In this document: in pieces, positions 1 to 44,415 of the stretch
How positions within the stretch are numbered: position 1 is the first letter of the stretch
Layout of the letters: the number at the start of each line of letters is the position of its first letter
DNA from: an uncultured Eubacteriales bacterium
GTDB lineage: Bacteria > Bacillota > Clostridia > Lachnospirales > Lachnospiraceae
Reading direction: 5' to 3'
Length of the DNA stretch: 44,415 bases
Assembly (NCBI GenBank): GCA_900314565.1
Contig: OMVU01000023.1
Location: forward strand, 1-44,415
The notes under the pieces: model-generated
What the model saw: only the letters and a program-made list of their open reading frames with translations
Databases searched by the model: none
Told to the model about the DNA's origin: nothing
Program-made: the position numbers and the translations under genes

Positions 1-99
1 TACGGGCTAAGCGAACAGCCTGATGTGGAAGACGCTCAAAAGCGTTGTTCGACCACAGGGCAGGTACAAGCTCGTGACTTCAGTCATGAGTAAGTTGAC
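1..99 (+). mobile_element. Right end of an IS200/IS605-type element: tnpB 3' tail and reRNA hairpin (partial)
   Basis: The frame from base 1 is open to a TAA at 91-93 and would be the last 30 residues of a protein running in from the left. The stop sits directly after a near-perfect hairpin (CTCGTGACTTCAGTCATGAG, 71-90) followed by AGTTGAC. A coding end overlapping a terminal hairpin, then a short GTTGAC-like border, is the usual layout at the right end of TnpB-bearing IS200/IS605 elements, where the transcript also forms the TnpB guide RNA scaffold. If so, the guide would be the flanking bases from about 100. The upstream catalytic part lies outside the window, so the TnpB identity is an inference from layout and not from a recognised domain. 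Confidence 0.5.
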
Positions 100-117
100 T
101 CCTCTGTAAAGTAAAAT

Positions 118-152
118 CCCCCGCCCCGGTCTTTCCGGCCATGGAGCGGGGG
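118..152 (-). terminator. Terminator of the HerA-like gene
   Basis: Read on the minus strand, CCCCCGCT and GCGGGGG arms enclose an inner GGCCGG/CCGG pairing and are followed by ATTTTAC. It lies just past the stop codon of the ATPase gene. Confidence 0.6.
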
Positions 153-185
153 CATCTGCAAAAAGCAGAGAGGATATTCATATTT

Positions 186-1778
186 TCAGCTCTTTCTGTT
201 GAAAAGTGTGTTCAGTAGACCGCGCCCGAGGCTCGCACCCAGATTGCCGCCCAGCGTCTTGCCGAAGGTCCCGAACTTTCCGCCGAATGTCTTGCCGACC
301 TCGCGGCCGACTGTTCCGGCGACTGTCGAACCGACCTGCTTCGCTGCTTTAGCCGCCGCGGCATCTGCCTTGGCTTTCTCTCTGGCAGCAGCCGCCTCTG
401 CCTTTTCTTTTTCTTTAGCGGCGAGCGCGTCCGCCTTTTCTCTCTCCTTCGCCTCCAGCTCTGCCTGAGCCTGCTTTTCGAGTTCGATTTCCCGTCTCAG
501 GAGGAATTCATACGCAGAATCCGGATCTTCGGAGACCGCATACTTTGAATAGAGGATACTTCCCATCACGATGTCCTCTCTCTCCGAATCCGTGATCGAT
601 CCCATCCGGCTCTGCGGCGGAAGAATGCTGACCCTCTGCGCGGTCGAAGGAATTCCGCCCTCATTCAGGAAGGAGACGATCGCCTCGCCGGTCCCGAGTT
701 CCAGAATTGCGTCATAGGTCTTAAATGCGGGATTCTCGCGGAACGCCTGCGCCGCCGCTCTGACCGCCTTCTGCTCCGCCGGTGTGTATGCGTGGAGAGC
801 ATGCTGCACTTTATTTCCGAGCTGAGCGAGCACATTGTCCGGGATGTCCCGCGGATTCTGTGTGACGAAATAGACGCCGACACCCTTCGAGCGCACAAGC
901 TTCACGACCTGCTCGATCTTATCGATCAGGCCCTTTGAAGTTCCCTTGAAAAGAAGATGTGCTTCATCAAAGAAGAAGACCAGCTTCGGCTTCGAGAGGT
1001 CTCCGACCTCCGGAAGGGTCTCGAAGAGTTCGGACAGCATCCAGAGAAGGAATGTAGAATAGAGACGGCCGTTGTTGATCAGGCTCTGGCTGTCGAGTAT
1101 GCTGATCATTCCTTTGCCGCCCTCTCCCTGAGCGATCCAGTCTGTGATCTTGAGTGCCGGCTCGCCGAAGAAGACGTCCCCGCCCTCGGATTCAAGAGCG
1201 ACGACTGCCCTCAGGATGGCCCCGATGGAGTTCTTCGCGATGTTGCCGTACGCATCGGCGAATTCTCTGTTATTCTCACCGACATAATTCAGCATGGCCT
1301 TCAGATCCTTCGTATCAACGAGGAGGAGCTCGTTGTCATCCGCGATCTTGAATACGACGGACAGGAGATCTGTCTGAAGATTGTTGAGATCCAGAATTCT
1401 CGCGAGAAGGGACGGCCCCATCTCGGTAATCGTCGTGCGGAGCTGAATTCCGTTCTTCCCAAACAGATCATAGTAGGTCGCCGGATATCCCGTGTAGGAA
1501 AAGCCTGCGTCACCGAGACCGAATCTCGCGATGCGGGCATTCATGTCCTCGCTCTCTTTTCCGGGAAATGCCGTTCCTGCAAGGTCTCCCTTGACATCTG
1601 CCATAAAGACCGGCACACCCAGGTCGCTGAACGCTTCAGCCATGACCTTCAGAGTGATCGTCTTTCCGGTACCGGTCGCGCCTGCGATCAGTCCGTGACG
1701 GTTCGCCATGGAGGGAAGCAGATTCGCTCTCTCCCCCTCGTCTGTGAGTCCCATCCAAACTTTGCCTTCTGACAGCAT
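186..1778 (-). CDS. HerA-like DUF853 (YjgR-type) ATPase
   Basis: A 530-residue protein of the DUF853/YjgR group of HerA/FtsK-like P-loop ATPases. A Walker A motif GATGTGKT lies near residues 33-40, the Walker B stretch LVFFFDEAH near 265-273, and an arginine-rich region after VQHALHAYTP matches the later motifs of the family. About the first 400 residues form the ATPase. Residues 420-490 are an Ala/Lys/Glu-rich coiled coil, and the tail is Gly/Phe-rich (GKFGTFGKTLGGNLG). The family is widespread and poorly characterised; its relation to HerA suggests nucleic-acid or protein translocation, but the substrate is unknown. It is monocistronic, with its own terminator downstream. The ATG is preceded by GGAGGACTTAAA, so the start is well supported. 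Confidence 0.85.
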   Translation of the reverse strand: MLSEGKVWMGLTDEGERANLLPSMANRHGLIAGATGTGKTITLKVMAEAFSDLGVPVFMADVKGDLAGTAFPGKESEDMNARIARFGLGDAGFSYTGYPATYYDLFGKNGIQLRTTITEMGPSLLARILDLNNLQTDLLSVVFKIADDNELLLVDTKDLKAMLNYVGENNREFADAYGNIAKNSIGAILRAVVALESEGGDVFFGEPALKITDWIAQGEGGKGMISILDSQSLINNGRLYSTFLLWMLSELFETLPEVGDLSKPKLVFFFDEAHLLFKGTSKGLIDKIEQVVKLVRSKGVGVYFVTQNPRDIPDNVLAQLGNKVQHALHAYTPAEQKAVRAAAQAFRENPAFKTYDAILELGTGEAIVSFLNEGGIPSTAQRVSILPPQSRMGSITDSEREDIVMGSILYSKYAVSEDPDSAYEFLLRREIELEKQAQAELEAKEREKADALAAKEKEKAEAAAAREKAKADAAAAKAAKQVGSTVAGTVGREVGKTFGGKFGTFGKTLGGNLGASLGRGLLNTLFNRKS

Positions 1779-1887
1779 TTTAAGTCCTCCGTTTCTTTTT
1801 TATTATAAATTTCTGTTATACAAACAGCAGGTCTCTTAAAAGCAGACGCGCGCAATGGAAGGCGCTTACGCGCTGCGCACGTCGCAG

Positions 1888-1910
1888 CAGGAACGCTCTG
1901 GCGTTCATGA
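1888..1910. repeat. Dispersed palindromic repeat, family A
   Basis: CAGGAACGCTCTGGCGTTCA core: arms GAACGC and GCGTTC. Related cores recur at 7871, 7954, 10050, 12669, 15639, 16978, 19517 and 30085, always between genes. Confidence 0.6.
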
Positions 1911-2019
1911 ATCTTTTCCCACATCTTATTATAACAAATGAAAGCCCCTGATGCGATAAAACTTCCATTGCCCGGCGGTGTATACTGCAATAATTCCTTC
2001 CCGGGTCCCTTAATCGACA

Positions 2020-3933
2020 TCAGCCCAGCGGGATCTCGACCACCTTCGCCATCTTCGTCAGGCAGTCCTCGATCTGACCTGTGATCTCCTCCACCATCCG
2101 GTTGGAAATCTCCTCGTTCTTGACCTCCTCGAGCGATGACAGAAAATTCTCCCGGACATCCCTGCTGATGTCGTCAATATGATTTTCAAAATACTTCTTC
2201 GGGATCACTTTTCTCATCGGTTTCGGGATATCCGCACCCATGATCGCCGCCTGCATACGATTTTTCCCGAGCGCAAGGATCGCAAGGGACAGGACCGAGC
2301 CCGCCACGATCCCCGGCAGTCCGCTGGCGATCAGGGCAACCTCTGATCCGCCGCAGATAAGCCCGACCAGAAGGGAGATCACCGTATCGATCAGCCATGT
2401 CAGAGATTCAACGTTGAAGACATTTTTCGTATCCAGATGAATATCGATATCCGAAAGCGAAAGATAAGAACTCAGGCTCATGGACCGGTAGGGAATGCCG
2501 TGCCGGACACAGATCGGCATCGTGTAATCTTCGATCGCGTAGGATACCGGCTTCAGCCACTCCGCGACCGGCTTGATGAGGAGCTGCCTGGCTTCCTCGG
2601 TGTGCAGATAGTACTCGATTTCCTTCTGCATCTCCGCGTCGATATCCGAAAGCCTCTTGATTTCCCCTTCTCTCCAGCGCAGGATCACGGGCAGCGCCGC
2701 GTTCTTAAGGATCGGCTCTGTCAGCGAGTCGACCGCGCCCCGGTACAGGTCGCTGATCCGCTCCGAGACGATCCGTTCGATGATCGAGGAGTCGATCATG
2801 TTGTCGACTTCCCGCGAGAAGTCTTTCATTTCCTCATCGATCCGCCCGCAGTAGGCAAGCCCGCGCGCGATAGAGAATTCAGGCTGGATCTCCGAGATGA
2901 TGACCGCCTCCGGGTAGACTTCCCGGCACCAGTCGCTGATGCAGGCCATTCTGGATACGCCGCCGGTCATAAAGATCAGATCCGGCATATTTCCCTTGAT
3001 GCTCTTACGCGTCTCTCTGAGGCTGTCCACGAACACTTTATAAAAGGAAGACCCGAAAAGCTTTTTCATCTCCCCAAAGAGGATCCGGTCCGCGATTTCG
3101 GCATTCATGCGGAGCGTAAAGCGAATGACCTCATCATAGGCGATCGTGATCTCCTCGCGGCACTCATTGTCCTTCCAGTAGTCCTCGTCAGAAAAATACT
3201 TTTCCTTGAGCCTGCGGGCCGCGAACTCACAGTATGTGCGCCACGGTTCGCTCTCCGAAAAGACCCTGCGGATCTTCTTCTCGTCTTTTGAGGCTTTGAG
3301 GGACTCCTCAAGAACAGTCTCGTCCATGAGCCCGCCCCCCAGGAAGACCTCTCCGGCTGTCCGGAGCTCGACCTCCCGCCCCTTCTCTATGTAGGCAAGA
3401 TCTGTCGTCGAAGATCCGATGTCTACGACAAGCACGGGATGGGAAAGAATGTCATATCCGACCTGCAGATGGCGCGACTGGCAGGCCGCGACAAGCGCCG
3501 CTCTGGACTCGGAAATGATCTTCGTCGGCGGATACCCTGTCCGCTCAAAGATCCGTCTGTAGCGCTCCCGGGCTGCTCTGTCCCAGCCTGCAGGGCAGCC
3601 GACATAAAAGCTGCAGTCCTCATTCTGGATCAGATCTCCGGAGGCATACAGCTCTCCCAGCACGCCGCCCGCAAAGCTTTTGATATCCTTGTCCACCCCC
3701 GGATCGACCAGGTATCTGCTCTTGAATCGCAGATGGCGCTCGGATGTGTTCTGAGCGTAGCAGGCATTTTCACCGATGAGGATCCCCTCCCGGTCCATCG
3801 TCCGCGCATACGCTGTGATAAAGCTCTTTGCGTCGCACACCGTAAGCACCTCGGGCTTCGATGTCTTTTCCTTTCCGAGGACGGCGACGGCGCTCTCCGC
3901 ATCGCCGAGATCAAATCCGAAAAATCGCTCCAT
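2020..3933 (-). CDS. Membrane-associated Hsp70/DnaK-like ATPase
   Basis: A 637-residue protein with an actin-type ATPase fold. Phosphate-1 motif FGFDLGDAES is at residues 5-14, phosphate-2 VVDIGSSTTDLAY at 169-181, and the adenosine motif FMTGGVSRM at 321-329; VGCPAGW at 111-117 resembles the DnaK VPA(Y/W) segment. The usual DnaK substrate-binding beta domain is not recognisable. Residues 370-510 are helical and charged, and 514-556 are strongly hydrophobic with Gly/Ala, suggesting a membrane hairpin, then a charged tail. This is an Hsp70-superfamily protein, not housekeeping DnaK. A good ribosome site (GGAGGA, 8-10 nt) precedes the ATG. It lies downstream of a second membrane protein with a GrpE-like tail, suggesting a chaperone/exchange-factor pair at the membrane. 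The client is unknown. Confidence 0.75.
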   Translation of the reverse strand: MERFFGFDLGDAESAVAVLGKEKTSKPEVLTVCDAKSFITAYARTMDREGILIGENACYAQNTSERHLRFKSRYLVDPGVDKDIKSFAGGVLGELYASGDLIQNEDCSFYVGCPAGWDRAARERYRRIFERTGYPPTKIISESRAALVAACQSRHLQVGYDILSHPVLVVDIGSSTTDLAYIEKGREVELRTAGEVFLGGGLMDETVLEESLKASKDEKKIRRVFSESEPWRTYCEFAARRLKEKYFSDEDYWKDNECREEITIAYDEVIRFTLRMNAEIADRILFGEMKKLFGSSFYKVFVDSLRETRKSIKGNMPDLIFMTGGVSRMACISDWCREVYPEAVIISEIQPEFSIARGLAYCGRIDEEMKDFSREVDNMIDSSIIERIVSERISDLYRGAVDSLTEPILKNAALPVILRWREGEIKRLSDIDAEMQKEIEYYLHTEEARQLLIKPVAEWLKPVSYAIEDYTMPICVRHGIPYRSMSLSSYLSLSDIDIHLDTKNVFNVESLTWLIDTVISLLVGLICGGSEVALIASGLPGIVAGSVLSLAILALGKNRMQAAIMGADIPKPMRKVIPKKYFENHIDDISRDVRENFLSSLEEVKNEEISNRMVEEITGQIEDCLTKMAKVVEIPLG

Positions 3934-3965
3934 TTTTCAAATCTCCTCCACTTAATCTTCGTATC

Positions 3966-4060
3966 GGTCAGGGTCCCCCGAAGGGCAGCTGCAGTACAGT
4001 CCCCGGTCAGGGTCTCTCAAAGGGCAGCTGCAGTTCAGCCCCCGGACACGGTCTCCTCAG
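3966..4060. repeat. 39-bp tandem repeat between the GrpE-like and Hsp70-like genes
   Basis: Two complete 39-bp units (3966-4004 and 4005-4043) share GGTCAGGGTC and AAGGGCAGCTGCAGT; a degenerate third begins at 4044 (GGACACGGTC). The unit length is a multiple of three, but the array lies outside both genes. It includes a CAGCTG palindrome in each unit. Confidence 0.75.
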
Positions 4061-4074
4061 GGGACGGCTTCTGC

Positions 4075-4926
4075 TCACACTCCGGTCACAAGTCCCTTCG
4101 CAAGTACCTTCCCGTCCTTCACCAGAGCAGGTTTCAGCGTCGCCTCCTTCTTACCGGGCATGCGGCTGAACATTCTCCGGTTCTCCTCGGAATAGTCAAC
4201 CACCTCAATTCCCTTCCTGTGCAGATAATAGCGGACATCCGAGATGACTGTCTGCGACACACTCTCGCCGGGCGCTCCGTAGGCCGAGGTGAGGAGCCCG
4301 GATATGAGCTCCATCTCCTGACCCGGGAGAAGATTCCGGATATCAGTCTGCGATTCTGCAGTTTCCTCCTTCTGTACCTGCAGGCGTACAGCGGCATCGT
4401 CAAGATTTTTGTCCACGATCACAAGTGCATGGGACAGGTTCCGGTAAATTTTCTCATGATCCATGGTCACGTCGATGATCCGGTCAGTTTCAGGGGGCTT
4501 CGCATGCTTTTTCCCGGCACGCATGCCCGCAAGGAAGAGAATGACCGCACCTGCAGCCACCGCGATGAGCCCGACCGGCATAAGGATCGACGGGGAAAAT
4601 GCAAGCACTGCGGCTCCCCCCAGACACGCGCATGCGCCGCCCGCTGTCGGCAGGATCGGAAAATCCCCGTCTGAAGAACTGACAGCGTGCTCGTATGTCT
4701 TCACTTCCCCGATGCTGTCGATGAGCGGAACTGCGGCTCGAATTGCGGAAAGGGCATAGCCCGCCTCCTCGTTGATCTCCGGATCCTCCGAAGATTCGCC
4801 GTACATGAGCTGGATCCGCCTGAGCTCATCGTCGAGGACAGACCGGGCCTGCTCCACATTGTCCGCCTTCGAGAGGCGGTTCATAAGACGCTCTTTATCC
4901 TGCTCGAGGAGATCAGATGTTTTCAT
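4075..4926 (-). CDS. Two-TM membrane protein with GrpE-like C-terminal region
   Basis: A 283-residue protein. Residues 5-45 are a charged helix or coiled coil (LLEQDKERLMNRLSKAD). Residues 93-135 hold two hydrophobic segments with a short Ser-Pro turn, so both ends should be cytoplasmic. Residues 155-283 are soluble: a helix (LSHALVIVDKNLDDAAVRL), then MELISGLLTSAYG, then FSRMPGKKEATLKPALV and KVLAKGLV. The last part resembles the GrpE beta domain (cf. the LRPA.V.V segment), and the gene sits directly upstream of an Hsp70-like gene. I infer a membrane-tethered exchange factor or adaptor. The resemblance is weak and the gene could simply be an unknown family. AGGGGGAAG precedes the ATG. Confidence 0.55.
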   Translation of the reverse strand: MKTSDLLEQDKERLMNRLSKADNVEQARSVLDDELRRIQLMYGESSEDPEINEEAGYALSAIRAAVPLIDSIGEVKTYEHAVSSSDGDFPILPTAGGACACLGGAAVLAFSPSILMPVGLIAVAAGAVILFLAGMRAGKKHAKPPETDRIIDVTMDHEKIYRNLSHALVIVDKNLDDAAVRLQVQKEETAESQTDIRNLLPGQEMELISGLLTSAYGAPGESVSQTVISDVRYYLHRKGIEVVDYSEENRRMFSRMPGKKEATLKPALVKDGKVLAKGLVTGV

Positions 4927-4957
4927 GATTCTTCCCCCTTACGTAAATATAGTTCCC

Positions 4958-4972
4958 CAGGCAATTGCGAAA
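4958..4972 (-). promoter_or_regulatory. Shared 15-bp upstream motif, copy 1
   Basis: CAGGCAATTGCGAAA (plus strand) lies 31 bp upstream of the GrpE-like gene start. The identical 15-mer lies 32 bp upstream of the minus-strand gene starting at 23921. The core GCAATTGC is palindromic. Function is unknown; promoter element or operator is possible. Confidence 0.35.
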
Positions 4973-5040
4973 GACTGTGCTTCATGGAATTGCATGAACA
5001 TTCAAACGGCTTCCGCGCCAAAAACTTCTAACATTCACTC

Positions 5041-5117
5041 AAGATGTGGAAAAGCATTCGCAAAAATCGTTAACTCGCTGCGCTCAGACAAAACGGTTTT
5101 TGCTCATTCCACATCTT
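5041..5117. repeat. Nested inverted repeat, 77 bp
   Basis: Outer arms AAGATGTGGAA/TTCCACATCTT pair perfectly; inner arms GCAAAAATCGTT/AACGGTTTTTGC pair with one wobble around the loop AACTCGCTGCGCTCAGACAA. It lies between yitT-type and GrpE-like genes, both on the minus strand, and lacks a T tail. It looks like a small palindromic mobile repeat or a transcript-stabilising hairpin. Confidence 0.6.
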
Positions 5118-5173
5118 TCGTATTGTAAACGCAGGCCTTCTCTCACGCCGAAGCCCGCGGCTCCCTGACCGGA

Positions 5174-6052
5174 TCACACGCCGAGCTTCTGTCTGAAATT
5201 TCCGTAAACGCTCTGAGGATTCTCGACCCAGATGAACGCTTTCGGATCGACCTCCTCCATGAGCAGCCGGAAACGGTGCATCTCGTACTTGTTCATGATG
5301 ATGACGTTCATATGTCTCTTCTTGCCGGAGTACTCTCCGACGACCTCCCAGCTCGTCACCCCGCGTCCCATGGCCCGGTTGATATACTTGCCAATCTTCG
5401 GCTTCTCCGAGACAAAGTAGACAGTCTGGCGCACGTTCTGTCTGTGCGCACGGTCGACAACAAAGCCTGAGAGCATGGAATAGCACGCCGAATAGATCGC
5501 GACCTCGAAATCCCGCGTAATTGCCGCGTAAATACAGATACAGATATTGATGAACATGGAGATGCGGCCGACTGAAAATTCGGGCCTGCGCTTTACACCG
5601 AGCAGCCCGACGATATCCGTTCCTCCGCTGCTGCCTCCCTGGCTCAGGAGCGTACCGATTCCAAAGCCGTTCAGGGCACCGCCGGCAAGGCAGTTGACTG
5701 CCGCGTCTGAGACCAGCTGTTTTTCCGGAGTCGGTATTAACGTCATGAGCAGGGACTGAAAAGTGATGGCAAAGATCGTACGGATCATGAACATCCGCCC
5801 AAGTTCCTTGTATCCGTAGATCATAAGGGGAACATTCAGGCACCAGACGATGATACCGGTCGGATCCGAATGGAAAGTGTGCCCTGTGAGAGACTGGATC
5901 ACATTGCGGATGATCTGGGCAATACCGGTGAAGCCTCCGTTAAAGAGACCGGCGGGGGACAGAAAGCATCGATAAGCCAGGGCGCAGCAGGTAGTACCGA
6001 ACATGATCCTGATAAAACGCCGGGCTTCATTTCTCATATTAATCCTATTCAT
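5174..6052 (-). CDS. YitT family membrane protein (DUF161-DUF2179)
   Basis: A 292-residue protein. The N-terminal two thirds hold about five membrane segments typical of YitT proteins (LSPAGLFNGGFTGIAQII, IIVWCLNVPLMIYGYKELG, GTLLSQGGSSGGTDIVG). The C-terminal cytoplasmic DUF2179 domain (about 205-290) carries VYFVSEKPKIGKYINRAMGRGVTSWEVVGEYSGKKRH in outline, split over its two strands. YitT proteins are inner-membrane transporters of unknown substrate. The longest frame begins 30 bp upstream, but GGGAGG is placed 6 nt before the ATG at 6052, so that start is preferred. A sigma-A-type promoter lies about 100 bp upstream. Confidence 0.9.
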   Translation of the reverse strand: MNRINMRNEARRFIRIMFGTTCCALAYRCFLSPAGLFNGGFTGIAQIIRNVIQSLTGHTFHSDPTGIIVWCLNVPLMIYGYKELGRMFMIRTIFAITFQSLLMTLIPTPEKQLVSDAAVNCLAGGALNGFGIGTLLSQGGSSGGTDIVGLLGVKRRPEFSVGRISMFINICICIYAAITRDFEVAIYSACYSMLSGFVVDRAHRQNVRQTVYFVSEKPKIGKYINRAMGRGVTSWEVVGEYSGKKRHMNVIIMNKYEMHRFRLLMEEVDPKAFIWVENPQSVYGNFRQKLGV

Positions 6053-6154
6053 AAAAAACCTCCCTGCAAGGGTCTGCGCCACAGTATCAGACGGTCCGGG
6101 CCCGCGCCCGCCCCGATGCCCCGATTCCGAGATTTGTGCATACCTTATAAGTAT

Positions 6155-6182
6155 ATCATAAAAAGGATAGTGCCGCCCTCAA
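6155..6182 (-). promoter_or_regulatory. Sigma-A promoter for the yitT-type gene
   Basis: On the minus strand, TTGAGG and TATGAT are separated by 16 bp, oriented toward the gene starting at 6052. Confidence 0.55.
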
Positions 6183-6463
6183 TTTCTATGAAAACGCACA
6201 TGCTCCCGCACTGTTTATCCGGGCTCCGCAGCAGCTCCGCCGAAGAATGTTTAAGCATGTGGCAGGACCTGACAGGTGAACAGCCTCCGTCTCTGAAAGT
6301 CGGCTTTTCATATGGAGCAAACACCGGCGCTCCTTATACATTTTCTGTAAAACATGCACGAAAATACGAGACATCTCAGTTTATTCATGGTATATTTGAT
6401 GTGTATGTGACAAAACGCAGGGCTCAAGAAGGAGGGTCCTGAATTTTTATGAGGTGACACGTT

Positions 6464-7861
6464 ATGAATGCAACAGAGACATGGAACTCCATCCCGAATT
6501 TCGGAGATGAGAACGCAAAGGTCAGCGAATCCGTACACCGGATCTCCGGCGCGCGGAAAATTGAAGTAACTTACGACCTCCTTGATGAGGCAGGCAATCC
6601 AATCACACCGCAGAACGCGGGGGTAGATGCGCATGGACACTGGATCGCACTGGAACTTGATTCTGTCTACCACGTGATCTACTGGCGCAAGCCCCTTCCG
6701 GACGGAACGTTCGAGGAATACGGGACAGATGATGACAGCATTCTGCCGGCGCTCGAGGCGGATCTCGAAAAGCGCAATGAAATCATCAATGAGGTATTTG
6801 ACAAGCTCCGCGCGGGAGATCTGACCTCCTTCGAGGAGTACACGGCGCAGTGGAACTCCATTAAAAAATGGGGCGCTCCGAACGAGGAGAAGCTCGAGCA
6901 GAGATGGGAACGGGCCTGCGCAAAGTATCAGGAATCCATTGACAAGGAAGAGGCCCGCGTGAAGAATATCGAGAGCAAGAAGGCTCTGATCGCGCAGGCG
7001 GATGAGATCTCCGGGTCCGACGACTGGAAGCAGACCGCAGAGACCATGGATGCCCTGATGGAGCAGTGGAAGCAGATCGGACACTGCGGGCGCGAGGAGG
7101 ATGAGTCGCTCTGGGAAGAATTCCGGACTGTCCGCAAGAAGTTCTATGACCGCCGTAACGAGGAAAATGTAAAGCGCCGCGAAGCCCGCAGACAGAACCG
7201 CGAGATCAAGGAAGGACTCATTGCGGAGTGTAAGGAGCTGGTCGAAAACTTCGACAGCTACAAGCAGACAAGAGCCGCGATCGAGACACTTTTCGAGCGC
7301 TGGAAAGCGACAGGAAGCGCAGGATATAAGGAAGATAACCGTCTCTGGCAGGAGTTCAACGGACTTCGCCACGTATTCTTCGACAAGAGCCAGGCCTTCT
7401 ATCAGGATCAGGAGAACCAGAGGAAGGAAAACCGCCAGGCGAAATCCATTCTGCTCTCCGAAGCACAGCAGATCTCCAGAGAAGCGGATTTCTCCCCGGC
7501 TGCAGTCAATAAAATGATCGATATCCAGGCTCGCTGGAAGAAGATCGGCCCTGCTGAGCGTGAGTACAACGAACAGCTCTGGACTGATTTCAAGGCTGTG
7601 ATGGATAATTATTTCAAAGAGAAGAACAGTTTCCTGAATCAGAAGCATGAAGCCTGGGTGGCCAAGACGCAGAACGCGATCGATCGCCGCAGGGAAAAAC
7701 TGGCCAACATCATCCGCAACAACGAAAAGCTGCAGGATCGTCTCGATACGACGCACAACGAGGAGAAGATCGAGCAGATCACCGGCTGGATCAACGAGAA
7801 CAACGCCCAGATCGCAGATCTCGAGGCGGATATCGAGCGGATGGAAGCGGAGCTTCGCTAA
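6464..7861 (+). CDS. DUF349-repeat protein
   Basis: A 465-residue, highly charged, all-helical cytoplasmic protein. At least three DUF349 repeats are visible, each centred on W-K-x-x-G: MEQWKQIG near 202, FERWKATG near 277 and QARWKKIG near 350, with E-x-x-L-W-x-x-F following each. An additional divergent copy (YTAQWNSIKKWG) is near 128. The N-terminal 85 residues form a separate beta-rich region. The final 60 residues are a coiled coil. DUF349 proteins are widespread and largely uncharacterised, so no function is assigned. GAGGTG precedes the ATG by 6 nt. The gene is convergent with the minus-strand gene at 8058 and shares a strong terminator. Confidence 0.85.
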   Translation: MNATETWNSIPNFGDENAKVSESVHRISGARKIEVTYDLLDEAGNPITPQNAGVDAHGHWIALELDSVYHVIYWRKPLPDGTFEEYGTDDDSILPALEADLEKRNEIINEVFDKLRAGDLTSFEEYTAQWNSIKKWGAPNEEKLEQRWERACAKYQESIDKEEARVKNIESKKALIAQADEISGSDDWKQTAETMDALMEQWKQIGHCGREEDESLWEEFRTVRKKFYDRRNEENVKRREARRQNREIKEGLIAECKELVENFDSYKQTRAAIETLFERWKATGSAGYKEDNRLWQEFNGLRHVFFDKSQAFYQDQENQRKENRQAKSILLSEAQQISREADFSPAAVNKMIDIQARWKKIGPAEREYNEQLWTDFKAVMDNYFKEKNSFLNQKHEAWVAKTQNAIDRRREKLANIIRNNEKLQDRLDTTHNEEKIEQITGWINENNAQIADLEADIERMEAELR

Positions 7862-7870
7862 ACAGCTATT

Positions 7871-7921
7871 CAGGAACGTCTCCGCGTTCTTGCCGCGCCG
7901 CGCGAGGTGCGAAGCACCTTC
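7871..7921. repeat. Dispersed palindromic repeat, family A (long form)
   Basis: CAGGAACGTCTCCGCGTTC core followed by GCCGCGCCGCGCGAGGTGCG and the hairpin GAGGTGCGAAGCACCTTC. The 35-bp stretch after GCGTTCTTG is identical to the copy at 10050. Confidence 0.7.
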
Positions 7922-7952
7922 TTCTTTGTGAAAAATAATAATATGAATAAGA

Positions 7953-7987
7953 ACAGATCAGGAACGCCCCGGTGTTCATGATCTGTC
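7953..7987. repeat. Palindromic repeat, family A variant
   Basis: ACAGATCA and TGATCTGT arms enclose GAACGCCCCGGTGTTC, giving a nested hairpin with the same core as the other family A copies. Confidence 0.55.
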
Positions 7988-7997
7988 AGAAAAGATA

Positions 7998-8042
7998 AAG
8001 ACCTCCATGTCCCGGTGTACGGCACCGGACATGGAGGTCTTT
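7998..8042. terminator. Bidirectional terminator between convergent genes
   Basis: AAAGACCTCCATGTCC pairs with GGACATGGAGGTCTTT, with CGGTG/CACCG inside the loop. A-tracts and T-tracts flank both sides, so it can end the DUF349 gene (plus) and the gene at 8058 (minus). Confidence 0.85.
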
Positions 8043-8057
8043 CTGCATCATTCTTTC

Positions 8058-8945
8058 TTACCAGCCGATCCCCAGAATATCCAGGATCATCTGCCCTTTC
8101 TCCAGATCTGTCAGCTCCGAAAAGACCTTATAATCCTCCGGCGCACTGACAGGTTCGCTCTGATCGTATCCGTCAAAATCAATTCTTACCTTCATCGTAT
8201 CAACTGTCAGGGCAAGGTCCACATAGCTGAATTTCATCGACGCGTCTGCCAGATTTCCCATCTCAAGCTCGATGCGGGCCGGCAGCTTTGTCTTTTTGTC
8301 TATATAAAGCGTGACCGGAATATTTTCCTTCTCCCAGTCGATATTCAGCAGTTCCGCTCTCTCAAGGCCGATCACATCACGGACCATCTCTCCGTCCAGT
8401 GTCACGGTCATTGTTCTGCAGCCTTCCCCGTTCACGACGGCATCTTCTCCGAGCTTTGCATCGATTTTCCTGCTGAGGACCGCTCCGACGATCTCGCTCA
8501 CTTTGATATCCGATGTCTTCGGGATCTTCGTGTCATCCGTGACTTTATACCAGATCTGGTTGCGGCGGACATAGTCCTCTATGCCGTTCCCATCCATGAC
8601 GCAGACCGTCTCAACAGCATCCTTCATCTCAAAGCCGAGAAAATTAAAGCCGAAGGTCCCGTGCAGCGTCCGGGCTTCATTTTTCTTCATGGTCATGTCG
8701 AGCGTACCGTCCAGAGAGACCGTGCCGTCGAATGCCTTCGACAGGAGACCTGCCAGTCCGGATACCTCTGTCTCGACGTTCATATCCATCTGAATATCCG
8801 CGGTCACAGATTCAACCTTTTTCAGCCTGTTCGCAGTCCTGAAGGCGACACCGGCTGCCGTATTATTCAGCAGATAAAATGCACCGAGTGACCCCCCTCC
8901 AAGAAGAAGTAAGATAATAAGAATAATTACAGCAGCTTTTTTCAC
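8058..8945 (-). CDS. Membrane-anchored extracytoplasmic protein, unknown
   Basis: A 295-residue protein starting at GTG, with GGAGG 4-5 nt upstream. An N-terminal signal anchor spans residues 2-26 (KKAAVIILIILLLLGGGSLGAFYLL); there is no lipobox cysteine. The rest alternates in beta-like pattern: VESVTADIQMDMNVET, VSLDGTLDMTM, TLHGTFGFNFLGFEMKDAVETVCVMDGNGIEDYVRRNQIWYKVTDD and PVTLYIDKKTKLPARIELEMGN in outline. This resembles the half-barrel of LolA-like or DUF6612-like lipoproteins, which suggests binding of a hydrophobic ligand, but I do not recognise the family firmly. It is monocistronic with its own promoter and a bidirectional terminator. Confidence 0.75.
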   Translation of the reverse strand: MKKAAVIILIILLLLGGGSLGAFYLLNNTAAGVAFRTANRLKKVESVTADIQMDMNVETEVSGLAGLLSKAFDGTVSLDGTLDMTMKKNEARTLHGTFGFNFLGFEMKDAVETVCVMDGNGIEDYVRRNQIWYKVTDDTKIPKTSDIKVSEIVGAVLSRKIDAKLGEDAVVNGEGCRTMTVTLDGEMVRDVIGLERAELLNIDWEKENIPVTLYIDKKTKLPARIELEMGNLADASMKFSYVDLALTVDTMKVRIDFDGYDQSEPVSAPEDYKVFSELTDLEKGQMILDILGIGW

Positions 8946-9004
8946 GGGTCCTCCCCCCCTTTCCGGCAGCTCATGTCTGCACTGCGTCTTCCGTTTGCTG
9001 CCCG

Positions 9005-9020
9005 CCGCCCTGCAGGGCGG
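9005..9020. repeat. Perfect 16-bp palindrome in the leader of the gene at 8945
   Basis: CCGCCCTGCAGGGCGG lies between the predicted promoter (9047-9075) and the start codon at 8945. It could be an operator or a leader hairpin. Confidence 0.45.
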
Positions 9021-9046
9021 CAGTCATCTCACATTGAGCTATACTC

Positions 9047-9075
9047 ATTATATACATTCTTTTGTGTTCATCCAA
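9047..9075 (-). promoter_or_regulatory. Sigma-A promoter of the membrane-anchored protein gene
   Basis: Minus strand TTGGAT, 17 bp, TATAAT. Transcription would begin near 9040 and leave a leader of about 95 nt. Confidence 0.7.
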
Positions 9076-9130
9076 TGAAATGTATGGCAGAAATTGCAGT
9101 CACACGCAACTTTTTTCGATTCTGCTTTTC

Positions 9131-9156
9131 TTGACTTTTCTGTCTTCCGGTATAAT
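9131..9156 (+). promoter_or_regulatory. Promoter of the TPP riboswitch-thiT transcript
   Basis: TTGACT at 9131 and TATAAT at 9151. The spacing to TATAAT is 14 bp; an overlapping AATAAT at 9154 gives 17 bp. Confidence 0.6.
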
Positions 9157-9175
9157 AATGTGTATGACAATTTAA

Positions 9176-9262
9176 CGCTAGGGGTGCGAATGCTGAGATT
9201 TCGGTCTGGACCGATGACCCTCAAGACCTGATCCGGATAATACCGGCGAAGGGAAGCGGCAT
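9176..9262 (+). ncRNA. TPP riboswitch (THI element)
   Basis: The leader carries the full conserved order: GGGGTGC, then CTGAGA, then ACCCTCAAGACCTGATC, then GGATAATACCGGCGAAGGGA and AGC. It lies between a promoter and thiT, so thiamine pyrophosphate should repress thiT. About 85 nt separate the aptamer from the ribosome site GAGGGGG. No classical terminator is visible there, so control may be at translation. Confidence 0.96.
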
Positions 9263-9346
9263 CTGTATGGAGCTATGGTTCTTCCGTCTCCGTTCCGTTC
9301 ACACATCCGCATCTCCCGGCACATTCTTTTGTGAGGGGGTTTTTTT

Positions 9347-10003
9347 ATGTTCGTAAATGCTGATGGCGGTCTGACGACCGCCGGTTATGTGCTCTTCATT
9401 GTTCTGGCTGTCATCGCTCTGCTCGCTGCGTCCGTAATCGCAGGAAAGGTCTCCAAAAAGGGAAAAATGAGCGCCAAGCAGATCGCCTTCTGCTCCATGG
9501 CCATTGCCCTCGCCTATGTCACGAGCTATATCAAGCTGTTCTCCCTTCCCTTCAGCGGATCCGTGACGCTCTGCTCGATGCTCTTTATCGTGCTGGTCGG
9601 CTACTGGTACGGCCCGGCCACCGGTATTCTGGTCGGTTTCGTCTACGGCATCCTGCAGTTCATTCAGAAGCCGTACTACCTCACACTTTTTCAGGTGTGC
9701 GCGGATTACCTGCTGGCATTTTCCGCACTCGGGCTCTCCGGTTTCTTCTCCGGAAAAAAGAACGGTCTTACCATCGGCTATCTGGTCGGTGTCTTCGGAA
9801 GAGGCGTTTTCAACGCGCTGGCCGGCTACATGTACTGGATGGAGTATATGCCGGAAACTTTTCCGAAATCACTGGCGGCTCTTTACCCGATCGTTTATAA
9901 TTTCGGATTCCTGCTGGCTGAAGCAGTGATCACGCTCATCATTATTAATTTCCCTGCAGTGAGCAGGGGACTCGAGCGGATCAGGAACATGGCGCTGGAG
10001 TGA
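9347..10003 (+). CDS. thiT: ThiT thiamine ECF-transporter S component
   Basis: A 218-residue integral membrane protein of the ThiT/YuaJ family. Six or seven hydrophobic segments are visible. The signature regions are SMAIALAYVTSYIKLFSLPFSGSVT, the LVGYWYGPATGILVGFVYG segment and GRGVFNALAGYMYWMEYMP, whose aromatic residues match the thiamine-binding part of the family (each described here in pieces). The extra N-terminal segment (residues 10-35) makes it slightly longer than the usual 180-200 residues. ThiT binds thiamine and works with the shared ECF module (EcfA, EcfA', EcfT), which is not in this window. The upstream TPP riboswitch and the terminator at 10193 make it a single-gene unit. 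GAGGGGG lies 7 nt before the ATG. Confidence 0.95.
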   Translation: MFVNADGGLTTAGYVLFIVLAVIALLAASVIAGKVSKKGKMSAKQIAFCSMAIALAYVTSYIKLFSLPFSGSVTLCSMLFIVLVGYWYGPATGILVGFVYGILQFIQKPYYLTLFQVCADYLLAFSALGLSGFFSGKKNGLTIGYLVGVFGRGVFNALAGYMYWMEYMPETFPKSLAALYPIVYNFGFLLAEAVITLIIINFPAVSRGLERIRNMALE

Positions 10004-10049
10004 AGCTCCTGCTTTGCGGTTCACTCTTCAGCCGGGTATTCTTTACGCA

Positions 10050-10124
10050 TCAAGAACGCCTCGGCGTTCTTGCCGCGCCGCGCGAGGTGCGAAGCACCTT
10101 CCTAATTGCGCGGCTGCGATCCGC
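10050..10124. repeat. Dispersed palindromic repeat, family A (long form)
   Basis: CAAGAACGCCTCGGCGTTCT core, then the GAGGTGCGAAGCACCTTC hairpin, then TTGCGCGGCTGCGATCCG. The last part recurs at 12721 and 19610. Confidence 0.7.
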
Positions 10125-10132
10125 CGGAGGCT

Positions 10133-10180
10133 TTAATCTCTGACGGATTTACATCACGAGAATTCTGCGTCAGAGATTAA
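10133..10180. repeat. Dispersed palindromic repeat, family B (complete copy)
   Basis: Perfect 13-bp arms TTAATCTCTGACG and CGTCAGAGATTAA flank ATTTACATCACG and GAATTCTG. Partial relatives are at 13745, 16925, 38091 and 41220. Confidence 0.7.
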
Positions 10181-10192
10181 TACAGATCCTTT

Positions 10193-10222
10193 AACAGACC
10201 TCGCCGGGAGGTCTGTTTTTTC
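10193..10222 (+). terminator. thiT terminator
   Basis: AACAGACCTC-GCCGG-GAGGTCTGTT followed by TTTT. Confidence 0.85.
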
Positions 10223-10307
10223 TCGTCTTCATCGCGCAATACCGACAGACAAAAAGGAGGAAAGGCCGCTGTAATTGTGAATTTTTGGACACAAAAGGCC
10301 CGGGGCG

Positions 10308-10335
10308 TTGCAAATTTCAGGCAAAATGATACAAT
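10308..10335 (+). promoter_or_regulatory. Promoter of the redox cassette
   Basis: TTGCAA, 16 bp, TACAAT, oriented toward the TlpA-like gene. It implies a leader of about 170 nt. Confidence 0.55.
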
Positions 10336-10341
10336 CACTTT

Positions 10342-10511
10342 TGCGCGCAGAACACATATGATCCGCCGGCAAAACGGGAAATGCATTTCCCACTCTGCTG
10401 CCTGTGCCGGTAAAGGATCTGACTTATCACCGATATTCGAAAAAACGCGCGTAAGACCCCGGATGAGCCGGGAGAAAGGATACGCTGCCGTTTCCGACAG
10501 CCAAATAATAA
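10342..10511 (+). promoter_or_regulatory. Structured 5' leader of the redox cassette, unassigned
   Basis: The leader contains the palindrome GGGAAATGCATTTCCC (10377-10392), CCGGC/GCCGG arms around it, the hairpin CCCGGATGAGCCGGG near 10457-10471, and GCTG/CAGC arms near 10483-10502. The segment AAAGGATACGCTGCC resembles the 3' box of cobalamin riboswitches, but the rest of that consensus is not convincing. The start codon it leads to has no Shine-Dalgarno sequence. Confidence 0.3.
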
Positions 10512-11144
10512 TTGAAAATAAGTAAAATCACTGCACTCATCACCTGCGCATGCATCCTTCTTTCCGCATGCGGTTCGCAGACCACAGGAAGCAGCACACA
10601 GGACGCAGACAGTGCGTCATCCGCCGGACAGACCGCATCCGCCACAGCCGAAAGTTCTGTTCAGACCGGAGCAGGAAACACATCCGGCGAGACGAAGAGC
10701 GCCATGCCGGTCCCGGCATTTACCACGGAAGATCTTGATGGAAACGAAGTGACCGAATCCATCCTGAAAGACAAAGATGTCACCATGATCAATATCTGGG
10801 GAACCTTCTGTCCGCCCTGCATCGAGGAGATGCCGGAACTTGCCAAACTCTCCGCTTCCCTTCCGGAGAATGCCCAGATCATAGGAATTCTCTGTGATGT
10901 CTCTCTCAATGATACGTCAGCGCTTCAGGACGCAAAGTCGATCGTCAGCAAAGCAGGTACGAACTATCCGTGCCTTCTTCTCAACGATTCCCTCACGGAC
11001 TATCTTTCACAGTTCATGTATGTTCCGACAACGATCTTCGTCGACAGCGAAGGGAATCAGATCGGAGAGCCGGTCGTCGGAGCAGATTTCAATGCCTATA
11101 CGGCACACCTCCGGAAAGTGATCGGTGACTGGACGAAGAATTAA
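10512..11144 (+). CDS. TlpA/ResA-like thioredoxin-fold lipoprotein
   Basis: A 210-residue exported protein. Residues 1-20 are a lipoprotein signal with lipobox LLSAC (Cys20). Residues 21-70 are a Ser/Thr/Ala-rich linker. From about 72 comes a redoxin domain: FTTEDLDGNEV, then INIWGTFCPPCIEEMPEL with the CPPC active site, then PTTIFVDSEGN with the cis-proline. This is the arrangement of ResA/TlpA thiol-disulfide oxidoreductases on the outer face of the membrane. The frame opens at TTG with no clear ribosome site, which is unusual, although the signal peptide fits this start. It is followed 12 bp later by a CxxC micro-protein and then a polyferredoxin, a recurrent trio in anaerobic Firmicutes as far as I recall. 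Confidence 0.85.
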   Translation: MKISKITALITCACILLSACGSQTTGSSTQDADSASSAGQTASATAESSVQTGAGNTSGETKSAMPVPAFTTEDLDGNEVTESILKDKDVTMINIWGTFCPPCIEEMPELAKLSASLPENAQIIGILCDVSLNDTSALQDAKSIVSKAGTNYPCLLLNDSLTDYLSQFMYVPTTIFVDSEGNQIGEPVVGADFNAYTAHLRKVIGDWTKN

Positions 11145-11156
11145 CGGAGATTTTTT

Positions 11157-11300
11157 ATGGAAAAAAGACGAAGAATCCTGCAGGGAGCACTCCTGACCGG
11201 AGCCGCCGCCATGATCGCCTATGGCCTCATAAGCGGAGAAGGGCTCATCGTTCTGCATAAGGCCGTCCGCATCTGCATGGAGTGCATCGGGCTCGGCTGA
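11157..11300 (+). CDS. CxxC micro-protein, CD1871A-like (47 aa)
   Basis: A 47-residue protein too short for most gene callers. It has a basic start (MEKRRR), one membrane helix (residues 10-25, ALLTGAAAMIAYGLI) and a C-terminal CMEC at 40-43 ending in IGLG. This matches the family of small CD1871A-type CxxC proteins known beside 4Fe-4S membrane proteins in Clostridia. ACGGAG lies 8 nt before the ATG and the gene begins 12 bp after the TlpA-like stop. The cysteine pair would face the side opposite the N-terminus, so it could exchange electrons or disulfides with the TlpA-like lipoprotein. That role is inferred. Confidence 0.85.
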   Translation: MEKRRRILQGALLTGAAAMIAYGLISGEGLIVLHKAVRICMECIGLG

Positions 11301-11418
11301 GATCCGGCCCGGTCACGGAGCAGCACTCTCTCGAGTCTGCCGAAGCGAATCGCTCTTTCGGACCATGCAGGTCTCCTTCCGGGACCAGACCCGTTAAACG
11401 AAAAACGAATGGTAATCT

Positions 11419-12318
11419 ATGAATAATTCAAACGCACATGCTAATACGGCCCCGGTAAAAAAGATCCGGGGCCTTAAAAGAAAACTGATCCAGATCGCTG
11501 CCTTCGGTTTCACGAACGCGCACATCCCGAACTTTCTGTCGGGTAAGCTTTATACCGGAAAGTGGAAAGAATTCTGTGCGCCCGGACTCAACTGTTATTC
11601 CTGTCCGGCGGCAGCATTTGCCTGTCCGATCGGAGCTCTCCAGGCCGTCACCGGCAGCAGAAAATCCCCTATAAGCTTCTATGTGTTCGGACTGCTCCTT
11701 GCTTTCGGCGTCATATTCGGGAGGGCTGTCTGCGGATTTCTGTGCCCCTTCGGACTTCTCCAGGAGCTGCTCGCGAAAGTCCCGCTTCCCAAAAAGAAGC
11801 TTCCGGCTTTCATGCGATATATAAAGTACCTCATTCTGATCGTCTTCGTGCTCATCCTGCCGCTTGTTCTCACGGTGGGGCCTGCCGGTGTCCCTGCATT
11901 TTGCAAGTACATCTGCCCGGTCGGGACCCTGGAAGGCGGAATTCCGGCTCTCCTTACGCAGCCGTCGATCCGTTCTATGCTCGGACCGCTCTTTTCCTGG
12001 AAAATCGGCATCCTCATCGCGGTCATCTTCCTCTGTATGTTCGTGCACAGGTTCTTCTGTAAGGTCCTCTGCCCGCTCGGCGCGGTCTACGGCCTTCTGA
12101 ACAAGGTGAGCATTGTCCGGCTCCGGGTAGACCACGGAAAATGCATCCACTGCAGAGCCTGCGAGCGCACATGCAAGATGGACGTCTACCCCGTCATGCA
12201 CCCGGATTCCGCGGAGTGCATCCGGTGCGGGGAGTGTGCACAGATCTGCCCGAAAGGGGCAATTACAGTGGGTGCGGGTCCCGTACGTTTTGAGAAGGAT
12301 CCGACACAGGCCTCATAA
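11419..12318 (+). CDS. Membrane polyferredoxin (NapH/YccM-like 4Fe-4S protein)
   Basis: A 299-residue protein with four or five membrane segments and many cysteines. Three CPxGxxxx motifs (CPFGLLQE, CPVGTLEG, CPLGAVYG), each with a preceding cysteine, are typical of NapH/MauN/RdxA-like proteins. The C-terminal part has two ferredoxin clusters, CIHCRACERTC and CIRCGECAQIC, both followed by a proline or lysine in the usual way. An extra CYSCPAAAFACP segment is near residue 54. Such proteins pass electrons between cytoplasmic donors and extracytoplasmic thiol proteins. Its place behind a TlpA-like lipoprotein and CxxC micro-protein suggests it reduces them. The ribosome site is weak. Confidence 0.9.
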   Translation: MNNSNAHANTAPVKKIRGLKRKLIQIAAFGFTNAHIPNFLSGKLYTGKWKEFCAPGLNCYSCPAAAFACPIGALQAVTGSRKSPISFYVFGLLLAFGVIFGRAVCGFLCPFGLLQELLAKVPLPKKKLPAFMRYIKYLILIVFVLILPLVLTVGPAGVPAFCKYICPVGTLEGGIPALLTQPSIRSMLGPLFSWKIGILIAVIFLCMFVHRFFCKVLCPLGAVYGLLNKVSIVRLRVDHGKCIHCRACERTCKMDVYPVMHPDSAECIRCGECAQICPKGAITVGAGPVRFEKDPTQAS

Positions 12319-12328
12319 AGTCAGAAAT

Positions 12329-12481
12329 GGGGCTGTCGCAATAAGCATTAAAAGTGCATAAATATTCATGAAGGGACATCCACAGCGCCGGTACTTTAAA
12401 TTTTCAAACGAAAGTGCAGAAAATTTATTAGTACCGCTGCGCGAGGACATTTATGCATAGAATGCTTAATGCGACAGCTCC
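12329..12481. mobile_element. MITE-like 153-bp palindrome
   Basis: The left arm GGGGCTGTCGCAATAAGCAT and the right arm ATGCTTAATGCGACAGCTCC are near-perfect inverted repeats. Pairing continues inward: TGCATAAAT with ATTTATGCA, GGACAT with a matching inner arm, GCCGGTACT with AGTACCGC, and AAATTTTC with GAAAATTT. Only about 15 bp at the centre are unpaired. There is no coding capacity. The GGGGCTGTCGCA terminus is like those of some IS1182-type insertion sequences, so a non-autonomous derivative is likely. It could also terminate transcription of the polyferredoxin gene. A target duplication is not obvious. Confidence 0.7.
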
Positions 12482-12486
12482 TTTTT

Positions 12487-12576
12487 ATCTCAGTGGGGAA
12501 GACCACCGCTTCTATAAGCGGGGGATAGATCAATATCCTGCTCGTCTCAGCAGCGGGTTTCAATCCCCCACTGAGA
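12487..12576 (+). repeat. Structured element of about 90 nt, possibly IS200/IS605-related
   Basis: ATCTCAGTGGGG at 12487 pairs with CCCCACTGAGAT ending at 12576. The interior holds CCGCTTCTATAAGCGG and a CTGCT/AGCAG pair around CGTCTC. It directly abuts the MITE. The shape (closed outer stem, internal hairpins) is that of a structured RNA or of a single-strand transposon end; no gene is nearby to serve. Confidence 0.45.
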
Positions 12577-12668
12577 TACGCGCGATGAAGAACAGATCTT
12601 ATCGGAAGTTCCGCAAGGAACTGGCGATATCACAGAGAACGTGGTAAAGTGGATGTATCACAGTTGAT

Positions 12669-12742
12669 CAGGAACTCCCCGGCGTTCCTGCCGCTCTTTG
12701 CAGGCAGGAGGCATCCTTCTCTTTGCGATGCTGCGATCCGTC
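12669..12742. repeat. Dispersed palindromic repeat, family A
   Basis: CAGGAACTCCCCGGCGTTCC core, then GCAGGCAGGAGGCATCCTTC and TTTGCGATGCTGCGATCCGT. It ends about 24 bp before the yihY start. Confidence 0.6.
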
Positions 12743-12765
12743 GAAGACAGCGAAAAGGATTATTT

Positions 12766-13692
12766 ATGTCCACGAAACCCAGATCAGAAAAAGTAAAGTC
12801 CATCCTCTCGAAGCTTCTGGTGCCCTTTAAGGTCATCCTGGATTTTCTCGGCAAGCTGGCAGAAGACGGAGTCGGCTCTTATGCGGCTCAGTCTGCTTTT
12901 TTTATCCTGATGTGCATCTTTCCCTTCCTGATCCTGCTCCTTCAGCTCATGCGATTTGCCCCGATCAGTCAGGAAAGCCTTCTCTTAGCGGTCGATTCTA
13001 TTTTTCCGGACTATCTTCTCACGACGATCCATGGGATCCTGCAGGAAATCTATACGTCGACCTTCGGCCTGGTTCCGCTGACGATCGTGACGACGCTCTG
13101 GGCCTCCTCAAAGACGGTCCACTCGCTCACATCCGGACTGACGCGCATCTGTAAAGGCCATGTCATCGAGAACTGGTTCATCGTCCGTCTCTGGGCCCTG
13201 CTCTACACCTTCCTGGTCGCTCTTCTTCTGATCATCATCGCAGCTTCGACCGTCTTCTGGCAGACTGTGCGCAGTGTGCTCATACATTTCCGTCCGAAGG
13301 GAATCCCTCTTTACTTATTCTCATCGACGATTCGCGCGATCTATGTGATTCCCCTGCTGGGTCTCTGCTTTGCGGTCATGTACAAATTCCTTCCGCACAA
13401 GAAAATGAAGTTCGTATACCAGCTCCCCGGTGCCTTCGCCGCATCGATCGCCTGGTACGTCTTCTCCATGCTCATCGCTGTTTATATCACTGAATTCAAC
13501 GGATTTTCCATGTACGGCAGCCTTGCGACCCTGACGCTCGTCATGTTCTGGCTGTTCTTCAGCTGCTACATCATCCTGATCGGCGCGGAAATCAACGAGC
13601 TCATCCACCCGTCCCCGAGAGAGGACCAGCCGGGACCGGAGAACGGGACAGAAGCATCGATACCGAAAAAAAAGAAAGATGCCGCTGCCTGA
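12766..13692 (+). CDS. YihY/BrkB family inner-membrane protein
   Basis: A 308-residue membrane protein of the YihY/UPF0761 (formerly RNase BN) family. After a basic N-terminus comes GSYAAQSAFFILMCIFPFLILLLQL, the family signature region (quoted here in part), then about six membrane segments. ASSKTVHSLTSGLTRI near residue 125 and a late W-Y-V-F-S-M segment with FNGFSMYGSLATLTLVMFWLF are typical. The tail is hydrophilic. Transport or envelope function is presumed but unproven. The frame is open 117 bp further upstream, through a family A repeat; AAAGGA 7 nt before the ATG at 12766 and the family length favour the shorter form. Confidence 0.88.
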   Translation: MSTKPRSEKVKSILSKLLVPFKVILDFLGKLAEDGVGSYAAQSAFFILMCIFPFLILLLQLMRFAPISQESLLLAVDSIFPDYLLTTIHGILQEIYTSTFGLVPLTIVTTLWASSKTVHSLTSGLTRICKGHVIENWFIVRLWALLYTFLVALLLIIIAASTVFWQTVRSVLIHFRPKGIPLYLFSSTIRAIYVIPLLGLCFAVMYKFLPHKKMKFVYQLPGAFAASIAWYVFSMLIAVYITEFNGFSMYGSLATLTLVMFWLFFSCYIILIGAEINELIHPSPREDQPGPENGTEASIPKKKKDAAA

Positions 13693-13711
13693 AAAGCTGC
13701 GGCATCTTTTC
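13677..13711. terminator. Bidirectional terminator overlapping the yihY stop
   Basis: AAAGATGCCGC and GCGGCATCTTTT arms; the stop codon of yihY is in the loop. On the minus strand it is followed by CTTTCTTTTTTTT and could end the mglB-type transcript's read-through. Confidence 0.75.
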
Positions 13712-13744
13712 TATGCTCGTTTTTCACTTGTCAGAGCCAGGTTT

Positions 13745-13799
13745 CACTTTGCGCATTCATCATAGATTTACATCACGGGAATTCTGCGTCAGAGATTAA
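13745..13799. repeat. Dispersed palindromic repeat, family B
   Basis: CACTTTGCGCATTCATCATA, then GATTTACATCACGGGAATTC, then TGCGTCAGAGATTAA. The last 35 bp differ from the 10133 copy at one or two bases. It runs up to the mglB-type stop codon. Confidence 0.65.
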
Positions 13800-15077
13800 C
13801 TACTGCCCTTCTTTCATCTCCTCAGCTGCCGGATCGTAAATATCATACGGCAGATAGATCTTCCGATCCAGACCATTCTTTGTATCTCTCATATACTCTT
13901 CCGTCCCGGCAAAAAGGTCTTCCCCCCACGCTGCGTTCTTCGCCAGAAGACAGATGCACTTCGCCATCTCCTCAGTGCTCTGGATGATCGTCCCGGTCAT
14001 GCATCCTTCCGCGATCAGGTTCTTTCCCGTTTCCGTCGCGTCGACCCCGAAGACCGGGATCGTGATCGAATTCGATGTCTTCCCCAGATTCAGATCGACA
14101 TCCTGCAGCGCGGAGATCGCACCTGCAGCCATATTGTCATTGTTGCAGATGATCAGCTCGATCATGTTCTTATTTGTCAGATTATACTGAGACAGATTCG
14201 TCATCATGTAATCCCTGGCCGCATTAAAGGACCACTTACCGGTCAGATCCAGCTGAAAATTGTCCACACTGGCAGAGTTAAAATACTGAAGCTCCGGATA
14301 CCCGGCCTTCACAAGGATCTCATTCGCATCCTCGACCGAATACTTCGTCCGGTAGATCGCCTCGACATTCTTGGCTTCTCCTTTGAACAAGGCGTAGCTG
14401 ATCACGCCGTCCCGGTTCAGATCGACTTTGGAATAGTACTCTTTCAGATACTCGCCGATCATCGATCCCTGCATGTGGCCGGCCTCCGCCGGATCCGTCC
14501 CGACAAAGGCAATGTTCTCATAAAAATTCAGGACGACCCCCTCATCCCCGTCCGCCTCGATCGCACGGTTAAAGAAGATCACAGGAATATTCTTCCTGTC
14601 CGCCTTCAGACAGATCGCATCGGAAGTATCCGACGAGCCCGAATTGACAATATTAACGATCAGGAGATCCGCACCCCGGTCGATCGCATTCTCAATCTGT
14701 GTATTCTGCTTTGACTGGTCAGACTCCGCATCATATTCAGAATACGCGATGCCGGCCCTGACAAGTCCCTCCGTCAGATCCGCGCGAAGTTCCGAAATAA
14801 AGGAGTCCGAATAATCATAGTAGAAGACAGCAGCGCTGAACTCCTCTGATTTTGAGGACGACTGAACACTGTTCGCGGAGTCCTCTCTGTGAAAGCTGCA
14901 GGCAGTGAGGAGCAGACAGATAAGGAGGACCGTCACAGGCAATGCAGTCCTTCCGGAAAGCCTGAACCGGCTGTCCGCCGCGTTCCGGAACGCATGATTC
15001 CCTGCACGTTGTGCCACGCTCATCCATCCCGGACGCTTATATTGACTTTTCTCTGTTCTTCGGAACATCTTATTCAC
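13800..15077 (-). CDS. mglB: MglB-like galactose/glucose-binding lipoprotein (orphan)
   Basis: A 425-residue lipoprotein of the periplasmic-binding-protein type 1 family, closest to MglB. The start is a GTG at 15077, with GGAGGA 7 nt before it; an ATG 24 bp upstream has no such site. An unusually long basic N-terminus (about 50 residues) precedes the signal helix and lipobox LLTAC. The mature part shows DLLIVNIVNSG, NIPVIFFNR, FVGTDPAEAGHMQG, a calcium-type loop DLNRDGVISYALFKGE, and IICNNDNMAAGAISAL. No mglA or mglC follows, so it may serve a transporter encoded elsewhere or act as a sugar sensor. Confidence 0.85.
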   Translation of the reverse strand: MNKMFRRTEKSQYKRPGWMSVAQRAGNHAFRNAADSRFRLSGRTALPVTVLLICLLLTACSFHREDSANSVQSSSKSEEFSAAVFYYDYSDSFISELRADLTEGLVRAGIAYSEYDAESDQSKQNTQIENAIDRGADLLIVNIVNSGSSDTSDAICLKADRKNIPVIFFNRAIEADGDEGVVLNFYENIAFVGTDPAEAGHMQGSMIGEYLKEYYSKVDLNRDGVISYALFKGEAKNVEAIYRTKYSVEDANEILVKAGYPELQYFNSASVDNFQLDLTGKWSFNAARDYMMTNLSQYNLTNKNMIELIICNNDNMAAGAISALQDVDLNLGKTSNSITIPVFGVDATETGKNLIAEGCMTGTIIQSTEEMAKCICLLAKNAAWGEDLFAGTEEYMRDTKNGLDRKIYLPYDIYDPAAEEMKEGQ

Positions 15078-15166
15078 CGTCCGCTCCTCCTTTCTGCACA
15101 CTGTGCTTTCTGTCCTCTTTCTTTTTGCGATCTCTCCTCCTCTTCCGTCACAGAAGAGAGTAAATC

Positions 15167-15517
15167 TCAGTCATTTACGATAACAGCGATGACTTCCACG
15201 ACCTCATCCGTCCTGTTCGTGATGCCATGGCCTGTGCCCGGAGGACAGATCGTAACATCCCCGGCCTGCACTGTTTTGATTTCTCCGTTATCATTGTATT
15301 CCGCCGTTCCCTTCATGATGTAGAAGAGCTCAGACTCGCCCTCGTGAACGTGAAAGCCGATCCCGCATCCCGGATTCAGTGTAATATTTGCGAAGAGACG
15401 GCCCTTGCCGCACAGATCTTCCGGCCCTCTGATGAACTTTTTGACGATGACGGTCCCGTCGCCGCCCCTCATATGTTCATTATAAGCTACGCTTAATTCT
15501 TCCTGTTTTCTGATCAT
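15167..15517 (-). CDS. Small cupin-domain protein
   Basis: A 116-residue single-domain cupin. Motif 1 is complete: G-(x)5-H-x-H-(x)4-E-(x)6-G in GIGFHVHEGESELFYIMKG, giving metal ligands His, His and Glu. Motif 2 is GDVTICPPGTGHGITN with the fourth ligand His. Such proteins are metal-dependent isomerases, dioxygenases or sugar-binding proteins; the substrate cannot be told. GGAGGG lies about 6 nt before the ATG. It is divergent from the alcohol dehydrogenase gene at 15745, and its stop is about 90 bp from the mglB-like start, so the two minus-strand genes may be co-transcribed. Confidence 0.88.
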   Translation of the reverse strand: MIRKQEELSVAYNEHMRGGDGTVIVKKFIRGPEDLCGKGRLFANITLNPGCGIGFHVHEGESELFYIMKGTAEYNDNGEIKTVQAGDVTICPPGTGHGITNRTDEVVEVIAVIVND

Positions 15518-15638
15518 TAGAGATCCCTCCTGAAAATGATTTCCCGAAGCCGGCCGCTGCAGCCGGCGCTTTTCTATTTAAAAGAATAGCATACTTGCAT
15601 TGAAAATGCTAAACTAATGGAAAATACAAAACCGAAAG

Positions 15639-15660
15639 AGCGCCTCGGCGTTCCTGCAGG
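15639..15660. repeat. Dispersed palindromic repeat, family A (degenerate core)
   Basis: GAGCGCCTCGGCGTTCCTGC, followed by GCGCAGCGCCCGTGCGCTGTG. It lies in the divergent gap before the alcohol dehydrogenase. Confidence 0.45.
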
Positions 15661-15744
15661 GACACGCGCAGCGCCCGTGCGCTGTGCCGCCTTCCACTGC
15701 ACACGTCCGCGCCCCGCCGCTCCCGGCTCTTCAAGGAGGATCTT

Positions 15745-16857
15745 ATGTCAACATTTTATATGCCCACCCGATTGTTTGCAGAAGAAAATGCAGTGATCCG
15801 TCACGCGGGAGACCTCGCATCCTTCGGCAAAAAAGCCCTGATCGTCACGGGCAGGCACTCTGCCTTCTCGAACGGCTCCTACGAAGACACAACGACTGCG
15901 CTGGAAAACGCAGGCATCGGGCACGTTCTCTTCTCCGACGTCGAAGAAAATCCCTCCGTTGCGACTATCATGAAGGCCCGCGATTTCGGACTTGCAAATT
16001 CCGTTGATTTTGTCATCGGCATCGGCGGCGGTTCTCCGCTCGACGCTTCAAAGGCAATCTCTCTCATGATCGCGATGGCCGATAAGGACAAAAGCTACCT
16101 CTACTCTCCGGACTGTCCCGGAAAGACGCTCCCGATCGTCGCAATCCCGACGACCTGTGGGACCGGGTCGGAGGTCACGGCGGTCTCGGTCATCACCGAC
16201 CGGGATAAAATGGTCAAAAAGTCCATCGCACACAAGATCTTTCCGGATCTCGCTCTGGTCGACGGACGCTATCTCGCCGGCGCTCCGCTCTCCGTACTCT
16301 CGAACACGGCATTTGACGCGCTGACCCACCTCATAGAGAGCTTTCTGAACTCCCACGCGTCGGATTTCAGCCGAATGTGCGTCGACGCCGGTCTCCGGAT
16401 GTGGGCAAGGAGCCTGCCGGTCCTCCGAAAAGAAAAGACCCCGGACGCCGCCGACTTTTCCAATATGATGCTCGCCTCGACAATGGCCGGGATGGCGATT
16501 GCCCACACTGCGACAACGCTTCCCCACGGACTGAGCTACGCTGTCACGACACACCTTAACGTTCCGCACGGAAAAGCGACCGCTTACTTTACGGCAGGAT
16601 ATCTCTGCGCGGCTTCCGAGGAAGACCGGAACTATCTCCTGAAGACCGCCGGCTTCGCCTCGATCGAAGACTTCCGGACCGTTTACTGCGCAGCCTGCGG
16701 TACGATCGATGCTCCGGAAACAGAGCTTCGGAAGGTGCTTGAAGCAGCGGTCGATGAACTCTCGGGGAATCCGGTCAAGATGGCTCTTGCTCCGTTCCCG
16801 GTCGACCGGGACGTACTGGAACAAATTGCGTTCTATGAGCTTTCGCAAGATATCTGA
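15745..16857 (+). CDS. Iron-containing (type III) alcohol dehydrogenase
   Basis: A 370-residue protein of the Fe-ADH superfamily. The NAD-binding GGGSPLDASK is at residues 94-103, PTTCGTGSE at 135-143. The metal-binding set is Asp191 and His195 (FDALTHLIE), His261 (TLPHGLSY) and His275 (VPHGKA), so the iron site is intact. It differs from FucO-type enzymes by the LPHGLSY motif, which is closer to uncharacterised lactaldehyde/propanol/butanol dehydrogenase branches. AAGGAGG lies 6 nt before the ATG. It stands alone on the plus strand. Confidence 0.9.
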   Translation: MSTFYMPTRLFAEENAVIRHAGDLASFGKKALIVTGRHSAFSNGSYEDTTTALENAGIGHVLFSDVEENPSVATIMKARDFGLANSVDFVIGIGGGSPLDASKAISLMIAMADKDKSYLYSPDCPGKTLPIVAIPTTCGTGSEVTAVSVITDRDKMVKKSIAHKIFPDLALVDGRYLAGAPLSVLSNTAFDALTHLIESFLNSHASDFSRMCVDAGLRMWARSLPVLRKEKTPDAADFSNMMLASTMAGMAIAHTATTLPHGLSYAVTTHLNVPHGKATAYFTAGYLCAASEEDRNYLLKTAGFASIEDFRTVYCAACGTIDAPETELRKVLEAAVDELSGNPVKMALAPFPVDRDVLEQIAFYELSQDI

Positions 16858-16924
16858 GCACAGTTTGCAAGTGCTTCTTCCAAGGTCTCGGGCTTATTTT
16901 GTGCTCCGTGTATGAGATATTATT

Positions 16925-17002
16925 CACTTTGCGCGTTCATCGCAGACTTACAGCATGAGAATTCAGCGTCAAAGAATCAGGAACGTCTCTGCGTTCCTGC
17001 AG
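16925..17002. repeat. Adjacent family B and family A repeats
   Basis: CACTTTGCGCGTTCATCGCA followed by GAGAATTCAGCGTCAAAG is family B (degenerate); CAGGAACGTCTCTGCGTTCC (16978 on) is family A. They lie in the 337-bp gap 16858-17194, which holds no gene. Confidence 0.6.
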
Positions 17003-17032
17003 TACCGGTTCATAACAGGATAATTCTGAAAG

Positions 17033-17120
17033 AATACGGCCGGACACCGCTGTCCCCGGCATGCCGGCAGCACCGAAGAGCGCTGCGGAATCCGGGGGGC
17101 AGAAGATGTCCGGCCGTATT
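17033..17120. terminator. Long inverted repeat, probable bidirectional terminator
   Basis: Perfect 14-bp arms AATACGGCCGGACA and TGTCCGGCCGTATT, the right arm followed by TTCTATATT. The 60-bp loop has further pairing (CCGGCATGCCGG; CTGTCCCC with GGGGGGCAG). It separates the convergent alcohol dehydrogenase and MBL genes. Confidence 0.65.
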
Positions 17121-17194
17121 TTCTATATTATGAATTTCCTCGGTATTACGTCAGCTTACGCTGACCCGAATCCTGCGTTTTCATCTCACCTTCT

Positions 17195-19222
17195 TTACGG
17201 ATCGCAGTTTCCGCAGGGTGAATACCCCTGCGCGATCAGCTCATCCCTCGAAAGGCTGCTCTCCCCATAATTTTTCTCCGAGATTTTCTTCACTGAGCTG
17301 CACCCGGGACGATGAAATTTCATCGTATTATTGTTGAGGACGTATAAGCTCTCTGCTGTCTGGTTGTTCTCAGCTGTGTCCGTGCCTGTCTTTTCCACAG
17401 ACTCCGTGTTCCGGTCCGGCGCATTCGCGGGCACGACGCCCGGTGCCCAGGTCTCACTCGGAGATGTGCTCCAGGTGATCTCCTTCCCATCCGAGGTCAT
17501 GATGATATTGCCCTGCTCATCCGTCCGGAATACGGAGACATCCTTATCCCACAGACGGTCCAGTACTTCCTGCGTCGGATGTCCGTAATCATTTCCGGTC
17601 CCGCAGCTGATCACCGCGTATTTTGGCCTGACCGCATCGAGCAGAAGCTCCGAGGATGAAGAACTGCTCCCGTGGTGTCCGACCAGATAGACGTCAGCAC
17701 GGATATCTCTGCCTGATTCGACAAGATACCGTTCTTCTTCCTGCTCCGCATCCCCTGTAAAGAGGACCTTGTTGTCCCCGTTCGCGAGCAGAACGCAGAT
17801 CGACTGGTTATTCTCCTCAGAACTGTTCAGGGCAGTTCCTTCGTCAGTACTATTTTCCGGTTTCTTCGGCGCAAGGACCGTAAATTTCGCATCTCCGAGC
17901 GTATATTCCGCGCCGGGCTCGGGAATGATGACCTCCGCCCCGCTCTTCTTCTCCGCCTCCTTAAAGGAAGTGTAGATGCTCTTATCCGCCTTGTAGGATG
18001 GTTCAAGAACTGTCCCCACCGCGAATTTGTTGAACACGCCGACGAGCCCCGCAATGTGATCCTCATCGAAATGCGTTGCCACGAGATAGTCGAACTTCTC
18101 GATTCCGAGCTGCGCAAGATAGGAGACCGTGAAGGAAGATGCATCCCGTCCGCCGCCGTCAATCAGCATATAATGCCCGTCCGATTCGATCAGCGCGCAG
18201 GCCCCCTGCCCTACATCCAGAAAATGGATCTTCAGAAGGGCTTTGGGCTCAGGCTTGCTCTCGGTTCCGGATTCTGTCTTTTCTGAGTCCGTGCCGGATT
18301 TCCCGGATTCTGTCTTTCCTGAATCTGTTCCGGTCTTCCCGGATTCTGTCTTCCCTGAATCTGTACCGGATTTCCCGGATTCTGTCTTTCCTGAGTCTGT
18401 ACCGGATTTCCCGGATTCTGTCTTTCCTGAATCTGTTCCAGTCTTCCCGGTCTCTGTCTTCCCTGAGTCCGTGCCGGGATTTCCTGTATTCGGGCTATCC
18501 TTCCCCTCCTCTTCCTCCGTATCCGGTGTCTTTGACGGTGTTGATGCCGTCTCATCTGCCGGTGTCTTTGCAGGTTCCTCTGTCGGTACTGCCGTCGGTT
18601 TCTGCGTCCGCTCCTCTTTCGGTTTTTCTGTCGGCGCTGCCGTCGGTTCCTGCGTCGGTCCTGCGGTCGGTGTCGCCGTCGGCTCCTGCGTCGGTCTTGC
18701 GGTCGGTGTCGCTGTCGGCGCTGCCGTCGGTTTCTGCGTCGGTCTTGCGGTCGGTGTCGCTGTCGGTGCTGCCGTCGGTTTCTGTGTCGGTCTTGCGGTC
18801 GGTGTCGCTGTCGGTGCTGCCGTCGGTTTCTGTGTCGGTCTTGTTGTCGGCTCCACTTTAGCGGTCGGCCTCGGGGACTGCGTCGGTGTCACTGTTACGA
18901 CCGGCGCCGTGCTCTCCGTACCGCCTGCCTGCTGTCCGCTCGACATCGTTGTCTGAGGAAGGAGCGGTTCCTTCTGCGTCACCGCCGGATGCAGTCCTAC
19001 CCATGCATAAAGGACTGTCGTGTAAGCAATCGCAACGGCTCCGGTGATAATACCGATCTGAGACCGCCTTCTGTCCTTTGCGCTTTTCGAATTTCCGGAC
19101 GATATGATCCCGAGCACGATCGCCGCGATACCGAAGACGGCACCGACCAGCACCACGCCGGTCAGACAGCCTACTATACCGAGAATCAGCGATATGAGCG
19201 CCAGATTTTTCTTGTTTTTCAT
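17195..19222 (-). CDS. Membrane-anchored ComEC-like metallo-beta-lactamase protein with low-complexity linker
   Basis: A 675-residue multidomain protein. Two N-terminal membrane segments (about 7-40 and 57-78) resemble DUF4190-type regions. Then come a Pro/Thr-rich repeat region (about 110-225), GTDSGKTESGKS repeats (about 250-320), and a ComEC/Rec2-type metallo-beta-lactamase domain from about 329: IHFLDVGQGACALIESDG, THFDEDH at 383-389, FTGDAE and VGHHGS. The last 45 residues (HRPGCSSVKKI...YSPCGNCDP) form a small Cys/His domain often attached to such secreted hydrolases and nucleases. The catalytic part should lie outside the cell, so an extracellular nuclease or phosphodiesterase acting in DNA use or envelope metabolism is plausible. 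GAAAGGG precedes the ATG at 19222; the frame extends upstream without a ribosome site. Confidence 0.85.
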   Translation of the reverse strand: MKNKKNLALISLILGIVGCLTGVVLVGAVFGIAAIVLGIISSGNSKSAKDRRRSQIGIITGAVAIAYTTVLYAWVGLHPAVTQKEPLLPQTTMSSGQQAGGTESTAPVVTVTPTQSPRPTAKVEPTTRPTQKPTAAPTATPTARPTQKPTAAPTATPTARPTQKPTAAPTATPTARPTQEPTATPTAGPTQEPTAAPTEKPKEERTQKPTAVPTEEPAKTPADETASTPSKTPDTEEEEGKDSPNTGNPGTDSGKTETGKTGTDSGKTESGKSGTDSGKTESGKSGTDSGKTESGKTGTDSGKTESGKSGTDSEKTESGTESKPEPKALLKIHFLDVGQGACALIESDGHYMLIDGGGRDASSFTVSYLAQLGIEKFDYLVATHFDEDHIAGLVGVFNKFAVGTVLEPSYKADKSIYTSFKEAEKKSGAEVIIPEPGAEYTLGDAKFTVLAPKKPENSTDEGTALNSSEENNQSICVLLANGDNKVLFTGDAEQEEERYLVESGRDIRADVYLVGHHGSSSSSSELLLDAVRPKYAVISCGTGNDYGHPTQEVLDRLWDKDVSVFRTDEQGNIIMTSDGKEITWSTSPSETWAPGVVPANAPDRNTESVEKTGTDTAENNQTAESLYVLNNNTMKFHRPGCSSVKKISEKNYGESSLSRDELIAQGYSPCGNCDP
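18266..18475 (-). repeat. 36-bp coding repeats (GTDSGKTESGKS)
   Basis: About six tandem 12-residue units in the MBL protein, differing mainly by synonymous changes and Ser/Thr exchanges. Confidence 0.85.
18605..18844 (-). repeat. 48-bp coding repeats (PTQKPTAAPTATPTAR)
   Basis: About four and a half tandem 16-residue units forming a Pro/Thr cell-wall-spanning linker in the MBL protein. Confidence 0.85.
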
Positions 19223-19448
19223 AAAATGACCCTTTCTCATGTACAACCGGCTCAAATGATTCCGCCGGCTTTTACCATGCATATCCTGTGCATGAAGTGC
19301 CGGACGCTCCGCTGCATACATGGCATTCTGCAGCAGCGGACGTCCTGTTTCCATGGAAGACTCAGGTACCGTTATCTTATCATTTTAAGGAAATTCTGTA
19401 CAGAGTGGATTCCTTCCGCCATTTTTCACCAATTTTCCGGCAAAAAAA

Positions 19449-19491
19449 GCGGATGAGGAACATCGTAAGCCTGTTCTTTCCATCATCCGCT
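19449..19491. terminator. Stem-loop upstream of the MBL gene
   Basis: AGCGGATGA and TCATCCGCT arms with inner AACA/TGTT pairing. It lies in the 434-bp gap 19223-19656, which otherwise holds only family A repeats and no gene. A run of A lies to its left, so on the minus strand it ends in TTTTTTTG: terminator of the hydroxyacid dehydrogenase transcript. Confidence 0.6.
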
Positions 19492-19516
19492 GTACTGTTA
19501 AAGACAATATTGGTTT

Positions 19517-19634
19517 CATGAACGCCTCTGCGTTCCTGCAGCTGCCATGCCGCACCCTCAGCGCCTCACGTTCCTGCTACGCCGTGCAGGGGCAGAACAC
19601 CTTCCTTTTTGCGCGGCTGCAATCCGTCTGAGGA
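19517..19634. repeat. Two family A repeats in tandem
   Basis: ATGAACGCCTCTGCGTTCCT core at 19517, and a second degenerate unit with GCGCCTCACGTTCCTGC followed by GAACACCTTCCTTTTTGCGC and GGCTGCAATCCGTCTGAGG. Confidence 0.6.
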
Positions 19635-19656
19635 CCTGACCGTTCCGTCGATCGCC

Positions 19657-20619
19657 TTATCCCTCAAATCTCCTGTACCCGGTCTCCCGGTCCACGACAT
19701 TGAGCAGCTTTTCTCCGGCCAGGAAGGCTTTCAGATTGCGCTCCGCGATCGCAATGACCCGCTCATAGGTATCATGCAAATGATAATTCCCGGATATATG
19801 CGGTGTAATGTAGACATTCGGGCAGTCCCACAGCGGGCTGTCCGAAGGCAGAGGTTCCGGGTCCGTAACATCCGTGATATACGCGCCGAGATCCCCGTTC
19901 CGCAGTGCGCTGATCAGGGCCTCCGTGTCTACCAGTGTCCCACGTCCGATATTGAGCAGGATCGCGTCTTTTTTCATGCGGGATAACATATCACCGTTCA
20001 TCATGCGGTTCGTCTCCGGCGTCTCCGGCAGCGAACAGGCAATAAAATCCGCCTCGCCGATCCACTTCCCGATGTCTTCCATTGTTCCGGACTCCGCCAT
20101 CCACTCCGGCGCTTCCGCCTTATGACGGCGGATCCCGATCACACGGCTGCCAAGCGCAGACATCCGCTTTCCGAACTGGGTTCCGATATCGCCTGCGCCC
20201 ACCACAAGGGTCACAGACCCGATGATTCCGCGGACCGGACCCGCATCGATCCAGCTGTGCTCTTTCTGGGCGTCCAGATAAATATCCAGTTTCTTAATGA
20301 CCATGAGGAGCTGTGCGAGCATATGCTCTGCAAGGGCAACCCCGTAGGCTCCGGACGCATTACAGAGGACTGTCTCCGGGGCGAGAACACCCGGTACCGT
20401 ATAGGCATTTGCACCCGCAGTGTACGTCTGGAAGAATCTGAGCCCCGCCGGGGCATGCAGCATCGTCGGCGGGACGTTGCCGATCAGGATATCCGCACTC
20501 TCAATATCGCTCTCCGAAAGTTCACTGCTGTCCGCGAACACAAATTCCGCGTGGGGCGCAATGCCCTGAAAGCGCTCTCTGACTCCGTCCTCTGTCGGGA
20601 TCGTAAATAAAATTTTCAT
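19657..20619 (-). CDS. D-isomer-specific 2-hydroxyacid dehydrogenase
   Basis: A 320-residue NAD-dependent dehydrogenase of the phosphoglycerate dehydrogenase superfamily. The Rossmann motif is VVGAGDIGTQFG near 139-150, the substrate arginine is in NIGRGTLVD, the acidic residue in TDVTDPEPLP, and the catalytic histidine in YITPHISGN. The usual N-terminal Gly-rich substrate loop appears as TYTAGANAY. Substrate cannot be decided; a small 2-keto acid such as glyoxylate, hydroxypyruvate or pyruvate is likely. GGAGAG 6 nt upstream supports the ATG at 20619, 21 bp inside the longest frame. Confidence 0.9.
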   Translation of the reverse strand: MKILFTIPTEDGVRERFQGIAPHAEFVFADSSELSESDIESADILIGNVPPTMLHAPAGLRFFQTYTAGANAYTVPGVLAPETVLCNASGAYGVALAEHMLAQLLMVIKKLDIYLDAQKEHSWIDAGPVRGIIGSVTLVVGAGDIGTQFGKRMSALGSRVIGIRRHKAEAPEWMAESGTMEDIGKWIGEADFIACSLPETPETNRMMNGDMLSRMKKDAILLNIGRGTLVDTEALISALRNGDLGAYITDVTDPEPLPSDSPLWDCPNVYITPHISGNYHLHDTYERVIAIAERNLKAFLAGEKLLNVVDRETGYRRFEG

Positions 20620-20737
20620 AATGTACTCTCCTTTTCCCAAATTCTGCTCCGAGAAAAAGGCGCTGGATTTAGGGTCATCACTCTTTCGGCTTAATTCCCA
20701 ACGAATCCCTGAGCGTTTGTTGCCGTACCGTACGCAT

Positions 20738-21319
20738 TTACCGTATAAAATTCGTTCTTACAGTTGCGGGTTCCTGCGGATGCTCAATTCCTGCCGCTTT
20801 TCCTGCCTCGATGCACTGAAGGAGCCAGGCCATGTTCCGGCCCAGGTTCTGCATGATCTGCACCCCCTCCTCGTCCTTCATGACATCTTCCGGCGTATAG
20901 CCGTGGACCATGTTCCAGTATGTGGAGGAGACGACCGGCATCTGGTTGATCATAAAATACTTATTGAGCCCGTCGAGCGTCGCAGTCGTGCCCGCCCGCC
21001 TTGCGGAAGCGACCGCTGCCGCCGGCTTGAATTTCAGATCCTTCCCGTACTGCATGAAAAGGCGGTCCAGGAACATCTGGCTCTCCCCTGACGGAGACGC
21101 GTAATAGACAGGAGACCCTACGACGAACGCGTCCGCGTCAGAAAGTGCTTCTCCGACTTCCTTCACGGCTTCATCGACCTTTCCGTCAATCACTTTTTTC
21201 CCGATGAAATAAATCTCTGTATCGATCCCCGCCGCATTCAGCTCTTTTGCGATCAGGCTCAATGCCGTAAAGGTACAGCCCTTCTCTCTTCTGCTTCCGT
21301 TCACTAAGATTGCTTTCAT
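20738..21319 (-). CDS. Flavodoxin-family NAD(P)H-dependent oxidoreductase
   Basis: A 193-residue flavodoxin-fold protein of the FMN-reductase/iron-sulfur-flavoprotein branch. The FMN phosphate loop is NGSRREKGCTFTAL at residues 7-20. DADAFVVGSPVYYASPSGESQMFLDRLF at 82-109 is the flavin-contacting region (shown in part), and AGTTATLDGLNKYFMINQMPV follows. The iron-sulfur cysteines of true Isf proteins are absent, so it is a plain NAD(P)H:FMN/quinone-type reductase. The ribosome site is weak. It lies 118 bp upstream of the hydroxyacid dehydrogenase on the same strand. Confidence 0.88.
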   Translation of the reverse strand: MKAILVNGSRREKGCTFTALSLIAKELNAAGIDTEIYFIGKKVIDGKVDEAVKEVGEALSDADAFVVGSPVYYASPSGESQMFLDRLFMQYGKDLKFKPAAAVASARRAGTTATLDGLNKYFMINQMPVVSSTYWNMVHGYTPEDVMKDEEGVQIMQNLGRNMAWLLQCIEAGKAAGIEHPQEPATVRTNFIR

Positions 21320-21407
21320 TTTCTCACACTTTCTTCAAATACTACATTCCGCTTATGTTACATAGAAACTTTTCTTCGCAGGCAGTCCGTGGGATCTCAG
21401 ACTGCGA

Positions 21408-23456
21408 TCAGTCGATCTTTATAAAGAACCGGATCTCCACACGTCTGGACTTCTCCTGATCCTCCTTCCCATCCTTGTCATAGACCGGGGATGTGTAGGA
21501 GTAGCCTTTCGTCACAAGAAGCTCTCTCATATCCTTCATCTGCGCCTCTGTCAGATCATTTTCCCCGTCCACGAAGGCGTCATAGACTGACCGGGCACGC
21601 CTGGTCGACAGAATATAGTTGTCTTCATACGTTCCGTTCGTGTCTGTATGCCCGCCGATCTCCACGGCCTCGATCGAGTCACGGACATCCGCATCGAGCA
21701 TGACATTGGCGAGCACCGTCAACACATCGTTGACGTATTTCACCGAATCCGGCAGGAGGTCGTACTTGTCGACGTCAAAGAGAATGTCATTGCCCATGGT
21801 GATCACACCGGTAGCCGGATCGATCCGGACATCGATCCCCGCATCCGCGTAAGCTTTCGTAAGCTTTTCAAGCACTTCATTTCTCTTATTGGAGGCCGCG
21901 GCGATCTTGTCCTCATCCGCATCCTCGAGATCATCCTCGCTCGCGTTGTCCTGCATGCCTGCATACAGGTAGGAAGGGGCGAACATGCGGATCTCCTCGA
22001 GGACGTCATCTTCAAAAATGAAAGACACGCGCTTCTCACTGTCATACGGGATGAGATCTTCACCTGTGTCGAGATTCAGATTGATGGGATCTATAATGAA
22101 CCCGGCATTCGCACCGGCATACGTCAGCCGTCTCGGGGAGGCCGACTGCAGGTCACTGTACGCGTCCTTCACCTGCATGTATGTCGTCTTGCCGGGCAGG
22201 ATCTCATACCCCTTGCTCGAGCTTACATTGACCGTGAAATCACCGGAATCTTTATCCCCACTGATACAGCAGACAAAGCACTCCTCGAGCGGGATCTCCT
22301 TCTCATAGGGGTTGATCGCCTTCACATCGAAAGATACCTTTCCATACGTCGCTGTAAAGTCATAGATCTGACGGGAAGCAACGTTCTGCGTAGATTTCTC
22401 ACTGGTTTTATACCCCTGGTCAAGGAGCGACGCAACTTTATTGCCCAGGCAGGCCGGAGCCTTATCCTTGCCCACGATAAAGCTCAGGGAAGGTGTATTG
22501 GTCCACTCAAAACGGAACGGAGAACTCACAATGTCAATGACCGTCACGCCTTTTTCTTCGGCAAGTGTGATCACATCTCCGGAATAATAATAGCTGCCTG
22601 TGTATTCATTTCCTATGTAGTCCTTAATGCTGTAAGTCCCGTCGTCCTTAAACTCAAAGTCCGCCCGGACCCTCGGGTCATATTTCGTCTCGATATAGTC
22701 GGGATCCTCCTGACCTACGCTTATGTGCACGAAGCCATCCTTCATACTGGAGACGAGCTGCTCTGAATGACCCACGAAAACTTTCCCGTCATCGTCTTCC
22801 TTATAGCAGTACGGGACATACGCTGCCGAAGTCCCGCCATAGGACAGCACAAGCCTGGGACCTTTCCATTCCATCTCATAGTCGATCTCCGTAATATCGA
22901 TCTTCGTTCCCTTTTTGGGCTTCTCCGGGAGATTTCCCAGGCCGATCGCGAGCGTCCTGTTCTTTACGGCAAAGACCGTCCTGAGCTTGAGGTCGCCATC
23001 ATGGATGCTCCCGTCCGTACTGATTGAAAAGGGCTTATTCACCTTGCAGTCCGGGCCGAAGTCATACCCGACATTGGCATATGTGCCCTCATCGAAGATC
23101 TCGTGCAGCCTGCCTGCGTATAACGCCTGCTTCACCGTATCGGTCCCGAGCAGGAATTCGGACGGGAAGGCCTCGAGCTGATAGTCCGTCCCGTCGATCT
23201 TCACGTCGACATATTTACTGAAAGACGCCTCTTCATCCTCAAGCACCCATGTGCCCCAGAGCATTCTCTGTGAGTAGAGATCCACAGGAACTTCTCCCTC
23301 GTCGACTGTCCCTTCATCGACAGCCGCCTGCGTGACTTCGACGCTCTCCGGAAGCAGGCCTTTTGTCTTTTCGCCGCTGTTCTTCGCCCAGGCAGGCATG
23401 GCCGGCACGAGCGCAACGCAGAGTGCGATCATCGCTGCTGCAATTTTCGTCTTCAT
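21408..23456 (-). CDS. Exported protein with OmpA-like peptidoglycan-binding domain
   Basis: A 682-residue exported protein. A Sec signal peptide occupies residues 1-24 (MKTKIAAAMIALCVALVPAMPAWA, cleaved after AWA). Residues 25-520 are beta-rich with lipocalin-like or immunoglobulin-like character (TWVLEDEEASF, YSIKDYIGNEYTGSYYYSG) and are not recognised. The C-terminal 130 residues are an OmpA domain: NDILFDVDKYDLLPDS, EIGGHTDTNGTYEDNYILSTRRARSVYDAFV and KSRRVEIRF, with the Asp and Arg residues that bind diaminopimelate. It probably tethers the N-terminal part to peptidoglycan. GGAGGG 6 nt upstream sets the start at 23456. Confidence 0.85.
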   Translation of the reverse strand: MKTKIAAAMIALCVALVPAMPAWAKNSGEKTKGLLPESVEVTQAAVDEGTVDEGEVPVDLYSQRMLWGTWVLEDEEASFSKYVDVKIDGTDYQLEAFPSEFLLGTDTVKQALYAGRLHEIFDEGTYANVGYDFGPDCKVNKPFSISTDGSIHDGDLKLRTVFAVKNRTLAIGLGNLPEKPKKGTKIDITEIDYEMEWKGPRLVLSYGGTSAAYVPYCYKEDDDGKVFVGHSEQLVSSMKDGFVHISVGQEDPDYIETKYDPRVRADFEFKDDGTYSIKDYIGNEYTGSYYYSGDVITLAEEKGVTVIDIVSSPFRFEWTNTPSLSFIVGKDKAPACLGNKVASLLDQGYKTSEKSTQNVASRQIYDFTATYGKVSFDVKAINPYEKEIPLEECFVCCISGDKDSGDFTVNVSSSKGYEILPGKTTYMQVKDAYSDLQSASPRRLTYAGANAGFIIDPINLNLDTGEDLIPYDSEKRVSFIFEDDVLEEIRMFAPSYLYAGMQDNASEDDLEDADEDKIAAASNKRNEVLEKLTKAYADAGIDVRIDPATGVITMGNDILFDVDKYDLLPDSVKYVNDVLTVLANVMLDADVRDSIEAVEIGGHTDTNGTYEDNYILSTRRARSVYDAFVDGENDLTEAQMKDMRELLVTKGYSYTSPVYDKDGKEDQEKSRRVEIRFFIKID

Positions 23457-23615
23457 GCTTTTCCCTCCTAACGATGCAAGTCTGAATTTCTGTATATTCA
23501 TCCGGGGACCTGGTGAATCCCGCGCCCCCGGATCTTCGCGGCAGTCATCCACCGCATGCCTTCTTCAGATCATCAGGATTTTTTCCCGTCAGCCTTCGCT
23601 GCTTTCATCAGATCA

Positions 23616-23921
23616 TCACGCCTTTTTTCCCGCTGCCTTCGCCGCTTTCTCCTTCTTCCTGATCTGAATCGCCTGTTTCGCCGCATAGGGCAGGATCAGC
23701 TTCAGCTTGTCTTCGCTCTTCTGATAATCCGTGCACTCCGGCTCGTACTTTGTGATCGGTTTGAGGCCAAGCTTGTAGGGGATCCTGTCCGTGATCATTT
23801 TACCGAGTTTTGCATAAACAGGCTGAAATTCATGGTCTTCGATCCATTCCGGATAATATCCATTCGTGTAGTCGTGGAGCTTTTCTGCCCGCTCCGTGTT
23901 CAGATTATCGATTCCCTGCAT
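23616..23921 (-). CDS. Small conserved-looking protein, unknown (101 aa)
   Basis: A 101-residue soluble protein, aromatic and lysine-rich: LHDYTNGYYPEWIEDHEFQPVYAKLGKMITDRIPYKLGLKP in the middle (given in outline) and a basic tail RKKEKAAKAAGKKA. No signal peptide, membrane segment or known motif. AGGAGAGG precedes the ATG at 23921, 39 bp inside the longest frame. The gene lies 159 bp upstream of the OmpA-like gene on the same strand. An upstream 15-mer is shared with the GrpE-like gene. Confidence 0.65.
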   Translation of the reverse strand: MQGIDNLNTERAEKLHDYTNGYYPEWIEDHEFQPVYAKLGKMITDRIPYKLGLKPITKYEPECTDYQKSEDKLKLILPYAAKQAIQIRKKEKAAKAAGKKA

Positions 23922-23953
23922 TCTTTCCTCTCCTTTCAAGTCCGGCACGCGAA

Positions 23954-23968
23954 CAGGCAATTGCGAAA
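23954..23968 (-). promoter_or_regulatory. Shared 15-bp upstream motif, copy 2
   Basis: CAGGCAATTGCGAAA on the plus strand, identical to 4958-4972 and at the same distance from a minus-strand start codon. A variant, CAGGTAACTGCGAAG, is at 24105-24119 upstream of the TetR gene. Confidence 0.35.
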
Positions 23969-24203
23969 AAGCAGCAAATGCTGTTTAATACTGGTATCGG
24001 AACTTCCTGTAATTAATTATAAATTCCACCGGACCAGAGAACAAGCAGATTTCTTTTCCGCATGTTTTTCATCGACAAAAACAGACTTATGCCGCTTTCT
24101 TTAACAGGTAACTGCGAAGCGCTGTCCTTCAATACAGTTCCGTTCCGAACAGCTTTCAGCGTTTCGTAAGCGCCTGCTTCTTTCAGCGGGAAAGGATACT
24201 TTC

Positions 24204-24734
24204 TTGAGAATAAAAAATAACACTTCCGACATGATGTGCGACTATATCGTCGAGGCCATGTTCATTCTCCTCAGAGAAAAAGATTTCGAGAACATCCGGA
24301 TCAGCGAGATCGCGGATCTGGCCGGCGTGAACCGCTCGACCTATTACCGTCATTTCCACAGCCGGCAGGACATCGCCAGGTTCTACTATCAGCGCCTTCT
24401 TGAGCGCTGTTTTGCAGAGGCGCACGAGAGACGACCCGATAACGAGGAATATCTCCGCATCATTTTCCGGACTTTTAAAAAAGAAAAAGAGAAGCTGCTC
24501 CTTTTGGATCGGAACAACCTCTCTTTTCTTCTTCTTGAAATCATGAATTCCTACTTCTTCGCCCGAAAGGACAATTGTTCGGCACGGTCAGAAATTCACT
24601 TTTACTATCATGTCGGCGGCGTCTTCAACGCTTTCCTCTGCTGGCTGCATGAGGACATGAGGACCTCTCCGGATATCCTTGCGCGGATCGCGCTGGCAGC
24701 CCTGCCACCGGATTTTGAACCGCTGCTCATGTAA
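24204..24734 (+). CDS. TetR family transcriptional regulator
   Basis: A 176-residue regulator. Residues 8-55 are the TetR N-terminal helix-turn-helix: ILLREKDFENIRISEIADLAGVNRSTYYRHFHSRQDI, where AGVNRSTYYRHF is the recognition helix region. The C-terminal part (60-176) is helical with the TetR_C_7/DhaS-like FYYQRLLERC and HFYYHVGGVFNAFLCWL segments; the ligand is unknown. Initiation is at TTG, with AAAGGA 7 nt upstream. It is divergent from the 101-residue protein gene, its most likely neighbour target. Confidence 0.88.
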   Translation: MRIKNNTSDMMCDYIVEAMFILLREKDFENIRISEIADLAGVNRSTYYRHFHSRQDIARFYYQRLLERCFAEAHERRPDNEEYLRIIFRTFKKEKEKLLLLDRNNLSFLLLEIMNSYFFARKDNCSARSEIHFYYHVGGVFNAFLCWLHEDMRTSPDILARIALAALPPDFEPLLM

Positions 24735-24766
24735 AGAAAATATCCCGGAAGGCCGTCTGTTCAGTC

Positions 24767-25348
24767 TCAGAACACGCCGGCCTGTGCCATCTGACCGATG
24801 AAGACCAGGACGGACAGTGCAATACCGATTACGATAGAGGCGATGCCCCACTTCTTTGCAGAAGCATATCTCGCCTGCTGCTCCGCATAGGTCATCGCAT
24901 TGTTGATATTAATCGTCTTTACCAGAGTAACGATCCCGCCGATCGTGCAGAACAGAATAGCGACGATAGAGAGCGCGATCATCCCGCCGGTCGGCATAGG
25001 CGCCGGTCTCTGCTCCATTCCGTATCCGGGTCCGCCATTCATGTTGTAGCCGTTTCCCATAGGCTGGTTGTTGTAGTTATTGACCGGCTGGTTGTTGTAA
25101 TTATTGACCGGCTGATTGTTATAGTTGCTTACCGGCTGGTTGTTATAACCGCCGGCTGACTGATTGCCATAGCCGTTCCCTGCAGGCTGCGAGTTATAAT
25201 TACCGCCCGAGGGCTGGCCCTGGTTCGGTATATATGCCTGTGTCTGGTCGAACGGATCTTCCTCCTGGACCTGCTGCGGCATTCCGCAGTACGGACACAC
25301 CTTAGCAAGCGGAGAAATCTCTGCTCCGCAGTTCTTGCAATTTGCCAT
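24767..25348 (-). CDS. Zinc-ribbon CD225/dispanin-type membrane protein
   Basis: A 193-residue protein. The N-terminal zinc ribbon has CKNCGAEI and CPYCGMPQ (Cys4/Cys7 and Cys19/Cys22 pattern). Residues 30-105 are Gln/Asn/Gly/Tyr-rich with tandem SNYNNQPV-like octapeptides. The C-terminus has two membrane segments: IALSIVAILFCTIGGIVTLV, then AMTYAEQQARYASAKKWGIASIVIGIALSVLVFIG. The order (helix, Ala-rich amphipathic part with KKW, helix) fits the CD225/dispanin domain. GGGAGG supports the start at 25348. The DUF2752 gene upstream is a common partner, so the two probably form one unit. Confidence 0.85.
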   Translation of the reverse strand: MANCKNCGAEISPLAKVCPYCGMPQQVQEEDPFDQTQAYIPNQGQPSGGNYNSQPAGNGYGNQSAGGYNNQPVSNYNNQPVNNYNNQPVNNYNNQPMGNGYNMNGGPGYGMEQRPAPMPTGGMIALSIVAILFCTIGGIVTLVKTININNAMTYAEQQARYASAKKWGIASIVIGIALSVLVFIGQMAQAGVF

Positions 25349-25470
25349 ACTATTTTCCTCCCTGCTCTTAAGAATCCTGTGCGGCCCATTCCGCACACTC
25401 TCTGTCTTTATTTCAAACTCTTACGAGTGAGAAAACTCTTTATCCGCACGCCCCGCGAACCTGCCGTCCG

Positions 25471-25875
25471 TTACGCGGGCGCGAGAAATGAAAACGCCGG
25501 TATATTCCGAAGGATCCAGTAAAGAACGATCACGGTCAATGATCCAAGCTCGACCCTTCTTCCAAGACAGACCGGACGAAGACCCATCCCCGGGAAAACA
25601 AGTCTCAGATATTCATGGATGAGGATCCCCCCGAAAGGTATTCCCAGGATGTACAGCATGCTGTTATACCGGAAAGATTCCCCGATCCGCCCGTGAACAA
25701 GGGCTTTCAGCGCGCGCCCTGTCCCGCATCCCGGACAATAAAGACCGGTCAGCGCAAGGTACGGGCACGGCACATTCCACAGCCCCCGGTAAAGGAGCAC
25801 GCAGACAAAAATGACTGCCGCCGGAAGCCCGGCTCCGAGCGCGATCCTCTGCCACCGTTTTAATCTCGTTTCCAT
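25471..25875 (-). CDS. DUF2752 membrane protein
   Basis: A 134-residue protein with three membrane segments. The family signature is CPYLALTGLYCPGCGTGRALKALVHGRI at residues 37-64 (in part), containing Cys37, Cys47 and Cys50. Function is unknown. It lies 122 bp upstream of the CD225-type gene on the same strand. The ribosome site (CAGGGAATC) is weak. Confidence 0.88.
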   Translation of the reverse strand: METRLKRWQRIALGAGLPAAVIFVCVLLYRGLWNVPCPYLALTGLYCPGCGTGRALKALVHGRIGESFRYNSMLYILGIPFGGILIHEYLRLVFPGMGLRPVCLGRRVELGSLTVIVLYWILRNIPAFSFLAPA

Positions 25876-26116
25876 GCTGATTCCCTGATTTCCGAAGTCC
25901 TTTCGTTTCGCAGCGGCAATCGGACATACATCTGTACCTGTTCGCTTTTCGCATTGATCTCACTGCCCAAATTACTTACAGTATATTCGTTCAAAACGGT
26001 CCAGTCAAGCAGTCTGCACTTCCTGTCAGACCTGTAAATTCAAAGCCTGCACGGGTCCATAAAGAAGCTCCATGAGCCGATACAATAAACCGCTCATCTC
26101 AAAATGAATCAGGATT

Positions 26117-26145
26117 TTGACCCTTCCGCCCGGATACTGTATACT
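26117..26145 (+). promoter_or_regulatory. Sigma-A promoter of the nitroreductase gene
   Basis: TTGACC, 17 bp, TATACT. It lies in the 422-bp gap 25876-26297, where I see no gene. The implied leader is about 145 nt. Confidence 0.75.
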
Positions 26146-26297
26146 ACTCTTAGCTGAAAAAATCCGTCGGCAGAATGCGCGTTCACATCCAAAGAAAACT
26201 GCGGATCGCAGCGCGATAGTACATTTTGCAGGCGTCTTTACCATTGAACAGGCTCCTGCAAAAGTCTGTCTGCATTGAATGATCAAAGGAGGATCCC

Positions 26298-26810
26298 ATG
26301 GAATTCACGGAAGTCATCAAAAATCGCTATTCCTGCAAAAAATATGCCGAACGGCAGATCTCTGACGAGCAGCTGACCGAAATCCTCGAAGCCGGCCGCC
26401 TGGCTCCGACCGCAAAGAACCTTCAGGAACAGCACATCTACGTTGCCCGTTCCGCAGAAGCGCTCGCAAAAATAGATGCCGTGACTCCCTGCCGTTACGG
26501 TGCCCCGACAGTCCTGATCGTCGCCTACAACGCGGACGACGTATACACGTATCCGGGCGACGTGTACAGCTCAGGCACAGAGGATGCCACCATCGTCGCG
26601 ACGCATCTTACGCTTGCAGCGTACAACGCAGGCGTCGACAGCTGCTGGCTCAACCGCTTTGATCCGGACCGGCTCGCGAAAGATCTGAATCTTCCGGAAA
26701 ATGAAAAGATCGTCATGCTCCTCGACCTCGGATATGCGGCGGAGGGCGCCGGTCCGCTTCCGAACCACGGAAACCGCAAGCCGCTTGAAGAGACCGTGAG
26801 CTATATCTGA
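26298..26810 (+). CDS. Nitroreductase family FMN oxidoreductase
   Basis: A 170-residue nitroreductase-fold protein. FMN-binding features are RYSCKKY at 9-15 (Arg/Ser/Arg-type phosphate contact), LAPTAKNLQEQ at 35-45, and the late stretch LGYAAEGAGPLPNHGNRKPLEE with the terminal Arg/Lys. It is shorter than classical NfsB enzymes, as is common for the anaerobe branch. AAAGGAGG lies 6 nt before the ATG. A strong promoter precedes it and rsmJ follows after 82 bp. Confidence 0.9.
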   Translation: MEFTEVIKNRYSCKKYAERQISDEQLTEILEAGRLAPTAKNLQEQHIYVARSAEALAKIDAVTPCRYGAPTVLIVAYNADDVYTYPGDVYSSGTEDATIVATHLTLAAYNAGVDSCWLNRFDPDRLAKDLNLPENEKIVMLLDLGYAAEGAGPLPNHGNRKPLEETVSYI

Positions 26811-26892
26811 ATACACTGAATTTCAGTTCTCATAAGCCCGGCCGGAAGAACCGGCATCGCTGAAGTGAAAGCCGCCGCTGAGATAAAAGACT

Positions 26893-27774
26893 ATGAGGAA
26901 AAAGAACCTAAGCACCCGCTCCGGGGAACAAAACACTGCGGTCTGTATCCTGATCCGGGACCCTGTCTTCGAAGACAGCGCGGACCGGCTTTCCGTGCGT
27001 CTGGGCCTCCCGGTCTGCCGGGACCCGGAAGCAATCGGGGAGACGTTCGGTCTCGCGCTCGTTCCGGATGCGGACGGACTTTCCCTGTTCGACGGAAAAA
27101 TGACTCTCCGCGGGGACTTCACACATATGCAGAGCCGCCTTCTGCCCGGAAAGCTGCCTGCAGAACTCCTCGTCCGCGCGGCGAAGCTCAGGGATCCGGG
27201 GCCCTGCCCCGTTGCGATCGACTGCACAGCCGGTCTCGGGGACGATTCCCTGCTGCTCGCAGCGATGGGGTATACGGTCCATCTCTTCGAATACGATCCC
27301 ATAACGGCGGAACTTCTGGACAGCGCGCTGCGCAAAAGCCAATCTTCCGACAGTTCCGGTGCTCTCTCTGACATCACGAACCGCATGATCCTGCACAGGG
27401 AAGACAGTCTTGCAGTCCTCTCTGCCTTCCGGGAACTTCCCGTCCGTTCAAAGGGGGAGGAAACGACCTCCGGTCAGGATCCGGAGCCCGGAGCCTTTCC
27501 GTACGTCACGTATGCACCGGACCTTATCTATCTTGATCCGATGTTTCCGGCACGCCGGAAGAGCGGGCTCATCACCAAGAAACTGCAGATGCTGCAGATG
27601 CTGGAAAACCCCTGTGCAGACGAGTCCGCCCTTCTTGCTGCCGCAGTCCGTGCGAACCCGAGGAGGATCGTGATCAAGCGCCCTCTCAAAGGGCCTTTCC
27701 TTGCGGGCATAAGACCGGCTTACTCTATTAAAGGAAAAGCGATCCGCTACGACTGTATCGTGGTGCGCGGATGA
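26893..27774 (+). CDS. rsmJ: RsmJ-like 16S rRNA m2G1516 methyltransferase
   Basis: A 293-residue class I methyltransferase of the RsmJ (DUF548) family. The SAM loop is IDCTAGLGDDSLLLAAMGY at about 108-126, and the acidic strand end is HLFEYDPITAELL. The catalytic-type motif is IYLDPMFPARRKSGLITKK at about 213-231, and the C-terminal VIKRPLKGPFL and KGKAIRYD match the family. In E. coli the enzyme methylates G1516 of 16S rRNA. The N-terminal 100 residues are longer than in proteobacteria. No clear ribosome site precedes the ATG, so translation may depend on an unleadered or coupled mechanism. Confidence 0.85.
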   Translation: MRKKNLSTRSGEQNTAVCILIRDPVFEDSADRLSVRLGLPVCRDPEAIGETFGLALVPDADGLSLFDGKMTLRGDFTHMQSRLLPGKLPAELLVRAAKLRDPGPCPVAIDCTAGLGDDSLLLAAMGYTVHLFEYDPITAELLDSALRKSQSSDSSGALSDITNRMILHREDSLAVLSAFRELPVRSKGEETTSGQDPEPGAFPYVTYAPDLIYLDPMFPARRKSGLITKKLQMLQMLENPCADESALLAAAVRANPRRIVIKRPLKGPFLAGIRPAYSIKGKAIRYDCIVVRG

Positions 27775-27855
27775 CCGTCTCCGCTTTTCCTGCGGCAGCC
27801 GGAACGCTCTTCTCCTGAAAAAATGAGCAGTCTTATGGCAATTCTTTCTCATCTC

Positions 27856-27864
27856 TGTTAGAAT
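27856..27864 (+). promoter_or_regulatory. Extended -10 promoter of the phosphatase gene
   Basis: TGTTAGAAT, an extended -10 (TGnTAGAAT), about 65 bp upstream of the start. The -35 is poor. Confidence 0.4.
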
Positions 27865-27930
27865 GGTATTTGATCAGAAAAAGAGCGGAAGTATCCTCTG
27901 CCTGATCTGTATTTTAAGGAGGGATGTTCC

Positions 27931-30057
27931 TTGCCGGATAAAAGCGTCAGAGAAATGAACATCTTTGAGCGACAGCACTATTCTCTCGGCGGACGCGTAA
28001 CACGGGCGACCATCTTTGTCTCAGCCATACTCGGGTTCGTCACGCTGCTCTTAGGATTATCTCTGTATACCAGTACTCTTTCGAAACAATATATCGCTTC
28101 CGGTTTTAATCTTACCCAGAGCGTAAGCCGGACCCTGGACAGGATCGTAGACGTCAGGGACTTCTCAGAGGAGATCCTGGAGACCTACCGGTCTCTCTCG
28201 GACGAAGAGCGTCAGGCAGTCGGAACAGAAGAATATCGTGCGCACTTTGCCGCTTTCGAAGAGAGCGAAGTCTACAGATCATCCATGGAAGTCCTCCATG
28301 ATTTTCTGGATACCTCGGAAGTCTCCGCGCTCTATCTGGGAACGTACGATCTGGAATCCGGGGCGCTCATCTACATTTCCGATCCGGATGACAATGAGGC
28401 GGTACGCCTTCACCCCGGTGACTGGGAAAGTGCGAAGAGAGATGAAATCGCTGATTTTCTGAACTGGGACGGAGAGGGAATGCTCTATGCCATCGGAAAG
28501 ACCAGGAATTACGGATGGCTCTGTACCACCGCCACCCCGCTCAGGAACAGTGACGGTAAGGTCGTAGCATTTGTCCTCGCGGATATTTCACTTGCCGACA
28601 TCAGAGAAGGAATAAAAAGCTTCACGTTCCAGTACCTGGCCGCAATTCTCCTCATAACCATCCTGCTCGCCCTCTTCATGGGGCGCCAAATGCGGCGGAC
28701 AGTTGTCGAGCCGATCGACAGGATTGCAGAGGCTGCCTCGCTATATATGGACGATCACAGAAATGAGACGCTGGGCACCAGCCATTTCTCCCGTCTCAAC
28801 ATAGCCACAGGTGACGAGATCGAAAATCTCAGTCTCCTTCTGGCCGATATGGAAAGAGATATGGAGAATTATATGGAGGATCTTACCAACGTCACGATCG
28901 AGAAGGAGCGTATTCATACAGAACTCAATATGGCAAGCCAGATCCAGGAGGGAATGATTCCCGGTATCTTCCCCGCTTTCCCTGACCGTCAGGAATTTGA
29001 GATCTTCGCATCCATGGATCCGGCGAAGGAGGTCGGCGGAGACTTCTATGACTTCTTCCTGATCGACGACGACCATCTCGGCCTCGTCATGGCTGATGTC
29101 TCCGGCAAAGGCGTTCCTGCTGCTCTCTTTATGATGGCCTCCAAGATCCTGATCAACAATTTCACCTTTTTGGAAAACGCCACGCCCTCCTCTGTTCTGG
29201 AACGCGTCAATCACAGCATCTGCCAGAGCAACAAGGCGGAACTTTTCGTCACGGTGTGGCTCGGTATCCTTGAGCTCTCTACCGGAAAACTGAAGGCGGC
29301 CAACGCCGGACACGAATATCCGGCCATCCAGCGCACCGGAGGCGGTTTTGAGATCTACAGGGACAAACACAGCTTCGTCGTCGGAGGTATGGATGGGATC
29401 CGCTATAAGGAGTATGACCTGCAGCTCTGTCCGGGAGACAGCATCTTCCTATACACGGACGGCGTCACGGAAGCGACAGACGCGAATTCCCGGCTGTTCG
29501 GGACCGACCGAATGCTCAGCGCGTTAAATAAGGCCCCGGATGAAACGCCCACTGTCATCCTGAAGAATGTTAAAAGCGGGATCAACGATTTCGTTGGATC
29601 TGCCCCGCAATTTGATGATATCACGATGCTCTGCATACGCTACTATGGGAGGGACGGAAAAACCATGACGATTCCCGCAAAAACAGAAAATCTTGATTCA
29701 GTCCTCGCTTTTATTGACGGTGCTCTGGAAGAGGCCGGCTGCCCGATGAAGGCCCAGATGCAGCTCGATCTGGCCGTAGAGGAAATGTTCGTCAACATTG
29801 CGAACTATGCGTACGGGAGCGGAAGCGGCAATGCCGTGGTCGACATCGATATCAGAGACGGGATCTGTACCATTACGCTCTCAGACAACGGTATCCCGTA
29901 TAATCCTCTGGAGAAGGTGGATCCGGACGTAACGCTGTCGGCGGAGGACAGACAGATCGGTGGTCTCGGCATCTTCATGGTGAAGAAATCTGTGGACGAT
30001 ATGGTATACGAATATAAGGACGGGCAGAATATTCTGAAACTCATCAAGAAGATTTGA
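27931..30057 (+). CDS. Receptor-type PP2C (SpoIIE/RsbU) phosphatase fused to a RsbW-like ATPase
   Basis: A 708-residue sensor protein. Membrane helix 1 is near 26-48, an extracytoplasmic sensor domain near 50-225, and helix 2 near 230-250. A HAMP-like linker follows (TVVEPIDRIAEAASLYM), then a coiled coil. The PP2C/SpoIIE domain (about 345-570) shows DPAKEVGGDFYDFF, VMADVSGKGVPAALFMM, NAGHEYPA, LYTDGVTEA and DDITMLCIRY, so metal-binding aspartates are present. The last 130 residues are a HATPase of the RsbW/SpoIIAB kind: DLAVEEMFVNIANYAY (N box), SDNGIPYNP and GGLGIFMVKK. Both phosphatase and kinase-type modules of a partner-switch sit in one chain. GGAGGG 7 nt upstream supports the TTG start. 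Confidence 0.9.
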   Translation: MPDKSVREMNIFERQHYSLGGRVTRATIFVSAILGFVTLLLGLSLYTSTLSKQYIASGFNLTQSVSRTLDRIVDVRDFSEEILETYRSLSDEERQAVGTEEYRAHFAAFEESEVYRSSMEVLHDFLDTSEVSALYLGTYDLESGALIYISDPDDNEAVRLHPGDWESAKRDEIADFLNWDGEGMLYAIGKTRNYGWLCTTATPLRNSDGKVVAFVLADISLADIREGIKSFTFQYLAAILLITILLALFMGRQMRRTVVEPIDRIAEAASLYMDDHRNETLGTSHFSRLNIATGDEIENLSLLLADMERDMENYMEDLTNVTIEKERIHTELNMASQIQEGMIPGIFPAFPDRQEFEIFASMDPAKEVGGDFYDFFLIDDDHLGLVMADVSGKGVPAALFMMASKILINNFTFLENATPSSVLERVNHSICQSNKAELFVTVWLGILELSTGKLKAANAGHEYPAIQRTGGGFEIYRDKHSFVVGGMDGIRYKEYDLQLCPGDSIFLYTDGVTEATDANSRLFGTDRMLSALNKAPDETPTVILKNVKSGINDFVGSAPQFDDITMLCIRYYGRDGKTMTIPAKTENLDSVLAFIDGALEEAGCPMKAQMQLDLAVEEMFVNIANYAYGSGSGNAVVDIDIRDGICTITLSDNGIPYNPLEKVDPDVTLSAEDRQIGGLGIFMVKKSVDDMVYEYKDGQNILKLIKKI

Positions 30058-30084
30058 TCGTGAAGCGTAAAACGCTTACTTCCT

Positions 30085-30109
30085 CAGGAACTCCCCGGCG
30101 TTCCTGCAG
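30085..30109. repeat. Dispersed palindromic repeat, family A
   Basis: CAGGAACTCCCCGGCGTTCC plus TGCAG; its first 20 bases are identical to the start of the copy at 12669. Confidence 0.6.
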
Positions 30110-30112
30110 CAT

Positions 30113-30159
30113 AAAGAACCCCCCGGGACATCGTCTGTTCGATGTCCCGGGGGGTCTTT
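30113..30159. terminator. Strong bidirectional terminator
   Basis: AAAGAACCCCCCGGGACATC pairs with GATGTCCCGGGGGGTCTTT around a 7-nt loop. It separates the convergent phosphatase and alpha-galactosidase genes. Confidence 0.9.
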
Positions 30160-30201
30160 ATTTCAGCTCTGTTCTGTTCTCCGGAGCATTGCTGCAAATG
30201 T

Positions 30202-32430
30202 TCATTCCGCACAAAGCTCATAGAGAATCGATGCGAAATCTCCTCCCTGTGTGTTCAGATCAGCACGGTCGATCGGAATCCCGATATTTACGAGTTCATC
30301 GCCCCACGCCGTGTATTCGCGGGTCTCTTCCCCGATACTGTATCTCACCCTGTAGCAGACATCCGCGTCAAGGCCGTCCAGCCTGAAGCGGATCCAGGAG
30401 TCATTGACCCGGTTCAGCGTCTGACAGAAGAGGGCCAGCGCGCTCTTCCTGTCCTTCGCCACACAGATCCAGCCTGTCTCATTTCCCTTAAAAGGATCCA
30501 GAAGACGATAAAAATCGCTGCCCAGCTGGATCATCTCCCGGTACTTCTTCATCCGGATGATCTGCTCCTTCACGACCGCGGATTCCTCCTCCGTCATCGC
30601 AAGGACATCGAGCTCATAGCCGAAAGTACCGAACATCGCGACATTTCCGCGGGTCGAGAGCGGCGTCGTCCGGCCGAGCTGATGATTCGGAACAGCCGAC
30701 ACGTGCGCTCCCATCATGGAAAGAGGATAGACATAGGATGTACCGTACTGGATCCTGCATCTCTCGGAGGCATCCGTGTCATCGCTCGTCCAGGCCTGGG
30801 GCGCGTAATAGAGCATGCCCGGATCAAAACGGCCTCCGCCGCTTGCGCACGACTCGAACAGAATGTGCGGAAATTCGCCGATAAGCCGCTCGTAAAGGCT
30901 GTAGACGCCTAATATATAGCGATGCATCATCTCTCCCTGACGGTCTGCCGGGAGAGCAGGACTGAAGGACGCTGTCATATAGCGGTTCATGTCCCACTTC
31001 ACATAGGAAATCTTCGATGTCGAAAGGATCTTTGCGATCATATCATGGATACAGTCGACGACCTCCTGTCTCGAAAAATCGAGCACATGCTGGTGCCTTC
31101 CCTGACAGTGATACCGCCCGGGTGCCTGGATCATCCAATCCGGATGTGCGCGGTAGAGGTCACTGTCCTTGTTGACCATCTCAAGTTCTACCCAGAGGCC
31201 GAATTTTATACCGATCTCCTCCATCTTTTCGGACAGTCCGTCGATGCCTGACGGAATTTTCGTCAGATTACAGAACCAGTCGCCAAGCCCCGCCCAGTCG
31301 TTATTTCGCTTCCCGAACCAGCCGTCATCCAGCACGAAGAGCTCTGCTCCGAGTTCCCTCGCCTTCTTCGCCATTGCAAGAAGCTTCTCCTCAGTGAAAT
31401 CAAAATAGGTCCCCTCCCAGTTATTGAGAAGGATCGGACGGGCTTTATCTCTCCACTCTCCGCGCACCAGGCGGGTCCTGTACAGGTCGTGGTAAGTCCG
31501 GCTCATCCCGCCCAGGCCCTGGTCCGAGTAGACGAGAACGGCTTCCGGCGTCGTAAAAGTCTCCCCCCTGCAGAGCTTCCAGGAGAAGTTCCGGGGATTG
31601 ATGCCGAGAAGGACACGGGTCATGTCAAACGTCGACACCTCGACCTGTTCCAGATGATTTCCGCTGTAGACCAGCGAAAAGCCGTAGACTTCCCCGGTCT
31701 TCTCCGTTGTCCCCGGCCGCATGAGGGCAATGAACGGATTCTGCTCCGCTCCGCCGGTCGTTCCGGCAAGTCCCTGGATTCCCTGGAGCCCGCGTTCCAG
31801 CCTGCGCGTATAGACATGCCGTTCTCTTGCCCATGCACCGGACAGCTGCAGCATCTCATAATCCATATCAAGGAACTCGACACTGGCAGAGAGCGCTCTC
31901 TCGAGCATGACCGGCTCATCCCCGGTCTGGGTAAAGCGGGTGTGGCGGGTGATGACAGGATAATCGCGGAACAGCGTATAAGACAGGACCATGTCTGTTC
32001 CGCTCACCTCATCGGTGAGCGTGATCTCAAGTGTCTCCGCCTCGTCCTCCGACTCCGCATACGTCGCCGGCAGTCCCGGGAGCCCCGGTTTCCCCGGAAA
32101 GATCGCATAGGTCCTGAATTTAAAATCGGACACACGGCTTCCGTTGGCGAGGCGGATCTCCCCCGCCGGAGAGCGATAGTCACCGGTCCCGTAGAAAGGA
32201 TACTCCTGGCGCACAAAGTGCATCGAGAGATTGGACGGATCCGGCTGAACGAGGGACATCTGCAGCCTCCAGGACAGCTGATGCAGATGAGAGAAATCCT
32301 CTCTGTCGTGAACGCGTCTTCCGTAATACAGGTTTTCCAGCTGATCGTTCTCCATCACATAGATGATGTAGCTGATATAATCATTTGTAAGATGAAATAT
32401 CCTTGATTTTTCATGATAAATGATCGCCAT
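30202..32430 (-). CDS. aga: GH36 alpha-galactosidase
   Basis: A 742-residue cytoplasmic enzyme (no signal peptide) of glycoside hydrolase family 36, close in length to bacterial AgaA/MelA/RafA tetrameric enzymes. The nucleophile is Asp480 in YVKWDMNR, the acid/base is Asp550 in QAWTSDDTDASERC, and SCASGGGRFD at 527-536 is the Cys/Gly substrate loop. LDDGWFGKRN at 367-376 contacts galactose. It releases galactose from melibiose, raffinose and stachyose. One oddity is ELEM at 415-418, where the family normally has EPEM. AGGAGG lies 6 nt before the ATG, 37 bp after yesL. It is the last gene of the sugar locus. Confidence 0.95.
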   Translation of the reverse strand: MAIIYHEKSRIFHLTNDYISYIIYVMENDQLENLYYGRRVHDREDFSHLHQLSWRLQMSLVQPDPSNLSMHFVRQEYPFYGTGDYRSPAGEIRLANGSRVSDFKFRTYAIFPGKPGLPGLPATYAESEDEAETLEITLTDEVSGTDMVLSYTLFRDYPVITRHTRFTQTGDEPVMLERALSASVEFLDMDYEMLQLSGAWARERHVYTRRLERGLQGIQGLAGTTGGAEQNPFIALMRPGTTEKTGEVYGFSLVYSGNHLEQVEVSTFDMTRVLLGINPRNFSWKLCRGETFTTPEAVLVYSDQGLGGMSRTYHDLYRTRLVRGEWRDKARPILLNNWEGTYFDFTEEKLLAMAKKARELGAELFVLDDGWFGKRNNDWAGLGDWFCNLTKIPSGIDGLSEKMEEIGIKFGLWVELEMVNKDSDLYRAHPDWMIQAPGRYHCQGRHQHVLDFSRQEVVDCIHDMIAKILSTSKISYVKWDMNRYMTASFSPALPADRQGEMMHRYILGVYSLYERLIGEFPHILFESCASGGGRFDPGMLYYAPQAWTSDDTDASERCRIQYGTSYVYPLSMMGAHVSAVPNHQLGRTTPLSTRGNVAMFGTFGYELDVLAMTEEESAVVKEQIIRMKKYREMIQLGSDFYRLLDPFKGNETGWICVAKDRKSALALFCQTLNRVNDSWIRFRLDGLDADVCYRVRYSIGEETREYTAWGDELVNIGIPIDRADLNTQGGDFASILYELCAE

Positions 32431-32467
32431 ACACTTCCTCCTGTCCGTCTGGTATCAATTCAGACAA

Positions 32468-33202
32468 TTAAAGCCCGTCGAGCTTCCGCATGTCTTCGAG
32501 GATCTCCTCCTCTGTCCTCATATGGCTCTCGGGCTCTGCGGCTTCTTCCCCGGCTTCCTCCTCTTTCGAGGCAAGGTAAGGCGCAAATTCAGGCAGAAGG
32601 AGCGTCGCCCCGAGCATGGCCTGAAGACCGAAACCGCACAGTACCCACAGAAATGCATAGAGTGGAAGAGACTGCAGATCCGAATAAGTAAGTACAAAGG
32701 GGAATATGTCAAAAAAGAGGATCACCACCGTCTTCCACGGCTTTTTGATAAGAAAATAGACTGTGTTCCGAATCAGATGCGGCAGCGTGTCACGAAAGAC
32801 GGTCATCACGGGAATAAGATACAGATAGATGATGACTGCCGCAGCGCCAAGTGCATACACGCCGATCTTCACCAGATCCAGTGCCCCCCCGGCCGCTTTG
32901 CAGATCCGGATGTCTGTCAGGAGAAAAGCGATCAGCAGAACAAAGATGATCCAGGAGATCGTTGCCTGCTTAAAATTCGCCTTCAGTCCGGCCCAGAACT
33001 CCTTGAACGGATTGACCACTCCGTCTCCCCGGAGCGTCCTGAACATGACGTAATAAAGAGCAGAAAATCCGGCGCCGATCGTAAAAAAAGGAATGCTGAG
33101 CAGCACGAACATAATATTGGCGGCAATAATGATGCCGAGCTTCGTCATGAATCTGCCGAAGAAGCTGTCATTATCCAAAAAGCCCTGTATCAGATTGTTC
33201 AT
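32468..33202 (-). CDS. yesL: YesL (DUF624) membrane protein
   Basis: A 244-residue protein with about five membrane segments. Its N-terminus NDSFFGRFMTKLGIIIAANIMFVLLSIPFFTIGA (outlined), TALYYV-type YVMFRTLRGDG and NPFKEFWAGLKANFKQA are the DUF624 signature. The tail is acidic (EEEAGEEAAEPESH). YesL proteins are found in carbohydrate ABC operons of Firmicutes but have no proven role. GGGGGG lies about 7 nt before the ATG. The gene starts 17 bp after the DUF3592-like gene ends, so the four downstream genes form a tight unit. Confidence 0.9.
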   Translation of the reverse strand: MNNLIQGFLDNDSFFGRFMTKLGIIIAANIMFVLLSIPFFTIGAGFSALYYVMFRTLRGDGVVNPFKEFWAGLKANFKQATISWIIFVLLIAFLLTDIRICKAAGGALDLVKIGVYALGAAAVIIYLYLIPVMTVFRDTLPHLIRNTVYFLIKKPWKTVVILFFDIFPFVLTYSDLQSLPLYAFLWVLCGFGLQAMLGATLLLPEFAPYLASKEEEAGEEAAEPESHMRTEEEILEDMRKLDGL

Positions 33203-33219
33203 TACTTACCCCCCAAAAA

Positions 33220-33630
33220 CTACATCAATATGCGCCAGATCACCGCATAGATCACGATTTCCAGAACGATTGCGGCAAGATAGGCGTACATGATCTTCTT
33301 CGGCGCATCACCGGCTGTGGCTACATGCACGGTTCCGTTTTCTTCCATATAATAGCGGATCTCCACTTTGTTCCCCACCTGATACTTCGCCGCCTGATCC
33401 TGAGGAACAATGATTTCGGAACTCTTCTCTTCGCCCCCGATCTCGTAGGAGAGAAGAATATCAAGGGCAGGAGGCTCTTTTGGGCCGGACGCCTCATGGT
33501 TCCTCACCTCTTCGACGGCGGCCGTCGTCTCCTCTTTATAATTTTTAACAATACGAAAATATTGAAGGAATCTGGCTGATGTATAGATCAGGGCCCAGAA
33601 CATCAGCAGCAAAGTCACATAGTAGAGCAT
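33220..33630 (-). CDS. DUF3592-like small membrane protein
   Basis: A 136-residue protein with membrane helices near 3-22 and 112-132. The intervening domain is beta-rich: ALDILLSYEIGGEEKSSEIIV, YQVGNKVEIRYYMEENGTVHV. This pattern (helix, small beta domain with VG..V.I.Y, helix) fits DUF3592. The frame runs upstream to 33777 into the preceding gene; GGAG 9 nt before the ATG at 33630 is the best start. Role in the sugar locus is unknown. Confidence 0.7.
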   Translation of the reverse strand: MLYYVTLLLMFWALIYTSARFLQYFRIVKNYKEETTAAVEEVRNHEASGPKEPPALDILLSYEIGGEEKSSEIIVPQDQAAKYQVGNKVEIRYYMEENGTVHVATAGDAPKKIMYAYLAAIVLEIVIYAVIWRILM

Positions 33631-33695
33631 ACTAATCATCTCCTTCCGGCAAAGAACTGCCCGGGGATCCGCCGCGTCCCTGCGGCGCAGCTTTT

Positions 33696-34394
33696 TCACT
33701 GAGGCGCATAAAGAAAATCCAGAAACTGTTCTACCGCTTCCACATTTTTCGAGAGAGCGCCTATACCGATCGCGCATGGTTCTGAATAAATCCCATACTC
33801 GCTGACAAGGCGGCTGTCGCTGATGTCTATGCAGACAGGCACTTCTTCTGTGCTGTACTCCGTATCAATCGGAACCGCATAGAGAAAACGGTCTCCGTAT
33901 TTTGCCCGAATTGAAGCGCAGGCCTCACTGTTCAGATCCAGAAGTCTTCCGGTCCTGCCCAGCGCCGTCAGGGAGTCGCTTCCCATCACGATCGCATCCA
34001 GCGTCCCACTGTCCGCATACGCGACAAAAGCTTCAAAATAGCTGTTTCCCGTGACGCCTTTAAGATAGTCAAAATAAGAGCTCGCGTCAAATCTCACCGC
34101 TTCCTCGCGCAGATCAATACCTGCATACTCTATATAATCTTCCCAAAGCTTCGAATGATCACCGGCATCGGCATACGTGTTCGCAAAAATCATAAAACAG
34201 CGGTAATCCCGCAGATTTGTCGTGTACTGGCGAACGGCAAATGTCACGAACCAGATAAAGAAAACAATTCCTATGATCCAGAGCTTGTAATAATCCCAGA
34301 TGTATTCGATTTTTTTGCCCGTACCGGAAATCTCTTTGATCTTTTCTCTCTCACCCTTGAGCCGGTCGGCAAGGCGTATGTTCTTTTTACTCAT
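33696..34394 (-). CDS. Membrane-anchored extracytoplasmic protein of the sugar locus, unknown
   Basis: A 232-residue protein. The first 35 residues are basic (RLKGEREKIKEISG), then a single helix at about 37-55 (LWIIGIVFFIWFVTFAV), so the remainder lies outside. The outer part (60-232) has alternating strands and helices with features of solute-binding folds: DYRCFMIFANTYAD, GTLDAIVMGSDSL, RTGRLLDLNS, FLYAVPIDTE and EAVEQFLDFLYAP at the end, much like the last helix of a family 1 binding protein. It may be a degenerate or accessory binding domain. AGGGGAC precedes the ATG. Function not assigned. Confidence 0.7.
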   Translation of the reverse strand: MSKKNIRLADRLKGEREKIKEISGTGKKIEYIWDYYKLWIIGIVFFIWFVTFAVRQYTTNLRDYRCFMIFANTYADAGDHSKLWEDYIEYAGIDLREEAVRFDASSYFDYLKGVTGNSYFEAFVAYADSGTLDAIVMGSDSLTALGRTGRLLDLNSEACASIRAKYGDRFLYAVPIDTEYSTEEVPVCIDISDSRLVSEYGIYSEPCAIGIGALSKNVEAVEQFLDFLYAPQ

Positions 34395-34411
34395 TTTCAG
34401 TCCCCTGACTC

Positions 34412-34439
34412 ATTATACAGCACGAACCTCTTCAAATTG
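34412..34439 (-). promoter_or_regulatory. Possible internal promoter for the four downstream genes
   Basis: Minus strand CAATTT, 16 bp, TATAAT. Transcription would start near 34405, leaving a very short leader that just includes the ribosome site. Confidence 0.35.
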
Positions 34440-34518
34440 CACTCGTTGGAATAATAAGTGCTTTAAATAGGCAGCCAGGAAAAAATCTGTATAAATCCCT
34501 GCGAATTCAAAGCAATTT

Positions 34519-34581
34519 AAAAAGGGCATGCCGCACAAGCGCCGGATCAATCCTTTTCGCTTATTGCGGCATCCCCTTTTA
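34519..34581 (-). terminator. Intra-operon terminator after the permease genes
   Basis: On the minus strand AAAAGGGGATGCCGCA pairs with TGCGGCATGCCCTTTTT, with a further AAGCG/CGCTT pair inside, followed by AAATTG. It lies between the second permease and the gene at 34394. It should lower expression of the hydrolase part relative to the transporter. Confidence 0.75.
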
Positions 34582-34597
34582 AAGGATCACTGTCCGA

Positions 34598-35440
34598 TTA
34601 CAGCTTTCCACCGGAGGTAGCGATACCTTCGACGAACTGTTTCTGGAAGATCACATAGATCACGATCATCGGCACGACTGCGAGAACCGCTGCTGCCATC
34701 ATCTGCGGATAGTTGCTTCCGTACTGTCCCTGCGCCTTTGCAAGGCCGGCTGCAAGCGTCGTAGTCTGTACGCTGGAGCAGACGATCATGGGCCACATAA
34801 GGTCCTTGAATGCAAACAGAGCGGTGAAGATACCCAGCGATACCATGGATGATCTGGTAAGCGGCATCATGATCATCAGGAATTTCATTCCGATGTTGCA
34901 GCCGTCAATACCGGCCGCCTCTTCCAGATCCTTGGGCAGTCCCTGGTAGCCCGTCTTCAGAAGATACGTTCCGAAGGCTGTTACAATACCGGGGAATACA
35001 AGTCCCGCTGTGGTATTGAGCCATCCCAGTGACGATACCATCAGGTACTGCGGGATGATGAAGATCGTGGACGGGATCATCATCTGGATCAGAACGAGCG
35101 AGAAGAGGAATTTCTTTCCCGGGAACTCAAGTCTGCCGAAAGCGTAGCCTGCCATGGTGGCAGTCAGGCACGCGCAGACAACGCGGAAGAAGATCATGAG
35201 CAATGTGTTCTTATACAGAAGCACAAAGTTGTAGCTCTGCCAGACCTCCCCGAATGTCTCCCAATGCCAGCCGTTGCTCGGGAAAATATAGAAGGGATCG
35301 ACTGAAATTGCTTCCTGGTTGGTCTTGAGCGCCGTGAGGATCATCCACGCGAAGGGAACCAGCATGATGAAAGCCATGATGATCAGGATGATATATACAA
35401 TGATCCTTCTGATCATATCTTTGCTACTTGCACTTTCCAT
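34598..35440 (-). CDS. Sugar ABC transporter permease, MalG-type
   Basis: A 280-residue inner-membrane protein with six helices. The EAA loop with the ATPase-contact glycine is EEAAGIDGCNIGMKFLMIMMPL at about 185-206 (in outline), and the N-terminus has VPFAWMILTALKTN, which is typical of the second permease of CUT1 transporters. It lies 18 bp after the first permease. With its partner it would import alpha-galactosides for the GH36 enzyme. No ABC ATPase gene follows. Confidence 0.95.
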   Translation of the reverse strand: MESASSKDMIRRIIVYIILIIMAFIMLVPFAWMILTALKTNQEAISVDPFYIFPSNGWHWETFGEVWQSYNFVLLYKNTLLMIFFRVVCACLTATMAGYAFGRLEFPGKKFLFSLVLIQMMIPSTIFIIPQYLMVSSLGWLNTTAGLVFPGIVTAFGTYLLKTGYQGLPKDLEEAAGIDGCNIGMKFLMIMMPLTRSSMVSLGIFTALFAFKDLMWPMIVCSSVQTTTLAAGLAKAQGQYGSNYPQMMAAAVLAVVPMIVIYVIFQKQFVEGIATSGGKL

Positions 35441-35458
35441 GAATCATTCCCCCCTTTC

Positions 35459-36352
35459 TCAGTTATAGAATACGAAGCGCTTCTCAGCACGCTGCATGAT
35501 GACCGTGACAAGCATGATGAATGCGACGAGGATCATAACGATCGCCGCGCCGTAGCCCTTATTTCCCTGATCAAATGTATATTTATAGAAAACATATACA
35601 GTCGACTGGACCTTGGGAAGAGCGGCATTCGTCTTGTCCATGACCATGAACATAAGGTCGAAGATGGTCAGGGCGCCGATGACACGGGTCTGTACGATAA
35701 AGAACGTAGTCGGGCTGAGCAGCGGGACTGTGATGTTGAAGAACTGGCTGATGCCGGTCGCACCGTCGATGGAAGCCGCTTCGTAGTAATCGCCGGGAAT
35801 CTCCTTCAGTCCTGATATGAACAGGACCATGTTATAACCGATGATCGACCACACACCGATCACACCGATCGAGATCCATGCGATCTTCGGATTGGAGATC
35901 CACGCAATATTCGTATGGAGAATGTTATTGAACAGTCCGAACTGCTGGTTGTAGAGCCATTTCCAGACCATCGCGACAGCTGCGGGAGCGCAGACCATCG
36001 GGAGGAAGAAGATTGTACGGAACACGGAAACTCCCTTGATTTTTCCGTTCAGAAATACCGCAAGGAGCAGCGCGATTATAACGCCCAGCGGCACTTCGAT
36101 GATGGCGTACTTTATCGTATTGATCAGAGACTGCCAGATTTCCGGATCTGAGAATGCCTTTGAATAATTGGCAAGTCCTACAAAGGTATTGCCTTTTCCG
36201 AAATCACCGGTCTTACAGAAAGACTGATATACCGTATTAATGGCCGGATAAAAGTTCAGAATGATCAATCCGATCAAGGTAGGCGCCACAAAAGCATATC
36301 CCCATAACGCCTCATTCCTTGCTCTGGGCGTCATCTTTGTCTTTGTTTTCAT
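35459..36352 (-). CDS. Sugar ABC transporter permease, MalF/UgpA-type
   Basis: A 297-residue permease of the CUT1 family with six membrane helices. NEALWGYAFVAPTLIGLIIL is near the start, and the EAA loop is YYEAASIDGATGISQFFNITVPL. AGGGG 7 nt upstream supports the ATG at 36352, 18 bp inside the longest frame. It follows the binding-protein gene after 123 bp that contain stem-loops. Confidence 0.95.
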   Translation of the reverse strand: MKTKTKMTPRARNEALWGYAFVAPTLIGLIILNFYPAINTVYQSFCKTGDFGKGNTFVGLANYSKAFSDPEIWQSLINTIKYAIIEVPLGVIIALLLAVFLNGKIKGVSVFRTIFFLPMVCAPAAVAMVWKWLYNQQFGLFNNILHTNIAWISNPKIAWISIGVIGVWSIIGYNMVLFISGLKEIPGDYYEAASIDGATGISQFFNITVPLLSPTTFFIVQTRVIGALTIFDLMFMVMDKTNAALPKVQSTVYVFYKYTFDQGNKGYGAAIVMILVAFIMLVTVIMQRAEKRFVFYN

Positions 36353-36385
36353 GCTTTGCCCCCTTTTCATGAAAAGACCTGTATA

Positions 36386-36413
36386 CGGACTGCCGCCGTA
36401 TGACGGCAGCCCG
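36386..36413 (-). promoter_or_regulatory. Intercistronic stem-loop after the binding-protein gene
   Basis: Ten-bp arms CGGACTGCCG and CGGCAGCCCG (one wobble) with an 8-nt loop and no T tail. A second hairpin, CACTGC/GCAGTG, lies at 36449-36466. Such stems protect the 3' end of binding-protein mRNA and raise its level over the permeases. Confidence 0.55.
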
Positions 36414-36475
36414 TAAAACTTCAGATATTGATACAGATAAGATCAGGTCACTGCTGCCTGCAGTGTCACAGATCT

Positions 36476-37807
36476 TTACTTCTCTGCAGCGATAGCGTCA
36501 CGGATCATCTTTGCGACTCTGTCGCATGCATCGGACATAGCCTGCGGATTCTCAACATCCTGCCATGCATCGAGGAAGCCGCCAGCCTGCTTCATAGGAG
36601 TCTGCCATACGCCGGAATTACGTGTGCCGGGACGAGCGTACAGTGTGCCGTCTTCTTCAACTTTTGTAAATGCGGAAACATCCATGCCCTCAAAAGCGTT
36701 TGCGAAAGCTTCAGAAATTCCGGGGATACCGGCCATGGTAACGCCCAGCTCTGCCTGCTTGACCTGTGCATCCTTGGAGCAGAGATACTCGATCAGGCTT
36801 GCTGCTGCATCGGGATTACCTGTGTTTGCTGCTGCCGCCCATCCAAGGCCGTTGTAGCAGCTCCATCTCTCGTCCTTCTGGCACTTTCCGTCACCGTTCC
36901 TGTCGCAGTAAGGAATCTGCGCCCATGCATAATCCTTGCTGTTCTCAGCTGTGTAGAAAGAGTTGATCATCCAGGAACCCTGTGTGATCATGCCGACCTT
37001 TCCGGACTGGAACAGAGAATCTGTGCCGGATTCTGCAACGACTGCCTGCGGTGTTGCGACAGTGAGCATTTTGCGGACCATTTCCATAGCAGCCTTGGAC
37101 TCTGCGGAGTCAATGCCCGTATCCGTCTTTTCTGTGTTGACTACATTTCCGCCGTACGAATAAATGTAGTTGTACCAGCCGTCCTGATCGTTGGATGTGT
37201 TGAGAGCGTAGCCATAGGTGTCATCCGGAGTTGCCTCTGTGATCTTCTTTGCAGCTTCATACATATCCTCATAGGTCCACTCATCCGTAGGATATTCCAC
37301 GCCTGCCTGATCAAAGAGCGCCTTGTTGTAAAGAAGCGCGATGGTATCATGATCCTTGGGAAGAGCGAAGATCTTGCCGTCGTCACGTTTGTAGATCGCA
37401 GCGATGTCAGGATAATAAATGCTCATGTCTACGCCGTCTTTTTCAATGTAGCCTGTGAGATCCAGCAGGATGTCATTCTCCATATAGATCTGAGAATAGT
37501 CAGAGTGCATCCAGAATACATCCGCAAGCTGTCCGCCGGAAGCGCCTGCTTCAAGCAGTGTCCAGTAGTTGTCCCAGTCAATAACTTCAACTTTGACTTT
37601 GGGATTGCCCAGAGCTGTCCAGTCATCGCAGATCGTCTGAATACCCTTCTGCTGATTTGCATCCCAGATATTGATGGTCAGGTCGCCGCCGGAAGAAGAC
37701 GAGCCGGAACCTCCACCCTGGGTGGAACTGCCGGAGCCGCCGCAGGCTGCCAGAGACAGAACCATTGCCGAAGCCAATACGGTTGATAACACTTTTTTCA
37801 TCTTCAT
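36476..37807 (-). CDS. Extracellular sugar-binding lipoprotein (CUT1 type)
   Basis: A 443-residue lipoprotein of the family 1 solute-binding proteins. Signal and lipobox are KKVLSTVLASAMVLSLAACGGSG (outlined), Cys about 21, then a Gly/Ser-rich linker. The mature protein shows LTINIWDANQQKGIQTI, VDVFW-type LADVFWMHSDY, and KIFALPKDHDTIALLYNKALF, followed by GKVGMITQGSWMI, the usual order in this family. It would capture raffinose-type alpha-galactosides, judged from the neighbouring GH36 enzyme. GGAGGG 6 nt upstream sets the start at 37807. The promoter region carries a direct repeat suited to an AraC activator. Confidence 0.93.
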   Translation of the reverse strand: MKMKKVLSTVLASAMVLSLAACGGSGSSTQGGGSGSSSSGGDLTINIWDANQQKGIQTICDDWTALGNPKVKVEVIDWDNYWTLLEAGASGGQLADVFWMHSDYSQIYMENDILLDLTGYIEKDGVDMSIYYPDIAAIYKRDDGKIFALPKDHDTIALLYNKALFDQAGVEYPTDEWTYEDMYEAAKKITEATPDDTYGYALNTSNDQDGWYNYIYSYGGNVVNTEKTDTGIDSAESKAAMEMVRKMLTVATPQAVVAESGTDSLFQSGKVGMITQGSWMINSFYTAENSKDYAWAQIPYCDRNGDGKCQKDERWSCYNGLGWAAAANTGNPDAAASLIEYLCSKDAQVKQAELGVTMAGIPGISEAFANAFEGMDVSAFTKVEEDGTLYARPGTRNSGVWQTPMKQAGGFLDAWQDVENPQAMSDACDRVAKMIRDAIAAEK

Positions 37808-37876
37808 AAACTTCCCTCCTATGTGTGAAAGCATCCTGCAAATCGCAGGCATCACTAAGTATCACTATTTTAACGA

Positions 37877-37906
37877 GAACAAATGTATTAGAAAATGGAC
37901 AAATGT
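37877..37906 (-). promoter_or_regulatory. Probable AraC-type operator of the transport operon
   Basis: GAACAAATGT at 37877-37886 and GGACAAATGT at 37897-37906 are direct repeats with a 20-bp period (two helical turns), both followed by A. On the minus strand the proximal copy (ACATTTGTTC) overlaps a weak -35 (TTGTTC). AraC-family activators typically bind such paired half-sites. Confidence 0.55.
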
Positions 37907-38090
37907 AGCATATTTATAGAAATATGAATTGTCTTCCGGCTTTTATTGTTCAATTATGATATTTTGATAGCGAAATCCGGGGACATCTCTACTCTTCTTC
38001 CACAAACAGCACAGGGAAGAGCACGATCTTTTATATAAATTCGCCAACTCCTCTGACCCCCTGCACCCGTGACTGGCATTTTCTTCCGCA

Positions 38091-38136
38091 TATTCATCTC
38101 AGACTCCTGTCCCGGGAATTCTGCGCCGGAGATCAG
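38091..38136. repeat. Dispersed palindromic repeat, family B, reaching an AraC-gene stop codon
   Basis: CATATTCATCTCAGAC, then CCCGGGAATTCTGCGCCGGA and GATCAG. Its end overlaps the TGA (38133-38135) of the minus-strand AraC gene. The 325-bp gap 37808-38132 otherwise holds the operator and no gene. Confidence 0.5.
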
Positions 38137-39029
38137 TCAAGGTCCTCTGTCTGCTCCGGACAGGTCTTGTTGTGCTGCATTCGGTACTCGCTCGGATTGA
38201 CGCCGAACTTGGATTTAAAGACTTTAGAGAAGGCCAGCGCGTCGTCATATCCGCACTCTGCCGCTATGCTCTGTATCGGATCATTGGATCTGCCAAGGAG
38301 ATCAGAGGCTCTGCGCATCCTTATTTCGATCAGATATTCCTGCGGCGACATCCCCGTCACCTGTTTCACAAGCTTGACCAGATAGCTTCTTGAAATCCCG
38401 ATGCGTTTTGCCAGATCCTGGATCCGTATTTTTTCAGAGAAATGATTGTTGATGTATCTGACTGCATATTCGGAGTAGGAAAAACTCGTCAGCCCTCTTT
38501 CATTGCCCGTCTTCTCCGTCCTCTCACTGATCATATCCGAGAGGATCTGCATCATCTCCGCGTTTCTGCGCAGCTGTCCGTCGAGTGTCAGGGTCTTTGA
38601 ATCCAGCATCTCTTTAATCTTGCTTTCGACCATTGAACTGCCTTCAAAGGATAATACCGGCGTCTGTGAAGAAAACCCGATGCTCTCCACTATCCTGTCT
38701 GCCGGATTTCCCTGAAATCCGAACCAGCAGTAATACCACGGATCTTCCTGATCGGCGTAATAAGTGGTGACTTCTCCGGGAAACAGTATGAACATCTGCC
38801 CTTTCCCGATCTCCCATCGGCGCCCTCCGTAATCGAGGATCCCTTTCCCGTCGATCACAACGTGTATTACATAATTACTCCTTGCGCAGGGACCGTAACT
38901 GTGACCGGGAAGACAATGTTCAAATCCGAAAAAATCCAGTGCCAAGGAGGTATCCGACCCGTTTTTTTTCTTCATTTCCGAAAAAAAACCGCAGTTCTCA
39001 ACGATTTCCGCTTTTCTTTTCCATTCCAT
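38133..39029 (-). CDS. AraC family regulator with cupin sensor (first of three)
   Basis: A 298-residue regulator. Residues 25-170 are an AraC-type cupin sugar-binding domain: HVVIDGKGILDYGGRRW, KGQMFILFPGEVTTYYAD and WYYCWFGFQGN. The C-terminal 100 residues have two helix-turn-helix motifs: IQDLAKRIGISRSYLVKLVKQVTGMSPQEYL and PIQSIAAECGYDDALAFSKVFKSKFG. It resembles RafR/MsmR-type activators of alpha-galactoside operons. It is transcribed toward the operon 325 bp away and probably binds the direct repeat at 37877. GGAGGG sits one base from the ATG at 39035 but 7 nt from that at 39029, so the latter is preferred. Confidence 0.92.
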   Translation of the reverse strand: MEWKRKAEIVENCGFFSEMKKKNGSDTSLALDFFGFEHCLPGHSYGPCARSNYVIHVVIDGKGILDYGGRRWEIGKGQMFILFPGEVTTYYADQEDPWYYCWFGFQGNPADRIVESIGFSSQTPVLSFEGSSMVESKIKEMLDSKTLTLDGQLRRNAEMMQILSDMISERTEKTGNERGLTSFSYSEYAVRYINNHFSEKIRIQDLAKRIGISRSYLVKLVKQVTGMSPQEYLIEIRMRRASDLLGRSNDPIQSIAAECGYDDALAFSKVFKSKFGVNPSEYRMQHNKTCPEQTEDLD

Positions 39030-39078
39030 ATCCATGCCCTCCAGCTGATACTCTGCCTCAAAATCCGGTCATCAGTCA

Positions 39079-39107
39079 TTGTAATATAACAATATTCGAC
39101 TTATAAT
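39079..39107 (+). promoter_or_regulatory. Promoter of the second AraC gene with overlapping inverted repeat
   Basis: TTGTAA, 17 bp, TATAAT. ATTGTAATATAACAAT (39078-39093) covers the -35 and contains ATTGT/ACAAT arms, a possible operator shared with the divergent AraC gene. Confidence 0.6.
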
Positions 39108-39205
39108 AGCCTTATGGCACTGGTTTTATACCATTTTGCCGCTTTTATACAGATTTATATATATTGCGTCGCATTATGGCATATTTGAGCAGAAGGAGCT
39201 TTATA

Positions 39206-40069
39206 ATGGCACAGGATTTCACCATATTTCCGAGCATAAATTTTGTGGATCTGGGATTATATCAATTTGGAAGAGAGGACTGCGATCCGGCCCACTCCTT
39301 CGGTCCCGCCATTCGAAATCACTATCTTTTCCACTACATCCTGAGCGGAAAGGGCACCTTCATGTGGCAGGACAGAAAGGGACGCGATAACACGGCGGTG
39401 CTCAGGGCAGGGCAGGGATTTCTGATCTCCCCCCGCCAGATCACGACATATATCGCGGATGAACGCATCCCCTGGGAATACTGCTGGCTGGAATTCGACG
39501 GTCTGCGGGCCAGGGAGGCCCTTGAGATTACCGGCCTGAACATCAATCAGCCGGTCTATGATCCTGTCCATCGGGAGTTTGAAGAAAAGATGCGCGACGA
39601 GATGCTCTATATCGTGCAAAATAAAAAAGAGGCGCCTCTCCATCTGATCGGACACCTCTATATCTTCATTGATGCACTGACAAGATCTGTCAGCGAATAC
39701 AAGCCCTCCGAAGGAAAAGTCAAGGACCTCTATATCAAGGAAGCTCTGGCTTTTATTGAAAATAACTACATGCTGAGCATTTCCGTGGAGGACATCGCCG
39801 AGAGCTCCGGCCTCAACAGGAGCTATTTCGGAAAAATATTCCGGGAAGCCGTCGGCAAATCTCCCCAGGAATTTCTGATCAGTTACCGCATGATCAAGGC
39901 GGCTGAACTGCTGAAACGGACCCGCTATTCTGTCAGCCAGATCGGGGCCGCCGTCGGCTACCCCAATCAGCTCCATTTCTCACGGGCTTTTAAAAGCGTT
40001 TATGGCGTCTCCCCAAGAAACTGGAGAAACGCCAATTCTGCCGTAAATATGCCGGATGACCGGTCCTGA
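39206..40069 (+). CDS. AraC family regulator with cupin sensor (second of three)
   Basis: A 287-residue regulator. The sensor half has LFHYILSGKGTFMWQDRKG, QGFLISPRQITTYIAD and WEYCWLEFDGL, the same order as its neighbours. The DNA-binding half has VEDIAESSGLNRSYFGKIFREAVGKSPQEFL and SVSQIGAAVGYPNQLHFSRAFKSVYGVSP. AAGGAG 7 nt upstream supports the ATG at 39206, 42 bp inside the longest frame. It is divergent from the first AraC gene and convergent with the third, with only 29 bp between stops. Confidence 0.92.
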   Translation: MAQDFTIFPSINFVDLGLYQFGREDCDPAHSFGPAIRNHYLFHYILSGKGTFMWQDRKGRDNTAVLRAGQGFLISPRQITTYIADERIPWEYCWLEFDGLRAREALEITGLNINQPVYDPVHREFEEKMRDEMLYIVQNKKEAPLHLIGHLYIFIDALTRSVSEYKPSEGKVKDLYIKEALAFIENNYMLSISVEDIAESSGLNRSYFGKIFREAVGKSPQEFLISYRMIKAAELLKRTRYSVSQIGAAVGYPNQLHFSRAFKSVYGVSPRNWRNANSAVNMPDDRS

Positions 40070-40098
40070 TCTTATGTCGACCCTCTCAGACCGGGTCT

Positions 40099-41022
40099 TC
40101 AGAGTCTCTTCGGTTCATATCCTCCTTTGGCGGAAGAACGGGCGATCTCCGGCTTTGTCTCTCTGTAACTCTTCGGACTCAGATTATATTCTTCCTTGAA
40201 TTTCTTGGAGAACGCCAGCGCATCCGAATACCCGACCTTTGCGGCGACTTCATTTACGGGAAGAGAGGTCGATGTGAGGAGCTCAGCCGCCCGCTCCATC
40301 CGGATATTGATCAGGAATTCCTGAGGCGACACTCCCAGTTCCTTCTGAAAGCTCTTCGTCAAATAATTCCTGGTAATACCGATCTGGGACGCCAGCGCAT
40401 CGATCTTGATCTTTTCAGGATAATTCGACATGATGAAGAGCATCGCCTGCTTTACATAGACGCCCTGAGGATACTCGAGCTTTGTCCGATCCCCGGGCTT
40501 CCCGCCCAATTCTATCATGCGTCCGAGAAAACGGAAAAAGCCGCCGAGGCGAATAAGATAGTTGGAATACGTAAGCTGTGACGCTTCCAGCATCTCCATC
40601 ATGATCGGGTAAAGCCCCTCCACACTCTCGAATGACACGACCGGATCATCCTCCGAAAAACCTATCCTTTCAACCAGTTTTTCAGCAGCATATCCGTGGA
40701 ATCCTACCCACATATACTGCCAGGGATCCTCAGAATCCGCTTCATAATAAGTCACTTCCTCGGGGCGGATCAGAAATGCCTGATTTTTTACCAGGTGAAA
40801 TTCCTTATCCTGACGTCGGAACATCCCCTTGCCCTCGCGGATCACATGAATCAGATACGAATGTCTTTTCGTCGGTCCGTAAAAATGCCCCGGACTGCAG
40901 ATTTCATTACCGCAGTAATCAAGGTTCAGGCCTGAGACGATTCCAAACGAATCGGAATTATTTAAATCTTCGAGCGCTGTAAAATTCCACGATTTTGTAT
41001 GCCCGATTGTCCGTGACCCCAT
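40099..41022 (-). CDS. AraC family regulator with cupin sensor (third of three)
   Basis: A 307-residue regulator. The sensor half has LIHVIREGKGMFRRQDK, KNQAFLIRPEEVTYYEAD and WQYMWVGFHGY; the HTH half has IDALASQIGITRNYLTKSFQKELGVSPQEFL and PVNEVAAKVGYSDALAFSKKFKEEYNLSP. Its shared layout with the two neighbours indicates duplication. GGAGG 5 nt upstream supports the ATG at 41022. Targets may be the alpha-galactoside operon, the fucO gene upstream or both. Confidence 0.92.
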   Translation of the reverse strand: MGSRTIGHTKSWNFTALEDLNNSDSFGIVSGLNLDYCGNEICSPGHFYGPTKRHSYLIHVIREGKGMFRRQDKEFHLVKNQAFLIRPEEVTYYEADSEDPWQYMWVGFHGYAAEKLVERIGFSEDDPVVSFESVEGLYPIMMEMLEASQLTYSNYLIRLGGFFRFLGRMIELGGKPGDRTKLEYPQGVYVKQAMLFIMSNYPEKIKIDALASQIGITRNYLTKSFQKELGVSPQEFLINIRMERAAELLTSTSLPVNEVAAKVGYSDALAFSKKFKEEYNLSPKSYRETKPEIARSSAKGGYEPKRL

Positions 41023-41160
41023 ACTCTCCTCCAGATCATGCAAAGCAGACTGCCGCAAACTTAATTGGAGCGGTGTCGTTCAGCGCTGTGACAGAACGCT
41101 TTTACACATGCTTTTGTGCTCATTTTGACATATTTCAACCGCCTTTTCAACACTTTATTC

Positions 41161-41176
41161 AGATTAAATTTAATCT
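41161..41176. promoter_or_regulatory. Perfect 16-bp palindrome in the gap before the third AraC gene
   Basis: AGATTAAATTTAATCT, about 140 bp upstream of the AraC start and far downstream of fucO. Its form is that of a dimeric repressor operator. Confidence 0.4.
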
Positions 41177-41219
41177 GTGACGCTTACTTTGTCTCCCTCG
41201 CCAGACAGAAGTTTCACCC

Positions 41220-41332
41220 TGTACATTCATCTCATTTTTTCATCCCGGGAATTCTGCGTCAGAGAAGAGTGCGCGAAAATTCTGCATCAGAGATGGAAGC
41301 ACGAAAAATCTGCATCAGAGATGAAAGCAAAA
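41220..41332. repeat. Family B repeat followed by two shortened tandem copies
   Basis: CATTCATCTCATTTTTTCAT and CCCGGGAATTCTGCGTCAGA are a family B unit. Two direct repeats follow about 29 bp apart: GAAAATTCTGCATCAGAGAT and GAAAAATCTGCATCAGAGAT. The 503-bp gap 41023-41525 holds these, a terminator and a palindrome, but no gene. Confidence 0.6.
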
Positions 41333-41391
41333 TTACATCCAGCTCCAGGCCGCTCCACGGCCCAGAGTGTCCGCTGCATCCGGAGCCGCGC

Positions 41392-41440
41392 AAAAACCGG
41401 GTGTTCCATGCGCACCTTACGCATCACGAACACCCGGTTC
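41392..41440 (-). terminator. fucO terminator
   Basis: On the minus strand AACCGGGTGTTC and GAACACCCGGTT arms, then TTTTGCG. The loop contains a further TGCGTAAGGTGCGCA pairing. Confidence 0.8.
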
Positions 41441-41525
41441 CTGTCAGTGCTCCTCAGGCACAGGGCTTTATGCTGCGTGCTTTCCTGCAGCCTCCCTGCC
41501 ATCGGAGCGAAAATATTATATGAAA

Positions 41526-42671
41526 TTACATAAGCTTTCTGAACATCTTCTCGAAGTCCTCAAGCGTTGCATGCTTCGGGTTGCCCGGTGCGCACGCATC
41601 CGCAGCTGCGGACTCGCAGAGGAACGGAAGATCCTCTTCCTTGAGCTTCTCAAGCTTGGTCGGAATACCTACATCGATGGAGAGCTGACGGACTGCATCG
41701 ACCGCTGCCTTCCTGTAAGCCGCCTGATCCATGCCTGTCGTATCGACGCCGAGCGCCTCAGCGATATCCTTGAACTTTGTGCCTGTAGCTTCTGCGTTGA
41801 ACTCCATGACGATCGGGAGCATCATCGCGCATGCGACGCCGTGCGGTGTGTCATAGACTGCGCCCAGAGTGTGTGCCATGGAATGTGCGATTCCGAGACC
41901 GACATTCGAGTAAGCCATCGCCGTCACATACTGAGCAAGCGCCATACCCTCGCGGCCGTCCGGATCATTTGCGACAGCCTTGCGCAGGTTCTTGCCGATC
42001 AGCTTGATCGCCTCGAGGTCGAGACAGTCGGACAGCTCCCATGCTGCGGCTGTTGTATAGCCTTCAATTGCATGTGTCAGAGCATCCATACCTGTGGAAG
42101 CCGTAAGGCCTCTCGGCATGGAGGACATCATATCCGGGTCGACGACTGCGATATCCGGGATGTCGTTAGGGTCTACGCAGACGAACTTTCTCTTTCTCTC
42201 AACATCCGTTACAACGTAGTTGATCGTAGACTCAGCACCTGTTCCGCCCGTTGTCGGGACAGCGATCGTGAAGACCGTGCGCTTCTTTGTCGGAGCTACG
42301 CCCTCAAGAGAGCGGACATCCGCGAATTCCGGGTTGTTGATGATGATGCCGATTCCCTTACCGGTATCCATGGAAGAACCGCCGCCGATCGTGATCATCA
42401 TGTCAGCGCCTGACTCCTTGTAAGCCTCAACACCGTGCTGAATATTCTCGATCGTCGGATTCGGCTTGATGTCGGAATACAGAGTGTACTCGATACCGTT
42501 CTCCTCAAGAAGATTCGTAACGTTCGCCGTTACGCCGAACTTTACAAGATCCGGATCGGAAGCCACGAAAGCTTTCTTAAAGCCTCTCGCCTTGATGAGG
42601 CCCGGGATTTCCTTGATTGCGCCATGTCCGTGATAGGAAATTCCGTTCAGGACGAAACGATTTACTGCCAT
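41526..42671 (-). CDS. fucO: FucO-like lactaldehyde reductase/1,2-propanediol oxidoreductase
   Basis: A 381-residue iron-dependent alcohol dehydrogenase, nearly collinear with E. coli FucO. GGGSSMDTGK at 97-106 binds NAD, PTTGGTGAE at 139-147. Metal ligands Asp196, His200, His263 and His277 fall at the same positions as in FucO. NNPEFADVRSLEG and KRKFVCVDPNDIPDIAVVD are FucO hallmarks. It would reduce lactaldehyde from fucose or rhamnose breakdown to 1,2-propanediol. No fucose or rhamnose genes are nearby. AGGAGG lies 8 nt before the ATG. Confidence 0.93.
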   Translation of the reverse strand: MAVNRFVLNGISYHGHGAIKEIPGLIKARGFKKAFVASDPDLVKFGVTANVTNLLEENGIEYTLYSDIKPNPTIENIQHGVEAYKESGADMMITIGGGSSMDTGKGIGIIINNPEFADVRSLEGVAPTKKRTVFTIAVPTTGGTGAESTINYVVTDVERKRKFVCVDPNDIPDIAVVDPDMMSSMPRGLTASTGMDALTHAIEGYTTAAAWELSDCLDLEAIKLIGKNLRKAVANDPDGREGMALAQYVTAMAYSNVGLGIAHSMAHTLGAVYDTPHGVACAMMLPIVMEFNAEATGTKFKDIAEALGVDTTGMDQAAYRKAAVDAVRQLSIDVGIPTKLEKLKEEDLPFLCESAAADACAPGNPKHATLEDFEKMFRKLM

Positions 42672-42886
42672 AGTCTCTACCTCCTTAGTTTTCCAGATAC
42701 ATAAGCCGCCGGAAGACCTTTTTTACTCCGGTCATTTATCTTAGAAGGAAATCGAATTCCCGCTGAGACAAGTCTGATAAGACCCGCCACTGGAACGAAC
42801 AGGAACTGTTTTTCCAGCCGCCGGCAGAACCGGGAGTCTTCTCACACTGTGATAAAGTGCTTCGGCTGCACAGGTATCATGCTGTC

Positions 42887-42906
42887 GTGGCAGAATTCTC
42901 TGCCAC
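42887..42906. repeat. Hairpin in the gap 42672-43029
   Basis: GTGGCAGA-ATTC-TCTGCCAC is a perfect stem-loop. The 358-bp gap contains no gene; a weak TTTTGC/GCAAAA stem with inner CCTGCATGGCAGG near 42990-43023 could end the CARF gene's transcript. Confidence 0.5.
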
Positions 42907-43029
42907 AGGAACTGATCTGGGGAGGACGGTCATATCCACCCCGCAATATCGATTATAAATCCTTGCTTTCGTTCTGAAAAGGACTTCTTTTGCACAATAC
43001 AGTGTCCTGCCATGCAGGCAAAAGACAAA

Positions 43030-44190
43030 TCACACTTTCATCTGCAGCCTTGTCACGAGCCTCTCCGTCTGCACGTCGCTCCACTCGACGACTTCAATAT
43101 CGAGCTCAGTGGCCCGCATGCGCATGAGTGCCCTGCCTCTCGACGGATTCGCGGAAGTGACAATGATCGCCCGGGAGCCTTTTCCACCGAACCGGTCCCG
43201 AAGGACTGCCAGCTCGTTCAGAGCCTCCGTCCTGATCTCACTTGTCTTGCAGCTGATAAATACCGGGGAGATCCCGCGCACAGCCACAACATCGATCTCG
43301 TTGGTGACCGCATCCCGCTGACTCGTTCCGCCCTCCCAGTTCACGACTGCACTAAGGACGACATCGTCAAAGCATCCTGCCAGCACTGCGGACCGGTAGA
43401 CCTGCAGCTCGAGTACCGAGCCGATATCCCTGAGCCAGAAGCGGACCATCTCATCCGGGAAACGGAAAGAAACCGATTGATCCGTCAGGGCAAGGTCATG
43501 AATAAGGTTTTCATTTGCAAGGTCCAGCAGAAGCTCCTCCTCCACTGTCACGCTCCCCCGTCCGGACTTGACCGTGCGTGCGCCTTCCGCCATGAGCTCT
43601 CCGGACTCTGACGAGGAGATCTGCTGAATATAGGAGATCTGCCGGTTCCAGATCCTGCGGTACTTTTTGAAAACGGAAAAGAGCCGGTCGATCTCGTCAA
43701 GCCGGTCCCTGAGCGTTTCGTTATCCTCACGGCCGGGAAGCATCGTCCCGCCCGCCATAAGGAAGCAGGATTCCGCGTCAAGATGCACGTTGCAGGGCAG
43801 ATTTCTTGCGTAGGGCGCGTTCCGTATTTCGAAGAACGTATTCTTTTTGCGGCTGTAGGTGATGACCGGCACGTCCGGGTCCACACAGCCAGCAGCGAAG
43901 AGCGCTGCGTCCGTGCCTCCCGAGATGTCGATCACGCAGTCCTCCCGGGTCTCGATCACGCGGCGGAGCTGTTTCTCGACCTTTTTTGCATCCAGCAGAC
44001 TGACGGGCACGACCGTGACCTTGATGGGACAGCCGCGGTGCTCGAAATATTTTCTGAGGGATTTCGCCAGCACATTTGTCGATTCGACCTCCGCCGGACA
44101 GAGGATGACAAGTTCCTTCGGGCGAAATACTTCCGCTCCGAGGACGTTCTCGATGGGGCGCTCGTCATAGAGTTCAATAATCGTTTTCAT
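43030..44190 (-). CDS. Card1/Can2-like CARF-DUF1887 protein (orphan)
   Basis: A 386-residue protein. The N-terminal Rossmann-like CARF region (about 1-150) has LVILCPAEVESTNVLA and VIDISGGTDAALFAA at 86-100, the ligand loop seen in CARF proteins that bind cyclic oligoadenylate. Residues 160-240 are a helical/winged-helix linker. The C-terminal PD-(D/E)xK nuclease shows a helix glutamate (VLELQVY, Glu261), Asp300 in NEIDVVAV, and Lys315 in FISCKT. The layout and length match Card1/Can2 (DUF1887) nickases of type III CRISPR defence. The residue that is usually Glu in the (D/E)xK motif is Ser313, so activity is uncertain. No CRISPR or Csm/Cmr genes lie in the window. Confidence 0.85.
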   Translation of the reverse strand: MKTIIELYDERPIENVLGAEVFRPKELVILCPAEVESTNVLAKSLRKYFEHRGCPIKVTVVPVSLLDAKKVEKQLRRVIETREDCVIDISGGTDAALFAAGCVDPDVPVITYSRKKNTFFEIRNAPYARNLPCNVHLDAESCFLMAGGTMLPGREDNETLRDRLDEIDRLFSVFKKYRRIWNRQISYIQQISSSESGELMAEGARTVKSGRGSVTVEEELLLDLANENLIHDLALTDQSVSFRFPDEMVRFWLRDIGSVLELQVYRSAVLAGCFDDVVLSAVVNWEGGTSQRDAVTNEIDVVAVRGISPVFISCKTSEIRTEALNELAVLRDRFGGKGSRAIIVTSANPSRGRALMRMRATELDIEVVEWSDVQTERLVTRLQMKV

Positions 44191-44315
44191 GGATCACCTG
44201 GGTCTTTCTTCTCTGATAGGTCCTATCTGACGGTGCTGCCTGCCAAAGCGGCGGAATCATCTTTGCGCAGCAGGTACTATCCGTATTATTACATACATCG
44301 ACTTCCCTCTGCACG

Positions 44316-44340
44316 CAGGTAGTGTCAAATCTACTACCTG
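44316..44340. promoter_or_regulatory. Inverted repeat upstream of the CARF gene
   Basis: CAGGTAGT-GTCAAATCT-ACTACCTG has perfect 8-bp arms, about 125 bp upstream of the CARF start. It could be an operator or leader hairpin. A smaller palindrome, GATAGGTCCTATC, lies at 44214-44226. Confidence 0.45.
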
Positions 44341-44415
44341 TTTTATATTTCAAAAACCTTGATTTTACGGGAGATTCAAATAAAAAGAGCATTGACCTCC
44401 CTTTTTTGGTATAAT

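Follow-up and report, generated by a model that had tools for sequence, protein, structure and literature searches.

What might an Hsp70 ATPase do once it is fixed in the membrane and its peptide-binding domain has given way to something else? Hsp70s are soluble peptide-binding chaperones, and the question is raised by two co-directional genes, identified by open reading frame calling, predicted fold and relatives, on the minus strand of a 44,415-nucleotide stretch of DNA from an uncultured Lachnospiraceae bacterium (contig OMVU01000023.1; the whole stretch is called the window here). The first gene (4926-4075, 283 aa) encodes a predicted membrane-anchored partner with a GrpE fold; the second (3933-2020, 637 aa), which also matches Pfam HSP70, encodes an Hsp70-headed protein likewise predicted to lie in the membrane. 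The 141 bases between them (3934..4074) hold a ribosome-binding-site-like GGAGGAG ahead of the Hsp70-like start and no terminator-like site. Such a pair was not described in the literature searched, which took in a minority of subscription papers and no bioRxiv preprints. The reading that we favor, with slightly better than even confidence, is a two-gene inner-membrane ATPase machine, in which an Hsp70 head sits on membrane-hairpin helices, a tail acts as a switch, and a membrane-anchored GrpE-fold partner serves in exchange.

An Hsp70 head with an altered loop

Both Pfam and structural alignment of the predicted model assign residues 1-365 of the larger protein (2839..3933, minus strand) to an Hsp70-type, actin-fold nucleotide-binding head. 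The Pfam HSP70 match is confined to this head (E 3.6e-7, residues 113-366, ending at profile position 375 of 599), and 46 of 47 aligned family members match the same profile. When the protein is matched to the genome's own DnaK, the catalytic lysine, glutamate, second aspartate and threonine fall at K71, E142, D171 and T176, which are kept in 80/80 sequences; the actin-fold ATPase that an earlier note had read from the sequence is thereby confirmed. Alignment to DnaK also places the phosphate-1 loop at residues 6-14 (3892..3918, minus strand), where the family hallmark GFDLGDAES stands in place of GIDLGTTNS. All 79 sequences covering the loop have GDAES, not the GTTNS of Hsp70s. The best NCBIfam match, PRK11678, which we take to denote the YegD-type Hsp70-like proteins, is weak (E 2.2e-7, 30.1 bits vs. 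a cut-off of 331). Among the matches listed from a viral structure library, the recognizable ones are Hsp70 or actin-type heads, and none apparently corresponds to the C-terminal half.

A predicted helical membrane domain and a conserved tail

Beyond the head, where Hsp70s carry their substrate domain, the predicted structure is all helical (outgoing stalk, residues 366-505; 2419..2838, minus strand), with helices predicted at 354-381, 384-421, 428-443 and 446-478. A transmembrane hairpin follows by hydropathy and predicted structure (residues 508-555; 2269..2412, minus strand), and predicted helices then return toward the head (residues 557-631; 2041..2265, minus strand). The hairpin gives two hydropathy peaks in 79 of 80 sequences and three in the other; its family motif is CGGSG...G..AG, with CGGSE in the window, and pLDDT in the model is low at residues 528-552. 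A beta-sandwich peptide-binding domain was found neither in the Pfam match nor in the model, which contains no strand of at least three residues past residue 365. The earlier note was therefore right to see a hydrophobic segment and no DnaK substrate domain.

The extreme C-terminus (residues 628-637; 2023..2052, minus strand) reads MAx[VI]VE[IV]PLG. The motif MAx[VI]VE[IV]PL lies at or close to the C-terminus in 78/80 sequences, with IIEIPL and VVEIPI in the remaining two, and the tail is as conserved as the catalytic core: mean identity is 0.85 for residues 621-637, 0.75 for the whole head and 0.84-0.88 for the head core (101-210). In VIA structural alignments, 22 of the 50 best rows end at model residues 634-636, opposite DnaK 389-390 or the equivalent in BiP, Ssb and Sse1, positions that we take to be the interdomain linker. 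The other 28 rows comprise 20 head-only chains ending at 363-373, 6sr6 ending at 484, and seven longer chains that end at 367-374 and do not place the tail at the linker position. In Hsp70s, according to PMC5448104, the hydrophobic VLLL linker docks on the head when ATP is bound. Given this docking and the alignment ends, we propose that the tail may be a relocated interdomain linker, a docking strand at the far C-terminus where Hsp70s have theirs directly after the head; local model confidence is low (pLDDT ~47).

A membrane partner with a predicted GrpE fold

The product of the upstream gene begins with a predicted N-terminal helical domain (residues 1-64; 4735..4926, minus strand), followed by a transmembrane hairpin (residues 91-141; 4504..4656, minus strand) with predicted helices at 91-110 and 113-141. 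Hydropathy gives two peaks in 69 of 76 partners, one in six and three in one, in keeping with the two-helix membrane protein claimed in the earlier note. Residues 157-283 (4078..4458, minus strand) are then predicted to form a long helix, two shorter helices and a beta domain, the arrangement of GrpE, and VIA aligns the same 126 residues, beta domain included, to three GrpE entries (1dkg_A, 4ani_A and 9a81_A) with a middling Z. The beta domain (residues 241-283; 4078..4206, minus strand) is the most conserved part of the partner, with a mean column identity of 0.58 vs. 0.35-0.52 in the rest, and F253, P257, T263, P266, A267 and G278 are invariant in 76/76 partners.

Sequence comparison tells a different story. 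The partner has no family match over the cut-off in Pfam or NCBIfam; the GrpE profile PF01025 gave nothing by hmmscan of the window's partner or by hhalign of the partner family against GrpE alignments; and GrpE is absent from the 25 of 103 families listed for 58 relatives. Foldseek alone found no match to the partner model at E below 0.001, GrpE emerging only via VIA. The GrpE-like C-terminus that had been suggested for this protein thus holds as a predicted fold and does not hold as a sequence profile, and the structure predictions proposed as a check for each single protein returned an Hsp70-type head and a GrpE-fold region.

This discrepancy could mean that the resemblance to GrpE is a coincidence of helical-bundle shape, with the partner acting as a membrane adaptor or oligomer scaffold and the Hsp70-like protein as an actin-type membrane filament or signaling ATPase. 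The middling Z and the Foldseek result would suit such an arrangement, as would weak MreB and FtsA matches to the head and the shortened beta domain of a plasmid-borne partner in Calothrix (below). The agreement of three GrpE entries on one region, and the conservation of precisely the beta domain within it, argue against coincidence, and we consider this explanation unlikely.

Linkage and distribution of the pair

Of 42 genomes in the same genus, many of them incomplete, 28 carry one gene of the pair or both. Among 28 stretches compared at genus level, 24 contain the complete pair, two contain a single gene where the contig stops (L081, L082), and two contain ordinary DnaK only (L084, L085). 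Wherever the pair is complete (24/24), the genes are direct neighbors in a constant order, with 1-144 bases between them or an overlap of up to 23. A wider scan, which covered 84,980 species with patterns blind to Calothrix-type loops, recovered 328 Hsp70-like relatives, and the counts on 80 loci given here rest on the best 80 of these. The partner lies immediately upstream on the same strand in 78 of the 80, with a gap of -23 to 279 bp between the genes in relatives; in the other two the Hsp70-like gene lies no more than 70 bases from where the contig starts. A contig start truncates three of these 78 partners (L129, L153, L156), and at L091:1889, in a metagenome-assembled genome, the Hsp70-like reading frame is in two pieces; leaving these out and including the window gives the conservation set of 76 partners and 80 Hsp70-like sequences. 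The window genome's ordinary GrpE and DnaK are encoded on a different contig (C144). The pairing, and its distinctness from the housekeeping genes, thus stand as the earlier note had them.

Among the best 80 of the 328, record titles refer to Lachnospiraceae, Erysipelotrichaceae/Solobacterium, Oscillospiraceae and further Clostridia, with many (uncounted) ruminant-gut labels. In 299 sampled genomes of the family, strong partner matches occur in eight other genera and weak ones in three more. Across 398 genomes of the phylum, the C-terminal half was matched at E up to 0.01 only by the window's own protein and one distant protein. This distant protein, a stand-alone Hsp70-headed one in genome G401 (L247:3719-5728, minus strand), has a related membrane hairpin (CGGSG) and a canonical-type loop, with no evident partner gene beside it; the C-terminal half has no match in 118 genomes around G401.

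A full-length relative of the Hsp70-like protein also occurs in Calothrix brevissima NIES-22 (28.4% identity over 99%, E 8e-67), encoded directly downstream of a gene for a 268-aa hypothetical protein. These genes (NIES22_68830/68840, annotated as hypothetical) belong to a conjugative plasmid and have integrases nearby. A sequence search of plasmids with the partner gave no match, and its Calothrix counterpart was identified by position; against the partner family, the N-domain and hairpin of the 268-aa product align with an hhalign probability of 57% (E 1e-4). The Calothrix pair resembles the window's in gene order, in its full-length Hsp70-like homologue, and in the partner's N-domain and hairpin, and differs in its loop (GHGET), its tail and its shortened beta domain.

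The plasmid copy, together with the patchy occurrence within genus and family and the single distant C-terminal-half match elsewhere in the phylum, might point to a selfish or defense-related mobile unit, such as a toxin-antitoxin or anti-phage pair. Neither protein, however, has a PADLOC match at E up to 0.1, the partner is unmatched in phages, and the Hsp70-like protein has no relative in viral contigs. In a quick tree, moreover, all 18 rows with Erysipelotrichaceae titles group in a single clade, which suggests that descent in that group was mostly vertical; Lachnospiraceae require seven changes. We regard a mobile or defense role as very improbable.

Machine or chaperone

The pair shares with DnaK/Hsp70 and GrpE the ATPase head fold, the catalytic residues and an adjacently encoded GrpE-fold partner; it differs in its DAES phosphate-1 loop, in the missing peptide-binding domain, in the predicted membrane anchoring of both proteins, and in a partner unrelated to GrpE by profile. 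A classical membrane-bound chaperone, whose helical domain would bind unfolded or membrane proteins and whose partner would be the exchange factor cycling it, is compatible with the head and the GrpE-fold partner. Clostridia also have soluble Hsp70-like and GrpE-like operons, one of them (L219) with a DnaJ/TPR protein. Against this stand the missing beta-sandwich and the outcome of the neighborhood survey: no client or J protein recurs, the commonest neighbor cluster occurring in 13 of 80 loci at scattered positions, with many loci limited by contig ends. We think a chaperone of this kind rather unlikely. The dedicated membrane chaperone machine of the earlier note is partly supported: the predicted membrane Hsp70-like/GrpE-fold pair holds, and its role as a chaperone is the less likely reading.

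The inner-membrane machine that we favor draws on the Hsp70 head with intact catalytic residues, the two hairpins, the GrpE fold, the strict pairing and the conserved tail, all seen in sequence or prediction. From these we infer that the partner exchanges nucleotide, that docking of the tail is the switch, and that the output falls on the membrane or envelope. In this reading the larger protein has retained the Hsp70 head and swapped its peptide-binding domain for helices with a membrane hairpin, and its C-terminal tail would run back into the head groove where Hsp70s keep the interdomain linker. Through ATP binding and hydrolysis the tail would dock in that groove and leave it again, and so move the helical membrane domain. 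The partner, anchored in the same membrane, may extend its GrpE-fold domain to open the head, allowing ADP to be exchanged for ATP; GrpE itself is a dimer that speeds the release of ADP. The membrane or envelope would thereby be organized or reshaped, instead of proteins being folded.

A bolder version, which we offer tentatively and hold to be rather improbable, places the Hsp70 head on a dynamin-like plan: ATP-driven membrane remodeling in which tail docking would drive a membrane-embedded stalk, with the linker moved to the extreme C-terminus and a GrpE-fold recharger of its own. Bacterial dynamin-like proteins are built from a nucleotide head, a helical stalk, a membrane-inserting tip and a C-terminus returning to the head, and the order of predicted elements here fits this plan, with an ATP-binding Hsp70 head where dynamins have a GTPase domain. 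The likeness is an analogy of layout only, since profiles of the C-terminal half matched no solved dynamin. A Dynamin_N search gave three strong matches, the rest apparently being mostly Era/Der-type GTPases; neither of the two strong ones examined was alike by eye.

If the inner-membrane reading is correct, the Hsp70 allosteric switch can drive work besides peptide-binding chaperoning: the pair would retain just the engine and the factor that recharges it, both in the membrane, with the peptide clamp replaced, and bacterial membrane machines, a short list so far, would gain an ATP-based candidate. The pair is widespread, in many rumen bacteria and on one cyanobacterial plasmid, and uncharacterized. 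It should be directly testable because it is small and strictly linked, and because one carrier (L131, Erysipelotrichaceae bacterium NK3D112, with no MAG label) is apparently an isolate.

Neighboring genes and related operons

Immediately downstream of the Hsp70-like gene, the window encodes a HerA_C-type ATPase (186-1778, minus strand), which among 29 stretches compared is common only to the two closest relatives. At L095:6199-11839 and in a few relatives, genes for histidine kinase/response regulator, NAGPA-domain and protein-kinase/TPR proteins come after the unit on the same strand, families that were read in L095 only.

The soluble Clostridial operons resemble the pair in joining a divergent Hsp70-like gene to a dedicated GrpE-like gene; unlike in the pair, the GrpE parts of L213 and L219 exceed the Pfam cut-off, and the Hsp70-like loops observed in these operons read GTTNS or GTTTFE. 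In L213, three Pfam HSP70 proteins (one with a VWA domain, two with DUF5716_C) are accompanied by a fourth Hsp70-like protein with a GTTNS loop and by a 644-aa protein with a divergent GrpE at its end, in what looks like an uncharacterized soluble multi-Hsp70 system; by gene layout, L214, L216, L218, L221 and L223 are of the same type. At L219:5143-10388, a GrpE-like protein, an Hsp70-like protein, a 403-aa protein and a DnaJ and TPR protein that has a hydrophobic segment at its C-terminus are encoded in a row, as a compact dedicated Hsp70 triad.
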